DNA of 64,000 nt from Aequorivita lipolytica (GTDB lineage: Bacteria; Bacteroidota; Bacteroidia; Flavobacteriales; Flavobacteriaceae). The stretch covers positions 1-64,000 of the forward strand of contig NZ_VORU01000010.1 of assembly GCF_007997135.1 (NCBI RefSeq), in the 5' to 3' direction. Position numbers and translations under genes: made by a program. How positions within the stretch are numbered: position 1 is the first letter of the stretch; each line of letters starts with the position of its first letter. Below, in pieces: positions 1 to 64,000 of this stretch. The notes under the pieces were generated by a model that was given only the letters and a program-made list of their open reading frames with translations, was not told the DNA's origin and made no database searches.

Positions 1-40
1 GCTTCAGAAAATCATCTGAAATTAAATCATCTTTCTTCAT
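1..40 (-). CDS. Possible IS256-family transposase, N-terminal fragment (cut by window edge)
   Basis: Thirteen codons lie inside the window, starting at the ATG at 40 on the minus strand and reading MKKDDLISDDFLK. This resembles the N-terminus of IS256/Mutator-type transposases in Bacteroidota, which typically begin MK-x-(D/E)-(D/E)-L-x-(S/N)-D-(D/E)-FLKQF. The body lies to the left of the window, so no DDE residues or terminal repeats can be checked. It could equally be another gene with a similar start. Confidence 0.4.
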   Translation of the reverse strand, partial: MKKDDLISDDFLK

Positions 41-66
41 AAGGTGTAAATATTTAAAATTAAACA

Positions 67-100
67 AAAAATTAGCGGGGGCATGCCCCCGCTAATTTTT
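67..100. terminator. Bidirectional intrinsic terminator
   Basis: A perfect inverted repeat (arms 67-82 and 85-100, loop AT) with a GC-rich core (TTAGCGGGGGC) and A/T runs on both sides. On the minus strand it overlaps the stop codon of the glycosyltransferase gene (99-101) and is followed by TTTTTTGTTT, so it should end that transcript. It also separates the gene from the transposase-like fragment at the window edge. Confidence 0.8.
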
Positions 101-1400
101 AACTTACACACTTTATGAGATAGTCCCTTAAAATTAATGAAGCCATTTGTTTCGTAAGTTCCCTCCTACTATATTTTTCAATGCCTTTAGAAGCAATTTT
201 TAAATTTCCGCTTTTGAATGCTGCGTATAATTGAAGAATTTCGGCTTTCAATTCATCATCATCCCAATAGCTGAAAAATTTACCGGCTTTTGTTTCAGTA
301 ATTATTCCTTCAATATCGCTTTCCTTCGGTCCTAAAGCAATGATTGGTCTTTTAGCTGCTAAATACTCAAAAAGTTTGCCTGGAATAATAGCACGGGTTT
401 CATTACTGTTTATTTCAACAAGAAGCAAAACCTGACTTTTGAGCTGCAGTTTTAGCGCTTCGGAATGGGAAACGTAGCCCAGAAATCTACAATTCGAAAT
501 TAGTTCGAAATTTTTAAGACTTTTTTTCACATCTTCGCTTATGGCTCCAGCAAACTTTAATTGCAAGTCATTTTTGAAAGAAGTATTTTCTTTGCAAATT
601 TCGGAAAGTACTTTCCATAAAACTTCCGGATTTCGTTCACTCAGTAATGAACCAATGTGCGAAATTGAAAAACTAGAATCCTTTTCGAAGTCAATTTCTT
701 CAGAAATTTCGTAACCATTTGTAACAACTTCAATCGGAGTTTCGGTAATCATTTCAAACTCTTTTTTGGTCGTTGGGCTGGTTACGGTAATTATGTCTGC
801 AGATTTTAAAACCAAAGCTTCCAATGCCTTATGTTTTCGTTCCGAAGATTTGTTTAATCGAAGCGATTTATGGTAGTGAATGGTTGTCCACGGATCGCGA
901 AAATCTGCAATCCATTTTACGTTCAATTCTTTTTGAAGCTGCATCCCGATAAGATGAAGGCTATGTGGCGGACCAGTTGTAATTACCACATCCACGGCGT
1001 TTTCAGAAATATATTTTGAAAGGAATTTAACCGAAGGTTTTACCCAGCCCACGCGCGCATCAGGAATAAAAAAATTGCCACGCACATAGAGCATTAACTT
1101 CTCCATCGCAGACACTTGTTTTTTTGAAATAATGCCGCTGCTTATCTGTTTTGTTTTCTCCTTTGAAAAAAGTTTTGCGAAACGATAGGGCTCGTTGATT
1201 GGCTGTTTTATAATTTCAATGTCCGGTGGAATTTCTGAAGAAAAATTTTCATCAATCAAAGGATAATTGGGATTTTCAGGAGCGTAAACAATCGGTTCCA
1301 CTCCAAATTCCTGAAAATATTTTACAAATTTCAACCATCGCTGTACGCCCGGACCGCCTGCTGGAGGCCAATAGTATGTGATTATAAGGGCGCGTTTCAA
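99..1400 (-). CDS. Glycosyltransferase (GT4-like)
   Basis: A 433-aa cytosolic or membrane-associated glycosyltransferase, probably of surface polysaccharide or glycolipid synthesis. The N-terminus LIITYYWPPAGGPGVQRWLK is the donor-side Rossmann start typical of flavobacterial GT4-like enzymes. A C-terminal EYLAAKRPIIALGP segment matches the nucleotide-sugar-binding part of GT-B enzymes, where an E-x7-E pair is usual. The start appears to be TTG (1398-1400): an in-frame TAA lies 15 nt upstream of it, and the first in-frame ATG falls about 100 residues into conserved sequence. It is followed by a strong terminator. Its upstream neighbour on the same strand encodes a YfhO protein, often linked to envelope glycosylation. 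The acceptor and sugar cannot be read from sequence. Confidence 0.85.
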   Translation of the reverse strand: MKRALIITYYWPPAGGPGVQRWLKFVKYFQEFGVEPIVYAPENPNYPLIDENFSSEIPPDIEIIKQPINEPYRFAKLFSKEKTKQISSGIISKKQVSAMEKLMLYVRGNFFIPDARVGWVKPSVKFLSKYISENAVDVVITTGPPHSLHLIGMQLQKELNVKWIADFRDPWTTIHYHKSLRLNKSSERKHKALEALVLKSADIITVTSPTTKKEFEMITETPIEVVTNGYEISEEIDFEKDSSFSISHIGSLLSERNPEVLWKVLSEICKENTSFKNDLQLKFAGAISEDVKKSLKNFELISNCRFLGYVSHSEALKLQLKSQVLLLVEINSNETRAIIPGKLFEYLAAKRPIIALGPKESDIEGIITETKAGKFFSYWDDDELKAEILQLYAAFKSGNLKIASKGIEKYSRRELTKQMASLILRDYLIKCVS

Positions 1401-1429
1401 AACAGGATTTTTAGTTTAGATTATTTTTA

Positions 1430-1524
1430 GTTCCGTTAGGGACTTCATATCGGTTATTCAAACCGACTGACAGTTTTTTTGTGCCTTTAGGTACAACTTA
1501 CCTATGTTTTGTTCCTAAAGGGAC
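1430..1524. repeat. Cluster of three short GTNCC...GGNAC palindromes
   Basis: Three imperfect 14-bp palindromes occur at 1430-1443 (GTTCCGTTAGGGAC), 1481-1494 (GTGCCTTTAGGTAC) and 1511-1524 (GTTCCTAAAGGGAC), with a small CGGTT/AACCG hairpin at 1451-1466 between the first two. They fill the spacer between the YfhO and glycosyltransferase genes. They look like degenerate copies of a REP-like dispersed element; copy number in the genome cannot be judged here. Confidence 0.5.
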
Positions 1525-1530
1525 AGGAAA

Positions 1531-3984
1531 TTATAATTCTTCTTTAACTAAGGAATCATTATTTTTCTTCCGAAAAGCAAAATACAAACCACTCAATACT
1601 ATTAAAAGAAAAACAATACTACTTATTAATGAAATGGTGCTTCCAGTTTGTATTACTTTCGGTTCAAATTTAAATTCTATCTTATTGTTTCCTGAAGGGA
1701 TAACCATTGCTCGCAGCAAATAGTTTGCTCTAAAATATTCAGCTGGTTTTCCATTTATATAAGCATTCCATCCCTTTGGATAGTACACTTCAGAAAAAAT
1801 TGCCAATTGAGCAGATTTAGTTGAAGTTTCATAAACCAACTTGTTTGGTTGATGACTAAATAGTTCAATAGTAGCGGTACTGTCTCTTTCCATTTTTTGA
1901 TTCGGAATCTTCAACAATAATTCTTTATTTACAATGGCAGTCGTTTTAGTGTTCAAACTGTCCAAAAGTTGAATTTCGACGTTTGCATTGTCAGCAGGAA
2001 GCACATTTTCAACAAACCACGCATCGCCGTTTGCATACGGATTACGCTGCGCCACTGCCCCGCCATTTTTGGTTTGGGTAATGATGTAGCGCACATTCAT
2101 CATATTCAGAATTCCGATATTTCCCTTGCTTATATAAAACTCAAACAAATCCTGCATTCTGCCAGGTTTTGCGGCGTGATAACCGCCCAAAGCATTGTGA
2201 TAATAACTAGCCCGCCCACTGTTAAAAGCGTTTGTTGTAGCATCGTAAACACGGTAATGGCCATCGTCTTCCAAAATTTGAATGTCTGCGCCGTTTTTCT
2301 GAAATGGCTCGTCAACTAATCTAGCTTGCACAAAGTCATCTTCATTCACATATCTTCTATTAACGCCCACCAAATCAACCAAAACCAATAGACAAAGTGC
2401 GGCAATAGTAAAACCTTTTTTCAATGTTCCTTTCATTAAAAACCAAAGAACTGCAGCTGTTAAAACAACAAATATTAAAGAGCGAATTGCATCGGAGGTG
2501 AAAAGAGACATTCTATCTTCGCGGATAGCTTCCAAAAACGGTAGTCCCATTTCATCTCTAAAATAACTATCGAAAGGACTGGCAAAATCAAAAAGAGACG
2601 ACTTGAATAGTATGAAAATAAGCGTGAGTCCACCAACTATTCCTGTGGAATAAAGCAAGGCTTTTTTCTTTTCATCTTCCTTTTCAAACTCATTGAAAAA
2701 CTGGTGAAGACCAACAATGGCGAGTATTGGAACAATCAATTCAATAATAACTTGTATTGAAGATACCGCGCGAAATTTATCGTAAAGCGGAACATAATCT
2801 ATAAAAAATTCTGTTAGCCCGCTAAAGTTTTTACCCCACGAAAGAAATAGCGTTAACACAAAGGCTGAAACAACCCACCATTTCAATCTACCTCGGACTA
2901 AAAACAGTGCCAAAACAGCAAGAAATATAATGATTGCACCAATATATGCAGGTGCGCCCACAAAAGTTTGATCGCCCCAATACATCGGGATTTGGCTTAA
3001 AACTTGGTTTGCTTCCTGGGAAGATGCGCCCATTCGCATTAAATTTTCAACAGTTTTTGAATCTTCTGGAAATGCTTCGGACGAACTTCCACCCATAAAA
3101 CGTGGAATAAACAGATTAAAACTTTCCAGTTTTCCGTAGCTGTACTCAGTTATATAATCATAATCAAGTCCTGTTTTATTGTCTTTCGGCGTTCCGTCTG
3201 CATTGATGCTTAATTCTGTTTTTCCGCGGGTAGAAGTATCTGCGTACTCTTTAGTTGCTAAAATATTAGTGGCGTTTAAACCAATAGAAATTATAACCGC
3301 AGCCAGCATAATTCCAACTGCTCTAAAATAATGTGGAAGTATTTTTTTTTGGAAAGCGTCAATTAAATAAACAATTCCAATGATTACTACTAAAAGCATC
3401 AAATAATACGTCATTTGGAAGTGGTTTGCAACCAATTCCAACCCCATTGAAACCGTCAGTAATAAAAAGCCCCAAAGATATTTTCCGCGGAATGTTAGGA
3501 ATATTCCGCTTAATACAAAAGGCATATAAGCAATGGCATGGGCTTTTGCGTTGTGCCCAACGCCCAAAATAATAATCAAATATGTTGAAAAACCGAAAGC
3601 CAAAGCTCCGAGAAAAGCCAGTTTATAGTCTACTTTCAAAACCAAAAACAGAATATACATTCCTATAAAATAAAGGAATAAATAATCTGCCGGACGCGGT
3701 AAAAAGCGAATGGCGAGATCGAGTTGTTTTATGTAATTGTTTGGATATTTTGCACCTAATTGATAAGTTGGCATCCCACCGAAAGCCGCATCGGTCCAAT
3801 AAGTTTCTTCGCCCGTGGCTTTTCGAAAATCATTTTGCTGTTTTGCCATTCCAGTGTATTGCACAATATCACTTTGGAATATTTTTTTTCCCTGCAACAC
3901 TGGGTTGAAATAAGCCAAGGAGGCAATTATAAACAAAACGAAAACAACTAAATGGGGAAGAAATCTTTTATAGTTGGGCTGCAT
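1531..3984 (-). CDS. YfhO family membrane protein
   Basis: An 817-aa integral membrane protein with about a dozen hydrophobic segments between residues 10 and 590, a periplasmic-type domain, and a final TM helix near residues 785-805 followed by a short basic tail. The first extracytoplasmic loop (after residue 30, with QSDIVQYTGM) and GHNAKAHAIAYMPFVL near residue 145 are typical of the YfhO family, GT-C-like membrane enzymes; the Bacillus member takes part in lipoteichoic acid glycosylation. The following gene on this strand is a glycosyltransferase, consistent with a shared role in surface glycan synthesis, though no substrate can be assigned. The length is normal for flavobacterial YfhO proteins. 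The start is the ATG at 3984. Confidence 0.9.
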   Translation of the reverse strand: MQPNYKRFLPHLVVFVLFIIASLAYFNPVLQGKKIFQSDIVQYTGMAKQQNDFRKATGEETYWTDAAFGGMPTYQLGAKYPNNYIKQLDLAIRFLPRPADYLFLYFIGMYILFLVLKVDYKLAFLGALAFGFSTYLIIILGVGHNAKAHAIAYMPFVLSGIFLTFRGKYLWGFLLLTVSMGLELVANHFQMTYYLMLLVVIIGIVYLIDAFQKKILPHYFRAVGIMLAAVIISIGLNATNILATKEYADTSTRGKTELSINADGTPKDNKTGLDYDYITEYSYGKLESFNLFIPRFMGGSSSEAFPEDSKTVENLMRMGASSQEANQVLSQIPMYWGDQTFVGAPAYIGAIIIFLAVLALFLVRGRLKWWVVSAFVLTLFLSWGKNFSGLTEFFIDYVPLYDKFRAVSSIQVIIELIVPILAIVGLHQFFNEFEKEDEKKKALLYSTGIVGGLTLIFILFKSSLFDFASPFDSYFRDEMGLPFLEAIREDRMSLFTSDAIRSLIFVVLTAAVLWFLMKGTLKKGFTIAALCLLVLVDLVGVNRRYVNEDDFVQARLVDEPFQKNGADIQILEDDGHYRVYDATTNAFNSGRASYYHNALGGYHAAKPGRMQDLFEFYISKGNIGILNMMNVRYIITQTKNGGAVAQRNPYANGDAWFVENVLPADNANVEIQLLDSLNTKTTAIVNKELLLKIPNQKMERDSTATIELFSHQPNKLVYETSTKSAQLAIFSEVYYPKGWNAYINGKPAEYFRANYLLRAMVIPSGNNKIEFKFEPKVIQTGSTISLISSIVFLLIVLSGLYFAFRKKNNDSLVKEEL

Positions 3985-4028
3985 AATTGGTCTTGTGAAT
4001 TTGAAGTGGGGAAATTAGGGAAAATTTT

Positions 4029-4066
4029 GGAAACACGAACCACAGCTGAATGGAAACACGAACCAC
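4029..4066. repeat. 15-bp direct repeat in the 4.0-4.17 kb intergenic region
   Basis: GGAAACACGAACCAC occurs at 4029-4043 and again at 4052-4066. Further on, CGTCGTGGGT (about 4133-4142) is partly complementary to the second copy's flank, so the region could form a long imperfect hairpin. No gene is visible in this spacer. Confidence 0.5.
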
Positions 4067-4170
4067 GACGGTTTGAAGCATGACAAAAAAAATAGGACTG
4101 AAGAGAATGCAAACAACGATTACAATTAAAACTCGTCGTGGGTCAAAATGACTTGGTTCGAACCGTCCTT

Positions 4171-4434
4171 TTAATCCACCTCTTCATATTCAACATATTC
4201 CCCAACTTTTTTACTAGATCGGGAATTGGAAGAAGGATTTTTATCAATGGTAATACTTCCCTCTTGTTGTTTCTGCGATTTCATATCTGGATTATTTCCG
4301 AAGAACTGCTCAAACTGTTGTCCAGCTTTTTTCGAAATATAACGCATTAAATAAGGCGTACCCAGCTTAATAAGAAACTTAAGCCCAAAGTATACCAGAA
4401 GAACGATCAATATCGTTTTTAGGAATGTCATCAT
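4171..4434 (-). CDS. DUF4834 family small membrane protein
   Basis: A predicted 87-aa protein with one N-terminal transmembrane helix (TFLKTILIVLLVYFGLKFLI), then a basic segment and an acidic, low-complexity tail ending EYVEYEEVD. This layout matches DUF4834, a family of unknown function almost confined to Bacteroidota. The upstream TTG is less likely than ATG as a start, so the ATG at 4434 is chosen; a second ATG follows directly at 4431. It is divergent from the outer-membrane protein gene at 4541. Confidence 0.8.
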   Translation of the reverse strand: MMTFLKTILIVLLVYFGLKFLIKLGTPYLMRYISKKAGQQFEQFFGNNPDMKSQKQQEGSITIDKNPSSNSRSSKKVGEYVEYEEVD

Positions 4435-4540
4435 AACGGTCAAATTATTTTCAAAAATAAGGATTGATGCAGAAAAAGACGAATATTGACTATTAAATTA
4501 ATGGTAAAATCTTATATCTTTGAGCTAAACCCAACATTCC

Positions 4541-5521
4541 ATGAACATCAAACTTCCCTTTCTATTTCTGCTGTGTTTTATAACCTTTTCAAATGTTTCG
4601 GCACAATACACAGAAATGATAAACACAAACCGCCCGGGTGGCTCGCAAGGTGCATTTTCTGTAGGCACCAATGTGCTTCAGATTGAAACCGGATTTAGTT
4701 ACGGAAAGGAAAAACACGAACTTCTGAAAACTGAAACTAACGGTTTTGCAATAGATTATTCAGTGCGTTATGGTATACTAAAAGAACGTCTGGAAGTGAG
4801 CCTTATGGGAGAGTTTCAATCAAATTCGGTTACTGATAATCGCTCAACACTTGTAAGGGAATACAATCTTTCAAACTTTAAAAGTAATACACTGGGAGCG
4901 AAATATTTAATTTACGACCCGTACCGAAAACGTGATCTTCAAGGCCCAAACCTCTATAGTTGGAAGGCAAATAACAAAACACAGTGGGCAGATTTAATTC
5001 CAGCCATTTCAGTTTATGCAGGCGCCAATGTAGATTTTGCCGACAATCCTTTCACACCGGAAGCTGAAAGTACGATAAGTCCAAAGTTGGTGCTTTCTAC
5101 CCAAAATAACTTTATTGGCGGATGGGTATTTGTAACCAATATTATAATAGATAGGGTAACAACAGATTTTCCTACCTATGGCTACATTCTAACCTTAACA
5201 CACGCAACCAATAGATATTTTTCTGTATTTCTTGAAAACCAAGGTTTGAAAAGTGATTTTTATGCAGACCAATTGCTTCGTGGCGGTGCGGCTGCCCTTA
5301 TTAATCAAAATTTACAGGTTGATCTTTCACTTACTTATAGCTTTAAAGATACACCATCAAAATTCTATGGCCGTGCTGGATTGGCATATCGTTTTGATAT
5401 GCACGATAAAGATGAATATTTGGAAGATGACGCCAATAAAAAATCAAAAGACAAAAAAGATAAAGACAAAAAAGAAGAACGTCAAGACGAATTAGAATTG
5501 GATGGAAATGGCGAACAATAA
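4541..5521 (+). CDS. Outer-membrane transporter-like beta-barrel protein
   Basis: A 326-aa protein with a Sec signal peptide (about residues 1-21, ending VSA-Q) and amphipathic strands consistent with an outer-membrane barrel. The N-terminal TNRPGGSQGAFSVGTNVLQIETG stretch, split by strands, resembles the MetA-pathway phenol-degradation/transporter family, which carries this name without a proven substrate in Bacteroidota. The C-terminal 35 residues are an unusual charged tail rich in K, D and E. A Bacteroidota -7 box TATCTTTG lies at 4515-4522, 19 nt before the ATG. The gene ends 10 nt before the start chosen for the GNAT gene, so the two are probably co-transcribed. Confidence 0.75.
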   Translation: MNIKLPFLFLLCFITFSNVSAQYTEMINTNRPGGSQGAFSVGTNVLQIETGFSYGKEKHELLKTETNGFAIDYSVRYGILKERLEVSLMGEFQSNSVTDNRSTLVREYNLSNFKSNTLGAKYLIYDPYRKRDLQGPNLYSWKANNKTQWADLIPAISVYAGANVDFADNPFTPEAESTISPKLVLSTQNNFIGGWVFVTNIIIDRVTTDFPTYGYILTLTHATNRYFSVFLENQGLKSDFYADQLLRGGAAALINQNLQVDLSLTYSFKDTPSKFYGRAGLAYRFDMHDKDEYLEDDANKKSKDKKDKDKKEERQDELELDGNGEQ

Positions 5522-5531
5522 CGTTTTAAGT

Positions 5532-6650
5532 ATGATTACAGTTAAAGAACTAACCTCAAAAAGTGATCTCAAAAAGTTTGTCACTTTTCCTTTTAAACTT
5601 TACAAAGATAGCAAATACTGGGTTCCACCATTGATTAAAGACGAAATGGAAACTTTAAACCCTGAAAAAAATCCAGTTTTTAAAAACGCTGAAGCTTGGT
5701 ACTACTTAGCGTATAAAAATGATGAAATAGTTGGGCGAATCGCCGTTATTCTGAACCATTTCGAAGTAAACGAACAAGGCAAGAAAAAAATTCGTTTTGG
5801 TTGGCTGGACATGGTTGATGATATTGAAGTAACCAAAGCCCTGCTTGAAAAAGTATATGAAAAAGGCCGCCAACAAAACCTAGAATATGCCGAAGGCCCC
5901 GTAGGTTTCAGCAACATGGAAAAAGCCGGAATCCTAACAATGGGTTTTGAGGAAATGAATACGATGATTACTTGGTATCATTTCCCCTATTACGCCGAAC
6001 ATTTGGAAACACTCGGTTATGAAAAGCAGGCAACTTGGGTGGAATATAGGCTCGAAATACCCGATACTATTTTTGAAAAGGTTTCAAAATTTTCCAAAAT
6101 TATACGGGAACGCTATAAACTTTCTGTGATTCGTTTTAAAGGCAAAAAAGAAATTCTTCCTTATGTGGATGATATGTTCGGTTTATTGAATAAAACGTAC
6201 AATACGCTTCAGACTTTCGTGCCAATTCAGCAATATCAAATTGATTATTATAAAAAGAAATATTTCAGCTTTATCCATCCAGACTACATTTGCTGTATAA
6301 AAGATGAAACCGGAAAACTGATTGCTTTTTCCATTGTGATGCCTTCCTTTTCAAAAGCACTGAAAAAGGCGAATGGGAAACTGTTTCCGATTGGCTGGAA
6401 TTATATACTTCAAGCACAGAAAAAGAACGATACCGCCGCTTTTTATTTAATAGGAATAGATCCCGAGTATCAAGGAAAGGGAGTTACCGCAATTATTTTT
6501 GAAGAAATGCAATACCTTTTCAACTCAAAAGGAATACATACTGTGGAAACAAATCCTGAATTAAAGGAAAATACAGCTGTGCAGTTGCTTTGGAAGGATT
6601 ACAATCCTGTGCAACATAAAGAGCGGAGTACTTTTAGGAAGGATATTTAA
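5532..6650 (+). CDS. GNAT-fold N-acetyltransferase-like protein
   Basis: A 372-aa protein. The N-terminus has FVTFPFKLYKDSKYWVPPLI, a hallmark of a GNAT-related family common in Bacteroidota; the C-terminal half has a likely acetyl-CoA region, FYLIGIDPEYQGKGVTAIIF, with the Q-x-x-G-x-G/A-like pyrophosphate loop (QGKGVTA). The open frame extends to an ATG at 5502, but that overlaps the upstream gene and adds a non-conserved leader, so the ATG at 5532 is preferred. The substrate is unknown. It is followed by a strong hairpin shared with the convergent gene. Confidence 0.8.
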   Translation: MITVKELTSKSDLKKFVTFPFKLYKDSKYWVPPLIKDEMETLNPEKNPVFKNAEAWYYLAYKNDEIVGRIAVILNHFEVNEQGKKKIRFGWLDMVDDIEVTKALLEKVYEKGRQQNLEYAEGPVGFSNMEKAGILTMGFEEMNTMITWYHFPYYAEHLETLGYEKQATWVEYRLEIPDTIFEKVSKFSKIIRERYKLSVIRFKGKKEILPYVDDMFGLLNKTYNTLQTFVPIQQYQIDYYKKKYFSFIHPDYICCIKDETGKLIAFSIVMPSFSKALKKANGKLFPIGWNYILQAQKKNDTAAFYLIGIDPEYQGKGVTAIIFEEMQYLFNSKGIHTVETNPELKENTAVQLLWKDYNPVQHKERSTFRKDI

Positions 6651-6651
6651 T

Positions 6652-6682
6652 AAAAAATCCACCCAAAAAAGGTGGATTTTTT
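6652..6682. terminator. Bidirectional intrinsic terminator
   Basis: A 12-bp perfect stem (AAAAAATCCACC at 6652-6663 and its complement at 6671-6682) with flanking A and T tracts. It lies between two convergent genes and should serve both. Confidence 0.9.
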
Positions 6683-6710
6683 CAATATATAAATACTCAG
6701 TTTTTAAAAT

Positions 6711-7970
6711 CTACTCTCCCATTGCCTCTATAAGAGCCGCAGAAAGACGCTTATAAGTTCCATTCTCCAATCGCTCGCGGATCGCTGAAAACGCTTCCAA
6801 AGTTTCATCAATGTCTTGTATTGTGTGCGTAGCTGTTGGTATCATTCTTAAAAGAATCAGTCCTTTCGGGATTACCGGATAAACAACGATTGAGCAGAAA
6901 ATTCCGTGGTTTTCACGTAGGTCTTTTACTAACGCCATAGCTTCTGGAATGCTTCCTTTTAAATAAACCGGAGTCACGCAACTTTGGGTTGTCCCAATAT
7001 CAAAACCTCTCTTTTTAAGTCCGCCTTGCAGGGCATTTACATTTTCCCAAAGTTTTTCTTTTAATTCGGGCATCGTACGAAGCATATCCAAACGCTTTAA
7101 AGCACCTTCCACCAAAACCATTTGTAATGATTTCGCAAACATTTGCGAACGCAGGTTGTATTTTAGGTAATTCATTATCTCTTCATCACCAGCAATAAAT
7201 GCTCCCGTGCTTGCCATAGATTTTGCGAAGGTTGCAAAATAAACGTCAATTCCGTCCTGAACGCCTTGCTCCTCGCCTGCTCCGGCACCTGTTTTTCCAA
7301 GCGTTCCGAAACCATGGGCATCATCCACGAAAAAGCGAAAATTGTATTTTTTCTTAAGTTCTATAATTTCTTTCAATTTTCCCTGCTCACCGCGCATTCC
7401 GAAAACACCTTCGGAAATAAGAAGAATTCCACCGCCAGTTTTCTCGGCAACTTTAGTAGCACGCTGTAGGTTCTTTTCGATACTTTCCATATCGTTGTGC
7501 CTATAAGTGAAGCGTTGCCCCAAGTGAAGGCGAACCCCATCAATAATACAAGCGTGGGCATCAACATCATAAACGATTACATCGTCTTTTGAAACCAAGG
7601 CATCTATTGTTGAAACCATTCCTTGATAACCAAAATTTAAAAGATAAGCAGCTTCCTTATTTACAAATTCTGCAAGTTCTCTTTGAAGTTGCTCGTGAAG
7701 ATCCGTGTGGCCGCTCATCATTCGCGCGCCCATTGGGTAGGCAGAACCCCATTTTTGTGCGGCTTCGGCATCTACTTTTCTAACTTCGGGATGATTGGCA
7801 AGGCCTAAATAATCATTAATACTCCAAGTGATTACATCCTTTCCCTTAAACTTCATTCGGTTGGAAATTGGACCTTCCAATTTTGGAAATACAAAGTAGC
7901 CTTCCGCTTGTTCGGCCCATTTTCCTAACGGACCTTTATCTTTATAGATTTTATCGAATAAATCTTTCAT
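6711..7970 (-). CDS. Alpha-oxoamine synthase; probable cysteate fatty acyltransferase (capnine synthase)
   Basis: A 419-aa PLP enzyme of the alpha-oxoamine synthase family (serine palmitoyltransferase, BioF, Kbl). Visible are the substrate-site SINDYLGLANHP, the PLP contacts FVDDAHGFGTLG, and FATFAKSMAS with the likely Schiff-base lysine K250. Family members join an amino acid to an acyl-CoA or acyl-ACP with loss of CO2. A serine palmitoyltransferase homologue has been shown in Flavobacterium johnsoniae to use cysteate to make capnine, the sulfonolipid base tied to gliding. The adjacent cysteine-synthase-like gene would supply cysteate, which favours that role over sphingolipid synthesis; serine palmitoyltransferase remains possible. 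A terminator separates it from that neighbour, so it probably has its own promoter; a possible -7 box TAATTTTG lies at 7996-8003 on the minus strand. Confidence 0.8.
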   Translation of the reverse strand: MKDLFDKIYKDKGPLGKWAEQAEGYFVFPKLEGPISNRMKFKGKDVITWSINDYLGLANHPEVRKVDAEAAQKWGSAYPMGARMMSGHTDLHEQLQRELAEFVNKEAAYLLNFGYQGMVSTIDALVSKDDVIVYDVDAHACIIDGVRLHLGQRFTYRHNDMESIEKNLQRATKVAEKTGGGILLISEGVFGMRGEQGKLKEIIELKKKYNFRFFVDDAHGFGTLGKTGAGAGEEQGVQDGIDVYFATFAKSMASTGAFIAGDEEIMNYLKYNLRSQMFAKSLQMVLVEGALKRLDMLRTMPELKEKLWENVNALQGGLKKRGFDIGTTQSCVTPVYLKGSIPEAMALVKDLRENHGIFCSIVVYPVIPKGLILLRMIPTATHTIQDIDETLEAFSAIRERLENGTYKRLSAALIEAMGE

Positions 7971-8053
7971 TAAATCTTTTGTTAAAAATGTGCGACAAAA
8001 TTAATTAAATTATAATTAGATTATAGTTTTTAGACGTGAGATTTTAGACAGGT

Positions 8054-8086
8054 TTTGTAGGCTCGCGATAATCGCGAGCCTACAAA
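8054..8086. repeat. Perfect 15-bp palindromic hairpin, REP-like
   Basis: Arms at 8054-8068 and 8072-8086 (TTTGTAGGCTCGCGA and its complement) with a 3-nt loop. It is far more GC-rich than its surroundings and lies next to, but separate from, the terminator at 8090-8120. This is the look of a dispersed extragenic palindrome rather than a gene-specific signal. Confidence 0.55.
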
Positions 8087-8089
8087 CAA

Positions 8090-8120
8090 AAAACCGACTG
8101 AAATGTATTCAATCGGTTTT
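8090..8120 (-). terminator. Intrinsic terminator after the cysteate-synthase-like gene
   Basis: Read on the minus strand, AAAACCGATTGAA (8120-8108) pairs with its imperfect complement at 8102-8090, followed by TTTTTTGTTTG. One mismatch in a 13-bp stem. Confidence 0.75.
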
Positions 8121-8153
8121 CTAAATCGTAAATCTAAAATCGCATATCGTAAA

Positions 8154-9191
8154 TTACTTAATGTATTCTATCTTGTGTATTTCAGCAGTTTCAGAATCGA
8201 AGAAACCTTGCTGTTGCATCCATTCGTCGTTATAGATTTTGCTCATATATCGTGAACCGTGGTCTGGGAAGATAACAACAATATTGCTATCCGCTGCAAA
8301 CTCGCCTTCTTCTTCAAGCTGTTTTAACCCTTGCATTGCAGCACCACTAGTATAACCTACAAAAAGTCCTTCGGTTTTTGCAAGCTCTCGAGCCGTGTGA
8401 GCACTACTCTCATCGGTTACTTTTTCAAATTTGTCAATTATATTGAAATCTGTAGCCGATGGAATTAAGTTTTTACCCAAACCTTCAATTCGGTATGGAT
8501 AGATTTCATTCGTGTCAAATTCTTTTGTTTGGTGATATTTCTGAAGTACTGAGCCGTAAGCATCAATTCCTATTATTCTTATATGTGGATTTTTCTCTTT
8601 CAGAAAACGAGCCGTTCCAGAAATTGTTCCGCCAGTTCCACTACAAGCTACTAAATGGGTGATTTTACCGGCAGTTTGTTCCCAAATTTCGGGACCAGTG
8701 GTTTGGTAATGTGCATCAATATTCAATTCGTTAAAATATTGATTGATATACACCGACCCTTTTATTTCACTGTGAAGCTTTTTTGCAACTTCATAATACG
8801 AACGTGGATCGTCTGCGCTAACGTGAGCTGGGCAAACGTAAACCTTTGCTCCCATTGTTTTCAGCATATCAATTTTATCTGCTGAAGATTTGGAGCTTAC
8901 TGCTAAAATACATTCATAACCCTTAATAATACTTACCATTGCAATACTGAACCCCGTGTTTCCACTTGTGGTTTCAATAATAGTGTCGCCTGGTTTAAGG
9001 ATTCCTTTTCTTTCGGCTTCTTCAATAATATAAAGTGCAATGCGATCTTTTGTAGAATGTCCTGGATTGAACGCTTCAACCTTTGCGAAATAATTACCCT
9101 TCATCTTTTGGGTAATCTTGTTAAGCTTAATCAGCGGTGTGTTACCTATAAGTTCCAACACGCTATTGTGGGCTTTTATTTCTTCTTTCAT
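8154..9191 (-). CDS. PLP-dependent cysteine-synthase family enzyme; probable cysteate synthase
   Basis: A 345-aa fold-type II PLP enzyme of the cysteine synthase/cystathionine beta-synthase family. It shows the N-terminal [11 protein letters not shown], the PLP lysine K48 in [10 protein letters not shown], the substrate loop ETTSGNTG (residues 73-80) and the phosphate-binding GTGGTISG. The PGHSTKDR sequence departs from the P-(G/S)-(G/S)-S-(V/I)-KDR usual in CysK, suggesting a changed substrate. No regulatory CBS domain is present. Next to an alpha-oxoamine synthase, the best reading is cysteate formation for sulfonolipid synthesis; plain cysteine or cystathionine synthesis is the alternative. 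A -7 box TACCTTTG (minus strand, 9255-9248) and a 15-bp palindrome lie upstream. Confidence 0.8.
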
Positions 9192-9218
9192 AAAGAGGGA
9201 GTTCGTTTTAAAAAATAC

Positions 9219-9233
9219 TCAGTTTGAAACTGA
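9219..9233. promoter_or_regulatory. 15-bp perfect palindrome in the 5' leader of the cysteate-synthase-like gene
   Basis: TCAGTTT-G-AAACTGA lies between the -7 box and the ATG at 9191. Its symmetry and size fit a dimeric regulator site; it is short for a terminator and has no U-tract. No regulator is identifiable from this window. Confidence 0.4.
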
Positions 9234-9247
9234 ATTTTTCAACCCGC

Positions 9248-9255
9248 CAAAGGTA
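9248..9255 (-). promoter_or_regulatory. Candidate -7 promoter element (TACCTTTG)
   Basis: Exact match to the Bacteroidota TAnnTTTG box on the minus strand, 57 nt upstream of the ATG of the cysteate-synthase-like gene. No TTG at the usual upstream spacing was seen, so only the -7 part is supported. Confidence 0.5.
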
Positions 9256-9269
9256 CGGAATTATTTTTA

Positions 9270-11405
9270 TTACTCCTTGATTCCTTCCAAATCCAATAAA
9301 AAGGCAAAATCCATAGCAACCTCTTTCAACGCTTCAAAACGTCCAGAAGCCCCGCCGTGTCCAGCATCCATGTTGGTTTGTAATAAAAGAGTGTTACTGT
9401 CGGTTTTTAGATCTCTCAGTTTTGCAACCCACTTTGCAGGCTCCCAATATTGCACTTGGCTATCGTGCAGACCAGTTGTAACAAGCATATTTGGATAGGC
9501 TTTCACTTCCACATTATCATACGGGGAATAACTTTTCATATAATTATAGGATTCCACGTTATTTGGATTTCCCCACTCGTCATATTCTCCCGTAGTTAGC
9601 GGTATGGAATCGTCAAGCATGGTTGTTACTACATCTACAAAAGGAACTGAAGCGATAATACCATTGTATAAATCTGGCGCTAAATTAACTATGGCGCCCA
9701 TCAAAAGACCACCCGCTGAACCACCGGAAGCATAAAGATGCTCTTTGGAAGTATAACCTTGATCAATTAAATATTTGGAAGCATCTATAAAATCTTTAAA
9801 TGTATTTTTCTTTTTCAGCAGTTTCCCGTCCTCGTACCATTGCCTTCCCATATATTCTCCCCCGCGTACGTGCGCAATTGCGAAGATAAAGCCACGATCC
9901 AATAGACTCAGTCTTACCGATGAAAAGTAAGGATCGATAGTTGCTCCATAAGAGCCGTAACCGTAAATAAGCAATGGATTTTTACCATCTTTCTTAATTC
10001 CTTTTCTATAAATAACCGACATGGGGATTTTTGTTCCATCCGCAGCAGTTGCCCAAAGACGCTCGGTTTCATAATTATCTTTATCGAACTTGTCACCTAA
10101 AACTTCGGTTTCTTTCAAAACAGTTTTCACCTTGGTTTCCATATTGAAATCAATCACCGAAGCTGGCGTATTTAAAGAATTGTAACCGTAACGAAGAATT
10201 TTAGTGTCGAATTCCGGGTTTTGGGTTGTGAAAGCGGTATAGGTTTCGTTATCGAAAGGCAAATAATAATCTTCGCTGCCTTTCCATTTCTTTATTCGAA
10301 TTTTTGTGAGTCCGTTATTACGTTCGCTAACAACCAGATAATCCTTAAAAATATCTATGTCTTCCAAAAGCACATCCTCGCGATGCGGGATCATATCTAC
10401 CCAATTCTCTTTGGAAGTTTTGTCTTCCGAAGTTTTCATCAGTTTAAAATTGAGTGCTTTGTCTTTATTCGTCAGCACGTACCAATTGTTTCCGTAATGC
10501 GAGATGCTGTATTCCAAACCTCTTTCGCGAGGCTGAAATATTTTGAATTGACCCGTTGGCGTATCAGCATTTAAGACGCTGAACTCCGTTGTAAGGGTAC
10601 TGTAAGAGCCTATTACGATATATTCTCTAGACTTAGTTTTATAAACGTAAGTACCGAAGGTGTCGTCTTCCTCCGTAAAAATCAATTCGTCTACAATTGG
10701 GTCAGTGCCCAAAGTATGGCGGTATATTCTATCTGCGCGAAGGGTTTTATCGTCCTTTCGAGTGTAAAAAAGTGTTTTGTTATCGTTGCCCCAAGTGGCG
10801 CTGCCTGTAGTAAGCGGGATGCGTTCGGCATAGGTTTCGCCAGTCTCAAGATTTTTAATGTAAATATCGTATTTTCTTCGGCTTAAGGTATCTACGCCAA
10901 AAGAAATAAGTTTGTTATCTTCAGAAACGTTCAGGCCGGTAAGGTTATAATAAGAATAATCTTTTGCCATTTCGTTTACGTCAAAAAGAATTTCTTCTGA
11001 AGCGTCTAAAGAACCCTTCTTACGTGTGTAAATAGGGTAATCTTTCCCAGTTTCGTAGCGGGTTATGTAGTAATAGCCGTTTAGTTTATATGGAACCGAC
11101 TCATCGTCCTCTTTTATGCGTGCCTTCATTTCTTCAAAAAGATCTTCCTTAAATTTCTTAGTGTGCGCGGTCATTGCCTCGTAATACTTATTTTCTTCGT
11201 TTAGATAATTAATTACCTTTTCATCTTCGGGATTGTTGAGCCAATAATAATCATCGATGCGAACATCGCCGTGTGCTTTTAATTCTTTAGGACTTTTTTC
11301 CGCTTTAGGGGGAGTAATTTTCATAGTTGCTTTTGAAGTTTCCTGCGCATTTATTGAAGCGGCAAAAATAAGGGAAGCAAATGAAAGGAAAGCCAATTTT
11401 TTCAT
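9270..11405 (-). CDS. S9 family peptidase (oligopeptidase B / prolyl oligopeptidase type), secreted
   Basis: A 711-aa serine peptidase that would cleave short peptides in the periplasm. The ATG at 11405 begins a signal peptide (MKKLAFLSFASLIFAASINA-Q); an upstream in-frame codon at 11429 would disrupt it. After a linker with DDYYWL come propeller-like repeats (about residues 70-410), then the alpha/beta-hydrolase domain: YGSYGATIDP (oxyanion region), GGSAGG with nucleophile S563, TGLHDSQVQYWEPAKW with the acid Asp, and DAGHGG with the His. The full triad and S9A architecture are present. P1 preference (Arg/Lys or Pro) cannot be decided by eye. It is divergent from ybaB and precedes the cysteate-synthase-like gene on the same strand with its own spacing. 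Confidence 0.9.
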   Translation of the reverse strand: MKKLAFLSFASLIFAASINAQETSKATMKITPPKAEKSPKELKAHGDVRIDDYYWLNNPEDEKVINYLNEENKYYEAMTAHTKKFKEDLFEEMKARIKEDDESVPYKLNGYYYITRYETGKDYPIYTRKKGSLDASEEILFDVNEMAKDYSYYNLTGLNVSEDNKLISFGVDTLSRRKYDIYIKNLETGETYAERIPLTTGSATWGNDNKTLFYTRKDDKTLRADRIYRHTLGTDPIVDELIFTEEDDTFGTYVYKTKSREYIVIGSYSTLTTEFSVLNADTPTGQFKIFQPRERGLEYSISHYGNNWYVLTNKDKALNFKLMKTSEDKTSKENWVDMIPHREDVLLEDIDIFKDYLVVSERNNGLTKIRIKKWKGSEDYYLPFDNETYTAFTTQNPEFDTKILRYGYNSLNTPASVIDFNMETKVKTVLKETEVLGDKFDKDNYETERLWATAADGTKIPMSVIYRKGIKKDGKNPLLIYGYGSYGATIDPYFSSVRLSLLDRGFIFAIAHVRGGEYMGRQWYEDGKLLKKKNTFKDFIDASKYLIDQGYTSKEHLYASGGSAGGLLMGAIVNLAPDLYNGIIASVPFVDVVTTMLDDSIPLTTGEYDEWGNPNNVESYNYMKSYSPYDNVEVKAYPNMLVTTGLHDSQVQYWEPAKWVAKLRDLKTDSNTLLLQTNMDAGHGGASGRFEALKEVAMDFAFLLDLEGIKE

Positions 11406-11417
11406 AATTGAAGGTTT

Positions 11418-11446
11418 TTGAATAGTCACACAATTTAGTAAATTTG
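11418..11446 (+). promoter_or_regulatory. Promoter of the YbaB gene
   Basis: TTG at 11418-11420, an 18-nt spacer and TAAATTTG at 11439-11446 match the Bacteroidota sigma consensus TTG-N17-23-TAnnTTTG. The ATG follows 22 nt later, leaving a leader of roughly 15 nt. Confidence 0.65.
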
Positions 11447-11468
11447 TAGCAAACTAAAACAAGAAATT

Positions 11469-11792
11469 ATGTTTGGAGATTTAATGGGAATGATGGGTAA
11501 ATTAAAAGAAACCCAAGAAAAAGTAGAAGCTACAAAAAAACGCTTAGACACTGTGCTTATTGACGAAGCAAGCAGTGACGGACTTCTAAAAATAACGCTC
11601 ACGGCAAACCGAAAAATTAAAACTATTGAAATAGCAGATAGTTTGATGGAAGATAAAGAACAACTTGAAGATTATTTAATCCTCACGCTGAACAAGGCGA
11701 TAGAAAAAGCTACCAATGTGCACGAAACAGAAGTTGCAGCTGTTGCAAAAGAAGGAATGCCGAATATTCCCGGAATGGATTTGTTTAAGTAA
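11469..11792 (+). CDS. YbaB/EbfC family nucleoid-associated protein
   Basis: A 107-aa DNA-binding protein; members form dimers with a tweezer-like shape and coat the nucleoid. The order is right: a Gly/Met-rich N-terminus ([16 protein letters not shown]), a basic helix, a central beta-sheet ([17 protein letters not shown]), a long C-terminal helix and a Met/Pro-rich tail ([10 protein letters not shown]). The length is standard. In other bacteria ybaB sits beside dnaX and recR; here it stands alone with its own promoter. Confidence 0.9.
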
Positions 11793-11895
11793 CTAATGCT
11801 AAATTTATTATAAATAGGAAAAGTAATTTTTATAACATCTTATTTTTCACGATATTAAGGTTTTAATTATTAATAATCTTAAACACCTAATTATT

Positions 11896-12216
11896 ATGTT
11901 TGAACTAAAGATGAGTGGTGATAAATTTCATTTCGTATTAAAAGCGGCCAATGGACTAGTAATCCTTTCCAGCCAAATGTACACCACAAAAGCTGCAGCA
12001 ATGAACGGCATTGAATCCGTAAAAACCAACTGTGGCAGTGATTCTATGTACGAAAGAAAGACAGCGGCAAATGGAAAGTTTCATTTCAACGTGAAATCCA
12101 CGAACGGCCAAATAATAGGAAATAGCCAAATGTATACTTCTGAAAGCGGCGTTACCACAGGGATTGACTCTGTGAAAAAAAATGCTCCCGGCGCTTCGAT
12201 AAATGAAGTGGAATAA
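11896..12216 (+). CDS. YegP family protein (DUF1508, two repeats)
   Basis: A 106-aa cytosolic protein made of two tandem DUF1508 units: KFHFVLKAANGLVILSSQMY (from residue 9) and KFHFNVKSTNGQIIGNSQMY (from about residue 60), each ending in a G-(I/D)-(E/D)-SVK turn. E. coli YegP has the same two-repeat build; the function is not established. No promoter box was found in the 100-nt leader. The convergent gene downstream carries a dispersed repeat and a tandem duplication at its end. Confidence 0.9.
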   Translation: MFELKMSGDKFHFVLKAANGLVILSSQMYTTKAAAMNGIESVKTNCGSDSMYERKTAANGKFHFNVKSTNGQIIGNSQMYTSESGVTTGIDSVKKNAPGASINEVE

Positions 12217-12222
12217 ATTTCG

Positions 12223-12267
12223 CCACGAATTCACGAATGTTTTAAATAATTATTCGTGAATTCGCGG
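12223..12267. repeat. CCACGAAT-type inverted repeat, copy 1
   Basis: CCACGAATTCACGAAT (12223-12238) faces ATTCGTGAATTCGCGG (12252-12267), with a 13-nt loop. It lies between convergent genes, just after yegP, and probably works as a terminator. It is one of five similar elements in this window (others at 27846, 42135, 43388 and 61624). Confidence 0.75.
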
Positions 12268-12451
12268 CTTATTTTATAATACTATTTATATTTTTTAAGA
12301 ATTTCCAAAAACTTCCCGTGCATCCCATCCGTATAATCTAAATGGGTTACAATTCGTGAATTCGCGGCTCATTTTATAATACTATTTATATTTTTTAAGA
12401 ATTTCCAAAAACTTCCCGTGCATCCCATCCGTATAATCTAAATGGGTTACA
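12252..12451. repeat. 100-bp tandem duplication covering the 3' end of the threonine aldolase gene
   Basis: Positions 12252-12351 and 12352-12451 are the same 100 bp with one difference (T at 12270, C at 12370). The second copy contains the true last codons and stop of the threonine aldolase gene; the first repeats about 23 codons of it as a dead fragment plus its stop. Each unit starts with ATTCGTGAATTCGCGGC, the right arm of the dispersed repeat at 12223-12267. Confidence 0.95.
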
Positions 12452-13404
12452 ATTCGTAATTTCCCCTGCCCCATACTGCTAATTTTAATGTTTTTCTGAA
12501 GCAAATCATCCATAAATTTTTCTTCGGAAATGTGTTCAGAAAGATAAAAAATTACAATATTGGTTTCTGTGGGCTCAACCTTTTTTATATAGGATTGTTT
12601 CGAAAGCAATTCCGAAATTTCCGAAGCTTTTTTATGGTCATCAGCCAAGCGATCTAAATGATTATCCAAAGCATAAATACCCGCAGCAGCCATAAAACCT
12701 ATTTGCCGCATTCCGCCACCCAATACTTTCCGGGTACGCATTGCTTTTTTCATAATTTCACTTTTCCCCAGTAAAACGCTTCCCATGGGCGTGCCCAAAC
12801 CTTTGCTCAAACAAACCGAAATAGTATCGAAAACTTTTCCATAATCTTTAGGATCTTCCTTTTTTGCCACAAGTGCATTCCAAATTCGCGCACCATCTAA
12901 ATGCAACCCTAAATTATGATTATTGCAAACTCTGCGTATTTTTTCTATTTCAGAAAAATCATAACACGCTCCACCGCCTTTGTTTGTTGTATTTTCTAAA
13001 CACACCAAACTTGTAAGCGGACTGTGATAAAAATCTGGCGGATTTATGTTTTCTTCAACTTGCGCAGCGGTAATCATTCCGCGATTGCCATCAATCAATT
13101 TGCAGGAAACCCCGCTATTAAAGGATACGCCGCCGCCTTCGTAATTATAAACGTGCGCCCATTTATCGGCTATTAACTGTTCTCCAGGTTGGGTGTGCAT
13201 TTTTATAGCCGCTTGGTTTGCCATACTTCCCGTTGGGAAAAAAAGTGCAGCCTCCATCCCGAACATTGCTGCAAGTTTTAGCTCTAACTTATTGGCGGTT
13301 GGGTCTTCTTTATAGACATCATCACCTACTTCTGCATTCATAATTGCTTGCATCATTCCCTGTGTGGGTTTGGTAACGGTATCGCTTCTTAAATCTATTG
13401 TCAT
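12382..13404 (-). CDS. ltaE: Low-specificity L-threonine aldolase
   Basis: A 340-aa fold-type I PLP enzyme that splits L-threonine or L-allo-threonine to glycine and acetaldehyde. It begins with the family signature DLRSDTVTKPT, has the GDDVYKEDPT substrate region, LHLDGARIWNA (PLP-binding Asp), and CLSKGLGTPMGSVL with the Schiff-base lysine. The ATG at 13404 is chosen: it gives the canonical N-terminus and follows the upstream stop (13409) by 4 nt, implying translational coupling; the longer frame from 13434 would overlap that gene. The last codons and TAG stop are within the duplicated 100-bp unit but intact. Confidence 0.9.
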   Translation of the reverse strand: MTIDLRSDTVTKPTQGMMQAIMNAEVGDDVYKEDPTANKLELKLAAMFGMEAALFFPTGSMANQAAIKMHTQPGEQLIADKWAHVYNYEGGGVSFNSGVSCKLIDGNRGMITAAQVEENINPPDFYHSPLTSLVCLENTTNKGGGACYDFSEIEKIRRVCNNHNLGLHLDGARIWNALVAKKEDPKDYGKVFDTISVCLSKGLGTPMGSVLLGKSEIMKKAMRTRKVLGGGMRQIGFMAAAGIYALDNHLDRLADDHKKASEISELLSKQSYIKKVEPTETNIVIFYLSEHISEEKFMDDLLQKNIKISSMGQGKLRIVTHLDYTDGMHGKFLEILKKYK

Positions 13405-13408
13405 ATTT

Positions 13409-14038
13409 TTAGTCTTCTCGGAAAAATTTTCCATTTTTTTCTAAATTCTTTAATAACTCTGAAACCTCATTGTCCAGCTTTATCAATTTAAGTGAATTGT
13501 TGTGATCTGCGTTAACGTTTCTGTATTTGGAATCGTTGGTAAGATCAAACTCGCGGAAGCTTTTTTCAAAAGCTTTGCCTTCAAAAACAAACTTGTATTC
13601 TTTATGGCACGACTGAACCGACATATTTCCAAACGCATTATCATCAACCTTTTCGCCTTCGTATTTTTTTACCGTTTCACTTTTCAGCGCTTGCTCTTCA
13701 TTAAGTAGTTTAATTAATGTCTTATTACGGACTATTTTCAAAGGCATAAAACTTCCGCAATTATCAAATTTCTGAAGTTTCAAAACTTCATCGTCTTCCT
13801 TCCAAAATAAGTAAACTGAATAGTAGGTAGACCGCGAAGCACAAAGGCTACCATCGGGTAAATTGAACAGTTGTATGTTCCCAACGCAGTAATCTTTTCT
13901 GAAAAAATATTCAGGATTTTGCTGCAGTTCAAGTTCTGCCATTTTTTGTGCAACCAGCGAATCTACAAAAGTCTCGTCATTTTGGGCGAAAACAATAGTC
14001 GTTATAATCAATGCGAAAAAGAGCACTATATTTTTCAT
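13409..14038 (-). CDS. Secreted protein of unknown function
   Basis: A 209-aa protein with a clear signal peptide (MKNIVLFFALIITTIVFA-Q) and no family I recognise. The mature part is mixed charge, with Cys residues near positions 52, 67, 93 and 144 that could pair in the periplasm. It overlaps nothing but sits 4 nt upstream of the threonine aldolase gene, so the two are likely co-transcribed; the pairing gives no clear functional clue. Confidence 0.7.
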   Translation of the reverse strand: MKNIVLFFALIITTIVFAQNDETFVDSLVAQKMAELELQQNPEYFFRKDYCVGNIQLFNLPDGSLCASRSTYYSVYLFWKEDDEVLKLQKFDNCGSFMPLKIVRNKTLIKLLNEEQALKSETVKKYEGEKVDDNAFGNMSVQSCHKEYKFVFEGKAFEKSFREFDLTNDSKYRNVNADHNNSLKLIKLDNEVSELLKNLEKNGKFFRED

Positions 14039-14220
14039 ATAAAGAGATTTAATTATTTCTGAAATACATATTTTTAAGAAAGTATAAAATTAGCCGAAAA
14101 ATACTTTTCGCTCACGAAGTTAATGGTATTTTTGCTTCATAATTTAATTTGAAACATCGTTTTCAAAATGACCAAAATGAACTTCCATTAAAAAGATACC
14201 TGTTTTCACGGGCAATAAAT

Positions 14221-15328
14221 ATGACTACAACAGACCAAATCAAAGACCTTAAGGTGCGGCTAGATGCCTTGAGGCGCTATCTTTGACATTGCTGGCAAAA
14301 GCATAGAGATTACCAACGACGAAGAAAAAACATTCGACCCCAATTTTTGGAACAACCCTCAGGAAGCCGAGGCTTTTATGAAGGTGCTGCGTACCAAAAA
14401 GAAATGGGTTACAGATTACGAATCCGCAACTACCCTTACCGAAGAAGCCGAAATTTTATTAGAGTTTTATAAAGAAGGTGAAGGAAAACCTGAAAACGTA
14501 GATGCCGCCTTTGGCAAAGCTGAAACGGCTATTGAAGCGCTGGAGTTCCGAAATATGCTTGGAGAAGAAGGTGACGACATGAGTGCTGTGCTCCAAATTA
14601 CAGCTGGTGCCGGCGGAACCGAGAGTTGCGACTGGGCACAGATGCTAATGCGTATGTACCTAATGTGGGCACAAAAAAACGGTTATAAAGTAAAGGAACT
14701 AAACTTTCAGGCTGGCGATGTTGCCGGTGTAAAAACCGTAACCTTAGAAATTGAAGGTGAATATGCCTTTGGTTGGCTAAAGAGTGAAAACGGGGTGCAT
14801 CGTTTGGTGCGTATTTCTCCGTTTGATAGTAATGCAAAAAGACACACAAGTTTTGCAAGTGTTTATGTGTACCCTTTAGTCGATGACACTATTGAAATTG
14901 ACATAAATCCCGCCGATATTTCGTGGGAATTTGCCCGAAGCAGCGGCGCTGGAGGACAAAATGTGAACAAGGTAGAAACTAAAGCAATCCTTACCCACAA
15001 TCCTTCCGGAATCGTAATACATAATAGTGAAACACGAAGCCAGCTGGATAACCGAGAAAAGGCGATGCAGATGCTTAAATCGCAATTGTACGAAATTGAA
15101 TTGCGGAAACAGCTAGCCCAACGCGCAGAAATTGAAAACAGCAAAATGGCAATTGAATGGGGCTCACAAATTCGCAACTACGTTCTGCATCCCTACAAAT
15201 TGGTTAAAGACGTACGCACTGCCCATGAAACCGGAAATACCGACGCAATGCTAGATGGCGAGATTGATGGGTTTTTAAAGGCTTATTTGATGATGACTGG
15301 ACAAAAAGAGAAGAAGGACGAACTTTAG
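14221..15328 (+). CDS. prfB: Peptide chain release factor 2, programmed +1 frameshift
   Basis: RF2 recognises UAA and UGA and triggers peptide release. The gene begins at ATG 14221, reads 21 codons (to ...RRYL) and meets TGA at 14284. A +1 shift at CTT-TGA-C continues as DIAGKSIEITND and on to the stop at 15326-15328, giving 368 aa. The codon-recognition tripeptide SPF (VRISPFDSN, about residue 199) and the catalytic GGQ (SSGAGGQNVNKVE, about residue 244) are present. The shift provides autoregulation: low RF2 favours the shift. A -7 box TATTTTTG lies at 14127-14134. A caller that ignores recoding will truncate this gene to start at 14378. Confidence 0.95.
14281..14287 (+). promoter_or_regulatory. 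RF2 programmed frameshift site CTT-TGA-C
   Basis: Slippery CTT followed by in-frame TGA and C, the conserved RF2 recoding signal. The upstream stimulator is only GAGGCGCTAT rather than the strong AGGGGGTAT of E. coli. Confidence 0.93.
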
Positions 15329-15345
15329 CTATTAATAATAAAAAA

Positions 15346-15384
15346 CAAAGGGAACAAGATTTAAAAAAATCTTAGTTCCCTTTG
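15346..15384. terminator. Intrinsic terminator between prfB and the DUF1328 gene
   Basis: CAAAGGGAACAAGAT (15346-15360) pairs with 15369-15384, with one bulged base. The minus-strand reading ends in GTTTTTTATTATT, so it fits best as terminator of the convergent DUF1328 gene; it may also stop prfB transcripts. Confidence 0.7.
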
Positions 15385-15542
15385 CAAATCATATTCCTTC
15401 TGCTGGCATTATCCTTTTCGAAGTTTTTACGGGTATTTTCTCAGCTGTTTTTAAGACTTAAGCACCCCGATATGATAGTTTTATAAATATACTAAAACAA
15501 TCTCGCCAAACTTACTTGTTTTAAAAACTTTAACAAAAAACT

Positions 15543-15713
15543 TCAACTTCTCCTTCTTCCCACAAAATCGGTGGCCCAAAAGACAAACAGCAGCAGTAAA
15601 AAGATTCCAGATATATATTTGGCTGGTTCCAACCCACCATCGCCAATGCCTATAAAACCGACCACGCCAAAGACAATGGCTAATATTATATAGATTGCTT
15701 TCCAATGAAGCAT
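15543..15713 (-). CDS. DUF1328-like small membrane protein
   Basis: A 56-aa protein starting MLHWKAIYIILAIVFGVVGF at the ATG at 15713. It has two hydrophobic helices (about residues 6-22 and 33-49) around a Gly-rich turn (GIGDGG), and ends in FVGRRRS. This matches the DUF1328/YtjA type of tiny membrane proteins, function unknown, often stress-related. A longer frame on the same strand (15481-15705) is out of phase with this and has no hydrophobic pattern. Confidence 0.75.
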   Translation of the reverse strand: MLHWKAIYIILAIVFGVVGFIGIGDGGLEPAKYISGIFLLLLFVFWATDFVGRRRS

Positions 15714-15811
15714 GGAGGTTAGTTTAAAGGTTGTTTAACAAAAGTATTTTAAAATTAAAGCATTTAAACGATATATTTTAACCGAAAAGACTTTAATTTT
15801 AACATTTTTAC

Positions 15812-17545
15812 TTAATTTTTCGCAACGGTGAAGTAATTCTTCTCAGAAATATAAGTGCCGTCTTCGGTAAAACCTTCTATTTTCACTTCAAAAATTCCCG
15901 GAACATCCGATGTATAAAAAGAAGTATTGTAATCTAAATCCGAAAAATTAATTTTCGGCTGCCACAATAATTGCACCCTATAATCTGGAATTTTTGAAAG
16001 TTCGGATTTTTTATCGTAGGCTGGCTTATAACTTTCCTTTGGTTTAACCGCGGAAGAAAGCGATACTTCTGAATTATTCTTTATTATTTCATTTGGAATA
16101 AAATCTCCTTTTTTCGTTTCAACAGCAATTATTCCACTGTATATTTTAGGGCCATAACGATACGGCTCAATAATAACCCGTACTTTTTGTATTTCCTTTG
16201 TGCTAAAATTTACAAGCTCTTTGCTGTCTACAATTTGTATCCCATCCAGAAGTACCAGTGGCGGTATGTCATTAAATTTCGCTGTTCCGTTTGGATCGTA
16301 TTCATTGTTAACTATGAACTTAGCATTATCGCCAGTTCCTCTAATTGCAGCCAGCGTAACTACTTCCACAAAAGTTTCCTTTATAGAGGGAAAACGTGTG
16401 TAATCATCTAAATTGAAAACGGTTCCCAGATTACTGTAAAAAGCTGGGTTGATCCATTTTGGCAAAATACTGTCCTTTTTAATATCATAATACGCGTTTT
16501 CAACTTGTACTTGTACACTGCGCTCCTGCAGCCAGTCTTTCAAATCTGAAGATATGTTCAAAAAATATGGCTTATTTTTATTCAGGCTAAAATCTTTTTT
16601 ATCCAAAATTACTTTATTTGCACTCCTCTCCGCCGCGTCTCCATAAATTTGAACAACACTATTTTCGGCATTATAAGCTTCGGAAACGGAAAAGAAAAAG
16701 CGGCCCTCACTATTGGTCTTTGAAGTTTTCAGAACGAAATCTTCGTCTGGAATTGTTAATGAAACCTCAATATTTGCGAGAGGCACATTATCACTTATAG
16801 ACAAAACTATTCCTGAAATCAGTTCACCGCGAAGTTCCGGCACGTAAAATATTTCTGAAGAAATAGCTTTTGTAACTATTGGAATTTTGCCTGAAATTTC
16901 AACAGGGTTTATTTTCCGTACTGAAAGAACATAGTTGCCATCAGTGTTTTTAAAATGGCTTTCCAACTTCAAATTTACCTTTTCACGGAAGCCATAGGTT
17001 TGTTTGTTTAAAGTAGTTTTAAGCATTTCTGAATTACCATGAATTTCCGAAATATTGAAATCTTTCCCATTCGAAGCAGTGATGGCAATTGTATCCTTTT
17101 TCCTATTGTCTAAATCCCTTTTAACGAACGTATTTATAATGTAAATATCCTTTTGCACAAATCCATTCTGCGCGTTATTCTTTGAAAAATTTGTGTAGCC
17201 AATGAGCTTATAAATACCCGTATTTAAATTTGAAGGAATGAAAAAGTCTCCATTTGCAGTTCCGTTTTCTACCCTTAGTTTATGATTGAAAACTACTGAA
17301 TCATTTTGTTTTCGCAGTGAAACATAAACCATCTTGCTTAACGCACTAATTTTGTTTGAAGCATTAAAAATATAAGCTTTGTACTGAAGCAACTCTCCTG
17401 CGAGCAATACTTCAGAATTAATAGATAGCGCCACGGTTTCCTTTGGAAAAACGTTAACATCTACCGAAACTTGATCTTTCGGAACTTGAGCTTTTAAAAC
17501 TGTTCCGAAAAAAACAAATACTATTAATAGAAACTTTTTTGTCAT
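15812..17545 (-). CDS. Periplasmic MG2-domain protein with TonB-plug-like C-terminal region
   Basis: A 577-aa protein with a signal peptide from the ATG at 17545 (MTKKFLLIVFVFFGTVLKA-Q). Residues about 25-130 read as a macroglobulin MG2-like beta domain (ALSINSEVLLAGELLQYKAY). A carboxypeptidase-regulatory-like segment sits near residues 235-290. Near residue 450, PPLVLLDGIQIVDSKELVNF then KVRVIIEPYRYGPKIYSGII resembles the end of a TonB plug domain, but no barrel follows. Such MG2-plus-plug proteins often accompany TonB receptors in Bacteroidota. It starts just after the DUF4249 stop (17548) and ends the four-gene operon, so it probably works with the receptor at the outer membrane, with unknown cargo. 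Confidence 0.7.
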   Translation of the reverse strand: MTKKFLLIVFVFFGTVLKAQVPKDQVSVDVNVFPKETVALSINSEVLLAGELLQYKAYIFNASNKISALSKMVYVSLRKQNDSVVFNHKLRVENGTANGDFFIPSNLNTGIYKLIGYTNFSKNNAQNGFVQKDIYIINTFVKRDLDNRKKDTIAITASNGKDFNISEIHGNSEMLKTTLNKQTYGFREKVNLKLESHFKNTDGNYVLSVRKINPVEISGKIPIVTKAISSEIFYVPELRGELISGIVLSISDNVPLANIEVSLTIPDEDFVLKTSKTNSEGRFFFSVSEAYNAENSVVQIYGDAAERSANKVILDKKDFSLNKNKPYFLNISSDLKDWLQERSVQVQVENAYYDIKKDSILPKWINPAFYSNLGTVFNLDDYTRFPSIKETFVEVVTLAAIRGTGDNAKFIVNNEYDPNGTAKFNDIPPLVLLDGIQIVDSKELVNFSTKEIQKVRVIIEPYRYGPKIYSGIIAVETKKGDFIPNEIIKNNSEVSLSSAVKPKESYKPAYDKKSELSKIPDYRVQLLWQPKINFSDLDYNTSFYTSDVPGIFEVKIEGFTEDGTYISEKNYFTVAKN

Positions 17546-17547
17546 AA

Positions 17548-18759
17548 TCAATCCTCCCAAAAATCGGGTTTTACATTTGATGAAAAATAGGTGCAAACAC
17601 TACATTCAGACTTTACAATTCTATAAATAAGCCGTGAATTTGCACCGATTATTTGGTATTCATTTGATGAAATAAGATCGTACAAGATTTGACGTTCGTC
17701 GGGGTCGTTATCTAATACTGTGTTATCATTATAGTCAAGAAACAAAACCTCGCAATCCACAAAATAAGGCGGTTTCTCGAGGCCTGCATCTTCATAATTA
17801 AAATATATTCTTTTTGAGGTCATTGAAGAAGCTTCGAAAAAACCGAGCACCTTTTCATCCGGATTTGCTTCGGAAACCATATTGCCGGTTACATATCCTG
17901 GCTGCCCTTGAGATAACAGGCTTTCAACGCTTCCCAACTCTTTTACAATTTTATAAAAAGTAAAAGCGTCCACGCTCTGCACATATTGTTTCACTAAAAT
18001 ACTGTAGCGTGTCTGTATTTTAGGATCCAGTTTTGAAAGATGTCGAACCGGAAAACGAAAAACTCTGTTTTCATTTAGCTCCGTAGTTGTAGTTTGAGTT
18101 ATACCCGTGGAAATTTCGGAAGAATAGCAAATTACTTCCGGTTCTCTGGGCGTCAGAATTACATCATACGTTCCATTATCTGGGTTGTAGTTAGCGAGTT
18201 CTGTATAATAAGGCGTGGGAGTGGGAGCCACGATTTTGTAGGTTTCTTCATATTCATATCTAAAATATTTCGCATTTCCCGTTAGATCTTCCGTGTTTAC
18301 CAAAATCTGAACGCCGTCTTTGTTATCTGTTGGGCTAATAATGCGATCAATATAAACATCGTCCATCGCTACGGAAGAAGTTAGATTTACTGCGGAAGAT
18401 TTATAACGCCTCCCGTCTTGGGTAATTATGTTCAAAGCATAATCCACATTCGGTTGGGCGCTGAAAGGCTGATTTGAGACGTAAAAACCTGTTTCGCTGT
18501 TTTGGGAAAAATTGAAATTATCTCCCGCACTGCTCGATACACTTACTGAAGCATTGTTTTCATATATAATTTCTGGATTTTCCAAAGTAGAAGTTTTACT
18601 CAGTTTTACAATCTGTGGCTTCATTTCATCGGTTATGGTACTTTCCACAACCAAAACACTTTCATAATTTAATGTTTCAATTTCGTAAGGTTCTGTGCAA
18701 CCCATTTGAAAAAGTAGTATTGCGAAAAGACTGATAAATAAAATTTTTGTCCTCATCAT
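17548..18759 (-). CDS. DUF4249 family lipoprotein
   Basis: A 403-aa lipoprotein with a short hydrophobic leader and lipobox LLFQMGC (Cys near residue 21). The YESVLVVESTITDEMKPQIV start followed by beta-rich sequence is typical of DUF4249, a Bacteroidota family nearly always encoded beside a TonB-dependent receptor; the role is unknown, by position comparable to SusD-type partners. The C-terminus holds a CSVC pair near residue 393. Only 2 nt separate it from the receptor gene upstream, so the two are translationally linked. Confidence 0.85.
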   Translation of the reverse strand: MMRTKILFISLFAILLFQMGCTEPYEIETLNYESVLVVESTITDEMKPQIVKLSKTSTLENPEIIYENNASVSVSSSAGDNFNFSQNSETGFYVSNQPFSAQPNVDYALNIITQDGRRYKSSAVNLTSSVAMDDVYIDRIISPTDNKDGVQILVNTEDLTGNAKYFRYEYEETYKIVAPTPTPYYTELANYNPDNGTYDVILTPREPEVICYSSEISTGITQTTTTELNENRVFRFPVRHLSKLDPKIQTRYSILVKQYVQSVDAFTFYKIVKELGSVESLLSQGQPGYVTGNMVSEANPDEKVLGFFEASSMTSKRIYFNYEDAGLEKPPYFVDCEVLFLDYNDNTVLDNDPDERQILYDLISSNEYQIIGANSRLIYRIVKSECSVCTYFSSNVKPDFWED

Positions 18760-18761
18760 TC

Positions 18762-21524
18762 CTAAAACTTAAAGTTATACGTTATCGTGGGTACTGGCAC
18801 TGAGAAAATAGAAGTTTTGTACGCTTTTATTTCTCCGGCATCATTCACAAAAAATACAGAATACGGATTGTTTCTTCCCAAAACGTTATACACCGAAATA
18901 TTTATAAAACTGTGCGCCAGTTTTTTTAATTTGTGATTGCCTTCAATGTTTACGCCTAAATCCAGCCTGTAATAATCTGGGATGCGAAACTGGTTACGGT
19001 CGCTATAAAGTACCTGCTCCTCGCCCGCGAAAATATAACGGCCTATGGGATAGGTAATGGGTCGCCCAGTTTGATAGGTGAAATTCCCGGAGAAGCTAAA
19101 GCGCTTTGTAAGTTTATAATTTGCAACAACTGAAAAATCGTGTGGCTTATCATAATTAGCAGGAAAAAATTCCCCATTGTTTACGCGTTCCTGCATAATC
19201 TCGCTATTTAACTTTACTTGCGAACGCGAGTAACTATAGCCCACATAACCGTTAAATCTACCTGAATTTTTCTTTACAAGAAATTCAACTCCGTAGGCTT
19301 TACCTTCCCCTTGTAATAGTTCTGTTTCAAGATCATCATTTAAAATAAGCTGAGCGCCAATTTTATAATCCAGTAGATCGCTCATTGTTTTGTAATAACC
19401 CTCAAGACTGAACTCCACATCTTTTCCGGGAAGATTTTTAAAGAAGCCCAAACTGTACTGATTAGCTCGTTGTGGTGCAACGTTTAAATCGGAAAGTTTC
19501 CAAATATCCGTGGGCGACTGCGTAGTATTTGTAGAAAGAAGATGTAAATACTGAATGGTTCTGTTAAAACCACCCTTCACCGAAAAATCGTTGCCCAACA
19601 GGTATCGCGCAGAAATTCTATATTCTGGGCCGCTGTACGTTTTTATGGATTCGTTTTTGCCGTATTCCTTCACTTCTATAATTGAACTTTCATTTTTGGG
19701 AACTCCTTCGGCATATACATTTTGAATTGCAGGGCCAAGCGCCATATAAAAAGAATAACGCAAACCTAAATCCAAAAGAAATTTATCACTCACTTCAAAT
19801 AGATCTGCGAGATATAGGGCAGATTCCAGCCCTCTTTCACTGTCAATTGATTTTGCCTGAACATCAGAGTTTTCACCAATGGGAACTATATTTCCTGGGT
19901 CAATGGAATATAATTTACTGCTCACGCCATAGCTCAATCTGTGCTTATCGCTCAACTTATAGTTAAAGTTTAGCTTTGCTTGATACTCGTTCAATTCATA
20001 CCCAAAGTCGAAATCTTCATTGGCATCGCCTTCATAATTTATTCCGTATTTGTATTGGCTGTTTACCAAAATAAGTTCTGCCCGGCTCTTTTCACTGAAA
20101 TTGTGTCCGTACTTCAAAGAAATTAAACGGTTGTTATAGTCAAAAATAGAGTCGGAAGTTATGCTGAAACGGTCTTTACTGTAGTAAAAAGTACCTTGAA
20201 TGGAATTGTTATTGTCTATATTATGTTTGTATTTCACAATACCGTCGTAAAAGGAAGCTTCGCTGTTTTTCAGCTCCTCTTCATCAAGGCTTCTTAAAAT
20301 CCAATCGGAATAGGTGGCGCGAAAACCTGCAATCACCGATGCTTTTTCCTTTACTACCGGAACTTCTACCGCTAGATTAGCAGTTATCGGACCAATAGAA
20401 CCTTCGCCTTTAAATTTTTCCATATCGCCAGATTTGGTTTCAATATCAAAAACCGAAGAAAGCCTTCCTCCGTATTCTGCTGGGATACTTGCCTTATAGA
20501 TTTCCAAACTTCCCGTAGTAAAAGGATTTACTGCTGAAAAGAAACCCAGAAAGTGTGATGGGTTATAAAGAACGGCGTCGTCCAGCAAAATTAGATTTTG
20601 ATCTGCTCGACCACCACGAACGTTGAAACCGCTAGCACCTTCACCCGCTGTTGTTATTCCTGGCATAGTGGTAGCAACTTTTAATACGTCGCGCTCGCCC
20701 AGGACCAAAGGAATTGTTTTAATAGATTGAATATCAATATTTGTAACGCCCACAACTGCATCGCGTACATTGGCATCTCTGTTCGATTTCACAACTACTT
20801 CTTCCAGCGATTCGGTGTTTTCGCGCAACTCAATATTCAATTCGCCATCGCCGTACATAATAACGTCTTGTCGAATTCTTTCAAAACCCAAAAGGTTAGT
20901 TTCCAATTTATTCAAACCATAAGGGAGCCTAATGCTGAAACGTCCTTCAGGATCCGTTACGGCGTATTTCGTTCTATCAGTAGTGGAGATAGAGAGATTT
21001 TGAAGCGGCTCTCCTGTCTTTGAGTTTTTTAATTCACCGGAAAGTGTGTAGGTTTTATTCGCGGCATTGGGCGTTTGCTTACCAATAGTCACGAGCTTTC
21101 TGGTTTGTACGGTTTGCCGCGCAGCATATTCTTCCTGAAATATTGGCGCGTTATTATTTTCCTCAATTACCTTTTCATCAGGTTTTGCTTCGTTGAAATA
21201 ATCTGTGGGCAATTCGGTATATACGTAAGTATTGTTTAACAAAATAACACCATCATCCTTAAAGACGTAGTTGATGTTTGTGTTACTGAAAAGACCATCG
21301 AGAACATTTCGAAGTGTTTCATCTGTGAAATTTTTGGTTACAAAATGACCTTTCAGCCAGCTTTCATTAAAGTAAAACACTTTGTTTGAAAGTTTTTCAA
21401 CTTTTAGTACGGCCTCAGTTAAGGGTGTATTATTGAATGAAACGGTAATGTTCTCATTGCTTTGCCCGAAAGTTGCCATTGTTGCCAATAAAAATAGGGT
21501 AATAGCAAGAAATCTTTTTTGCAT
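18762..21524 (-). CDS. STN-domain TonB-dependent receptor
   Basis: A 920-aa outer-membrane receptor. The ATG at 21524 gives a good signal peptide (MQKRFLAITLFLLATMATFG-Q) and avoids overlap with the upstream gene. Order: STN domain (about residues 25-100, with NKVFYFNESWLKGHFV), a linker, a carboxypeptidase-regulatory-like domain (YTLSGELKNSKTGEPLQNLS), the TonB plug (GERDVLKVATTMPGI, then NVRGGRADQNLILLDDAVLY), and a long beta-barrel ending in TITYNFKF with the terminal Phe. STN domains normally pass a signal to a FecR-type anti-sigma factor, but none is encoded nearby. Partners are the DUF4249 lipoprotein and the MG2/plug protein downstream. Substrate unknown. Confidence 0.9.
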   Translation of the reverse strand: MQKRFLAITLFLLATMATFGQSNENITVSFNNTPLTEAVLKVEKLSNKVFYFNESWLKGHFVTKNFTDETLRNVLDGLFSNTNINYVFKDDGVILLNNTYVYTELPTDYFNEAKPDEKVIEENNNAPIFQEEYAARQTVQTRKLVTIGKQTPNAANKTYTLSGELKNSKTGEPLQNLSISTTDRTKYAVTDPEGRFSIRLPYGLNKLETNLLGFERIRQDVIMYGDGELNIELRENTESLEEVVVKSNRDANVRDAVVGVTNIDIQSIKTIPLVLGERDVLKVATTMPGITTAGEGASGFNVRGGRADQNLILLDDAVLYNPSHFLGFFSAVNPFTTGSLEIYKASIPAEYGGRLSSVFDIETKSGDMEKFKGEGSIGPITANLAVEVPVVKEKASVIAGFRATYSDWILRSLDEEELKNSEASFYDGIVKYKHNIDNNNSIQGTFYYSKDRFSITSDSIFDYNNRLISLKYGHNFSEKSRAELILVNSQYKYGINYEGDANEDFDFGYELNEYQAKLNFNYKLSDKHRLSYGVSSKLYSIDPGNIVPIGENSDVQAKSIDSERGLESALYLADLFEVSDKFLLDLGLRYSFYMALGPAIQNVYAEGVPKNESSIIEVKEYGKNESIKTYSGPEYRISARYLLGNDFSVKGGFNRTIQYLHLLSTNTTQSPTDIWKLSDLNVAPQRANQYSLGFFKNLPGKDVEFSLEGYYKTMSDLLDYKIGAQLILNDDLETELLQGEGKAYGVEFLVKKNSGRFNGYVGYSYSRSQVKLNSEIMQERVNNGEFFPANYDKPHDFSVVANYKLTKRFSFSGNFTYQTGRPITYPIGRYIFAGEEQVLYSDRNQFRIPDYYRLDLGVNIEGNHKLKKLAHSFINISVYNVLGRNNPYSVFFVNDAGEIKAYKTSIFSVPVPTITYNFKF

Positions 21525-21543
21525 ACAGAATTTTGACTTCAAA

Positions 21544-22278
21544 TTATTGTTTGGTTTTTTCTGTTTCTGGCCTATCAAGATATTTCACAAGTTTGGTCAT
21601 AAAAACTTCGGGGTTGGATTTTTTGAGAGTCTTATAGGTTTTATAAAACTGGCGTATTTCTTCAGTCTTTTCAGGATATATTTCGCGAAAATCTTTTGAG
21701 GAACTAACCACAAAATACCTATTATTGGTCTTTAAAACATAAAAATTATCTGTGGAGAATTGATATTGAATACCACGGTTTAATGCTTTATCCTTTTTAT
21801 TTTTCGTGTGTTTTATATAAAGTTCCGAATCATTACCGAGATAGGCTACCTCAAAAAAACCATTGGCAGAAATATTCAAGTTTGTATCGCTGAGGCGAAC
21901 AAAGTTCTGGTTGTATATTGAAAACTTTTCAATAAACGCGGGAATCAATTTTATGCTGAAAAGGCTCAAGTTGTCATCGGAACGCGTAAGTAGATTATCC
22001 TCTAAAAGATCATACTTCAAAAAAACGTTCACATAATACTGGCCGTTATAGGTCACAGAACCTTTGGTGTAATCAAAACCATCAAAATATCTATAGGTTC
22101 CGTCAGTATTCAAAAACAGATCAGTAAATTCTGTTCCGTTATATAAGCCAGTGTTATCGAGGCCAACTATTTTATCGTAGGTTTGGTATATTTCGTTCGG
22201 TAAGTTTGATTGTGAAAATGCGGCTAAATTGCAAAGAGCGCATATTATAAAGGCGCTGTACTTTATTTTTGACTTCAT
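21544..22278 (-). CDS. Secreted protein of unknown function, first gene of the TonB operon
   Basis: A 244-aa protein with a signal peptide (MKSKIKYSAFIICALCNLAAF-S) and no recognised family. The mature chain is rich in Tyr, Asn and aromatic beta-type sequence. Its stop lies 20 nt before the receptor start, making it the probable first gene of the operon. It is transcribed away from the cytosolic gene at 22429. A role in processing or sensing the receptor's ligand is only inferred from position. Confidence 0.7.
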   Translation of the reverse strand: MKSKIKYSAFIICALCNLAAFSQSNLPNEIYQTYDKIVGLDNTGLYNGTEFTDLFLNTDGTYRYFDGFDYTKGSVTYNGQYYVNVFLKYDLLEDNLLTRSDDNLSLFSIKLIPAFIEKFSIYNQNFVRLSDTNLNISANGFFEVAYLGNDSELYIKHTKNKKDKALNRGIQYQFSTDNFYVLKTNNRYFVVSSSKDFREIYPEKTEEIRQFYKTYKTLKKSNPEVFMTKLVKYLDRPETEKTKQ

Positions 22279-22428
22279 TCTAGATTTTTGCGATTTTAAA
22301 AGTAAACAAAAATGATTGTTATTTTAAAAATTGACTCATTAAAAAAAGCATCAATTCTTCTTTTTTTATTTTTAAGGATATATCTTCGTTAAAGTTCAAA
22401 GAAAACAATATTATAGTTATAAGAGAAA

Positions 22429-22902
22429 ATGAAAGCCGCCTCCTTAAAAGAAATAAAGACTGAACTAAATCAACGCTCCACACAGGAACTCCTGGAGCTT
22501 TGCCTTCGGCTTTCAAAATTTAAAAAGGAAAACAAAGAACTGCTCACCTATTTATTGTTTGAATCTGTAGACGAAGAAGCTTTCATTCAAAGTATTAAAA
22601 ACAAAGTTGACGCAGATTTTGAAATGATAAATACCAAAACCTTTTTCTATATAAAAAAGAGCGTTCGGAAGATTTTAAGAGAGCTTAAAAAATTCATCCG
22701 TTATTCCCAAAACAAGGAAACCGAGGTAGAACTTTTGCTCTATTTTTGTGAAAAGCTAAAAGATTTTAAACCATCGATTAAACGAAACACAACCCTTACC
22801 AATTTATACAATCGCCAAATTGACTACATCACTAAAAAAGTAAAAACACTGCACGAAGATTTGCAATATGATTATGAATTGGAATTGGAGGAATTGCAGT
22901 AG
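22429..22902 (+). CDS. Conserved hypothetical cytosolic protein, helical
   Basis: A 157-aa, highly charged, almost fully alpha-helical protein without signal peptide or TM segment. I do not recognise a named domain. The composition (many K/E, few G/P) and the regular heptad-like leucines suggest a helical bundle or coiled coil. It is followed by a 32-bp palindrome and then the ArsC-like gene; co-transcription with the latter is possible (61 nt gap). Confidence 0.65.
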   Translation: MKAASLKEIKTELNQRSTQELLELCLRLSKFKKENKELLTYLLFESVDEEAFIQSIKNKVDADFEMINTKTFFYIKKSVRKILRELKKFIRYSQNKETEVELLLYFCEKLKDFKPSIKRNTTLTNLYNRQIDYITKKVKTLHEDLQYDYELELEELQ

Positions 22903-22928
22903 AGTCGCACGGCCGTGCGTCTTTACTG
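22897..22928. repeat. 32-bp near-perfect palindrome with GCACGGCCGTGC core
   Basis: Two 16-bp arms with two mismatches and no loop, overlapping the last codons of the upstream gene. The 12-bp GCACGGCCGTGC centre is unusually GC-rich for this genome. It has no U-tract, so it is more like a dispersed palindromic element than a terminator. Confidence 0.65.
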
Positions 22929-22963
22929 CGATGTATAATTAATATTATAGAAAGTATATAAAA

Positions 22964-23305
22964 ATGACAACATTATACCACAATCCACGCTGTAGCAAAT
23001 CGCGACAAGCCCTTCATCTTTTGGAAGAAGAAGGCGAAACTATTGAAATTGTAAGATACATTGAAAATCCACCTTCACATCAAGAACTGAAACAGATTAT
23101 TGAATTGTTAGGCATAAAACCGATTGAACTTGTTCGAACCCAAGAAGCTGATTGGAAAATAAACTTCAAAGGCAAGGAACTTACTGACGAACAAATAATT
23201 GACGCAATGTGTCAAAATCCTAAACTTATTGAGCGCCCCATAGCCATAAACGGAACCCACGCGGTACTGGGAAGACCGCCCGAAAAGGTGCTTGATATTT
23301 TATAA
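22964..23305 (+). CDS. arsC: ArsC/Spx-family thioredoxin-fold protein (arsenate reductase-like)
   Basis: A 113-aa protein of the glutaredoxin-linked ArsC family. The N-terminal YHNPRCSKSRQAL holds the single catalytic Cys (residue 9) in the C-x-x-S context, and the C-terminal ERPIAINGTHAVLGRPPEKV is the family hallmark with the substrate-binding Arg residues. Family members reduce arsenate with glutathione or glutaredoxin, but many flavobacterial copies are not in ars operons, and no arsenite pump or ArsR is nearby. A general redox function is therefore equally likely. Confidence 0.85.
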   Translation: MTTLYHNPRCSKSRQALHLLEEEGETIEIVRYIENPPSHQELKQIIELLGIKPIELVRTQEADWKINFKGKELTDEQIIDAMCQNPKLIERPIAINGTHAVLGRPPEKVLDIL

Positions 23306-23388
23306 TCTTGGAATTTTTATTTAACAGAAGTTTAGCAATTCCCAATTAAACCACGATTATTTTCGTAGGTCAAAATGCTAAAGATTTC

Positions 23389-25902
23389 ATGAAATTTATA
23401 CTCTCGCTTCTGTTCGTATTTGCCACAACCTTGTTGCTGGCCCAAAACCCTGAAAAAAAACAAGTTACAGTAAAAGGAACCATTCTTGAAGATGGCACAG
23501 ACTATCCTTTGGAATATTCCACAGTTTCTTTCATCAACAGGGAAGGAAAAACAGTTACGGGCGGAATCACTGACACTGCAGGAAAATACAGTATCGAAGT
23601 GCCAGTCGGTCTTTATACGGTAAAATATGAATTCATTTCCTATAAATCCAAAGAAGTTCCCAATCAGGATTTAACAAGAAACACTACCCTTCCCACAGTT
23701 AAGTTAGCTTTGGACGCAGCGAGTCTGGGCGAGGTTGTGGTTCGTGTAGAAACTACGGAAGTTCAAGTTAGACTCGATAAAAAAATATATAATATTGGCA
23801 AAGACCTTACCTCAGGTGGCGCTACCGTAAGTGATGCATTAAACAACGTTCCATCGGTAACCGTTGATATTGATGGTGCAATTGCGCTTCGAGGAAATGA
23901 AAATGTGCGGATTCTTATTAATGGAAAACCTTCAGCTATTGCAGGTTTTGGCTCTACAGATGCGCTCCGTCAGCTTCCCGCGGAAGCCATTGAGCGCGTT
24001 GAAGTAATTACATCTCCCTCAGCGCGATATGACGCCGAAGGAACCGCCGGAATATTAAATATTATTCTTAAGAAGGAAAAGACACTCGGCCTCAATGGTT
24101 CTCTTAGCACAAGTATTGGCGTACCTTTGAATAGCAACGCCACCGGAAATATAAATCTGCGAACAGACAAATTCAATATTTTCAACACCACCGGCGTATA
24201 TTTCCGAAATGCCCCGGGAAAGGCTTTCTTCAACAACAAATATTTTCCGCGTACATTGTTGGATGACAATGGAGATCCTATTTTGGATAACAACGGCGAC
24301 CCTATAAAAGTAGATCCACAATTTGATCAGGTTATTGAAAACAGAAAATATGACCGCATGGGGAAAGGTTTTAATACAAATTTGGGGATTGAATATTTTC
24401 TAAGTGATGAATCTTCAATTACTGCAAGCGGTTTTTACCGTAAAGGCGATGGCAATGATGAAACCACAAACAATACTTCAAACTATAACAACAGTAATGT
24501 TGATGAACAAATAGTACGTATTGAGAATGAAGATGAAGACGATTCCAACTATCAGTTTTCTTTAAACTACGTTAATAAGCTTAATGACAAAGGTCACAAA
24601 TTGACTGCTGATCTTCAATACGATCACGGCAAAGAAACTGAGCGTTCCTTTATAACGGAACAAAGAATATTTCCCAATAACATAATACTTCCCGCGGAGG
24701 ATATTATTCAGAAAGAGAATGAAAAGGAATATTTGGCACAAGTAGATTATGTGCTTCCAATTGGCGAGAATGCACAATTTGAGGCAGGTTACCGAGGTAA
24801 TTTTGAAGAAACAGAAACAGATTACACTTTGCTGGAAGAAACTGGAACTACTGGTGGTTTTATAAGAAATGATAGTCTTTCAAATATTTTCACCTATAAT
24901 GAAAACGTTCACGCATTTTATTCGCAATACGGAAATAAATTTGGAAAATTCTCCTTTCTGCTTGGTCTTCGCGTTGAAAATACACAGTTAAAAGGAAAAG
25001 TTGATGCTGAAAATGTTTCAGAAGATGCACCTTTCGATTTAAATTTTGATAAAAACTACACTGGCCTCTTCCCTACCGTAAATCTTACTTTTGAATTAAA
25101 GGAGAACGAAAACATTACATTGGGTTATAACAGACGAATAAACAGACCGCGAAGCTGGTATATAAACCCTTTCCCTTCCCGCTCCAGTCAAGCAAACGTA
25201 TTTCAAGGAAACCCAGATTTAGATCCTGCTTATGCAAGCGCTTTTGATCTAGGTTATTTAAAACGTTGGGAAAAACTCACATTAACAACGTCTATCTATT
25301 ACCAAAACGAAACAGATGCCTTTGAAAGAGTTCAGGAAGAAACAGGCGAAGTAACGAGTAATGGAATTCCAATTATACGCACTTTGCCAATTAACCTTTC
25401 TACTAACGAGCGTTACGGCTTTGAGTTGGGCTTACTCTACAACCCAACAAAATGGCTGAACCTGAATGGAAGTTTCAATTATTTCCAGTTTAGAACGGAA
25501 GGATTTTACAATGATATTGACTATGGCGCAGAAAATACTAGCTATTTTGGACGTTTCAGCAGTAAAGTGAAACTCCCGGGGAAAATAGAATGGCAGAGCA
25601 ATGCTTTTTACAGAGGACCATCAAACAATTCGCAAACCGAAACAGATGGCATCCTATCTTTAGATATGGCAATAAGTAAAGATATTATAGACGATAATGG
25701 TACTTTGGCATTCAACGTGAGCGATTTATTAAACTCAAGAAAAAGAAACAGCCTTACCACTACAGACACATTTACCAGCGAAAGTGAATTTCAATGGAGA
25801 CAGCGCCAGGTAACACTAACATTCACTTATAGATTCAATCAGAAAAAACAAGGCCAGCGCCCCGATAGAGGCAGTTATGATGATGGCGGTTTTGAGGGTT
25901 AA
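23389..25902 (+). CDS. TonB-dependent receptor, outer-membrane beta-barrel family
   Basis: An 837-aa receptor with signal peptide (MKFILSLLFVFATTLLLA-Q), a carboxypeptidase-regulatory-like domain (about residues 25-110, VKGTILEDGTDYPLEYSTVS), a plug domain (GGATVSDALNNVPSVTVD, then LRGNENVRILINGKPSAI and ERVEVITSPSARYDAEGTAG), and an OMP_b-brl_3 type barrel. The tail is Gln/Arg/Gly-rich (KKQGQRPDRGSYDDGGF) rather than ending on the usual Phe strand. It stands alone, without a SusD or DUF4249 partner. Substrate unknown; proteins of this subfamily are often annotated only as receptors. Confidence 0.9.
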   Translation: MKFILSLLFVFATTLLLAQNPEKKQVTVKGTILEDGTDYPLEYSTVSFINREGKTVTGGITDTAGKYSIEVPVGLYTVKYEFISYKSKEVPNQDLTRNTTLPTVKLALDAASLGEVVVRVETTEVQVRLDKKIYNIGKDLTSGGATVSDALNNVPSVTVDIDGAIALRGNENVRILINGKPSAIAGFGSTDALRQLPAEAIERVEVITSPSARYDAEGTAGILNIILKKEKTLGLNGSLSTSIGVPLNSNATGNINLRTDKFNIFNTTGVYFRNAPGKAFFNNKYFPRTLLDDNGDPILDNNGDPIKVDPQFDQVIENRKYDRMGKGFNTNLGIEYFLSDESSITASGFYRKGDGNDETTNNTSNYNNSNVDEQIVRIENEDEDDSNYQFSLNYVNKLNDKGHKLTADLQYDHGKETERSFITEQRIFPNNIILPAEDIIQKENEKEYLAQVDYVLPIGENAQFEAGYRGNFEETETDYTLLEETGTTGGFIRNDSLSNIFTYNENVHAFYSQYGNKFGKFSFLLGLRVENTQLKGKVDAENVSEDAPFDLNFDKNYTGLFPTVNLTFELKENENITLGYNRRINRPRSWYINPFPSRSSQANVFQGNPDLDPAYASAFDLGYLKRWEKLTLTTSIYYQNETDAFERVQEETGEVTSNGIPIIRTLPINLSTNERYGFELGLLYNPTKWLNLNGSFNYFQFRTEGFYNDIDYGAENTSYFGRFSSKVKLPGKIEWQSNAFYRGPSNNSQTETDGILSLDMAISKDIIDDNGTLAFNVSDLLNSRKRNSLTTTDTFTSESEFQWRQRQVTLTFTYRFNQKKQGQRPDRGSYDDGGFEG

Positions 25903-25903
25903 A

Positions 25904-25968
25904 AGTCCGTCCCCCTAGCCCCCAAAGGGGGGGCTTTCTAAACTCCTCCCCTTTGGAGAGGCAGGAAG
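25904..25968. repeat. GC-rich AAAGTCC...CCCCAAAGGGG-type dispersed repeat
   Basis: Directly after the receptor stop are two hairpin-like blocks: GCCCCC-AAA-GGGGGGGC (25918 on) and CTCCTCCCCTTTGGAGAGG. The sequence family TCC-CCC-(C/T)TTGG(A/G)G is a common extragenic repeat type in Bacteroidota. A related block occurs inside purL at 47819-47851. Confidence 0.6.
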
Positions 25969-25985
25969 GAAACAATTATTCACAA

Positions 25986-26015
25986 AAAAAGGGAGCCAAA
26001 ATTGGTTCCCTTTTT
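25986..26015. terminator. Bidirectional intrinsic terminator
   Basis: AAAAAGGGAGCCAA (25986-25999) pairs with TTGGTTCCCTTTTT (26002-26015), one G-U pair and a 2-nt loop, with A and T tracts on the flanks. It serves the receptor gene and the convergent 57-aa gene. Confidence 0.85.
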
Positions 26016-26034
26016 ATATATTTTTAGTTTGAAG

Positions 26035-26208
26035 TTATTTCTTCAACTCATTTTTACGTTTCTCTTCGCGTTTCATTTTCCAGCTTTCGTAAAGCGATCC
26101 ACCTATCCAATAAGGAAGGATTCCCACCAAAAAGAACATAAGCCAAAAACCCATAGTAAGTATGGCTAAGAAAGCAAGAAATCCTAAATATTGTTCAAAT
26201 GTAAACAT
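26035..26208 (-). CDS. 57-aa single-pass membrane protein
   Basis: Starts at the ATG at 26208 and reads MFTFEQYLGFLAFLAILTMG at its N-terminus; a long hydrophobic stretch (about residues 8-40, including FWLMFFLVGILPYWIGG) is followed by a strongly basic tail (SWKMKREEKRKNELKK). Small helix-plus-basic-tail proteins of this type are conserved in Flavobacteriaceae without known function. It ends just before a shared terminator and is divergent from fumC. Confidence 0.7.
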   Translation of the reverse strand: MFTFEQYLGFLAFLAILTMGFWLMFFLVGILPYWIGGSLYESWKMKREEKRKNELKK

Positions 26209-26310
26209 GATGCAGCAATTTTAAATTAATGCTTCAAAGATAAAAGGTTTTTTTGGAAAACGACAACAAAACTTTTCGATTTATTCACAACAAATAAACA
26301 GCCGTGCGGG

Positions 26311-26341
26311 TTGAACAACTTTTGGCTTTTCGCTACCTTTG
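26311..26341 (+). promoter_or_regulatory. Promoter of the fumarase gene
   Basis: TTG at 26311-26313, a 20-nt spacer and TACCTTTG at 26334-26341. Transcription would start near 26348, giving a leader of about 85 nt that contains the hairpin at 26347-26374. Confidence 0.6.
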
Positions 26342-26346
26342 CCCTC

Positions 26347-26374
26347 GAACTCCGAAGCTTTAGCGAAGGAGTTC
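26347..26374 (+). repeat. Stem-loop in the fumC leader
   Basis: GAACTCC (26347-26353) and GGAGTTC (26368-26374) form a perfect 7-bp stem around GAAGCTTTAGCGAA. It may be a 5' stabilising hairpin or another dispersed element; it lies right at the predicted transcript start. Confidence 0.5.
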
Positions 26375-26434
26375 TGAAAGTCTCAATAGCTTAAGCTGAA
26401 GATCTCAAAATAAATTATAATAAATTATTTCACA

Positions 26435-27820
26435 ATGCAATACAGAATAGAAAAAGACACTATGGGCGAGGTAAAAGTACCTGCCGATAAGCTGTGGGGC
26501 GCACAAACTGAGCGTTCTTTTGAAAATTTTAAAATCGGCCCGAAAGCTTCTATGCCTTTGGAAATTATTTACGGTTTTGCTTATCTTAAAAAAGCAGCAG
26601 CCTATACTAACTGTGAACTCGGCGTTCTTTCTGAAGAAAAAAGAGATTTGATTGCAAAGGTCTGCGATGAAATTTTAGAAGGAAAGCACGACGACCAGTT
26701 TCCATTGGTAATTTGGCAAACCGGAAGCGGCACCCAAAGCAATATGAACGTAAATGAAGTAATTGCCAACCGCGCCCACCAAATTTCAGGAAAAACTATT
26801 GGCGAAGGTGATAAAACACTTCAACCGAATGACGATGTTAACAAATCGCAATCATCAAACGATACTTTCCCAACAGGAATGCACATTGCTGCGTATAAAA
26901 AATTGATTGAAACCACACTTCCCGGTGTTGAGCAACTTCAGAAAACACTTTCCCAAAAAGCTGAAGACTTTAAAAGTGTTGTAAAAATTGGCCGCACCCA
27001 TTTTATGGATGCCACTCCCCTAACCCTCGGTCAAGAATTTGGTGGATACGCCGCACAGTTGGAGCACGGTATAAAAGCGGTGAAAAATACACTCCCACAT
27101 TTAGCAGAGCTCGCTTTAGGCGGAACTGCTGTAGGAACTGGATTAAACACTCCAAAAGGCTACGATGTAAAAGTTGCAGAATACATTGCGAAATTTACTG
27201 ATCTACCTTTTATAACCGCAAAAAATAAATTTGAAGCTCTTGCCGCTCACGATGCTTTTGTAGAAAGTCACGGTGCTTTAAAGCAACTAGCTGTTTCATT
27301 GAATAAAATCGCGAACGATGTGCGGATGCTTGCCAGTGGCCCAAGAAGTGGAATTGGCGAGATCAATATTCCTGCGAATGAGCCCGGTTCTTCAATTATG
27401 CCCGGAAAGGTAAACCCAACGCAGTGCGAAGCATTGACTATGGTTTGCGCACAGGTTATCGGGAACGATATGGCAATAGCCGTCGGCGGAATGCAAGGTC
27501 AGTTTGAGCTGAATGTGTTTAAGCCAGTAATGGCTGCAAACTTCCTTCAATCTGCGCAATTGATTGGTGATGCTTGTGTTTCCTTTGATGTTCACTGTGC
27601 GCAAGGCATTGAGCCAAATCTTGAAGTAATTAAAAAACAGTTAAACAACAGTTTGATGTTGGTAACTGCATTAAACCCAAAAATTGGGTATTACAAAGCT
27701 GCTGAAATTGCAAACACAGCACACAAAAACGGAACTACACTTAAAGAAGAAGCAGTAAACCTAGGATATTTAACCGCGGAAGAATTTGACGAGTGGGTAA
27801 AACCTGAAGAAATGGTCTAA
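26435..27820 (+). CDS. fumC: Class II fumarate hydratase
   Basis: A 461-aa TCA-cycle enzyme that interconverts fumarate and L-malate; cytosolic homotetramer, no iron-sulfur cluster. The start [20 protein letters not shown], the [14 protein letters not shown] substrate loop, the [17 protein letters not shown] segment (catalytic His region), and the superfamily signature [11 protein letters not shown] are all present. Length and order are normal for FumC, and the [11 protein letters not shown] loop with the NMNVNEV sequence separates it from aspartase and argininosuccinate lyase. It has its own promoter and ends in a dispersed-repeat terminator. Confidence 0.95.
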
Positions 27821-27845
27821 AAGGCCATAGCTCATAAAAAAAAGA

Positions 27846-27890
27846 CCACGAATTCACGAATATTTCAAATAAACATTCGTGAATTCATGG
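27846..27890. repeat. CCACGAAT-type inverted repeat, copy 2 (probable bidirectional terminator)
   Basis: CCACGAATTCACGAAT (27846-27861) faces ATTCGTGAATTCATGG (27875-27890) with a 13-nt loop. A-rich sequence precedes it and T-rich sequence follows, so it can terminate both fumC and the convergent ccsBA gene. Confidence 0.8.
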
Positions 27891-27899
27891 CTTTTAATT

Positions 27900-30800
27900 T
27901 TATACCTTAGATTTCTTTTTCTTCCCGTAAAACTTCTTATACCTAAAATAAGACACGACGCTTAAAACAACTCCAAAGAGCGTTATCCACCAAACAAAGG
28001 TTGGTGTTGCGGGAGCATCACCACTTGCGTAGCTATGTAGTCCGCTAAGGTAGAAATTCACTCCAAAGTAGGTCATCATAATTGAGGCGTATGCAAACAT
28101 CGCTAAAACGTTGAAGATCCAACGTCCACGAAGCCCCGGAACCAATCTGGCGTGGATTACAAAAGCATAAATCATAATACTAATTAGCGCCCAAGTTTCC
28201 TTAGGATCCCAACCCCAATAACGTCCCCAACTTTCATTGGCCCATTGTCCACCTAAAAAATTTCCGATGGTAAGCAAAACCAGACCAACTGTCAACGCCA
28301 TTTCTGTAATAACGGTAAGTTCGCTTATATTAATTTCCATCTTCTTATAATTGCCCTTTGTGGTAAAAATCATAAGAAACAATGATACTGCTGCCAAAAT
28401 CAATCCTAAGGTGAAAGGGCCATAACTCATTACGATCACGGCTACGTGAATCATTAACCAGTAGCTATCCAATACCGGCTGTAAGGTTGCGATAGACGGA
28501 TCTAACCAATTTTCGTGCGCAACCCATAGAATAATTGCTCCTGCAAAAGCTGTAGCTGCGACCGTTAAATCACTTCGTCTTCCAAAGGATAACCCAAAGA
28601 AAATAGTTGCCCAAGCCACATATATCACAGATTCATAGGCATCACTCCACGGAGCGTGACCGCTTACGTACCAACGCAGCGCCAAACCGAGTGTCATCAG
28701 CGTAAAGAAAATCCACATTAAAATCTTAGAACCTTTAATGAGAGTTCGAAGTATTTTTCGATCCTTGAAAAGTTGTGCAATTATGAATACCAACATCAAA
28801 ATTCCAAAGACTGCAAAATATTTGTAAAGTCTGTTGAAAATATCTGCTTGATTGTAAATAGTTTCTGCACGAAGCTTGTTTTCTGAAGGCATTACGTCGG
28901 CTCCGTACTTTTTCTGAAAATTGGTAATGCTTTCCAAAAATTCATCAGATTGCTTGTAGTCGCCCGTCTCTCTAGATTTTTTCAAACTATCGAAGTATAA
29001 CGGAAGAATATTTTTTGCATAAAGCGAATCCATACCTTGTAATTTAGCTTCACCCAATTCTGGATAAGAAACCCATTTATTTCCTTCATCTTCTGGAATT
29101 GGGAAGATTTTCAAAATACTTCCGCTTAAAGCTGCATTCAGTAATGAAAAGTTTTCGTGTGCTCTAATAAAATCTTTTTGGAATTGATTGGGCGTAGTGG
29201 TGCGTGTTGCTGCTGCTAGATAAGGCTCCAACTTATAATTGCCTTTTTCATCAAACAGATCGAGAAGCGCAATATCCTTTTGCCCGTCTGGAACACCTGC
29301 TACGTGGCGGATGCTATCATTGCCGCGTTTAAGGGCAATAAGCGGTACTTCCACCCAAAGCCGTGGAAATTCGGCCATCGAAATAAAAACCTGGTTGGCA
29401 TCTAAACCTTGATAGGTTTCATTTCTGCTAATTTTACGCAAAAGTTCGCTAGCAAAGGTATTTACAGGCTTCATACGCCCGTTATCTTGAATTATTAAAT
29501 GGCCAAACTTAGCAGCATGCTCCTTGCTTACAGCGTTCGCCTGTATCAATGAATCTATTTGTTGCTTTGGCACAGCTGTGTGTGCAGATGGGGCATGTTG
29601 CTGTGCAATTCCCGAAAGTGACAAAAGCAACACCATGATTGTAATCATGTTTTTCTTTTTGCGTTTTATTTTATTCAAAATTTCTTCCAATTTCCCGAAA
29701 CGGCTGTGCTTGCTGAAAAGTATAGCCATCAAGCCAAAGTAAAGGAAAAAATAACCGATGTAAGTAATCCAAGTTCCCCACCAATCGTGGTTTACTGATA
29801 GAATTGTTCCACCCTCGTCTGGATCAAAACCCGACTGGAAAAAACGGTACCCTTGATGGTCTAAAACATTGTTCATAAAAATATCTGCATCAAAATGGGT
29901 TTTGTCCGCATCGATTACGGTTACTTTACTTTTAAAGGAAGAATACCCTTTTTCAGTGCCCGGATATTTTTCAGCGATAAAATCATTGAGTGTAATGCTG
30001 AATGGAAGTTCAATACTCTCAGACCCATAGCTAGAATAAACTTTAAGGCCAGCAATTTCGGTTTCTACAGGGTTTGGCGCAGTTCCTCTTCCACCGAGCA
30101 TTGCAACGGTTTTCGTTTCTTCGCCTGAAGATACTTCAACAATTAGTGCGTCTTGATTACTTGGCTGGTCTGCAGTTGCTTTAACAATTCCAAACTCTCC
30201 TTTGGTAATTGGCTCTGGCGCAACAAAAGCAATACCGCCCAATCTATAAAGCGATCGCAAATTAAAAGCTTGAACGCTATCTGCCGTAACTTCTCCTTGC
30301 ATTTGGTCGGCCATCCGCATAAAGTTACCTTCAAAAGGGCTGGAAATGGTGTAATTACCATCTTCGGAATACGAAATATTTATTGCCCCTTCCGTTGGTT
30401 TGTTTATGGCGAAAAGAATATTGTGAATGTTTGAAACCTCTCCTACTTTCACCCAATGGTCATGGCGTTCGCCATCACCAGATTCTACAATTTTCAGGTA
30501 TTCCGCTCCGTTTTCGTTCGGCGTCAATCCTTCGGTAGCACCTTTTATAAATTCCTTAAATTTTATTGTTACTGGCTGATTGTTATAGTCGGTATCTATG
30601 CTGAAATCATTATTCAGTCTCTCGGAAAGTCTAAGTTTTTTTGGTTTAACCTTTCTTCGCTGAGCTACTCCATCAATCATATAATCTCCATCAATAAATA
30701 CATCAAGATATGTTTGTTCTGAAAGGATAGCGTTTTCCGTTTCACCTTCCCTAATGTGAATAACTCCTTCATAACCAATATAACGTGTAACGAACGCACC

Positions 30801-31082
30801 AAAAATTACCAAAATGAAAGCTAAATGCAGCATCAAAGAGGCCCACATTTTGCGTTTGTGAAGGTTGTATCGAAAAATGTTTCCCACAAAATTTATCATG
30901 AACAGCGCCATAATTGCCTCAAACCACCAAGCATTATAGATAAGCTCTCTAGTGTAGGGTGTTGGCGGACTCTGCGCAGAGGCGTCCAAAAAGGTGCCAA
31001 CAGCCATCGCGATGGCATAAACAAGAAATAAAACAGCGGTTAATCGGGTGGAGAAAAGAACGGAAGCAATCTTTTTTTGCAT
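27900..31082 (-). CDS. ccsA: Cytochrome c biogenesis protein CcsBA (ResB-ResC fusion)
   Basis: A 1060-aa System II cytochrome c synthase that exports haem and attaches it to CXXCH apoproteins in the periplasm. The N-terminal part is ResB/CcsB-like: TM segments near residues 10-30, 55-70 and 80-100, a large periplasmic domain, then a TM around residue 440. The C-terminal part is CcsA/ResC-like with multiple TM helices and the tryptophan-rich haem motif WGRYWGWDPKETWAL (about residue 955) plus flanking His residues. A periplasmic insert of roughly 250 residues between the halves is usual in Bacteroidota. The gene follows the truncated haemoglobin gene on the same strand (62-nt gap). Confidence 0.93.
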   Translation of the reverse strand: MQKKIASVLFSTRLTAVLFLVYAIAMAVGTFLDASAQSPPTPYTRELIYNAWWFEAIMALFMINFVGNIFRYNLHKRKMWASLMLHLAFILVIFGAFVTRYIGYEGVIHIREGETENAILSEQTYLDVFIDGDYMIDGVAQRRKVKPKKLRLSERLNNDFSIDTDYNNQPVTIKFKEFIKGATEGLTPNENGAEYLKIVESGDGERHDHWVKVGEVSNIHNILFAINKPTEGAINISYSEDGNYTISSPFEGNFMRMADQMQGEVTADSVQAFNLRSLYRLGGIAFVAPEPITKGEFGIVKATADQPSNQDALIVEVSSGEETKTVAMLGGRGTAPNPVETEIAGLKVYSSYGSESIELPFSITLNDFIAEKYPGTEKGYSSFKSKVTVIDADKTHFDADIFMNNVLDHQGYRFFQSGFDPDEGGTILSVNHDWWGTWITYIGYFFLYFGLMAILFSKHSRFGKLEEILNKIKRKKKNMITIMVLLLSLSGIAQQHAPSAHTAVPKQQIDSLIQANAVSKEHAAKFGHLIIQDNGRMKPVNTFASELLRKISRNETYQGLDANQVFISMAEFPRLWVEVPLIALKRGNDSIRHVAGVPDGQKDIALLDLFDEKGNYKLEPYLAAATRTTTPNQFQKDFIRAHENFSLLNAALSGSILKIFPIPEDEGNKWVSYPELGEAKLQGMDSLYAKNILPLYFDSLKKSRETGDYKQSDEFLESITNFQKKYGADVMPSENKLRAETIYNQADIFNRLYKYFAVFGILMLVFIIAQLFKDRKILRTLIKGSKILMWIFFTLMTLGLALRWYVSGHAPWSDAYESVIYVAWATIFFGLSFGRRSDLTVAATAFAGAIILWVAHENWLDPSIATLQPVLDSYWLMIHVAVIVMSYGPFTLGLILAAVSLFLMIFTTKGNYKKMEINISELTVITEMALTVGLVLLTIGNFLGGQWANESWGRYWGWDPKETWALISIMIYAFVIHARLVPGLRGRWIFNVLAMFAYASIMMTYFGVNFYLSGLHSYASGDAPATPTFVWWITLFGVVLSVVSYFRYKKFYGKKKKSKV

Positions 31083-31144
31083 TACAGGAAATTTTGGCGC
31101 AAAAATAAGGAATTATGCCCATTTAGACTACTGAAATCTGTTAA

Positions 31145-31552
31145 CTATTCAGGCTTTTTCGCGTCTTTATTTCTGGCGTTAAAAATGTTCAAGTGAATAA
31201 AGGTTCCCATGTTGCGGGCACGGTTAATCGCGATCTGAGCCGTTTCGCCCTCAAAGAGTTCGTCAACCGTTTCTATCCAAAGATTAATCCAAGTTCCAAA
31301 GTGAAGTTCGTTAATGGTGTGGCCTACTTTTTTGTCCACCTCAATATGCGCATGAAGCGGGTTACCGAAATATTTTCTTTTAAAGAAGAGGTTTGTTTCC
31401 CAAAAATCGGTCAACAATTTAAGATGTGTTTCCCAATCAGTGATAATTCCGTTAAAAATAGGCCCGAGAAGCGCGTCTTTCCTAACTTTTGAATAGAACG
31501 TATTTACTAGCAAAGAAACATCTTCGCGGGATTCAATTTTCTTTTTTATCAT
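31145..31552 (-). CDS. Group III truncated haemoglobin
   Basis: A 135-aa 2/2 globin. It shows the compact fold markers: an early DVSLLVNTFYSKVRKD helix, FWETNLFFKRKYFGNP, and the proximal His in NELHFGTWINLWIETVDELF. Group III globins bind O2 or NO; in several bacteria they are linked to microaerobic growth and NO stress. The gene starts 3 nt after the stop of the small membrane protein gene upstream, so these two are coupled, and a Crp/Fnr regulator is divergent. Together this suggests oxygen- or NO-controlled expression. Confidence 0.85.
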   Translation of the reverse strand: MIKKKIESREDVSLLVNTFYSKVRKDALLGPIFNGIITDWETHLKLLTDFWETNLFFKRKYFGNPLHAHIEVDKKVGHTINELHFGTWINLWIETVDELFEGETAQIAINRARNMGTFIHLNIFNARNKDAKKPE

Positions 31553-31554
31553 AT

Positions 31555-31842
31555 TTATAGCAACGTAATTAATATCAATAACAAATTTGCCACTAAACTA
31601 ACTACAAGCAGCCAAAAAGTGAATTTTCTATTTATGCCAGCCAATAATGCCGCATTATAGCCCATACATAATGCAACACATATTGTAAGCTCAATGCCAG
31701 AAATTATGCTGGTTCCCTGCGCCAAAACGGTCATGGCGGCAATAGAGCCAATGCAACTGTTTAGAATAATGGTTAGGGGAATATACATATAATAGTCGTA
31801 CTCAAATTCGTCTTGTAGCTTTTTTATAGAAAGGGTTTTCAT
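31555..31842 (-). CDS. Small membrane protein, operon partner of the globin
   Basis: A 95-aa protein starting at the ATG at 31842 (MKTLSIKKLQDEFEYDYYMY); the longer frame from 31893 would run through the divergent promoter region. Three hydrophobic segments (about residues 20-42, 47-66 and 70-94) suggest a three-helix inner-membrane protein. I do not recognise a family. Gene coupling with the haemoglobin suggests a linked role, for instance in respiratory or NO adaptation, but nothing in its sequence shows a cofactor site. Confidence 0.65.
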   Translation of the reverse strand: MKTLSIKKLQDEFEYDYYMYIPLTIILNSCIGSIAAMTVLAQGTSIISGIELTICVALCMGYNAALLAGINRKFTFWLLVVSLVANLLLILITLL

Positions 31843-31900
31843 AATATGAATAGGGTTTTGATTTTTAAAATGTAAATTTACAATGCGAAACAACCCTTAT

Positions 31901-31920
31901 TTTATGAGGCAAATCATAAA
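31901..31920. promoter_or_regulatory. Crp/Fnr-type palindrome at the start of the regulator gene
   Basis: TTTATGA-GGCAAA-TCATAAA: a perfect 7-bp inverted repeat with a 6-nt spacer, ending 3 nt before the regulator's ATG (31924). The geometry (two half-sites in about 20 bp) is that of Crp/Fnr dimers. Position over the start suggests autorepression; the site is also 59 nt from the divergent globin operon start. Confidence 0.6.
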
Positions 31921-31923
31921 GCA

Positions 31924-32511
31924 ATGATTCCTGAAAATCTACTATTGGATTACAGCGCGACTCTTGAAAACAAAGGCGCTTCTGAAATTATTATTTCTGA
32001 AAAAAGCCGTGCCGATTTCTATTTTCAAATAAAAACGGGGGAGATTAAAATGTTCAACCTAAACGAACAGGGAAAGGAATTTGTTCAGGGAATTTTCTAT
32101 GATGGCGAAAGTTTTGGTGAGCCGCCATTGTTTGGTGATTTTAAATATCCTGCTTCTGCGGTGGCGGTAAAACCTACCCAACTTTTCAAGCTCAGTAAAA
32201 CAAATCTTTTTAAACTGCTCACCAATAACCCTGAGATTAATTTAAAGTTCACCAAAGCTCTGGCAAAAAGGCTTTACTACAAAGCCACAATTTTAAAAGA
32301 AATATCCGTACATCCACCCGAACACCGTATTTTGGCGCTAATAGATTTCTTGAAAAGGAAGGATGGATCTGACAAACTTTTTCAAGTGGAACTTACCTGT
32401 CAGCAGATTGCAGATTTAACCGGGCAACGTGTAGAGACAGTTATTCGCGCAATAAAACAATTGGAAATAGACGGTGAGATAAAACTAATAAATCGTAAAG
32501 TATTCCGTTGA
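31924..32511 (+). CDS. Crp/Fnr family transcriptional regulator
   Basis: A 195-aa regulator: an N-terminal cyclic-nucleotide-binding-like beta-roll (about residues 20-115, with GEIKMFNLNEQGKEFVQGIF and DGESFGEPPLF), a dimer helix, and a C-terminal winged HTH (LTCQQIADLTGQRVETVIRA). It lacks an N-terminal cysteine cluster, so it is not a classical iron-sulfur FNR; the effector may be haem, NO, or none. It is divergent from the small membrane protein-globin-ccsBA genes and is preceded by its own palindrome, so it probably controls them and itself. Confidence 0.88.
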   Translation: MIPENLLLDYSATLENKGASEIIISEKSRADFYFQIKTGEIKMFNLNEQGKEFVQGIFYDGESFGEPPLFGDFKYPASAVAVKPTQLFKLSKTNLFKLLTNNPEINLKFTKALAKRLYYKATILKEISVHPPEHRILALIDFLKRKDGSDKLFQVELTCQQIADLTGQRVETVIRAIKQLEIDGEIKLINRKVFR

Positions 32512-32521
32512 AAATAAGAGA

Positions 32522-32604
32522 AAAGAACAAAGAAGAAAGAAGAAAGAGAAAAATGTAAAGTCAAAATCTGGAAGATTGTCTTTTTTCTTTCTTCTTTGTT
32601 CTTT
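32522..32604. terminator. Long A/G-C/T hairpin after the regulator gene
   Basis: AAAGAACAAAGAAGAAAG (32522-32539) is perfectly complementary to 32587-32604. The purine-only arm and pyrimidine-only arm with a 47-nt loop end the regulator transcript; such hairpins also occur as dispersed repeats in the group. Confidence 0.6.
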
Positions 32605-32686
32605 CTTCTGAAAACGGCAAGTATTTATATCTTATAAACCTTACCTTTTGAAATATGAAAAATTTAAAAAAAGCTAACTTCGCACT

Positions 32687-33451
32687 ATGATAAAGGTTGT
32701 TTTTTTAGGCTTCGGAAATGTTAATAGTCATTTATTTAATGCTTTACATGAAAAAACAGAAGTTTCTATTGTACAGGTATTTAACAGAAATTTTATTAAA
32801 ATGATTTCACCTTTTGAAAGCATTTCTTTTACTGATGATATTTCAAAAATAAAAGAAGCCGATATTTACATCATAGGAATTCCCGATGACGCCATTTCAA
32901 GTTTTTCTGAAAGCTTGCAATTTCAAAACAAATTTGTTGTACACACTTCTGGCGGAGCTGCAATGAATGTGCTTTCCTCAAAAAACCGCCGTGGTATTTT
33001 TTATCCATTGCAAACCTTTTCAAAACAGCGTGGAGTAGATTTTAAAGAAATTCCTATTTGCATAGAAGCAGAAAATTCATCGGATTTGGAACTACTTGAA
33101 AAATTAGGCAAAACCATTTCAGAAAAAGTGATTGAAATTTCTTCCGAAAAAAAAGAGAAGCTTCATTTGGCGGCTGTTTTTGTGAATAATTTTACCAATC
33201 ATTTATACCAAATAGGAAGTGAAATTTTAGAAAAAGATAATTTGCCTTTTGACTTGCTAAAACCGCTAATTATGGAAACCGCTTCAAAAATAGAGAACCT
33301 TTCGCCCGAAGAAGCGCAAACTGGCCCAGCGAAGCGAAATGACAAAAAGACAATTGAAAAACATTTAAATTTGTTGCCAGAAGGGCCTCACAAAAAACTC
33401 TACGCGCTTTTTACAGAGCAATTAAACCAGAAATATGGAAAGAAGCTATAA
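32687..33451 (+). CDS. Rossmann-like and DUF2520 domain protein
   Basis: A 254-aa cytosolic protein. The N-terminus IKVVFLGFGNVNSHL is a dinucleotide-binding GxGxxxxH fold; the middle (IGIPDDAISSF, then HTSGGAAMNVL) and the C-terminal helical domain (LHLAAVFVNNFTNHLYQIG, then GPAKRNDKKTIEKHL) match the Rossmann-like/DUF2520 pair related to short-chain and 6-phosphogluconate-type dehydrogenases. The substrate is unknown. It overlaps the next gene by 17 nt and opens a block DUF2520-KdsC-UbiA-Maf that I recognise as common in Flavobacteriaceae. Confidence 0.88.
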   Translation: MIKVVFLGFGNVNSHLFNALHEKTEVSIVQVFNRNFIKMISPFESISFTDDISKIKEADIYIIGIPDDAISSFSESLQFQNKFVVHTSGGAAMNVLSSKNRRGIFYPLQTFSKQRGVDFKEIPICIEAENSSDLELLEKLGKTISEKVIEISSEKKEKLHLAAVFVNNFTNHLYQIGSEILEKDNLPFDLLKPLIMETASKIENLSPEEAQTGPAKRNDKKTIEKHLNLLPEGPHKKLYALFTEQLNQKYGKKL

Positions 33452-33968
33452 AGAATATCTAAAACAAATAACCACATTCATTTTTGATATAGACGGTGTT
33501 CTTACCGATGGCACTATACAAGTAAATACCCAAGGCGAAATGTTCCGAACTATGAATATTAAAGACGGTTACGGTCTTAAAACCGCTGTCGAGCAAGGCT
33601 TTCACGTTTGTGTAATTTCTGGCGGAACAAACGAAGGTGTGCGTGTTCGTCTTGAAAATTTAGGAATTAAGGACATCTTTTTGGGCGCCCACCACAAAAC
33701 TAAAATCTTGGAAGATTACTTAATAGCCAATAATCTAAAACGCGAAAACATATTATACATGGGTGATGATCTGCCTGATTTTGAAATAATGCAGGAAGTT
33801 GGCTTGCCCACCTGCCCGCAAAACGCTGTGCAAGAAATTAAAGCAATCTCGAAATATATTTCACACAAAAAAGGCGGCAAAGGCTGCGTTCGCGATGTAA
33901 TTGAGCAAGTTTTGAAAGTTCAGGGCAAATGGATGGCAACTGAAAGCGTGAGCGCAAAATATGATTAA
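33435..33968 (+). CDS. KdsC-like HAD phosphatase
   Basis: A 177-aa HAD-superfamily phosphatase of the C0 (capless) KdsC type. Motif I is FDIDGVLTDGT with nucleophile D18 and acid D20; motif II is VISGGTNEGV; motif IV is YMGDDLPDFEIM. KdsC removes phosphate from 3-deoxy-D-manno-octulosonate 8-phosphate in lipopolysaccharide synthesis and forms tetramers. No kdsA or kdsB is in view, so the exact substrate is inferred from family. It overlaps the DUF2520 gene. Confidence 0.85.
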   Translation: MERSYKEYLKQITTFIFDIDGVLTDGTIQVNTQGEMFRTMNIKDGYGLKTAVEQGFHVCVISGGTNEGVRVRLENLGIKDIFLGAHHKTKILEDYLIANNLKRENILYMGDDLPDFEIMQEVGLPTCPQNAVQEIKAISKYISHKKGGKGCVRDVIEQVLKVQGKWMATESVSAKYD

Positions 33969-34046
33969 GCTAGAAGATGGATGCTTGACAACGGAAAAAA
34001 TTTGTCTTCTGCCATCCGTCACCTGTCAAACACAAAACCTTAAACC

Positions 34047-34958
34047 TTGAATTATTTAAGACTTATCCGCTACCAAAACCTGATTTTTATAGCTTTGGTA
34101 CAAATTTTTATAAAATACGGACTGTTCCTTCCCTTTGGAATTGAAACCACTTTAAACACTTTTGGCTTTGTATTAATGGTTATAGCTACACTCTGTATTA
34201 CTGCCGGCGGAAACATTATAAACGATATTTATGATGTAGAAATTGACAAAATCAACAAGCCGACAAAAATTTTAATCGGTAGGAAAATTACCGAACGAAA
34301 CGCTAATCGTCTTTTTATTATTTTAAATGTTATTGGGGTTGCAATCGGTTTTTACCTCGCCAATATTATTGAAAGACCAAGTTTCGCAGCGCTCTTCATC
34401 GGAATCTCAGCGCTGCTCTATTTGTACGCTTCCTATTTAAAAGGGATGCTGTTTGTTGGCAATTTGTTGATTTCCGTTTTGGTTGCAATGAGTCTGATAA
34501 TAGTGCTGCTTTTCGATTTACTTCCCGTAATTACACCACAAAACCAAGCCCCACAATCGGTAGTTTTTAAAATTGTTCTTCAGTACGCTCTCTTTGCGTT
34601 TTTCATCAATTTAATACGTGAAATCGTAAAAGATTTACAAGACATAAACGGCGACAAAAAAGGTGAAATGAATACCTTGCCCATTGCACTAGGAAGAAAA
34701 AGAACAACAAAAATTGTTTTTGGCATGGGCGCTTTTATGGTTTTGGGCATCGTGGTTTATATGTATGAGCATTTGTACAACGAACAAATTTTACTACTTT
34801 ATTTCCTCTTTGCTATTGTTGCGCCACTACTCTATTTTTGCATAAAAGCTTGGGATGCTAAGACGTCAAAGGAATTTGGTTTTCTTTCTAAGCTTCTAAA
34901 AATTATTATGTTTTTGGGTGTCTGTTCCATTCCGCTAATTCAAATTATAATTGCATAA
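34047..34958 (+). CDS. UbiA family prenyltransferase
   Basis: A 303-aa membrane prenyltransferase with eight or nine hydrophobic helices. The first Asp-rich motif is NIINDIYDVEIDKINKP (N-D-x-x-D-x-x-x-D) and the second DLQDINGDKKGEMNTLP (D-x-x-x-D), which bind the Mg-diphosphate of the prenyl donor. Flavobacterial members are often named geranylgeranylglycerol-phosphate geranylgeranyltransferase, by similarity to the archaeal lipid enzyme; the acceptor here is not proven. The start is TTG at 34047, preceded by an in-frame TAA 6 nt upstream, so no longer start exists. The stop shares one base with the Maf start (TAATG). Confidence 0.87.
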   Translation: MNYLRLIRYQNLIFIALVQIFIKYGLFLPFGIETTLNTFGFVLMVIATLCITAGGNIINDIYDVEIDKINKPTKILIGRKITERNANRLFIILNVIGVAIGFYLANIIERPSFAALFIGISALLYLYASYLKGMLFVGNLLISVLVAMSLIIVLLFDLLPVITPQNQAPQSVVFKIVLQYALFAFFINLIREIVKDLQDINGDKKGEMNTLPIALGRKRTTKIVFGMGAFMVLGIVVYMYEHLYNEQILLLYFLFAIVAPLLYFCIKAWDAKTSKEFGFLSKLLKIIMFLGVCSIPLIQIIIA

Positions 34959-35545
34959 TGCTTCGTAAAAAACTTATAAAATTCAATATTATCCTAGCTT
35001 CGGGTTCGCCGCGACGGCAAGCTTTTTTTAAGGAATTGGATATAGATTTTACCATTCAAGTAAAAGAAGTTGAAGAAACTTATTCTCTTGAATTGAAACG
35101 TTCAGAAATAACCGATTACTTATCAAAACTTAAAGCATCTGTTTTTACTGGCTTAAACGAAAACGATATTTTAATTACCAGCGATACAATTGTTTGGAAA
35201 GACGAAAAAGCGCTCGGTAAACCGAAAAATTTTGAAGAAGCCCGGGAGATGCTTCAAAGCTTAAGTGGAGAAATGCACGAAGTAATTACTTCGGTGTGTT
35301 TTACTTCAAAAGCATTTCAAAAAACGGTGAACGATGTTACAAAAGTTTGGTTCAAAAATCTTTCCGAAGAAGAAATTGATTATTATTTGAAAAGCTACAA
35401 GCCTTTTGATAAAGCAGGAAGTTATGGTATTCAGGAATGGATTGGTTATATCGGTATCGAAAAAATTGAGGGCTGCTATTTTAATGTAATGGGATTGCCA
35501 ACGCGACTTGTTTATAAAACGTTAACCGAGATTGCAAACCGTTGA
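34958..35545 (+). CDS. maf: Maf-like nucleoside triphosphate pyrophosphatase
   Basis: A 195-aa protein of the Maf/HAM1-like family, which hydrolyses non-canonical or modified nucleotides (dTTP/UTP or m7GTP types) to monophosphates. The start IILASGSPRRQAFFKEL is the Maf signature; the catalytic Asp lies in ILITSDTIVWKDEKALGKP and the C-terminal AGSYGIQEWIGYIGIEKIEG follows as expected. The subtype that acts on dTTP/UTP is favoured by the Q/E pattern, but this is uncertain. The ATG overlaps the UbiA stop by one base. Confidence 0.9.
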   Translation: MLRKKLIKFNIILASGSPRRQAFFKELDIDFTIQVKEVEETYSLELKRSEITDYLSKLKASVFTGLNENDILITSDTIVWKDEKALGKPKNFEEAREMLQSLSGEMHEVITSVCFTSKAFQKTVNDVTKVWFKNLSEEEIDYYLKSYKPFDKAGSYGIQEWIGYIGIEKIEGCYFNVMGLPTRLVYKTLTEIANR

Positions 35546-35561
35546 ATTTATAGTATTTTTG
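35532..35561 (+). promoter_or_regulatory. Candidate promoter of the lipoprotein gene
   Basis: TTG at 35532-35534, a 19-nt spacer and TATTTTTG at 35554-35561, overlapping the end of maf; ATG follows 17 nt later. Confidence 0.5.
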
Positions 35562-35578
35562 ATCAAAATTCATCAAAA

Positions 35579-36514
35579 ATGAAAGGTTTCAAGCTTTTTG
35601 CGGTATTTATTTTTCTAATAATGCTAATGGGATGCAATTCTTCCGAAGAAAAAAAAAGTATTCTAAATATTTCAACTAAAAAAGAAGACGCTAAAACCGA
35701 AACTCCACGAAACATTTCAAAAGAATTTAAAGATTATTGGTACAACGGCACAGCTGAAATCACTTCGTATAGTTTAATGCAGGAGCGTTACGGTGAAATC
35801 AGAGAAGGAACTGCCGTGAACATTTTTGTTTCCGAAGATTTTATTCCAGACGCACAGGTAAAAGCGAATAGCACTTCTGAACAGAACATTTCAGTGCTCA
35901 AACTGAATCAAATGAAGAATTTCAATACTGGTATTTATCCATATTCTATAATGACCAGCACTTTCAGCCCGATTTCTGAAAAAGACCATCCATTAAAAAT
36001 CACAAATAGCGTGCAGGAATGGTGCGGCCAAGTGTATATGCAACTCAATAATCGAGATGATTTTGAAATAGAAAGTCATTCCTATTTTGAAGGCGAGGCG
36101 GACCAAAAACTCTCTTTGCCCAAAACATATTTGGAAAACGAACTTTGGAATCTTATTCGGATAAACCCCGAAGAATTACCTACCGGTGATGTGATGATTA
36201 TTCCATCATTTGAATATTTACAACTAAGGCATAAAGAAATTAAGGAATACAATGCTTTCGCAAGCTTGAAACAGGGCGATTCCATAACTATTTATACCCT
36301 AAATTATCCAGATTTACAGCGGCAATTAATGATTTTCTTTCACAGTAATTTTCCGTATGAAATTGAAAAGTGGGAAGAAGTGAACGCCGCCAACCATAAT
36401 GACACGCTCCGTTTAAAAACCACTGCCACAAAATTGAAAAGAATAAAAAGCGATTATTGGACTAAAAATGGTAATGAGCACTTAAATCTGCGTGATTCGC
36501 TTCAACTGAAATAA
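35579..36514 (+). CDS. Lipoprotein of unknown function
   Basis: A 311-aa lipoprotein with a hydrophobic leader and lipobox LIMLMGC (Cys at residue 19), followed by a K/E-rich linker (about residues 23-45). The mature part carries FKDYWYNGTAEITSYSL and many aromatic beta-type stretches. I do not recognise the domain; in related genomes the gene follows maf, and is sometimes mislabelled as a Maf protein for that reason. It is 5 nt upstream of the mscS-like gene, so the two are co-transcribed. Confidence 0.75.
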   Translation: MKGFKLFAVFIFLIMLMGCNSSEEKKSILNISTKKEDAKTETPRNISKEFKDYWYNGTAEITSYSLMQERYGEIREGTAVNIFVSEDFIPDAQVKANSTSEQNISVLKLNQMKNFNTGIYPYSIMTSTFSPISEKDHPLKITNSVQEWCGQVYMQLNNRDDFEIESHSYFEGEADQKLSLPKTYLENELWNLIRINPEELPTGDVMIIPSFEYLQLRHKEIKEYNAFASLKQGDSITIYTLNYPDLQRQLMIFFHSNFPYEIEKWEEVNAANHNDTLRLKTTATKLKRIKSDYWTKNGNEHLNLRDSLQLK

Positions 36515-36519
36515 ATAAA

Positions 36520-37080
36520 ATGAATATACAAGCATACTCCTTACAACTAATTGAATCTGTAGCACTAATAATAGTACTGCTACTTTTAAGAATGATACTA
36601 AGAAAAGCCGTACGCAACTATGCCAAAAAAATAGAAAGACTGGAGCACCGCACGGGATTGATTATGAAACACGTGGATTTTGCAGTCTTCTTTTTGATGG
36701 TCGTAGGCTTTATATTTATTTGGGGGGTGGATTTTAGAAATTTGGGACTTGTAATGTCATCCATTTTTGCGGTAATAGGTATAGCATTTTTTGCGCAATG
36801 GTCTATCCTTAGTAATATTACTAGCGGTATTATAATGTTTTTTACATTTCCATACAAAATAGGCGATTATATAAAAATCCACGATAAAGAAATGCCCTGC
36901 GAAGGAATAATTGAAGACATTAAAACCTTTCATATTATTCTTCACACTAAAGGCAATGAAATTGTTACCTACCCAAACAGTATGATGCTTCAAAAAGGGG
37001 TGAGCATCATTAAGGCTGAAGAATTTTACGAACAACAGCAAGAGCTTGACAAAAATAAGGAAGAGTTGCCACACGATTAA
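36520..37080 (+). CDS. Short MscS-type mechanosensitive channel
   Basis: A 186-aa inner-membrane protein with three TM helices (about residues 10-25, 50-70 and 75-110) and the MscS beta-domain (FTFPYKIGDYIKIHDKEMPC EGIIEDI split at residue 130). It is shorter than E. coli MscS (286 aa): the C-terminal alpha/beta portal domain is missing and the tail is charged (ELDKNKEELPHD). Such short forms are common in Bacteroidota and may be osmotic channels or have other functions. Confidence 0.8.
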   Translation: MNIQAYSLQLIESVALIIVLLLLRMILRKAVRNYAKKIERLEHRTGLIMKHVDFAVFFLMVVGFIFIWGVDFRNLGLVMSSIFAVIGIAFFAQWSILSNITSGIIMFFTFPYKIGDYIKIHDKEMPCEGIIEDIKTFHIILHTKGNEIVTYPNSMMLQKGVSIIKAEEFYEQQQELDKNKEELPHD

Positions 37081-37135
37081 TTTTTTTCATTTAAGTATCT
37101 TTGAAGAGTTTCGAATAAATCAGCACTTAAATTTT

Positions 37136-39628
37136 ATGCATAAATCGTTTTTTTTCCGACTTCTATTTTTATTTTTTACGATTGTCTCCATAGCACAAAC
37201 TCCCAAAAAACCCGCTGCTTCCGAAATATACCACGACCTCCAAAAACTCAATTTTGTTGGGTCTGCGCTTTATATTGCGGCACATCCCGATGATGAAAAT
37301 ACGCGGTTAATTTCGTATTTGGTGAATGATGTTCACGCAAATACAGCCTATCTTTCCATTACTCGGGGAGATGGCGGACAGAATCTGGTTGGTCCTGAAT
37401 TGCGCGAACTTTTGGGCGTAATCCGCACACAAGAACTTGTGGCAGCACGTAAAACCGATGGTGGACAACAATTCTTTACCCGTGCCAATGATTTTGGCTA
37501 CAGCAAAAATCCAGATGAAACTTTCGAGTTTTGGACCAAGGACGATGTACTGAGCGATGTGGTTATGACAATCCGAAAGTTCAAACCAGATATTATAGTG
37601 AACCGTTTTGACCATCGTAGTCCAGGTAGCACACACGGCCATCACACTGCTTCGGCTATGCTAAGCTTGGAGGCTTTTGATGTTGTGGACAATGCTTCAA
37701 AATTTCCAAAATCTGCTGCCAAATACGGCGTTTGGAAGCCGCAACGCTTATTTTTCAACACCTCGTGGTGGTTTTATGGTAGCCAAGAAAAGTTTGACAA
37801 TGCAGATAAGACACGGTTAGTTTCTGTCGAAACTGGAAGCTACATTCCTTCTCTCGGACTTTCAAATGGTGAAATTGCTTCACTTAGCCGAAGTATGCAC
37901 AAATCGCAAGGATTCGGAAGCACGGGTTCGCGCGGAACCGAAACTGAATACTTGGAAATTTTAAAAGGAAGCAAACCTTCAGAAAACAATCTTTTTGACG
38001 GAATCAACACGAACTGGTCCAGACTTGAAGGCGGAAATGAAATCGGAGCTATTTTAAATCCGTTGGAAAATAATTTCAACTTTAAAAACCCTTCGAAAGT
38101 GCTTCCGCAGTTGTTAAAAGCCTACCCGCTGATTTTAAATTTGAAAGATAAACATTGGCGAAATATCAAACTCGAACAATTAAAACAACTTATTTTGGAT
38201 TGCGGCGGTATTTTTATTGAAGCTGCTTCCAAAGCAAATTCTGTTAATCCAAATGAAAATTTCAAAGTAAACATTGAAGCTATTAATCGCGGTAAAAGCG
38301 AAATTATTTTGAAATCCTTAAAAAATTCTGAAGGAAAAATTCTTTGGAATTCATCTGAAACCCTTCCTTTTAACCTCAAAAAATCCATTGAAATCAATCT
38401 TGACGCTGGAAATAGTAATCCACCCTACTCTTCGCCCTATTGGCTAAACGAAAAAGGCACGGAAGGAATGTACGCTGCTCCCGAAGAATTGATTGGTCTC
38501 CCCGAAACCCCGCCGCTGGAGCAATTGGTTTTTGAGTTGCAATTTGCAAATGTCACGATTCCATTTACAAAAAATATAATTTACAAATTTAACGATCCTG
38601 TAAAAGGTGAAGTATATCGTCCGTTAGAAGTATTACCTGAAGTTACAGCTTCCATTCCAGAGAAAGTTTTAATTTTTGCTAGCGATGAAGCCGAAAATGT
38701 TTCGGTAGTTGTGCGTGCGGGAAAAGACAATATTTCCGGAAGTGTAAGTTTGCAACATCCCGAAGGTTGGAAAGTGGAACCTGCGCAACAAGCATTTCAA
38801 CTTGAAAGAAACGGTGAGACAAAAACATTCAATTTTACAGTAATTCCGCCAAAAGGCCAAAGCGAAGGTTATTTAAAAACCGCTGTAAGCGCTGGTGGTA
38901 AAATATATAACAAAGAATTGGTAACCATTGATTACGAACATATTCCATATCAAAGCGTTTTATTGCCGTCGGAAGCGAAAGTTGCAAAAATTGATATTCA
39001 GAAAAAAGGTCAGAATATAGGTTACATAAACGGTGCAGGCGATGCCATTCCTGAAAGTTTGAAGCAGATTGGGTATTCCGTTTCTACAATTGATCCTTCA
39101 AATATTTCAGAAGGGAGTCTTCAAAAATTTGATGCCATAGTGATTGGAATCAGAGCTTACAACACTGTTCCTGAACTTGCTTTTGTTCAACCAATTCTAA
39201 ATAAATATGTTGAAAACGGCGGGACTATGATTGTACAGTACAATACCAGCCGAGGTTTGGTTACTGAAAATATTGCACCGTACAATCTAAAACTTTCGCG
39301 CGATCGTGTTACCGATGAATTTTCAGAAGTAAAGATACTTTCGCCTGAAAATCCCCTGTTAAATACTCCAAACAAAATTACCCAAAAGGATTTTGAAGGG
39401 TGGGTTCAGGAACGCGGATTGTATTTCCCTGATGAATGGGCGAAAGAGTTTACTCCCATTCTTGGAATGAATGACAAAGGCGAAGACCAAACAAAAGGTT
39501 CGCTTCTTGTGGCCAAATACGGAAAAGGGTATTATATTTATACAGGGTTGAGCTTTTTCCGTGAACTTCCAGCTGGTGTTCCCGGAGCTTACAGATTGTT
39601 TGCGAATATGCTTTCTATTGGGAAATAA
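37136..39628 (+). CDS. PIG-L family deacetylase, secreted, long form
   Basis: An 830-aa exported protein; the ATG at 37136 gives a proper signal peptide (MHKSFFFRLLFLFFTIVSIA-Q), while a longer frame from 37046 would remove it. The N-terminal PIG-L/LmbE-like domain shows the zinc motif AHPDDEN and the second metal His in GSTHGHHTAS. The C-terminal 500 residues are beta-rich, with a likely NEW3-type domain (VSLQHPEGWKVEPAQQAF) and a ThuA/class I amidotransferase-like end (FDAIVIGIRAYNTVPEL). PIG-L enzymes remove N-acetyl groups from sugars; the substrate here may be a glycan or a GlcNAc conjugate. A -7 box TATCTTTG lies at 37096-37103. Confidence 0.87.
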   Translation: MHKSFFFRLLFLFFTIVSIAQTPKKPAASEIYHDLQKLNFVGSALYIAAHPDDENTRLISYLVNDVHANTAYLSITRGDGGQNLVGPELRELLGVIRTQELVAARKTDGGQQFFTRANDFGYSKNPDETFEFWTKDDVLSDVVMTIRKFKPDIIVNRFDHRSPGSTHGHHTASAMLSLEAFDVVDNASKFPKSAAKYGVWKPQRLFFNTSWWFYGSQEKFDNADKTRLVSVETGSYIPSLGLSNGEIASLSRSMHKSQGFGSTGSRGTETEYLEILKGSKPSENNLFDGINTNWSRLEGGNEIGAILNPLENNFNFKNPSKVLPQLLKAYPLILNLKDKHWRNIKLEQLKQLILDCGGIFIEAASKANSVNPNENFKVNIEAINRGKSEIILKSLKNSEGKILWNSSETLPFNLKKSIEINLDAGNSNPPYSSPYWLNEKGTEGMYAAPEELIGLPETPPLEQLVFELQFANVTIPFTKNIIYKFNDPVKGEVYRPLEVLPEVTASIPEKVLIFASDEAENVSVVVRAGKDNISGSVSLQHPEGWKVEPAQQAFQLERNGETKTFNFTVIPPKGQSEGYLKTAVSAGGKIYNKELVTIDYEHIPYQSVLLPSEAKVAKIDIQKKGQNIGYINGAGDAIPESLKQIGYSVSTIDPSNISEGSLQKFDAIVIGIRAYNTVPELAFVQPILNKYVENGGTMIVQYNTSRGLVTENIAPYNLKLSRDRVTDEFSEVKILSPENPLLNTPNKITQKDFEGWVQERGLYFPDEWAKEFTPILGMNDKGEDQTKGSLLVAKYGKGYYIYTGLSFFRELPAGVPGAYRLFANMLSIGK

Positions 39629-39689
39629 GTAAATAAACTGATTGGATTTTACTGGATTTTCGTATTTTTAAATATTAATTGAGAATATT

Positions 39690-39917
39690 ATGGAAACCCT
39701 AAACATAACAATTTTGAATCCTAAGGCAAAAAAATTATTGAAAGATTTAGCTGACAGGAATTTTATTGAAATTAAAGACGACGGATCAAAAGAGCTTAAA
39801 AAATTGTTAGATAAAATTCGCAATAATTCACAGGAAGAAATTTCTATGGAAGAAATAACCAAAGAAGTTGAAATAGTGCGTAAAGCCCGTTATGAAAAAG
39901 AAAAAAGTAGTAATTGA
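39690..39917 (+). CDS. Antitoxin-like small protein
   Basis: A 75-aa acidic/basic helical protein (METLNITILNPKAKKLLKDL at the N-terminus; EEITKEVEIVRKARYEKEKS near the end). The build (short beta start, long charged C-terminal helix) and the overlapping PIN gene are typical of type II antitoxins paired with PIN toxins, where the C-terminal helix blocks the nuclease. The stop (39917) lies 26 nt beyond the toxin ATG (39892). The frame is intact although the toxin is broken. Confidence 0.75.
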   Translation: METLNITILNPKAKKLLKDLADRNFIEIKDDGSKELKKLLDKIRNNSQEEISMEEITKEVEIVRKARYEKEKSSN

Positions 39918-40308
39918 TACAAACCTTTGGATTAGTTTTCTTATCTCAAAAAATTCTTTTGTAATTGAATATCTGCTTTTATCAAATAAAATTGAAGTTT
40001 TGTTTTCTAATAGTTTATTAGAAGAATTTATAACTGTTTCATAGAGAGAAAAATTTCGGAACTACTTCCCCACTGATGATATTTCAAACTTATCTCATCT
40101 TCTTAATAAACATTCAAAATTCATAAAAGTTACTTCAAATATCCAGTTATGTAGAGATAAAAAAGATAATTTTTTATTGAACTTAGCTGTAGATGGGAAA
40201 GCCGATTATTTAATAACAGGTGACAAAGACTTGCTAATTCTCAAAACAACAGTAAAAACCAAAATCATTACTTATTCAGAATTTGTAATTGAAATAGAAA
40301 AAGCATAA
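39892..40308 (+). pseudogene. PIN-domain toxin gene with an internal stop
   Basis: The frame from ATG 39892 codes for a PIN-type endoribonuclease of the putative-toxin family: VVIDTNLWISFL (catalytic D9), SLLEEF (E44/45), and then RDKKDNFLLNLAVDGKADYL and ITGDKDLL with the second acidic cluster. Codon 51 is TAG (40042-40044), after ...EEFITVS; sequence after it continues in the same frame to TAA at 40306-40308, as a 138-codon gene would. So the toxin has been inactivated by a single codon, probably from an AAG or similar. The antitoxin gene upstream is whole. Confidence 0.88.
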
Positions 40309-40419
40309 ATGGAAAACCAACCTCAAAAATTCACTTGGAAATGGAGCTATACTATAGTGCTTCTGGTAAATGCTGTTTACATCTATCTGTTTTATTTATT
40401 AATGCAAAACTTCGCCTAA
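40309..40419 (+). CDS. 36-aa single-TM protein coupled to the symporter
   Basis: ATG at 40309 gives MENQPQKFTWKWSYTIVLLV then NAVYIYLFYLLMQNFA; the stop TAA (40417-40419) directly abuts the symporter's ATG at 40420. It has one TM helix (about residues 14-33) and a Trp/Lys-rich N-terminus. The abutting start is strong evidence of translational coupling and thus of a real small subunit or leader. Small partner proteins of other solute:sodium symporters are known, but I do not recognise this one. Confidence 0.65.
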   Translation: MENQPQKFTWKWSYTIVLLVNAVYIYLFYLLMQNFA

Positions 40420-42120
40420 ATGCAGCAGATTGACTGGATAGTTTTAATTGGAACGCTTCTTTTTATAGTGCTTTATGGCACCTGGAAATCGCGCCAACAA
40501 CAAGATGTAGGCGATTATCTAAAAGGCGGTAACACGGCACACTGGTGGACCATTGGATTAAGTGTTATGGCTACACAAGCCAGCGCTATTACATTTTTAT
40601 CAACCCCAGGACAGGCTTTTCACGATGGAATGGGCTTTGTGCAGTTCTATTTTGGATTGCCTATTGCAATGGTAATAATCTGCTTGGTTTTTATTCCTAT
40701 TTACCACAAGCTGAATGTTTACACCGCCTACGAATACCTAGAAACTCGTTTCGATAAAAAGACACGAACACTGACTGCTATTTTATTTTTAATCCAACGC
40801 GGGTTGGCCTGCGGAATCACAATTTTTGCACCGTCCATAATCCTTTCTGCAGTACTTGGTTGGAATTTAATTTATTTGAATATAATCATTGGCGTCCTCG
40901 TAATTATTTACACCGTAAGTGGTGGAACCAAGGCTGTAAGCGTTACCCAAAAGCAACAAATGGCGGTTATTTTCTTCGGAATGATGATCGCTTTTCTTTT
41001 AATCCTTAATTATCTGCCGCTTGATATTTCATTTTCCAAAGCGCTTGAAATTGCTGGAGCGAATGGTAAAATGGATATACTTGATTTTTCTTTCAACTTC
41101 GATAACCGTTACACTTTTTGGAGCGGAATAATAGGTGGAACCTTTTTAGCACTTTCCTACTTCGGAACAGATCAAAGCCAAGTGCAGCGCTATCTTTCCG
41201 GAAGAACGGTGAAGCAAAGCCAAATGGGTTTAATAATGAATGGTTTGCTGAAAGTACCGATGCAGTTTTTTATTTTATTGGTGGGAATAATGGTTTTTGT
41301 TTTTTATCAATTCAACAGTTCACCACTACACTTTAATCCTGCTGCTGTAAAGGATGTAAAGAAATCTGAATACGCCGGTGAATACAAAGCTTTGGAAGTT
41401 AAAAAAGAAGCTGTTGACAAGGAGTTGGCCGCATCTCAGATTAGCTACTCAAAAGCAGAAACAGCATTGGAAAAACAAAACTATGCCCAAGAAATAAAGG
41501 CGCTGAACAATCAAGAAAATCTGCTGAGGGACCAATCTGTAGCCGTAATCAAAAAAGCAAATCCAAATGCTGAAACCAACGATAAGGATTACGTTTTTAT
41601 ACATTTCATTTTAACCAACCTCCCACGAGGATTAATTGGGCTTCTCTTGGCGGTAATTTTAAGCGCTGCAATGTCTTCCACAGCTTCAGAACTTAACGCT
41701 TTAGGCAGCACAACCACTATCGATTTATACAAGAGAAACGTACCTGGAAAACGTGAAAAGCATTACGTTGCGGCGTCTCGGGGATTCACACTTTTGTGGG
41801 GAATTATTGCAATTGTGGTGGCGTGTACGGCAAATTTATTCGATAACCTTATTCAGTTAGTGAATATTATTGGCTCTATCTTCTACGGAAATGTTCTTGG
41901 GATTTTCCTACTTGCGTTTTTTATAAAATACGTACACAGTAAAGCGGTTTTTATAGCAGCTTTAATTACCCAAGTTATCATTATCTATTTTTGGTACATA
42001 GATCTGATGCCTTATTTATGGCTCAATTTGGTGGGTTGTGCCTTGGTCATGGGAATTGCGGTGCTACTTCAAGTTTTATTGCCGAGGAATGGTGATCCCG
42101 AATTAATTGTTTCAGAATAA
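40420..42120 (+). CDS. Sodium:solute symporter (SSS family)
   Basis: A 566-aa sodium-coupled transporter with about thirteen TM helices. Early signature regions are YGTWKSRQQQDVGDYLKGGN and SVMATQASAITFLSTPGQAF; the middle has SYFGTDQSQVQRYLSGR; the late part has LSAAMSSTASELNALGSTTT. An unusual hydrophilic insert at about residues 300-390 (many K/E/A, e.g. KKEAVDKELAASQISYSK) looks like a coiled-coil hairpin facing one membrane side. Substrate unknown (a sugar or organic acid is likely). The 36-aa protein is encoded immediately upstream. Confidence 0.9.
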   Translation: MQQIDWIVLIGTLLFIVLYGTWKSRQQQDVGDYLKGGNTAHWWTIGLSVMATQASAITFLSTPGQAFHDGMGFVQFYFGLPIAMVIICLVFIPIYHKLNVYTAYEYLETRFDKKTRTLTAILFLIQRGLACGITIFAPSIILSAVLGWNLIYLNIIIGVLVIIYTVSGGTKAVSVTQKQQMAVIFFGMMIAFLLILNYLPLDISFSKALEIAGANGKMDILDFSFNFDNRYTFWSGIIGGTFLALSYFGTDQSQVQRYLSGRTVKQSQMGLIMNGLLKVPMQFFILLVGIMVFVFYQFNSSPLHFNPAAVKDVKKSEYAGEYKALEVKKEAVDKELAASQISYSKAETALEKQNYAQEIKALNNQENLLRDQSVAVIKKANPNAETNDKDYVFIHFILTNLPRGLIGLLLAVILSAAMSSTASELNALGSTTTIDLYKRNVPGKREKHYVAASRGFTLLWGIIAIVVACTANLFDNLIQLVNIIGSIFYGNVLGIFLLAFFIKYVHSKAVFIAALITQVIIIYFWYIDLMPYLWLNLVGCALVMGIAVLLQVLLPRNGDPELIVSE

Positions 42121-42134
42121 TTAAAAAAAACTGA

Positions 42135-42180
42135 CCACGAATACACGAATATTTTTTTATAATTATTCTTGTTTTCGTGG
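42135..42180. repeat. CCACGAAT-type inverted repeat, copy 3
   Basis: CCACGAATACACGAAT (42135-42150) faces ATTCTTGTTTTCGTGG (42165-42180), the right arm with two changes. It lies between the convergent symporter and BNR genes, so a terminator role is likely. Confidence 0.75.
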
Positions 42181-42187
42181 CAAAAAA

Positions 42188-43231
42188 TCACTTTGTAAAA
42201 ACCAATTTCGAAATTCTATTGTTTCCCGAAGCAAAGGCTACACTATCATTCACAAACTCAATAGCAAAAAAACCTTCTTTTGAAAGTTCTTTCCAGTTTT
42301 TACCGCCATCGCCACTAAAGGAAATTCCGGGAGATCCAACGGCTACAATCCCCTGCCCTTCTGTTCCGGGAACATATTTCACAGATGAGCGATAACCCGG
42401 TTCTTTGCCATTTGCAATCAATTTCCAGGTCTTACCGCCGTTTTTGGTAATTGCTTTGTTTCCTTCATTAAATGGTTTGTCTTCCCAGTCTCCGCCGAAA
42501 ATAATTCCATTGTTTTCATCCAAAAAATCAATACTGAAAATACCTGTCATTGCTTTTCCTTGAACGATTGGTGTATCAAAAACCGCCCACGTTTTGCCTT
42601 TATCTGCAGTGTGCATTACGCGCGATTTTTTTCCGCCGGTTGCAACCCAAGCATTATCCCCAAAAATTGCAATGTTGCTGTTACTTGCCGCAAAAGCTGC
42701 TTCGCCCTTTTCAACTTTCGGAAGATTTTTGCAAGAAAGCTTCTCCCAAGTATTGCCGCCATCTCTTGTAATTATTACAGACATACAGTTTTTAGTGGGG
42801 TCGCCAATGGCAATGCCTTCGTTATCGTTCCAAAATTTCATGGAATCATAAAAAACATTTTCGTCTTTTTCATTATAAACTTCTTCAATATTTGTGGCTT
42901 CCGCACCATTAAAACCTATTTTATAAAGCACTGCCGGGTTTGCTACACTTAAAACAAAAACTGCTTCTTTTGTAACTGCTATAGAACGAAAATGAAGCAG
43001 CGAATCTTCATATTTAATAACTGCAAGTTTAGGTGTGTCACCATCAATTAAACCAACTTTTCCTTTATCTGCTGCAAACCAAACCCTGTTTTCATCCAGA
43101 GGTTGAATGGCACGTATACTTAAACTATCAATAAAAACGGGAGTGATTTTAACTGAGTTGAATTCAATTTCAGTTTTGTCTTCGCAAGAAATAAGGGTTA
43201 TTGCTGCAAGTAGAATTATGAAGAAACGCAT
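42188..43231 (-). CDS. BNR-repeat / YCF48-like exported protein
   Basis: A 347-aa beta-propeller-type lipoprotein or secreted protein; the leader MRFFIILLAAITLISCEDK has a lipobox-like ITLISC. Repeated Asp-box motifs (ITRDGGNTWEKL, HTADKGKTWAVF, ITKNGGKTWKLI, SGDGGKNWKEL) define BNR blades. The YCF48/Hcf136 and oxidoreductase labels used for such proteins say little about function. It is divergent from the RsmB gene with a 227-nt spacer that carries a dispersed repeat. Confidence 0.82.
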   Translation of the reverse strand: MRFFIILLAAITLISCEDKTEIEFNSVKITPVFIDSLSIRAIQPLDENRVWFAADKGKVGLIDGDTPKLAVIKYEDSLLHFRSIAVTKEAVFVLSVANPAVLYKIGFNGAEATNIEEVYNEKDENVFYDSMKFWNDNEGIAIGDPTKNCMSVIITRDGGNTWEKLSCKNLPKVEKGEAAFAASNSNIAIFGDNAWVATGGKKSRVMHTADKGKTWAVFDTPIVQGKAMTGIFSIDFLDENNGIIFGGDWEDKPFNEGNKAITKNGGKTWKLIANGKEPGYRSSVKYVPGTEGQGIVAVGSPGISFSGDGGKNWKELSKEGFFAIEFVNDSVAFASGNNRISKLVFTK

Positions 43232-43387
43232 TGTTTAGATTTTTGCCAAAAGTAACCATTAGTTTAAATTTAAAAGAAAAAATTTCAAATTACAGACTCT
43301 AAAGTCTAAAATCTAAAATCTTACATCTAAAATTATGATACCTTTGCAACCGCAAAAGTTTTCAAACAATCTGAAAACTAAAAGTTA

Positions 43388-43435
43388 GCCACGAATACAC
43401 GAATAATTTTACACTATAATTGGTGAATTCGCGGC
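43388..43435. repeat. CCACGAAT-type inverted repeat, copy 4
   Basis: GCCACGAATACACGAAT (43388-43404) faces ATTGGTGAATTCGCGGC (43419-43435). Unlike the other copies it lies between divergent genes, downstream of a -7 box TACCTTTG (43339-43346) and just before the rsmB start, so it would be in that gene's leader. Confidence 0.7.
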
Positions 43436-43458
43436 AAAAACCAGAACACTTTTTAAAA

Positions 43459-44670
43459 ATGAAACTACACAGAAATTTGGTATTCGCAACCATAGATTCC
43501 CTTGACTTAATTTTCAATGAAAACAAGCAGGCAGATAAAGTACTGAAAAACACTTTGAAACGCGACAAACGTTGGGGCGCACGCGATAGAGGTTTTATTG
43601 CCGAAACAACTTACGACATTGTGCGTTGGAAACGTCTATATTCTGAAATTGCCGAAGTACGTGAACCTTTTGACCGTACAAATCTTTTCAGGTTATTTAC
43701 TGTTTGGGCAACATTGAACGGAATCGCCATCCCAGAATGGAAACAGTTTGAGGATACTCCAACCCGCAGAATTAAAGGAAAGTTCGACGAGCTTTCTAAA
43801 ATTAGAAAGTATCGCGAGTCCATTCCAGATTGGTTGGACGATTTAGGACATAAAGAACTCGGCAAAAAGTGGGATAAGGAAATTGCTGCACTGAATAAAC
43901 AGGCTGATGTTGTGCTACGTGTAAACACGTTAAAAACTACTGTTGAAAAACTTCAAAATGAACTGGCTGATTTAGAGATTGAAACCGAAATCTTAAAAGG
44001 CTATCCCGATGCGCTAAAACTGAAAGAGCGCGCAAATGTTTTTACAACCGATGCTTTTAAGAATGGATTTTTTGAAGTACAGGATGCCTCTTCGCAAAAA
44101 GTGGCAGAAATACTCGATGCCAAACCTGGCGAACGCGTTATAGATGCCTGTGCGGGAGCAGGTGGAAAAAGCCTTCACATTGCAACAATGATGGAAAACA
44201 AAGGGCAATTGATTGCAATGGACATTTATGAAAACAAGCTAAACGAACTGAAACGCCGCGCTCGTAGAAACGATATTTTTAATATTGAAACACGTGTGAT
44301 TGATTCCACGAAAGTGATAAAAAAGTTAATTGAAAAAGCTGATAAAGTATTAATTGATGCTCCGTGTTCAGGTTTAGGGGTTTTAAGAAGAAACCCTGAT
44401 GCCAAATGGAAACTACAACCAGAGTTTCTAGATAACATTCGCGCTACACAAAAAGAATTGCTGGATAGTTATTCACGAATGGTAAAACCGGGCGGACAAT
44501 TGGTTTATGCCACGTGTTCCATTCTTCCTTCGGAAAACGAAATGCAAGTGAAAGCTTTTTTGGCTAGAGATGAAGGAAAAAACTTTACACTGCTAAATGA
44601 AGAAAAAATAATGCCCAGCAAAAGCGGCTTTGACGGGTTTTATATCTCTCTTATGCAGAAAAAGGTGTAA
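43459..44670 (+). CDS. rsmB: RsmB/NOP-family RNA (cytosine-5) methyltransferase
   Basis: A 403-aa SAM-dependent methyltransferase acting on 16S rRNA (C967 type). The ATG at 43459 gives MKLHRNLVFATIDSLDLIFN; the frame from 43420 reads through the repeat element and is not conserved. Motif I is IDACAGAGGKSLHIA, motif IV DAPCSGLGVLRRNPDAKW with the release Cys, and motif VI YATCSILPSENE with the catalytic Cys. The N-terminal NusB-like domain (about 150 residues) is shortened. Which cytosine it modifies cannot be read from sequence; the family name follows similarity. Confidence 0.87.
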   Translation: MKLHRNLVFATIDSLDLIFNENKQADKVLKNTLKRDKRWGARDRGFIAETTYDIVRWKRLYSEIAEVREPFDRTNLFRLFTVWATLNGIAIPEWKQFEDTPTRRIKGKFDELSKIRKYRESIPDWLDDLGHKELGKKWDKEIAALNKQADVVLRVNTLKTTVEKLQNELADLEIETEILKGYPDALKLKERANVFTTDAFKNGFFEVQDASSQKVAEILDAKPGERVIDACAGAGGKSLHIATMMENKGQLIAMDIYENKLNELKRRARRNDIFNIETRVIDSTKVIKKLIEKADKVLIDAPCSGLGVLRRNPDAKWKLQPEFLDNIRATQKELLDSYSRMVKPGGQLVYATCSILPSENEMQVKAFLARDEGKNFTLLNEEKIMPSKSGFDGFYISLMQKKV

Positions 44671-44696
44671 GAGAGTTACACTTTTTTAATAAAATG

Positions 44697-44718
44697 TGAG
44701 CGGGTATTTCCCCGCTCA
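44697..44718 (+). terminator. Intrinsic terminator of rsmB
   Basis: TGAGCGGG (44697-44704) pairs with CCCGCTCA (44711-44718), loop TATTTC, then TTTTTATTT. Confidence 0.85.
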
Positions 44719-44828
44719 TTTTTATTTAAAGACATAGCAGTTTGATAGAATTAGTAATTTGTTGATCAAAAAGGACAAAATGAAGATTATGCTTTCTATT
44801 TGATAAATAGTTTATCTATTAAAATAGT

Positions 44829-44836
44829 TAACTTTG
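44829..44836 (+). promoter_or_regulatory. Candidate -7 element of purL (TAACTTTG)
   Basis: Exact TAnnTTTG match 21 nt before the ATG at 44858. The nearest TTTG upstream is 26 nt away, longer than the usual spacing, so the -33 part is uncertain. No purine riboswitch fold was recognised. Confidence 0.45.
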
Positions 44837-44857
44837 CAACTTCAAAATAAAAAACAG

Positions 44858-47800
44858 ATGATTCACTTTTTCGGGAACATTGAAAACACAGTTTTCGCAG
44901 TCCAGACCCACGGAAATATTTCAAAAGAAAATAGTAAAAAGTTGGAATGGCTTTTCGGCAACCAACCTAAAATTCAGCAATCCGTCCTAAACACGACGGA
45001 TTTTTTCATTGGTCCACGTGCCGCAATGGTTACTCCTTGGAGCACAAATGCGGTTGAAATTACCCAAAATATGGGGGTTGAAAGAATTATTCGCATAGAA
45101 GAATTCCATAACAGTTCAGTTGAAAAAGGAACTTTTGACCCAATGCTTTCGCAGAAATTCAAGGAATTGGATCAAGATATTTTTGATATCCACGTTCAAC
45201 CGGAGCCAATTTTGAATATTGAAAATATTGGCGAATACAACAAAAAAGAAGGCTTGGCATTAAATGCTGAAGAAGTTGAATATTTAGAAAATCTTTCAAA
45301 AAAACTAAACAGAAAACTTACCGATAGCGAAGTTTTCGGTTTCAGCCAAGTAAATAGCGAGCATTGCCGTCATAAAATTTTCAATGGAGTATTTGAAATT
45401 GATGGCAAAGAAATGCCCTCTTCCCTATTCAAACTAATTAAAAAAACATCCGCAGAAAATCCGAACGGTATTGTTTCGGCATATAAAGACAATGTTGCTT
45501 TCGTAAAAGGCCCAACCGTAAAACAATGGGCGCCAAAAAATGGCGACAAACCCGATTGGTACGAAGAAAAAGATTTTGAAAGTGTGATTTCAATTAAAGC
45601 CGAAACGCACAACTTCCCAACAACCGTGGAGCCTTTCAACGGTGCAGCAACCGGAAGCGGTGGCGAAATTCGCGACCGTTTGGCTGGTGGTAAAGGTTCT
45701 TTGCCATTGGCTGGAACTGCGGTTTATATGACTTCGTATTCAAGATTGGACACTTCGGCTCCGCTCAGTGACCAAAATTCGGCTCCGCTCAGTGACCGGT
45801 CGCCGAGCGGAGCCGAGGTGAAACCTTGGGAAAAAGCAATGAAAGAGCGCGATTGGCTCTACCAAACGCCGCTTGATATTTTAATAAAAGCCAGTAACGG
45901 AGCTTCCGATTTTGGAAATAAATTCGGGCAACCATTGATTGCAGGTTCCGTTTTTACATTTGAACACGAAGAAGAAGCGCGCAGACTAGGTTACGATAAA
46001 GTAATAATGCTAGCAGGCGGAATTGGCTACGGAAAAGCCAGCCAAGCCATTAAAGGCAAACCACAGGAAGGTGATAAAATTGTAGTTCTTGGCGGGGACA
46101 ATTACCGAATTGGAATGGGCGGCGCCGCAGTTTCTTCCGCAGATACGGGTGAATTCCACAGTGGAATTGAGCTGAACGCTATCCAAAGAAGTAACCCCGA
46201 AATGCAAAAACGTGCCGCAAACGCTATTCGCGCAATGGTTGAAAGTGATGAAAATCCAATAGTTTCCATCCACGATCACGGTGCTGGCGGTCATTTAAAC
46301 TGCTTGAGCGAACTAGTTGAAGATACCGGCGGTAGAATTGAATTGGATAAACTTCCCATTGGCGACCCTACCCTATCCGCAAAGGAAATTATGGGCAATG
46401 AAAGTCAAGAACGCATGGGTTTGATTATTGGTGAAGCAGACATGCAAAAATTGAAAAAAGTTGCAGACCGCGAACGTGCTCCAATGTATGAAGTTGGAGA
46501 GGTAACAGGCGACCAACGTTTCTGTTTTGAAAACAAGAAAGGCGAAAAACCAATGGATTTCGCTTTGGAAGATATGTTTGGCAGCTCGCCAAAAACAATA
46601 ATGAAAGACAAAACCATAAACAGGAATTACAAAAACCCTGATTATGAAATTACCAAAATAAAGGAATACGTTGCCCAAGTGCTTCAATTGGAGGCCGTAG
46701 CTTGTAAAGACTGGCTCACCAATAAAGTGGATCGTTGCGTAACGGGCCGCGTTGCCAAACAACAAACCGCGGGACCTTTACAATTACCGTTGAACAACTG
46801 TGGAGTAATGGCATTGGATTACCACGGAAATGAAGGCGTTGCAACAAGTATCGGGCATTCGCCATTAACGGCTTTGATTGATCCAGCTGCAGGTTCGCGA
46901 AACGCAATTACTGAAGCGCTTACAAACATTGTTTGGGCGCCGATGAAAGACGGTTTAAAAAGTATTTCACTTTCTGCAAACTGGATGTGGCCTTGTAACA
47001 ATGAAGGCGAAGATGCAAGACTTTATGAAGCCGTAAAAGCAGTTTCAGAATTTTCAATCGATTTGGGAATCAATGTGCCTACGGGCAAGGATTCACTTTC
47101 AATGAAGCAGAAATACAAAGATGGCGAAGTGATTTCTCCCGGAACGGTAATTATTTCTGCAGCCGGAAATTGTAATGATATTAAAAAAGTTGTAGAGCCA
47201 GTTTTACAAAGAAATGGCGGCAGCATCTATTATATAAATATTTCGCAAGACGATTTTAAATTGGGCGGTTCTTCCTTTGGACAAATTTTAAATGCCATCG
47301 GAAACGAGGCCCCAACAGTAAAAAGTGCGGAATATGTAAAAACAGTTTTCAACACTTTACAGGAATTGATTTATGAAGGAAAAATCCTTGCCGGGCACGA
47401 TGTGGCTTCGGGCGGATTGATTACCACTTTATTGGAAATGTGTTTTGCAGATGTGAATTTGGGGGCAAATTTGGATATTTCACCATTGGGTGAAAATGAT
47501 TTGGTGAAATTGCTTTTTGCTGAAAATGCCAGCGTTGTGATTCAAGCTTCGGAAGATGCTTTGGTTGAAAAAATGCTTTCTTCAAAGAAAATAGATTTCA
47601 AAAAGATAGGAACTGTATCTGAATCCAATTCCCTTTCAATAAAAAATAATAATAAGGAATTAATAATAGATATCCCTGAAATGCGCGATGTTTGGTACAA
47701 AACTTCGTATTTGTTAGACAGAAACCAAAGCGGCGCAAAACTTGCAAAAGAGCGTTTCAACAATTATAAAAATCAACCTTTAAAGTTTGAGTTTCCGAAG

Positions 47801-48601
47801 AATTTCAATGGAAAACTTAAGTCCTCCCCCGGCCCCTCCAAAGGAGGGGAGCGAATAAAAGCCGCAGTCATTCGCGAAAAAGGTAGCAACAGCGAACGCG
47901 AAATGGCGTATATGATGCACCTCGCAGGTTTTGATGTGAAAGATGTGCATATGACAGATCTTATTGAAGGTCGTGAAGATTTAGAGGACATAAAATTACT
48001 AGTTGCCGTTGGTGGTTTCAGCAATAGCGATGTTTTGGGAAGTGCAAAAGGATGGGCGGGTTCGTTCTTGTACAATGAAAAAGCGAACTCAGCTTTAAAG
48101 AATTTCTTTGCAAAAGTAGATACACTTTCATTGGGTGTTTGTAACGGTTGCCAGCTTTTTGTGGAACTCGGATTGCTAAATCCTGAAGACGAAGAAAAGC
48201 CGAAAATGCTCCATAATGATACTGGTAAGTTTGAATGTGTATTTACTTCGGTGAAAATTCAAGAGAATAATAGCGTTATGCTTTCAAGCTTTGCGGGAAG
48301 CACCTTGGGAATTTGGTCTGCTCACGGAGAGGGAAAATTCAGTTTTCCTAACAAAGAAACCCATTACAATATTGTAGCAAAATACGGTTATGATGCCCTA
48401 CCAGCAAATCCAAACGGAAGTGATTTCAACACCGCGATGATGACCGATAAAACCGGAAGGCATTTAGTGATGATGCCGCATTTGGAGCGTTCAACCTTTC
48501 CTTGGAACTGGGCGTACTATCCGAAAGACAGAAAGAACGATGAAGTTTCGCCCTGGGTGAAGGCTTTTGTAAATGCAAAGAAGTGGTTAGAAAATAAATG
48601 A
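44858..48601 (+). CDS. purL: Phosphoribosylformylglycinamidine synthase
   Basis: A 1247-aa large-type PurL (FGAM synthase) for step four of purine synthesis: FGAR + ATP + glutamine to FGAM. Start at ATG 44858 (MIHFFGNIENTVFAVQT). It has the linker and substrate region GFSQVNSEHCRHKIFNG, KAETHNFPTTVEPFNGAATG, the ATP-binding half, and a C-terminal glutaminase domain with nucleophile Cys in LGVCNGCQLFVEL and the His-Glu pair in MMPHLERSTFPWNW. Two oddities stand out: about residues 298-321 (TSAPLSDQNSAPLSDRSPSG region) and about 988-998 (KSSPGPSKGGE) are coded by palindromic repeats and seem to be insertions into otherwise normal PurL. Both keep the frame. Confidence 0.95.
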   Translation: MIHFFGNIENTVFAVQTHGNISKENSKKLEWLFGNQPKIQQSVLNTTDFFIGPRAAMVTPWSTNAVEITQNMGVERIIRIEEFHNSSVEKGTFDPMLSQKFKELDQDIFDIHVQPEPILNIENIGEYNKKEGLALNAEEVEYLENLSKKLNRKLTDSEVFGFSQVNSEHCRHKIFNGVFEIDGKEMPSSLFKLIKKTSAENPNGIVSAYKDNVAFVKGPTVKQWAPKNGDKPDWYEEKDFESVISIKAETHNFPTTVEPFNGAATGSGGEIRDRLAGGKGSLPLAGTAVYMTSYSRLDTSAPLSDQNSAPLSDRSPSGAEVKPWEKAMKERDWLYQTPLDILIKASNGASDFGNKFGQPLIAGSVFTFEHEEEARRLGYDKVIMLAGGIGYGKASQAIKGKPQEGDKIVVLGGDNYRIGMGGAAVSSADTGEFHSGIELNAIQRSNPEMQKRAANAIRAMVESDENPIVSIHDHGAGGHLNCLSELVEDTGGRIELDKLPIGDPTLSAKEIMGNESQERMGLIIGEADMQKLKKVADRERAPMYEVGEVTGDQRFCFENKKGEKPMDFALEDMFGSSPKTIMKDKTINRNYKNPDYEITKIKEYVAQVLQLEAVACKDWLTNKVDRCVTGRVAKQQTAGPLQLPLNNCGVMALDYHGNEGVATSIGHSPLTALIDPAAGSRNAITEALTNIVWAPMKDGLKSISLSANWMWPCNNEGEDARLYEAVKAVSEFSIDLGINVPTGKDSLSMKQKYKDGEVISPGTVIISAAGNCNDIKKVVEPVLQRNGGSIYYINISQDDFKLGGSSFGQILNAIGNEAPTVKSAEYVKTVFNTLQELIYEGKILAGHDVASGGLITTLLEMCFADVNLGANLDISPLGENDLVKLLFAENASVVIQASEDALVEKMLSSKKIDFKKIGTVSESNSLSIKNNNKELIIDIPEMRDVWYKTSYLLDRNQSGAKLAKERFNNYKNQPLKFEFPKNFNGKLKSSPGPSKGGERIKAAVIREKGSNSEREMAYMMHLAGFDVKDVHMTDLIEGREDLEDIKLLVAVGGFSNSDVLGSAKGWAGSFLYNEKANSALKNFFAKVDTLSLGVCNGCQLFVELGLLNPEDEEKPKMLHNDTGKFECVFTSVKIQENNSVMLSSFAGSTLGIWSAHGEGKFSFPNKETHYNIVAKYGYDALPANPNGSDFNTAMMTDKTGRHLVMMPHLERSTFPWNWAYYPKDRKNDEVSPWVKAFVNAKKWLENK
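45751..45820 (+). repeat. Palindromic element inserted in frame in purL (first)
   Basis: CACTTCGGCTCCGCTC (45751-45766) is inverted-complementary (one mismatch) to GAGCGGAGCCGAGGTG (45805-45820). Between them a 20-bp unit, TTCGGCTCCGCTCAGTGACC, appears at 45754-45773 and 45779-45798. The element codes for SAPLSD twice. GC content is well above the rest of the gene. Confidence 0.85.
47819..47851 (+). repeat. Palindromic element inserted in frame in purL (second)
   Basis: CCCCTCC-AAA-GGAGGGG forms the hairpin (about 47834-47850), preceded by AAGTCCTCCCCCGG. It encodes KSSPGPSKGGE in the linker before the glutaminase domain. It resembles the intergenic repeat at 25904-25968. Confidence 0.8.
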
Positions 48602-48630
48602 TATATTTAGCGTAAATATATCAGAAATTT

Positions 48631-49392
48631 ATGAGCCATGAAATCCTCAAACTTCATTCAATATGGGAAAAAACCCAACTCACAGCTACAAAGAATACTT
48701 CTTTACCTCAATTTAAATTTGAAGATTTAATAAATTCCATAATAAGCACCGGTCCTTTTTATTATTATATCATTGACTTCTTTGACATGTCCCTGTCGAA
48801 CGTGAGTACATCCATATCCGACATCCATGGATTTGACCCCGCCACGGTTAGCTTCAACGACATTTTAGGCACGATGCATCCCGAAGATATGGATTTTGTA
48901 GCCGCAGCCGAACAAGCGAATTTCGAATTTCTATACAATACCCTAGGTAAAGAAAATGTTCTAAACTACAAATCTTGTTTTTCCTTCAGAAGCCGAATGA
49001 AAGATGGCAGTTATGCAATGTTAAACCACCAAGCACTTGTACTTACGCTGGACCATGAGGGAAAAGTTGGTAAATCGCTAAACATACATACGCGTATAGA
49101 CCATCTCACCAAAACCAATACGCATACCCTTTCATTAATAGGATTAAACGATTTGCCTTCCTATCTTAATATTCCAGTGGCAGGTTTTGCTAATACTTCC
49201 GAGATTTATTCCAAAAGGGAAATAGATATACTAAAACTAATAGCTGACGGACAAAATAATAATGAAATAGCAGAAACCTTATTTATCAGTTCTTTAACGG
49301 TAAAAAAACACCGTAACAACATTCTTAGAAAAACAGATTGCAAGAATACATCGCAGCTTATAAAGAAATGTGTGTTGCAAGGGCTCATATAA
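48631..49392 (+). CDS. LuxR-type regulator with PAS-like sensor
   Basis: A 253-aa regulator. Residues about 35-160 have a PAS-like pattern (DIHGFDPATVSFNDILGTMH PEDMDF split at residue 92; SRMKDGSYAMLNHQALVL). The C-terminal 65 residues are a LuxR/GerE helix-turn-helix: SKREIDILKLIADGQNNNEI, then AETLFISSLTVKKHRNNILR. No receiver domain or membrane segment. Flavobacterial PAS_3-LuxR proteins of this type respond to unknown signals. It follows purL by 29 nt and precedes a lipoprotein gene. Confidence 0.82.
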   Translation: MSHEILKLHSIWEKTQLTATKNTSLPQFKFEDLINSIISTGPFYYYIIDFFDMSLSNVSTSISDIHGFDPATVSFNDILGTMHPEDMDFVAAAEQANFEFLYNTLGKENVLNYKSCFSFRSRMKDGSYAMLNHQALVLTLDHEGKVGKSLNIHTRIDHLTKTNTHTLSLIGLNDLPSYLNIPVAGFANTSEIYSKREIDILKLIADGQNNNEIAETLFISSLTVKKHRNNILRKTDCKNTSQLIKKCVLQGLI

Positions 49393-49483
49393 AAAATACG
49401 TATTAAGGAGTATTGCTTTAATGGTCCTATTATTATTGATTTGTTATTATTTTTTTTAAAAAAACTAACTAACAACTCTAACA

Positions 49484-50254
49484 ATGATTTCAAAAAGAAT
49501 TTTTCAATCGTTTCTATTCGTATTAGCCGTATTTCTATCCAATGGATGTTCAAAGGACAGTGACGGTGAAAACTTAAATCCCAATTTACGCAGTTTTATT
49601 ACCATATGTGAATCGCTCAATTCCAGTGTGGAATATCGGTTAACAGTTTCTCTTTTAAATTTAAATGATGGATTAGGTACGGTAAGTTTGAGTGAAGCCA
49701 ATGCCGGAGATATAGACACATTCAACTTAAATGGCAATGGAGTAGATTACTCCTACTCAGTAACGGAGAGAACAGGTACTATAAGCTCATCAACCACCAA
49801 AAATTACTCTGGGTTGATCTATGATGATGCATTTCTTGAAGGGCAGACGAATATTGTGGAAGTGGTTAGAAATGGTGAAGAATGGCAATTATTGATAAAT
49901 GGCAGTAACGAAGATATAGGCGGGGTTGACCCCAATCCGCCGAGTACTTATGGAAGATGGCAAAGATATGGATCGCCAAGTGGGTATCAAACAGATCTTG
50001 CGATAGGCAATATACCGGGGCAACCAGAAAATAGGGTTTATATGTGTGAACATCCCGGGTCTCCAAGCGCAGGGTTATATAAAGGAACTATTGAAGGCAC
50101 TACGATTACTTGGGATGCTGTTCATAATTTACCAAACGCCGTATTTAATTTGTTAGGATCTGGACCAGACAGAACTTTGTACTTTGGAGTAGGAAATCCC
50201 TCGGATGCTGGAAAGTATACGCTAGGTGTTTGGACCGGTACTTGTCCTTTATAA
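49484..50254 (+). CDS. Lipoprotein of unknown function
   Basis: A 256-aa lipoprotein with leader MISKRIFQSFLFVLAVFLSN and lipobox SNGC (Cys near residue 22), followed by an acidic linker (SKDSDGENLN). The mature part is Gly/Ser/Thr-rich and low in Lys, with WDAVHNLPNAVFNL and a C-terminal WTGTCPL. No known domain was recognised. The LuxR-type gene just upstream on the same strand could regulate it. It ends with an intrinsic terminator. Confidence 0.7.
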   Translation: MISKRIFQSFLFVLAVFLSNGCSKDSDGENLNPNLRSFITICESLNSSVEYRLTVSLLNLNDGLGTVSLSEANAGDIDTFNLNGNGVDYSYSVTERTGTISSSTTKNYSGLIYDDAFLEGQTNIVEVVRNGEEWQLLINGSNEDIGGVDPNPPSTYGRWQRYGSPSGYQTDLAIGNIPGQPENRVYMCEHPGSPSAGLYKGTIEGTTITWDAVHNLPNAVFNLLGSGPDRTLYFGVGNPSDAGKYTLGVWTGTCPL

Positions 50255-50319
50255 AAAAATACAAATAATAAAAATACTTTGCAGTTGTTCTTATATAGCC
50301 AATGATTCGCTATAATTTA

Positions 50320-50347
50320 AAAAAATACTCCTTATGGGGTATTTTTT
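50320..50347 (+). terminator. Intrinsic terminator of the lipoprotein gene
   Basis: AAAAAATACTCC (50320-50331) pairs with GGGGTATTTTTT (50336-50347), one mismatch or G-U, loop TTAT, followed by more T. Confidence 0.75.
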
Positions 50348-50375
50348 TTGCCATAGTTTCCATATCATTATTCAT

Positions 50376-50507
50376 AATCTTAAAAAATTGGAGTATTTTG
50401 GTACTTATCTTGAAAAAGCAGGCATTCAGGAAGCAATGGTTTTAGATCCCACAAATTTGCCAATAGTCACAGATACTGCAACTATTTATTATTTCGATAT
50501 AAAATAA
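50376..50507 (+). pseudogene. Possible remnant of a C-terminal coding region
   Basis: In this 305-nt stretch without a gene, one frame reads LKKLEYFGTYLEKAGIQEAM then VLDPTNLPIVTDTATIYYFD and stops at 50505-50507. It has no good start: the nearest in-frame ATG (50334) lies inside the terminator hairpin. It may be the tail of a lost gene. The family is not recognised. Confidence 0.3.
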
Positions 50508-50559
50508 ATTTACTTGTAAGTACTATTTTGAGCAAGATAATGAATTATATCCCTTTGAA

Positions 50560-51084
50560 ATGAAACTCTCCAAAGAAGAAAAGAAATTCTGGCAACGCCA
50601 TTTTCGTATAGATACCTTAGAGAACATTCCAACTGAAATGGTGGGTTTAACCAGTATAGATACTACGGACGATGATGAATATTTATTCTACCTAACCCAG
50701 CGAGTAAAAGTTATCCCTGAAATTTATTTAAAAGGCACTTTGGTAACAGATGAAGGCGTTGCCCACCTCAGCAAGATTCAGGAATTAAAAGAACTTACCT
50801 TACGCGATCATAAAAAAGTGACCAAAGCCAGCATCCCCTACTTCAACCAAATGAAAAATTTGGAACGTTTAAACATCACCTTAACGAAAATCACGTTGTC
50901 TGATCTTTGTGAAAGTTTAAACAACCAAAGTCTAAAAGAAGTCTTCTTATCTTCGGAAGAGAATGAAAAAAACATCGAAGAAAAAGCCTTTATCATTAAA
51001 GAACGCCTGCTCAATTGCAATATCTATCTGGATTGTTGCTATACTACAGATTCATTTGGTAATATAGAAAAACCAATATTTTAA
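50560..51084 (+). CDS. Leucine-rich-repeat-like hypothetical protein
   Basis: A 174-aa cytosolic protein. The centre has LRR-like spacing (EIYLKGTLVTDEGVAHLSKI, LKELTLRDHKKVTKASIPYF, LERLNITLTKITLSDLCESL), as in RNI/F-box-like repeats where L-x-L alternates with short helices. The last 30 residues include NCNIYLDCCYTTDSFGNI with three Cys. No signal peptide. A decayed relative of the last 50 residues is present at about 51975-52193, so the gene belonged to a local pair or family. Function unknown. Confidence 0.65.
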   Translation: MKLSKEEKKFWQRHFRIDTLENIPTEMVGLTSIDTTDDDEYLFYLTQRVKVIPEIYLKGTLVTDEGVAHLSKIQELKELTLRDHKKVTKASIPYFNQMKNLERLNITLTKITLSDLCESLNNQSLKEVFLSSEENEKNIEEKAFIIKERLLNCNIYLDCCYTTDSFGNIEKPIF

Positions 51085-51188
51085 AATAAATTATTCCTCA
51101 GTTTATTTACAAATCGCATTTGTATAATTTAAGTTTTTTCTTTGGACTAAATATTAATTCAATGCAAAATCGCTAGTACCACAAAAAA

Positions 51189-51219
51189 AAGGCTTCAAAT
51201 TATATTAAATTGAAGCCTT
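51189..51219 (-). terminator. Intrinsic terminator of the acidic lipoprotein gene
   Basis: AAGGCTTCAA (51189-51198) pairs with TTGAAGCCTT (51210-51219); the minus-strand reading continues with TTTTTTT. Confidence 0.85.
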
Positions 51220-51245
51220 CTCTCTAATTATTGATTATTTAATTT

Positions 51246-51818
51246 TTATCTTTTGTAGATAACTGTGGCGTCTTTTACATTTGCCGGCAAATTGTCCATT
51301 GAAGTTACATACATATTTCTGTTATTGTAAATTCTGTTTGGTTTTTTTCCAACAATAATATATTTTACGTCAAGGTCTGGTGCATTGAGACTTACTTGAT
51401 CCTGAACGCGCATTTTTTTATCACCAAGATCAGTTTCTAATTCTTCCAAGGTTGCAATTACATAAAGGCGCTTGTTAGTTGCTCTAATTTCCTTGATTTC
51501 AATATCGTGTTCTACACCCTCAACTTCAGCGTCTACCACCAGCTCTTGTTCATATTTGTCTTCATTGGGCATATCTATATCAATAGTAGGGACTTCCACT
51601 TCTTCTTCTTCCATCACTACAATAACTTTAGGCACTTCAACTGTCCTAGTGGCGGTGCTCACATCTACGTCGGCCCAATCCACGTCAAATTCTGGAAGAT
51701 TACCCGATTCCACGTCAACATCCACTTCCGGTAATTCAGTTTTGCCTTTTTTGTCAATATTACAGCTTGTTGCCGTAATTAATGCTAAGGCTAAAATTGG
51801 TACAATAAAACTTTTCAT
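51246..51818 (-). CDS. Acidic lipoprotein of unknown function
   Basis: A 190-aa lipoprotein with leader MKSFIVPILALALITATSC (Cys19). Residues about 28-105 are strikingly acidic with alternating valine/isoleucine and Asp/Glu (EVDVDVESG, EEEEVEVPTIDIDMP), like a beta-prone, Ca-binding-like tract. The C-terminal 70 residues are mixed and basic (VGKKPNRIYNNRNMYVTSM). I recognise no family. It is alone on the minus strand between the LRR-like gene and its decayed relative. Confidence 0.7.
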   Translation of the reverse strand: MKSFIVPILALALITATSCNIDKKGKTELPEVDVDVESGNLPEFDVDWADVDVSTATRTVEVPKVIVVMEEEEVEVPTIDIDMPNEDKYEQELVVDAEVEGVEHDIEIKEIRATNKRLYVIATLEELETDLGDKKMRVQDQVSLNAPDLDVKYIIVGKKPNRIYNNRNMYVTSMDNLPANVKDATVIYKR

Positions 51819-51974
51819 GTTTTTTAGTTTTGTTCACTTATGATAAAAATCGAATTCCATTATCATAAAATGATGGTTAATATAAAATTTTGATTATTGT
51901 TTGAATGTTTCTCCAAACTCATTGAACTATTGAGCTTAAGAGACAATTCTTGTTAAAATAAAGTTTTAATCTAA

Positions 51975-52193
51975 GCCCATTTTTTTAAATTAGTAGTTAA
52001 CAAAATCTTATTTAGCTGTTTCTTAACTTTTAGAATTGAATTTTTCACTTCGGAAAAGGACGAAACAAATGTTCAAAAAAGAGCCTTTGTACTAAAGAAA
52101 CCCAAGACTAATTGTAACATCTATCCGGACTCTTGTTATATATTGGGTATACGGAAATATAAATATTTTAAACAAGTTGCTTGTTCAAATTAA
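51975..52193 (+). pseudogene. Decayed paralogue of the LRR-like gene
   Basis: In the 509-nt stretch between 51818 and 52328, a frame reads FRIEFFTSEKDETNVQKRAF then VLKKPKTNCNIYPDSCYILG. This aligns with the end of the gene at 50560-51084 (VFLSSEENEKNIEEKAF, then NCNIYLDCCYTTD), sharing S-E-x-(D/N)-E-x-N-(V/I), the AF(V/I) pair and NCNIY-x-D-x-CY. There is no start codon and the upstream part has decayed (TAA at 51972-51974). Nothing else is seen in this stretch. Confidence 0.75.
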
Positions 52194-52327
52194 TTAGCCG
52201 GAAGCAATGTGAAGAAGTTTAAAAAGATTCTTTATTTTTATAGGAATGGTAAATTTTTTCATTCCTTTTTTGTTTCAAAGACAAACTTAAAAAAAAATGC
52301 TATTTTCACTGCCTTAACAATACTATT

Positions 52328-54109
52328 ATGACAGATCCAAAAAGACTCTTCGACTTTCCGTATTATCAACTGGAGAAATATCCTCAAAATAAAGCACTTG
52401 TAACAAAATATAATGGTGAGTGGCAAGCCACTTCTACCCAAGAATATATTGACAAAGCCAATGCTTTAAGTCGCGCACTTTTAAAAATGGGCGTTAAACC
52501 CAACGATAAAATTGCAGTAATATCAATGACAAACCGCACAGAGTGGAACATTTGCGATATTGGGATAATGCAAACTGGCGCACAAGGGGTGCCTATTTAC
52601 CCAACAATTTCTGAAGATGAATATGAATACGTTTTAAACCACAGTGAATCCATCTATTGTTTTGTTTCCTGCAAAGAAGTTTATGATAAAGTACAGCAAA
52701 TCCGTAACAATGTTCCTTCACTGAAAGAAATTTACACTTTTGATGAAATAGTTGATGCCAAAAACTGGCAAGAAGTTTTGGAAGAAGGGAAAGAAATAAG
52801 TAATCAAGAAGATGTTGAAAAACGAAAAGAAGCCATTACAGAAGATGATTTGGCTACACTTATATATACCTCAGGCACCACTGGGAAACCTAAGGGAGTT
52901 ATGCTCTCGCATAAAAACATTTCTTCCAATGCCAAATATAGTGCAGAACGACTTCCTATCGATCTCGGAAAATCAAAAGCATTGAGTTTCTTACCAGTTT
53001 GCCATATTTACGAACGCATGTTGCAGTATATGTATCAATATTGTGGTGTTGAAATACACTTTGCTGAGTCGCTTGAAACCATAAGTGAAAACTTAAAAGA
53101 AGTGAAACCAGAGGTAATGAGCGCCGTTCCACGTTTGCTTGAAAAGGTTTATGATAAAATTTACGCAAAAGGTGCCGAGCTTACTGGAATAAAAAAGAAT
53201 CTATTTTTTTGGGCTATTGACCTAGGTTTAAAATATGAGCCTTATGGCCAAAACGGTTGGTGGTATGAAACAAAATTAAAACTTGCCCGAAAATTAATTT
53301 TCAGCAAGTGGCAAGAAGCTCTTGGCGGAAATTTAAAGGCAATCGCCTCCGGAAGTGCAGCTCTACAACCAAGATTGGCTCGTGTTTTTAATGCTGCAGC
53401 AATTCCGGTTATGGAAGGCTACGGACTTACAGAAACTTCTCCCGTAGTTTCTGTGAATGATATGCGTAACCACGGCTTCAAAATTGGTACCGTTGGAAAA
53501 GCCTTAAAAGAAACAGATATAAAAATAGCCGAAGATGGCGAAATACTTATAAAAGGGCCGCAGGTAATGATGGGCTATTTCAAAAACCAAGAACAGACCG
53601 ACGAGGTTTTGAAGAATGGTTACTTCCATACAGGAGATATTGGTGAGATTGACAGCGAAGGCTTCCTAAAAATCACCGATCGTAAAAAAGAGATGTTCAA
53701 AACTAGCGGTGGTAAGTACGTAGCGCCCCAACTTTTGGAAAACGCAATGAAGCAATCGCGCTTTATAGACCAGATTATGGTTGTGGGTGAAGGCGAAAAA
53801 ATGCCAGCTGCGCTTATCCAGCCCGACTTTGATTTTATAAAAGAATGGGGGAACAAAAAAGGAAGAAATATTCCTTCAGACCCCGCGGAATTGGTGAAAA
53901 ATAAAGATGTAATTAAACGTATCCAGAAAGAAGTAGATTTTTATAACGAACGTTTCGGCCAATGGGAAAAAGTGAAAAAATTTGAGTTGACCCCAGAGCT
54001 TTGGAGTATTGAAGGCGGTCACCTTACTCCAACCATGAAAATGAAACGGAAAGTGATTAAAGAAAAGTACATGGATTTGTACAATAGGATTTATGAGCAC
54101 ACTTCATAA
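52328..54109 (+). CDS. Long-chain fatty acid-CoA ligase
   Basis: A 593-aa AMP-forming acyl-CoA synthetase that activates fatty acids for beta-oxidation or lipid synthesis. The P-loop-like motif is LIYTSGTTGKPKGVMLSHKN; the second core motif is YGLTETSPVVSVND; the adenylate-binding YFHTGDIGEIDSEGFLKITD and the C-terminal hinge DRKKEMFKTSGGKYVAP follow. It belongs to the FadD15/long-chain group common in Bacteroidota. It is followed by SMR and DUF488 genes and, further on, the beta-oxidation operon. Confidence 0.93.
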   Translation: MTDPKRLFDFPYYQLEKYPQNKALVTKYNGEWQATSTQEYIDKANALSRALLKMGVKPNDKIAVISMTNRTEWNICDIGIMQTGAQGVPIYPTISEDEYEYVLNHSESIYCFVSCKEVYDKVQQIRNNVPSLKEIYTFDEIVDAKNWQEVLEEGKEISNQEDVEKRKEAITEDDLATLIYTSGTTGKPKGVMLSHKNISSNAKYSAERLPIDLGKSKALSFLPVCHIYERMLQYMYQYCGVEIHFAESLETISENLKEVKPEVMSAVPRLLEKVYDKIYAKGAELTGIKKNLFFWAIDLGLKYEPYGQNGWWYETKLKLARKLIFSKWQEALGGNLKAIASGSAALQPRLARVFNAAAIPVMEGYGLTETSPVVSVNDMRNHGFKIGTVGKALKETDIKIAEDGEILIKGPQVMMGYFKNQEQTDEVLKNGYFHTGDIGEIDSEGFLKITDRKKEMFKTSGGKYVAPQLLENAMKQSRFIDQIMVVGEGEKMPAALIQPDFDFIKEWGNKKGRNIPSDPAELVKNKDVIKRIQKEVDFYNERFGQWEKVKKFELTPELWSIEGGHLTPTMKMKRKVIKEKYMDLYNRIYEHTS

Positions 54110-54115
54110 ATAATC

Positions 54116-54442
54116 ATGAACTGGATCCTACTAATAATAGCTGGACTCTTTGAAGTAGGTTTCGCCACCTGTTTAGGAAAAGTAAAAGAAACCGCAGGAC
54201 TGGAATCTAAGCTTTGGTTCGGTGGTTTTTTAATATGTCTTTTTATAAGTATGTTTCTGCTAATAAAAGCTTCGAAAACGCTTCCCATCGGGACGGCTTA
54301 CGCGGTATGGACAGGTATTGGCGCCGTTGGTACCGTTCTTGTCGGAATCTTTTATTTTAATGAACCGGCCACATTTTGGCGTGTCTTTTTTCTTTCTACT
54401 TTAATAATTTCTTTGGTAGGCTTAAAATTTGTTACCAATTAA
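54116..54442 (+). CDS. SMR-family small efflux protein, Gdx/SugE-like
   Basis: A 108-aa four-TM small multidrug resistance transporter. The N-terminal WILLIIAGLFEVGFATCLGK holds the essential membrane Glu (E13), and LPIGTAYAVWTGIGAVGTVL is the SugE/Gdx-type core. Gdx members export guanidinium and related cations as antiparallel dimers; a single gene here suggests a homodimer, though some SMR proteins act on quaternary ammonium compounds. No guanidine riboswitch was recognised upstream (only 6 nt after the ligase). It is probably co-transcribed with the ligase gene. Confidence 0.87.
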   Translation: MNWILLIIAGLFEVGFATCLGKVKETAGLESKLWFGGFLICLFISMFLLIKASKTLPIGTAYAVWTGIGAVGTVLVGIFYFNEPATFWRVFFLSTLIISLVGLKFVTN

Positions 54443-54519
54443 AGTTCCGTTAAACCACCTATAATCCTTCTTTGAGCCTTGTTGATTTCTTACCTTTAAA
54501 GGTAATTTATCATTTAAAA

Positions 54520-55047
54520 ATGAATACTCTTTGGACCATCGGACACTCTACCCGTTCGTTAGACGAATTTTTAAAATTATTGGATTCCTTCCATATAAAA
54601 ATACTCGTAGATGTGCGCCATTATCCGGGTTCTCGAAAATTTCCGCAGTACAATAAAGACAGTTTAAAAATTTCACTTCCCGAAAACGGGATTGAATATA
54701 TACATCTTGTCGATTTGGGCGGACGCAGAAAACCGGAACCAAATTCCAAAAACGATGCCTGGCGCCTCGATTCCTTTAAAGGATATGCAGATTATATGGA
54801 AACTGAGCAATTTCAGCAATCCCTTAAAATTCTGAAGGAAATTGCTAAGGAGAAACGAACTGCGATTATGTGTGCAGAAGCCGTTTGGTGGAGCTGCCAC
54901 CGTTCGCTTATTTCAGATATTCTAAAAGTGGATGGTTGGAAGGTGATGCATATAATGGGTGAAAATACATCAACGGAACACCCTTATACCGCTCCGGCAA
55001 ATGTGGTCGATGGAAATTTAAATTATTCAAAAGTGAGAGACACATAA
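54520..55047 (+). CDS. DUF488 family protein
   Basis: A 175-aa cytosolic protein. The start is the ATG at 54520 (MNTLWTIGHSTRSLDEFLKL); a longer frame from 54472 adds a non-conserved leader. DUF488 markers are TIGHSTR, LVDVRHYPGSRKFPQYNKD, and the Cys region AIMCAEAVWWSCHRSLISD. Proposed roles include nucleic-acid or redox functions; none is established. Its neighbours give no direct clue, and the frame ends 73 nt before the MarR gene. Confidence 0.85.
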   Translation: MNTLWTIGHSTRSLDEFLKLLDSFHIKILVDVRHYPGSRKFPQYNKDSLKISLPENGIEYIHLVDLGGRRKPEPNSKNDAWRLDSFKGYADYMETEQFQQSLKILKEIAKEKRTAIMCAEAVWWSCHRSLISDILKVDGWKVMHIMGENTSTEHPYTAPANVVDGNLNYSKVRDT

Positions 55048-55061
55048 ATTATTGTCAATTT

Positions 55062-55094
55062 ACTATGCGTGCATAATAAATTTTTGTATATTTG
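55062..55094 (+). promoter_or_regulatory. Promoter of the MarR-beta-oxidation operon
   Basis: TTG at 55062-55064, a 22-nt spacer and TATATTTG at 55087-55094, 26 nt before the MarR ATG at 55121. The short palindrome-like ATGCGTGCAT between the boxes (55075-55084 region) may bind a regulator such as MarR itself. Confidence 0.55.
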
Positions 55095-55120
55095 ATATTC
55101 TACTTTTTCAAATTGCTTTA

Positions 55121-55561
55121 ATGAAAGAAAAAACAATAGATTATATGTTGCGATCCACTTGGATGAACGTAACAAAAATGTACAATGAAGAAGCCGGAAA
55201 AAAAGGAAGTACAATGGCCACAGGCTTTGCGCTTATAAGTATTGATCCTGAAGAAGGAACACCTTCAACTGCGCTGGGACCCAAAATGGGAATGGAAGCC
55301 ACAAGCCTCTCGCGCACCTTGAAATCTATGGAACAAAAAGGTTTAATAGAGCGCAAACGTAATCCCGAAGACGGTCGTGGTGTGTTGATATATTTAACAC
55401 CTTTTGGAAAGGAAATGCGCGAGTTCTCAAAAGGCGTAGTGTTGGGATTTGACGAAGCAGTTCAAAAAAATGTTTCCGAGGAGGAATTGCACACATTTAG
55501 AAAAGTGGCAAACACGATCAATGAGTTGATTAATTCAAAAAAAATATACGAGTCAAATTAG
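55121..55561 (+). CDS. MarR family regulator of the fatty-acid degradation operon
   Basis: A 146-aa winged-helix regulator starting at ATG 55121 (MKEKTIDYMLRSTWMNVTKM). The HTH is GMEATSLSRTLKSMEQKGLI, followed by the wing RKRNPEDGRGVLIYLT. MarR proteins bind as dimers and release DNA on ligand binding; as the first gene before FadJ/FadA/acyl-CoA dehydrogenase, it probably senses an acyl-CoA or fatty acid. An upstream frame to 55052 runs through the promoter and is not used. Confidence 0.85.
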   Translation: MKEKTIDYMLRSTWMNVTKMYNEEAGKKGSTMATGFALISIDPEEGTPSTALGPKMGMEATSLSRTLKSMEQKGLIERKRNPEDGRGVLIYLTPFGKEMREFSKGVVLGFDEAVQKNVSEEELHTFRKVANTINELINSKKIYESN

Positions 55562-55613
55562 GAAATAGGGATTAGGAATTAGTAAGAAAATTGAAAATCA
55601 TAACTCTGAACTC

Positions 55614-55655
55614 ATAACCCATAACTCATAACTCATAACTCATAACTCATAACTA
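55614..55655. repeat. Heptanucleotide tandem repeat before fadJ
   Basis: ATAACTC is repeated four times (55621-55648) with degenerate copies on either side (ATAACCC 55614-55620; ATAACTA 55649-55655), ending 5 nt before the fadJ ATG at 55661. Related AACTC units precede it. Confidence 0.9.
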
Positions 55656-55660
55656 AAAAA

Positions 55661-58069
55661 ATGTCAAAAAGAAGAATTAACAAAGTAGCGGTAATCGGTT
55701 CCGGAATTATGGGAAGCGGTATTGCCTGCCATTTCGCTAACATCGGCGTGGAAGTGCTTTTGCTGGACATCGTTCCTCGCGAGCTCACCGATGACGAAAA
55801 GAAGAAAGGGCTTACACTTGAGGACAAAGTAGTTCGCAATAGAATTGTAAACACAGATTTGCAGAAAGCCATAAAAAGCAACCCTGCCCCGCTCTATCAC
55901 AAAGATTTTGCAAAACGAATTTCCACAGGGAACTTGGAAGACGATATTTCAAAAGTGAAAACTGCGGATTGGATTATTGAAGTAGTTGTAGAGCGTTTGG
56001 ACATTAAAAAACAGGTTTTCGAAAACCTTGATAAACACAGAAAACCGGGAACGCTTATTACTTCAAACACTTCCGGTATTCCTATCAAGTTTATGAGCGA
56101 AGGCCGCAGCGAAGATTTTCAAAAACATTTCTGCGGTACGCACTTTTTCAACCCGCCTCGTTATTTAAAACTTTTTGAAATCATTCCCGGGCCAAAAACT
56201 TCAACTGAAGTGCTGGATTTCTTGAATGGTTACGGTGAAAAATTCCTCGGAAAAACTTCCGTGGTTGCAAAAGATACACCTGCTTTTATAGGAAATAGAA
56301 TCGGGATTTTCGGCATTCAAAGCCTTTTCCACCAAGTGAAGGATATGGGTCTTACTGTTGAAGAGGTTGACAAACTTACTGGCCCAGTAATCGGTCGTCC
56401 AAAATCCGCAACCTTCAGAACCGTTGATGTTGTTGGTCTTGACACTTTGGTGCACGTTTCCAAAGGAATTTATGACAATGTTCCCGATGATGAGGAACAC
56501 GGTATTTTCCAAATCCCAGGATTCATCGATACTATGATGGAAAAAAAATGGTTGGGAAGCAAAAGTGGCCAAGGGTTTTACAAAAAAGTGAAGAATGATG
56601 ACGGCAGCAGTGAAATCCTTACCCTCGACCTTGATTCTTTGGAATACAGAAAAAGCAAAAAAGCCTCTTTTGACTCGTTGGAAAACACAAAATCTGTCGA
56701 TAAAGTTACCGACCGTTTTCCAATTCTTATTAAGGGAGAAGATAAAGCAGGCGAATTCTACCGAAAAAATTTCGGAGCAATGTTCGCTTACGTTTCAAAA
56801 AGAATTCCTGAAATAACAGATGAACTTTACAAGATTGATGACGCAATGAAAGCTGGTTTCGGCTGGGATAACGGACCCTTTGAAATTTGGGACGCGGTTG
56901 GAGTTAAAAAAGGAATTGAGTTAATAAAAGATTTAGGAAAAGAACCTGCCGCTTGGGTAAACGAAATGCTTGAAGCTGGTGTTGATTCTTTCTACACTAT
57001 AAAAGACGGAAACACCTATTATTACGATATTCCGCAGAAAAAACACGTAAAAGTTCCCGGACAGGATTCGTTTATTATTCTGGACAACATCCGCAAAACT
57101 TCAGAAGTTTTCAGAAATAACGGGGTTGTGGTTGAAGATTTAGGCGATGGAATTTTGAATGTAGAATTTATTAGTAAAATGAACTCTGTTGGCGGAGATG
57201 TTTTGGCTGGAATCAACAAAGCTATTGATATGGCCGAAAAAGATTACGACGGATTGGTAATTGCCAACAACGGTAAAAACTTTTCAGTAGGCGCCAATAT
57301 CGGAATGATTTTTATGATGGCCGTGGAGCAGGAATACGAAGAATTGAATGCCGCAGTTAAATATTTCCAAGATACTAGTATGCGTATACGCTACTCCTCC
57401 ATTCCCGTAGTGGTTGCACCGCATGGAATGACTTTGGGCGGCGGTTGTGAGTTTACTCTTCACGCAGACAGAGTAGTTGCTGCAGCTGAAAGTTATATCG
57501 GTTTGGTAGAATTCGGAGTTGGGGTTATTCCTGGCGGAGGCGGTTCCAAAGAAATGACACTTAGAGCAAGCGACACTTTCAAAAAAGACGACGTTGAGCT
57601 CAACAGATTGCAGGATTATTTCCTCACCATTGGAATGGCAAAGGTTTCAACCTCGGCCTATGAAGCTTACGATACCGGAATTCTTCAAAAAGGAAAGGAT
57701 ATTGTAATCGTAAACCAAAATAGACAGATTGCCGCAGCTAAAGAAGTAGCACGCTTTATGGCAGATCAGGGTTATACAAAACCAATTCAGAGAACAGATA
57801 TAAAAGTGCTTGGGAAGCAAGCATTGGGAATGTTCCTTGTGGGAACTGACCAAATGTACGCCGGAAATTACATCAGCGAGCACGACAAAAAAATCGCAAA
57901 TAAACTAGCCTACGTAATGGCTGGTGGAGATTTGAGCGAAGCAAGCTACGTGAGCGAGCAATATTTGCTCGACCTTGAAAGAGAAGCATTTTTGAGTTTG
58001 ACAGGAGAAAGAAAGACTTTGGAAAGACTTCAGCATATGATTCAGAAGGGGAAACCGCTAAGAAATTAG
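55661..58069 (+). CDS. fadJ: 3-hydroxyacyl-CoA dehydrogenase / enoyl-CoA hydratase
   Basis: An 802-aa bifunctional beta-oxidation enzyme in the order HAD first, ECH last (the reverse of E. coli FadB). The N-terminal NAD fold has KVAVIGSGIMGSGIACHFAN, then FCGTHFFNPPRYLKLFEIIP with the catalytic His region, and a second HAD C-terminal helical pair. The last third has crotonase motifs GMTLGGGCEFTLHADRVVAA and FGVGVIPGGGGSKEMTLRAS. This layout is typical of Bacteroidota. It is in one operon with the thiolase and acyl-CoA dehydrogenase; the reaction is enoyl-CoA to 3-oxoacyl-CoA. Confidence 0.92.
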   Translation: MSKRRINKVAVIGSGIMGSGIACHFANIGVEVLLLDIVPRELTDDEKKKGLTLEDKVVRNRIVNTDLQKAIKSNPAPLYHKDFAKRISTGNLEDDISKVKTADWIIEVVVERLDIKKQVFENLDKHRKPGTLITSNTSGIPIKFMSEGRSEDFQKHFCGTHFFNPPRYLKLFEIIPGPKTSTEVLDFLNGYGEKFLGKTSVVAKDTPAFIGNRIGIFGIQSLFHQVKDMGLTVEEVDKLTGPVIGRPKSATFRTVDVVGLDTLVHVSKGIYDNVPDDEEHGIFQIPGFIDTMMEKKWLGSKSGQGFYKKVKNDDGSSEILTLDLDSLEYRKSKKASFDSLENTKSVDKVTDRFPILIKGEDKAGEFYRKNFGAMFAYVSKRIPEITDELYKIDDAMKAGFGWDNGPFEIWDAVGVKKGIELIKDLGKEPAAWVNEMLEAGVDSFYTIKDGNTYYYDIPQKKHVKVPGQDSFIILDNIRKTSEVFRNNGVVVEDLGDGILNVEFISKMNSVGGDVLAGINKAIDMAEKDYDGLVIANNGKNFSVGANIGMIFMMAVEQEYEELNAAVKYFQDTSMRIRYSSIPVVVAPHGMTLGGGCEFTLHADRVVAAAESYIGLVEFGVGVIPGGGGSKEMTLRASDTFKKDDVELNRLQDYFLTIGMAKVSTSAYEAYDTGILQKGKDIVIVNQNRQIAAAKEVARFMADQGYTKPIQRTDIKVLGKQALGMFLVGTDQMYAGNYISEHDKKIANKLAYVMAGGDLSEASYVSEQYLLDLEREAFLSLTGERKTLERLQHMIQKGKPLRN

Positions 58070-58092
58070 ATTGTTAGATAATTAGACTCTTA

Positions 58093-58122
58093 GATTTTTA
58101 GAAATCGAATTATCTAAAAATC
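58093..58122. repeat. 10-bp inverted repeat between fadJ and fadA
   Basis: GATTTTTAGA (58093-58102) and TCTAAAAATC (58113-58122) form a hairpin amid repeated TTAGA/CTAAAA words in the 76-nt spacer. AT-rich and without a U-tract at its end, so it is probably not a strong terminator. Confidence 0.6.
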
Positions 58123-58145
58123 CAATAATCCAAAATACTAGAAAA

Positions 58146-59336
58146 ATGAAAACAGCATACATAGTAAAAGCATACAGAACCGCGGTGGGAAAAGCCCCTC
58201 GTGGAGTTTTTCGTTTCAAAAGACCTGATGAGTTGGCTGCGGAAACCATTAAATATATAATGAACGAATTGCCACAACTCGACAAGAAACGAATTGACGA
58301 CGTAATAGTTGGTAACGCAATGCCCGAAGCCGAACAAGGCTTAAATATGGGCCGATTGATTTCGCTGATGGGACTGGAAATAGTTGATATTCCTGGGATG
58401 ACTGTAAACAGATACTGCGCTTCCGGGCTTGAAACCATTGCCATCGCCACAGCAAAAATCCAAAATGGAATGGCAGATTGCATCATCGCCGGAGGTGCTG
58501 AAAGCATGAGCTACATTCCAATGGGCGGTTATAAACCTGTTCCAGATTATAAATTAGCGAAAGAAGGCCACGAAGATTATTATTGGAATATGGGGCTAAC
58601 GGCAGAAGCGGTAGCTAAAAAATATAACGTTTCCCGCGAGGATCAAGACGAGTTTGCTTACACAAGCCAGATGCGCGCTTTAAAAGCACAAGACGAAAAT
58701 CGTTTTCAGGATCAAATTGTTCCCATTGAAGTTGAACATATTTTTGTAAATGATGCTGGAAAAAAAGTTACCGAAAAATATACAGTCAATAAGGATGAAG
58801 GCCCAAGAAAAGGAACAACTATAGAAGCACTTTCCAAACTTCGTCCCGTTTTTGCAGAAGGTGGAAGCGTAACCGCAGGAAACTCTTCACAAATGAGTGA
58901 TGGGGCAGCTTTCGCTGTAATTATGAGTGAAGAAATGGTGAAAGAATTAAATCTTGAACCTATCGCGAGATTAGTAAGTTTTGCTGCAGTTGGGGTAGAT
59001 CCGAAAATTATGGGTATTGGCCCATTGTATGCAATCCCAAAAGCATTGAAGCAAGCTGGATTGAAGCAGGAACAAATGGAACTTATAGAATTGAATGAGG
59101 CTTTTGCGTCACAATCCTTAGCTGTAATCCGCGGACTTGGTTTAGATAAGGAAATTGTGAACGTAAACGGAGGCGCAATCGCGATGGGTCACCCATTGGG
59201 TTGTACAGGCACCAAACTTTCAGTCCAATTATTTGATGAAATGCGCAAACGAAACCTGCAAGGAAAGTACGGAATGGTAACGATGTGTGTTGGTACTGGA
59301 CAAGGTGCTGCTGGGGTTTATGAATTTTTGAAGTAG
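58146..59336 (+). CDS. fadA: Acetyl-CoA C-acyltransferase (thiolase)
   Basis: A 396-aa thiolase that cleaves 3-oxoacyl-CoA to acetyl-CoA and a shortened acyl-CoA. The acylated Cys is in TVNRYCASGLETIAIA, the His in NVNGGAIAMGHPLGCTGTK, and the second Cys in VTMCVGTGQGAAGVYEF. The length and start (MKTAYIVKAYRTAVGKAPRG) are standard. The next gene in the operon is the four-helix cassette, then acyl-CoA dehydrogenase. Confidence 0.93.
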   Translation: MKTAYIVKAYRTAVGKAPRGVFRFKRPDELAAETIKYIMNELPQLDKKRIDDVIVGNAMPEAEQGLNMGRLISLMGLEIVDIPGMTVNRYCASGLETIAIATAKIQNGMADCIIAGGAESMSYIPMGGYKPVPDYKLAKEGHEDYYWNMGLTAEAVAKKYNVSREDQDEFAYTSQMRALKAQDENRFQDQIVPIEVEHIFVNDAGKKVTEKYTVNKDEGPRKGTTIEALSKLRPVFAEGGSVTAGNSSQMSDGAAFAVIMSEEMVKELNLEPIARLVSFAAVGVDPKIMGIGPLYAIPKALKQAGLKQEQMELIELNEAFASQSLAVIRGLGLDKEIVNVNGGAIAMGHPLGCTGTKLSVQLFDEMRKRNLQGKYGMVTMCVGTGQGAAGVYEFLK

Positions 59337-59348
59337 AAGAAAGAGCCA

Positions 59349-59764
59349 AGATTCAAGAGCCAAGATTGAAGACTAAAGAAGAGTGTATGCATAATTTTAA
59401 AAAGCTGAAAATATGGATGGAGAGTATGAGCCTGGTTTCAAATACCTATAAAATTACTCGAGCTTTTCCAGATTTTGAAAAATTTGGATTGGTTTCACAG
59501 ATGAATAGGTGTGCTGTTTCAATTCCTTCAAATATAGCAGAGGGCTCAAGTAAAAGTTCTAATAAACATTTCAAACAATATTTGGAAATAGCTTTGGGAT
59601 CGTCTTTCGAATTAGAAACACAATTAATTATTGCATTTAATGAATTGTATATTTCGGAAGAAAAATTTAAATATTTAGAAGAAAAAATAAAACAAATTCA
59701 AAAAATGATTTCAGGATTCCAATCTAGACTTACTTAAAAGTCTTGACTCTTGGCTCTTGATTCT
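59349..59764 (+). repeat. 26-bp imperfect inverted repeats flanking the four-helix-bundle gene
   Basis: The left arm AGATTCAAGAGCCAAGATTG... (59349-59374) is complementary at about 22 of 26 positions to 59739-59764 (AGTCTTGACTCTTGGCTCTT...). The arms enclose the coding region exactly, and AAGAGCCAAGATT recurs just outside the left arm (from 59340). In RNA the cassette would form a long stem with the gene in its loop. Confidence 0.85.
59387..59737 (+). CDS. Four-helix-bundle protein (23S rRNA IVS / S23 type)
   Basis: A 116-aa protein of the S23/IVP four-helix-bundle family first seen in intervening sequences of 23S rRNA genes. The ATG at 59387 starts MHNFKKLKIWMESMSLVSNT; the signature FGLVSQMNRCAVSIPSNIAE follows, then FKQYLEIALGSSFELETQL. 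The related bAvd protein of diversity-generating retroelements has the same fold and forms pentamers. No reverse transcriptase or rRNA gene is nearby; the gene sits between thiolase and acyl-CoA dehydrogenase, flanked by inverted repeats. Its function here is unknown. Confidence 0.88.
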   Translation: MHNFKKLKIWMESMSLVSNTYKITRAFPDFEKFGLVSQMNRCAVSIPSNIAEGSSKSSNKHFKQYLEIALGSSFELETQLIIAFNELYISEEKFKYLEEKIKQIQKMISGFQSRLT

Positions 59765-59778
59765 AAAAATCTATAAAT

Positions 59779-61590
59779 ATGAATATAACAAACAATGTTG
59801 ATAAAGAACTCCTTCGTGGCGGCCAATTCTTGGTAAAAGAAACAAAAGCAGAAGACGTTTTCACTCCAGAAGATTTTTCTGAAGAGCAAAAAATGATGCG
59901 CGATTCCGTAAAGGAATTTGTAGATCGTGAAATCTGGCCACTTAAGGAACGCTTTGAGCACAAAGATTACGCGCTTACCGAAGAAATTATGCGGAAAGCT
60001 GGTGAACTTGGCTTGCTGGGTGTTTCAGTTCCCGAGGAATATGGAGGACTCGGAATGGGCTTTGTAACTACAATGCTGGTTTGCGATTACATTTCAGGTG
60101 CAACAGGCTCTGTAGCTACAGCTTTTGGCGCACATACCGGGATTGGAACTTTACCAATCACGCTTTATGGTACAGAGGAGCTAAAGAAAAAGTATGTTCC
60201 AAAACTTGCCACTGGGGAATGGTTTGGAGCCTATGCTCTAACTGAACCTGGCGCTGGTAGTGATGCTAACAGTGGAAAAACTAAAGCGGTACTTTCTGAA
60301 GACGGTAAATACTACGCAATTAGCGGACAAAAAATGTGGATATCAAACGCAGGTTTCTGCAACACATTTATAGTTTTCGCAAGAATTGAAGACGATAAAT
60401 ACATTACAGGATTTATTGTTGAAAATGACCCCGAAAACGGCATTTCAATGGGCGAGGAAGAGAAGAAATTAGGTATCCACTCCTCCTCTACCCGTCAGAT
60501 ATTCTTTAACGAAACCAAAGTTCCAGTTGAAAATATGTTGGGCGAGCGTGGCGAAGGTTTTAAAATTGCAATGAACGCTTTAAACGTTGGAAGAATAAAA
60601 CTTGCAGCGGCCAGTCTTGACGCACAACGTAGAATAATTTCAAACGCCGTTCAATATGCAAATGACCGCATCCAATTTGAAGTTCCAATCTCTTCATTTG
60701 GCGCCATAAAATTGAAAATTGCTGAAATGGCCACCAATGCTTATGTAGGAGAAAGTGCAAGTTATCGCGGAGCGAAAGATATTGAAGATAGAATTGCACT
60801 TAGGTTAGAAGCTGGAAACAGCCATCCAGAAGCCGAACTGAAAGGTGTTGAAGAATATGCTATTGAGTGCTCTATCTTAAAAGTAGCTGTTTCTGAAGAC
60901 GTTCAAAACTGTGCTGACGAAGGAATCCAGATTTATGGCGGAATGGGCTATAGTGCCGACACGCCGATGGAATCTGCTTGGCGTGATGCTCGAATCGCCC
61001 GAATTTACGAAGGTACGAACGAAATAAACCGAATGTTGGCCGTTGGAATGTTGGTGAAGAAAGCAATGAAAGGACACGTAGATCTATTGAATCCAGCGCA
61101 AGCTGTTGCTTCAGAATTGATGGGAATCCCTTCTTTTGAAACACCAGATTATTCCGAATTGCTTTCCGAAGAAAAAGCAATGATTGGTAAACTGAAAAAA
61201 GTATTTTTAATGGTTGCAGGAAGCGCAGTTCAAAAGTACGGTACCGAACTGGAAGAACACCAGCAAACGTTATTAGCAGCAGCAGATATCTTAATTGAAA
61301 TCTATATGGCTGAAAGCGGAATTTTACGTACCGAAAAGAACGTAAAACGTTTCGGTGAAGACACTCAAAAAGAACAAATTGCAATGTCTCAACTTTACCT
61401 TTATCACGCTGTTGATATTATTACCGTCAAAGCAAAAGAAGCCATTCTTTCGTTCTCTGAGGGTGACGAACAACGCGCAATGTTGATGGGTCTTAAACGT
61501 TTCACAAAATATCAAAATATGCCGAATATTGGTGAATTGAGAAAAACAATCGCGCATAAAGTTATTGCTGAAAATAATTATCCTTTTTAG
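59779..61590 (+). CDS. Acyl-CoA dehydrogenase
   Basis: A 603-aa FAD flavoenzyme for the first step of beta-oxidation. Core motifs are VPEEYGGLGMGFVTTMLVCD, AYALTEPGAGSDANSGKTKA (FAD/substrate), the ISNAGF loop, and ARIARIYEGTNEINRMLAVG, which carries the EGTNEI stretch next to the catalytic-base region. It is larger than the about 380-aa classical enzymes, with a 150-200-residue C-terminal helical extension as in the FadE12/ACAD9-like types common in Bacteroidota. It is last in the MarR-fadJ-fadA operon and ends in a dispersed-repeat terminator. Confidence 0.92.
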   Translation: MNITNNVDKELLRGGQFLVKETKAEDVFTPEDFSEEQKMMRDSVKEFVDREIWPLKERFEHKDYALTEEIMRKAGELGLLGVSVPEEYGGLGMGFVTTMLVCDYISGATGSVATAFGAHTGIGTLPITLYGTEELKKKYVPKLATGEWFGAYALTEPGAGSDANSGKTKAVLSEDGKYYAISGQKMWISNAGFCNTFIVFARIEDDKYITGFIVENDPENGISMGEEEKKLGIHSSSTRQIFFNETKVPVENMLGERGEGFKIAMNALNVGRIKLAAASLDAQRRIISNAVQYANDRIQFEVPISSFGAIKLKIAEMATNAYVGESASYRGAKDIEDRIALRLEAGNSHPEAELKGVEEYAIECSILKVAVSEDVQNCADEGIQIYGGMGYSADTPMESAWRDARIARIYEGTNEINRMLAVGMLVKKAMKGHVDLLNPAQAVASELMGIPSFETPDYSELLSEEKAMIGKLKKVFLMVAGSAVQKYGTELEEHQQTLLAAADILIEIYMAESGILRTEKNVKRFGEDTQKEQIAMSQLYLYHAVDIITVKAKEAILSFSEGDEQRAMLMGLKRFTKYQNMPNIGELRKTIAHKVIAENNYPF

Positions 61591-61623
61591 TACGCTACTA
61601 GGTTCCAAATCCTTTTAGTTTTG

Positions 61624-61668
61624 CCACGAATACACGAATGATTAATAAAATCAATTGTGTATTCGTGG
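61624..61668 (+). terminator. CCACGAAT-type inverted repeat, copy 5, acting as terminator
   Basis: CCACGAATACAC (from 61624) pairs with GTGTATTCGTGG (61657-61668) and is followed by TTTTTTTTA. It ends the beta-oxidation operon. Confidence 0.85.
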
Positions 61669-61682
61669 TTTTTTTTACACTA

Positions 61683-61780
61683 AGGTTTCCAAAAAAATAA
61701 AAATTACATTCGTGTATTCGTGGCCTTTTATCCGCTTAGGTTTTCCAAAAAAATAAAAATTACATTAGTGTATTCGTGGC
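61683..61780. repeat. Tandem 56-bp unit carrying half CCACGAAT repeats
   Basis: AGGTTT(T)CC followed by a 34-bp block occurs at 61683-61724 and 61738-61780; the 34-bp part (61691-61724 and 61747-61780) differs at one base. Each ends in GTGTATTCGTGGC, the right half of the dispersed repeat. Confidence 0.85.
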
Positions 61781-61830
61781 TACCATTTTTATGGCGCAGA
61801 GTTTGCTATTTTTGAAGAAAATTGAATTAA

Positions 61831-62697
61831 ATGAAAAAGCTCCTCTTCCTAATTACCATCCTCGCAACCCAGCTAACTTTCGCACAAAACAACACAGAAG
61901 TTTATGTTTTTGATATTGCCCCTGCTTATGAAGGATTAGAGCTATTGAATATTCAAAACGCTTCAAACAATGAAGGTTACAACAATCAACCATCTTTTTT
62001 TTCAAATGATGTATTATTATTTGCAGGAAATAACGAAGGTCAAAGCGATATTGCAGAATACAATTTTAATACAAAAACTAAAAAATGGTTCAATAATAAA
62101 ACCGAAGGCGGCGAATATTCTCCACAAAAATTCCCTTCAAATAATGATGTGACTGCGGTTAGGCTGGATAAAGACGGTTTGCAGCGTTTTTATCTGTACA
62201 ATTCAGAAACGGGCAATTCATTAGAACTAATAGATAAGCTACAAGTAGCCTATTTTGCTTTTTACAACGACCAGAAAATACTTGCAACTGTTTTGGATGG
62301 CGAAGTGATGGACTTGGTTTTAATTGATCTCCCGACAAAGGTTTCCGATACAATTTTCAGAAATGTAGGAAGATCACTTCAGAAGGTCCCCAAGACCAAT
62401 TCCATGAGCTATTCACTGGTGAACGAAGAAGGAAATCTAGATCTCTACCTTCTCGATATGAATTCCTATGAAAGTTATTTTGTAACCGAATTACCCATCG
62501 GGATTCAAGATTACGTCTGGCTCAATGATACACAAATCCTAATTGGCAGCGGAAATAGGCTCTATATGTACGACACCTTGGGAGATTCGGAATGGACAAG
62601 AGTCGCTTCCTTAGAAGATTACGGTCTCAAAAACATTAGTAGAATGGCAATCAGCCCCAACGGAAAGAAAATAGCCGTAGTGGCAGAGTCTATGTAA
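61831..62697 (+). CDS. Exported WD40/PD40-like beta-propeller protein
   Basis: A 288-aa protein with signal peptide MKKLLFLITILATQLTFA-Q. The body has TolB-type propeller repeats (QPSFFSNDVLLFAGNNEGQS, AISPNGKKIAVVAES). No enzyme motifs. A -7 box TATTTTTG lies at 61807-61814. It precedes an M28 peptidase gene by 75 nt; the pair may be co-expressed as exported proteins acting on peptides, but no direct link is shown. Confidence 0.78.
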   Translation: MKKLLFLITILATQLTFAQNNTEVYVFDIAPAYEGLELLNIQNASNNEGYNNQPSFFSNDVLLFAGNNEGQSDIAEYNFNTKTKKWFNNKTEGGEYSPQKFPSNNDVTAVRLDKDGLQRFYLYNSETGNSLELIDKLQVAYFAFYNDQKILATVLDGEVMDLVLIDLPTKVSDTIFRNVGRSLQKVPKTNSMSYSLVNEEGNLDLYLLDMNSYESYFVTELPIGIQDYVWLNDTQILIGSGNRLYMYDTLGDSEWTRVASLEDYGLKNISRMAISPNGKKIAVVAESM

Positions 62698-62772
62698 CTC
62701 AGCATTTACAAATTTTAAAAGTTTCTAGACGTTGTACCTTCTTTTGAGTATTTTTAGGGAAACTTTTTTAAT

Positions 62773-64000
62773 ATGAAGACCTTTTCCCTTTTAGCTGCAT
62801 TATTATTATTTTCTTTTTGTTTTTCCCAAACCGATCAAAAAATCTACGATATTATTAATTCCGTTTCTTCAGAACGGATTGAGGCAGATATAACCAAGCT
62901 GGCAAATTTCGGCACTCGCAACACTTTCAGTGACACGATAAGCAATACTCGCGGTATTGGCGCTGCTCGTAGATGGATTAAAAGTGAATTTGAAACCATT
63001 TCGAAGGGCTGTAGCAACTGCCTAAATGTTTTTACCCAAAAAGATTTGGTGAAGGCCGAAGGAAATGATCGCGTTCCCCAAGATACTTGGATCGTGAATG
63101 TTGCCGCAGTTCAAAAAGGAACAAAATACCCAAACCGTTACGTAATCATGAGCGGCGATATCGATTCGCGAAATAGTGACGGAAGCGATTTCACAAAAGA
63201 TGCACCCGGCGCCAACGATAATGCCAGCGGAATGGCGGGAGCCATTGAAGCAGCACGCGTTCTTTCAAAATATAAATTTGAAAACAGTATTATTTATTTA
63301 GGATTGAGCGGAGAAGAACAAGGATTGTTCGGCGGAAAAGGTTTTGCGGAATACGCAAAAAAGAACGGATGGGAAATCATTGGCGTTTTTAATAATGATA
63401 TGATTGGCAACATAAAAGGTGTTGACGGCGTAATCAGCAATCGTGATTTCAGAATTTTCAGCGAACCCGTTCCCCCGACAGAAACAGAGCGCGAACGTGA
63501 AATGCGACGCTTTTACGGCGGAGAAGTTGATGGTGTTTCGCGTCAGTTAGCCCGATATGTCTATAAAACTACACAAACTTATATGCCAGAAATGAATCCA
63601 ATGATGGTTTATAGATTGGACCGTTTTGGTCGCGGCGGGCATCACCGTCCCTTCAATGATTTAGGTTGGGCTGGAATTAGAATTATGGAAGCTCACGAAA
63701 ATTACAACCAACAGCACCAAGATATTCGTACGGAAAACGGCATTGAATACGGCGATAAACTGGAATTCGTAAATTTTGACTACGCTGCTAAGCTTACTGC
63801 GGTAAATGCCATAAATTTAGCAAGTATCGCTTGGGCACCACCCGAACCCAAAAATGTTGCTATTGGCGGTATTGTGGAAGCCTCTGCAAAACTGAAGTGG
63901 GACAAAGTTGAAGGTGCAATGGGCTATAAAATCTATTGGCGTAATACTACTTCGCCAACTTGGGACCATAGCCGCTATGTAGGTGATGTTTCAGAATTTA
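62773..64000 (+). CDS. M28 family metallopeptidase, exported, C-terminus beyond window
   Basis: An aminopeptidase-like protein, 409 codons in view, with signal peptide (MKTFSLLAALLLFSFCFS-Q) from ATG 62773. The metal-site motifs are GDIDSR (residues 128-133), GANDNASG (bridging D149), LSGEEQG (E181/E182) and FNNDMIGN (Asp). In most M28 enzymes the first ligand is His in a G-H-x-D motif; here it is Asp (D129). The His ligand candidate is in IMEAHENYNQQHQ. The end in view (KLKWDKVEGAMGYKIYWRNT) looks like a fibronectin type III domain. It continues past 64000. Confidence 0.85.
   Translation, partial: MKTFSLLAALLLFSFCFSQTDQKIYDIINSVSSERIEADITKLANFGTRNTFSDTISNTRGIGAARRWIKSEFETISKGCSNCLNVFTQKDLVKAEGNDRVPQDTWIVNVAAVQKGTKYPNRYVIMSGDIDSRNSDGSDFTKDAPGANDNASGMAGAIEAARVLSKYKFENSIIYLGLSGEEQGLFGGKGFAEYAKKNGWEIIGVFNNDMIGNIKGVDGVISNRDFRIFSEPVPPTETEREREMRRFYGGEVDGVSRQLARYVYKTTQTYMPEMNPMMVYRLDRFGRGGHHRPFNDLGWAGIRIMEAHENYNQQHQDIRTENGIEYGDKLEFVNFDYAAKLTAVNAINLASIAWAPPEPKNVAIGGIVEASAKLKWDKVEGAMGYKIYWRNTTSPTWDHSRYVGDVSEF

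What the first reader, a model, noticed from the sequence alone, without database searches (positions are those of the whole stretch)
59349..59764. IVS-like cassette: four-helix-bundle gene with inverted repeats inside an mRNA operon
The S23-type gene is tightly enclosed by 26-bp imperfect inverted repeats and sits between two beta-oxidation genes. In 23S rRNA the same gene type lies in a hairpin that RNase III cuts out. Here the fadA-acyl-CoA dehydrogenase transcript would fold likewise, so the cassette could be a mobile unit and an mRNA processing site. I know of no described function for such copies in protein operons.
Basis: partly seen in the sequence, partly recalled or inferred. Interest (0 to 1): 0.66.

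Follow-up and report, generated by a model that had tools for sequence, protein, structure and literature searches.

The report
Mobile hairpin gene cassettes in operons
A tiny gene, framed by matching inverted arrays of 7-letter repeats, sits exactly between the stop codon of one gene and the start codon of the next; many different versions of this cassette come and go at the same spots across a whole bacterial phylum, which suggests a little-noticed mobile element related to the 'intervening sequences' known from ribosomal RNA.

Summary
In detail: a 116-aa four-helix-bundle (4HB) gene (PF05635, 4e-39) at 59387-59737 lies between 26-nt inverted repeats, filling the fadA to acyl-CoA dehydrogenase gap from stop to start codon. 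It is one case of a general pattern. In 119 such loci (genus and Bacteroidota-wide) flanks have a 7-bp period, and same-locus arms are inverted copies far beyond a cross-locus null (p=2e-17 and 3e-32). Arms begin a median 2 nt after the upstream stop; 106 of 111 loci are codirectional with both neighbours. In 27 congeners the same spacer is empty (5), holds a gene-less hairpin, or one of at least five 4HB types with their own heptamers; paaA-paaB shows the same three states. Some cassettes are 96% identical between species whose flanking genes are about 84% identical, with sharp edges. Related proteins at unrelated loci share the same heptamer (0 of 200 permutations). Most likely this is a mobile, IVS-like unit; a published 23S rRNA IVS (Coxiella) also has heptamers in its stem. 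RNase III cutting of the mRNA is untested, arm mismatches show no G-U preference, and the mechanism of movement is unknown.

The parts
59341..59374 (+). 5' arm: period-7/14 array (AAGAGCCAAGATTC...), G-rich, begins 4 nt after the fadA stop codon
59387..59737 (+). four-helix-bundle (23S rRNA IVP / S23-type) gene, 116 aa
   Evidence: PF05635 4e-39, TIGR02436 1e-34, PDB relatives 2GSC and 2RLD
59739..59764 (+). 3' arm, inverted copy of the 5' arm, C-rich; ends 14 nt before the next start codon
58146..59336 (+). upstream host gene: thiolase (fadA)
   Evidence: PF00108/PF02803
59779..61590 (+). downstream host gene: acyl-CoA dehydrogenase
   Evidence: PF02771/PF00441
58064..58135 (+). gene-less hairpin of 7/8-bp repeats (TTAGATTN / AATCCAAT) in the preceding spacer of the same operon; in relatives this spacer carries a 4HB cassette
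32516..32609 (+). gene-less heptamer hairpin (AAAGAAG ... TCTTTCT) starting 4 nt after the stop codon of a codirectional gene; arms match those of own cassette L002 at C1:72892

Best explanation
The feature is one copy of a widespread, mobile, IVS-like hairpin element. The unit is: 5' heptamer-repeat arm, four-helix-bundle gene, inverted 3' heptamer-repeat arm. It inserts in sense orientation into the gap between two genes of an operon, immediately after a stop codon and before the next ribosome-binding region, so it is transcribed from the host promoter and disturbs neither neighbour. The arms fold back in the transcript (or in single-stranded DNA), as in the rRNA intervening sequences that carry the same gene type. 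Each protein clade keeps its own heptamer, so the protein probably recognises its cognate repeats. Gene-less hairpins and solo arrays of the same heptamer families look like non-autonomous or decayed copies. Shown here: architecture, site, orientation, presence/absence, horizontal transfer of whole cassettes, arm-protein coupling, purifying selection on the protein. Inferred: protein-arm recognition, and movement as a hairpin RNA or ssDNA by an unidentified host activity. Not shown: cleavage by RNase III.
For: Period-7 flanks (lag-7 identity 0.36-0.41 vs about 0.29) and same-locus inverted arms across 44+75 loci. 5' arm begins a median 2 nt after the upstream stop, 3' arm ends a median 10 nt before the next start. 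Codirectional with both neighbours in 106 of 111 loci vs 62% of ordinary genes, p=2e-16. Same spacer empty, gene-less hairpin, or at least five cassette types among 27 congeners; the same in paaA-paaB. Cassettes at dS 0.08-0.18 between genomes whose fadA dS is 1.0-1.5, with sharp edges; conversely, genomes with 92% identical flanks hold different cassettes. Paralogous cassettes in both spacers of G027 are homologous from arm to arm. Arm-protein coupling at unrelated loci: 13.35 vs null 8.15 sd 0.24, 0 of 200 permutations. dN/dS 0.04-0.22. Heptamers in the stem of the Coxiella 23S IVS (PMC4990558).
Against: No transposase, nuclease or reverse transcriptase lies in the cassette, and RVT_1 is absent from this genome, so how it moves is unexplained. 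Arm mismatches favour A-C over G-U, which argues against selection on RNA pairing. No target-site duplication was recognised. Some transfers into the same spacer could be homologous recombination between operons. 19 of 44 genus loci and 35 of 75 phylum loci do not exceed the 99th percentile of the inverted-repeat null.
Confidence: 0.72

Rival explanations
1. The 4HB gene is an ordinary operon gene, vertically inherited and lost in some species; variety at one site comes from homologous recombination of operons between species, and arms change by slippage.
For: The gene is under purifying selection (dN/dS 0.04-0.22), and orthologous cassettes persist at a site in several species. Members occur in the same beta-oxidation spacers in other genera.
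Against: Nearly identical cassettes sit in flanks that are as diverged as the species, with sharp edges. Different 4HB subfamilies occupy one site. Arms are shared with related proteins at unrelated loci. Sites are empty in relatives.
Confidence: 0.12
2. Heptamer hairpins are host-made structures (polymerase slippage on 7-nt units, attenuators or mRNA stabilisers), and 4HB genes merely insert into or become trapped in them.
For: Heptanucleotide repeats are the commonest long simple repeats in many prokaryotes and slippage has been proposed (Mrazek et al. 2007 as described in PMC4679880). Gene-less hairpins and solo arrays exist.
Against: The heptamer tracks the protein clade across unrelated loci. 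In the G027 A/B pair, homology covers arms and gene together.
Confidence: 0.13
3. mRNA processing device: the stem is cut by RNase III to separate fadA from the acyl-CoA dehydrogenase message, as in rRNA IVS excision.
For: The same gene type and a stem of similar size are cut by RNase III in Coxiella 23S rRNA (PMC4990558). The arms pair in the fold. The genome encodes RNase III.
Against: No G-U preference in arm mismatches. Spacers are empty in several congeners, so cutting is not needed for operon function. Compatible with the main explanation as a side effect.
Confidence: 0.25
4. Avd-like accessory factor of a diversity-generating retroelement or other reverse-transcriptase system acting in trans.
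For: Weak bAvd similarity (7e-06; below cut-off); the folds are related (PMC10053308).
Against: No RVT_1 in this genome, and only 9 of 28 congeners have any, although all 28 carry the 4HB genes.
Confidence: 0.03

Closest known systems
23S rRNA intervening sequences (IVS) with S23p ORF, e.g. Coxiella burnetii (PMC4990558)
   Same: Same protein family; ORF enclosed by terminal inverted repeats (28-bp stem in Coxiella); tandem heptameric repeats at the 5' end (GACAGAT in Coxiella); sporadic, horizontally acquired; similar size (about 430 nt).
   Different: Sits between protein genes in an mRNA rather than inside an rRNA helix; RNase III excision not shown; many copies per genome, each with its own heptamer; protein under clear purifying selection, whereas Coxiella S23p is reported to be decaying.
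IVP ORFs in CPR rRNA insertions (PMC11270868) and IVP genes found inside cas operons (PMC3936711)
   Same: Same family; ORF-containing and ORF-less insertions at the same sites (CPR); in-operon placement such as between cmr3 and cmr2 (cas).
   Different: Neither paper, in the passages read, describes heptamer arms, stop-to-start placement or arm-protein coupling; the cas paper treats the gene as functionally associated with Cas.
REP/RAYT and MITE/transposase systems (own knowledge)
   Same: Gene-bearing copies with flanking repeats plus gene-less copies with the same repeats; repeat and protein appear to co-vary.
   Different: The protein is a small four-helix bundle with no transposase domain; the repeats are period-7 arrays; insertion is sense-oriented between operon genes.
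Intergenic heptanucleotide repeats, e.g. TAACTGA arrays in Beggiatoaceae, Cyanobacteria and Bacteroidetes (PMC4679880)
   Same: 7-nt units, intergenic, patchy distribution suggesting horizontal transfer without known mechanism.
   Different: There a single heptamer, mostly direct repeats upstream of start codons, and no 4HB gene reported; here inverted pairs enclosing a gene, with many heptamers.
DGR accessory protein Avd
   Same: Homologous fold.
   Different: No reverse transcriptase; scores below the Avd model cut-off.

Membership tests
PF05635 / TIGR02436 four helix bundle protein | HMM score above curated cut-off over the full domain | tested here: met
   133.5 bits vs 33.8, 118.7 vs 24
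rRNA intervening sequence (IVS) element | Inserted in a helix of rRNA | tested here: not met
   Lies between two protein-coding genes
rRNA intervening sequence (IVS) element | Terminal inverted repeats forming a stem around an S23p ORF | tested here: met
rRNA intervening sequence (IVS) element | Tandem heptamers in the stem (reported for Coxiella; not a general defining feature) | tested here: met
   PMC4990558
rRNA intervening sequence (IVS) element | Excision by RNase III without religation | not testable with these tools
   Needs RNA; RNase III gene present
rRNA intervening sequence (IVS) element | Patchy presence and horizontal transfer | tested here: met
DGR (Avd) | Reverse transcriptase in the genome; Avd model score over cut-off | tested here: not met
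   no RVT_1; 27.5 vs 80 bits
Insertion sequence / RAYT | Encodes a transposase | tested here: not met
   The only ORF in the cassette is the 4HB protein
Insertion sequence / MITE | Target-site duplication | tested here: inconclusive
   None recognised by eye against the 18-23 bp empty sites; no systematic search made

The most novel reading that the evidence does not exclude
A large, undescribed class of transposase-less mobile elements: four-helix-bundle proteins that recognise and propagate their own heptamer-repeat hairpins between cistrons of operons across Bacteroidota, with gene-less hairpins as non-autonomous satellites. rRNA intervening sequences would be the special case in which the element landed in an rRNA helix. 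Strict sense orientation and G-rich 5' arms would point to an RNA-level (transcript-templated) step.
Probability: 0.42. Interest if true: 0.87.

Novelty: new variant of a known kind. Interest (0 to 1): 0.73.

Why it matters
IVS elements and their four-helix-bundle protein have been known for three decades without a function. Here the same gene sits in many protein operons with a measurable architecture (period-7 inverted arms, stop-to-start placement, arm-protein specificity). The question 'what does the protein bind, and does it move the element?' becomes directly testable. It also offers an explanation for some of the scattered heptamer repeats and for IVP genes found inside unrelated operons such as cas loci. 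Annotation currently records these genes only as 'four helix bundle protein'.

Tried and rejected
Avd/DGR in trans: rejected, no RT in this genome. Shared CAAGAGCCAAG arms among all own copies: rejected; each copy has its own heptamer. RNA-pairing selection via G-U wobble: tested, opposite sign. My first filter for gene-less heptamer hairpins in 400 kb of contig C14 was too strict (2 found); a looser one shows significant inverted repeats in 11 of 121 codirectional and 0 of 30 divergent gaps, but with mixed periods (6, 7, 8), so a genome-wide census of gene-less copies was not completed. Operon protein tree: used only descriptively, because recombination of the operon between species may distort it. 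A first parse of the spacers gave length 0 for loci held on the minus strand; corrected.

Full report
1. Observation. The 5' arm is itself a tandem repeat, AAGAGCCAAGATTC twice (59341-59368), and both arms have period 7. Between them lies a 116-aa PF05635/TIGR02436 four-helix-bundle (4HB) protein, related to the solved structures 2GSC (1e-35) and 2RLD. The cassette fills the gap between a thiolase and an acyl-CoA dehydrogenase, preceded by a bifunctional hydroxyacyl-CoA dehydrogenase. The spacer folds with the arms paired, z=-3.35 against shuffles.

2. Other copies in this genome. A search of the 3.3-Mb genome finds 17 matches to the protein, about 15 of them convincing; the Pfam profile finds 21. 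Most are flanked by 7-bp-period arrays, usually inverted between the two sides, but each copy has a different heptamer: CAAGAGC, TTGTTGG, AAGCCTA, TGAGCTN, TTGCAGG, AGTTNTC and so on. So the arms themselves are not shared, but the architecture is. Flanks of 44 genes from the genus have identity at lag 7 of 0.41 (up) and 0.39 (down), against about 0.29 at most other lags, with further peaks at 14 and 21 and a smaller one at 8. Inverted similarity between the two flanks of one gene has median 13.5, against 7 when flanks are paired across genes, p=2e-17. In 75 loci from other genera and phyla the same holds (13 vs 7, p=3e-32; lag 7 0.357/0.358 vs about 0.285). About half of the loci exceed the 99th percentile of the null individually, so not every copy has intact arms.

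3. Placement. Using loci with clear arms, the 5' arm starts a median of 2 nt after the upstream stop codon (n=86) and the 3' arm ends a median of 10 nt before the next start codon (n=71). In 106 of 111 loci both neighbours run in the same direction as the 4HB gene, against 62% of ordinary genes in 400 kb of this genome, p=2e-16. The 5' arm is G-rich and C-poor (G 0.236, C 0.089), and purine fraction exceeds 0.6 in 43 of 92 arms but is below 0.4 in only 6.

4. Presence and absence at one site. The fadA-acyl-CoA dehydrogenase spacer was read in this genome and 26 congeners (called 27 congeners in short above). It is 18-23 bp and empty in five, holds a gene-less hairpin or remnant in several, and otherwise holds at least five kinds of 4HB cassette, each with its own arms. 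The neighbouring spacer (HADH-fadA) shows the same alternation; this genome has there only a gene-less hairpin of 7/8-bp repeats (58064-58135). A second operon, paaA-paaB, was checked in 28 genomes: essentially no spacer (1 nt) in three, gene-less GTGAGAC hairpins in about six, gene-less GGACNTAA hairpins in seven, and the 4HB gene with AGTATTG arms in eight (one of them frameshifted). These are heptamer families also seen in the beta-oxidation spacers.

5. Movement. Some cassettes are far more alike than the genes beside them: G008/G027 spacer A 96.3% over 540 bp with flanks 81.5 and 84.0%; G007/G010 spacer A 96.3% vs 85-87%; G007/G010 and G010/G013 spacer B 96.4% vs 81-84%, and the change in identity falls at the spacer edges. 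Synonymous divergence of the 4HB gene in these pairs is 0.08-0.18, that of fadA 1.0-1.5. In the other direction, G009 and G027 have flanks 92-93% identical but different cassettes in spacer A (52%). In G027 the cassettes of spacers A and B are homologous from arm to arm while their outer flanks are unrelated. This supports movement of arms plus gene as one unit; it does not show the mechanism.

6. Arms and protein travel together. Among 122 pairs of loci with unrelated flanking genes and proteins at least 60% identical, arm similarity averages 13.35, against 8.15 (sd 0.24) when arms are permuted, 0 of 200 permutations reaching it; restricted to the loci of the phylum-wide scan, 12.84 vs 8.11, again 0 of 200. 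Examples: GAGAATA-type arms in Chryseobacterium (L170), Aquimarina (L193), Flavobacterium soyangense (L218) and a congener; TGTATAA-type arms in L156, L157 and L163. The pairs share loci and are not independent, so the permutation result is strong but not an exact probability. The 4HB genes are under purifying selection (dN/dS 0.04-0.22).

7. Gene-less relatives. This genome has 31 exact CAAGAGCCAAGA sites against 7 for the reversed control, including long one-armed arrays, some right after stop codons (C6, C7, C45). A gene-less hairpin at 32516-32609 has arms like those of own cassette L002. In 400 kb, intergenic arrays with period 7 number 23, against 0-6 for the other periods from 4 to 13. 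These look like non-autonomous or decayed copies; that is inference.

8. What is not supported. No RNA data exist here. If pairing in the transcript were selected, mismatched arm positions should favour G-U; they favour A-C (134 vs 88, p=0.002; composition predicts near parity). No transposase, nuclease or reverse transcriptase is in the cassette; RVT_1 is absent from this genome and present in only 9 of 28 genomes of the genus.

9. Known relatives. Coxiella's 23S IVS carries the same gene type in a 28-bp stem, is cut by RNase III in vitro, and has tandem heptamers (GACAGAT) just before the ORF (PMC4990558). IVP ORFs occur in CPR rRNA insertions, where insertions with and without ORFs share sites (PMC11270868), and inside cas operons, for example between cmr3 and cmr2 (PMC3936711). 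Heptanucleotide repeats are known as common in prokaryotes (PMC4679880). In the open-licence library searched I found no description of the combined pattern; subscription papers were not searched, so priority is not claimed.

10. Verdict. It works like an IVS but fails the defining feature of sitting in rRNA, so it is filed as a new variant, not a member.

Noticed in passing
L006, L008, L016 and C14:371055 (own genome, C14:370-378 kb): Four 4HB cassettes sit within about 8 kb that holds phenylacetate (paa) genes of this genome (gene names by eye).
   Followed up: partly
window 55556-55654: Two different heptamer arrays (AATTAGG and TCATAAC x8) fill the spacer before the HADH gene; they are not clear inverted copies of each other.
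   Followed up: no
L300 (G005, paaA-paaB spacer, 593 bp): In one congener the paaA-paaB spacer holds other small ORFs instead of a 4HB cassette; by eye they resemble DUF4160/DUF2442-type proteins (not searched).
   Followed up: no
window 12252-12495 and 61657-61780: 100-bp and 56-bp tandem repeats, unrelated in period to the heptamers.
   Followed up: no
G006/G023 HADH-fadA spacer (L129, L140): Another palindrome type (CCCCTCCC...GGGGAGG / CTCCCCC...GGGGG) occupies the same spacer in two congeners.
   Followed up: no
L102, L105, L107 (GAGACTT cassettes): These cassettes have a second, gene-less hairpin inside the upstream arm region, so three arms in all.
   Followed up: no
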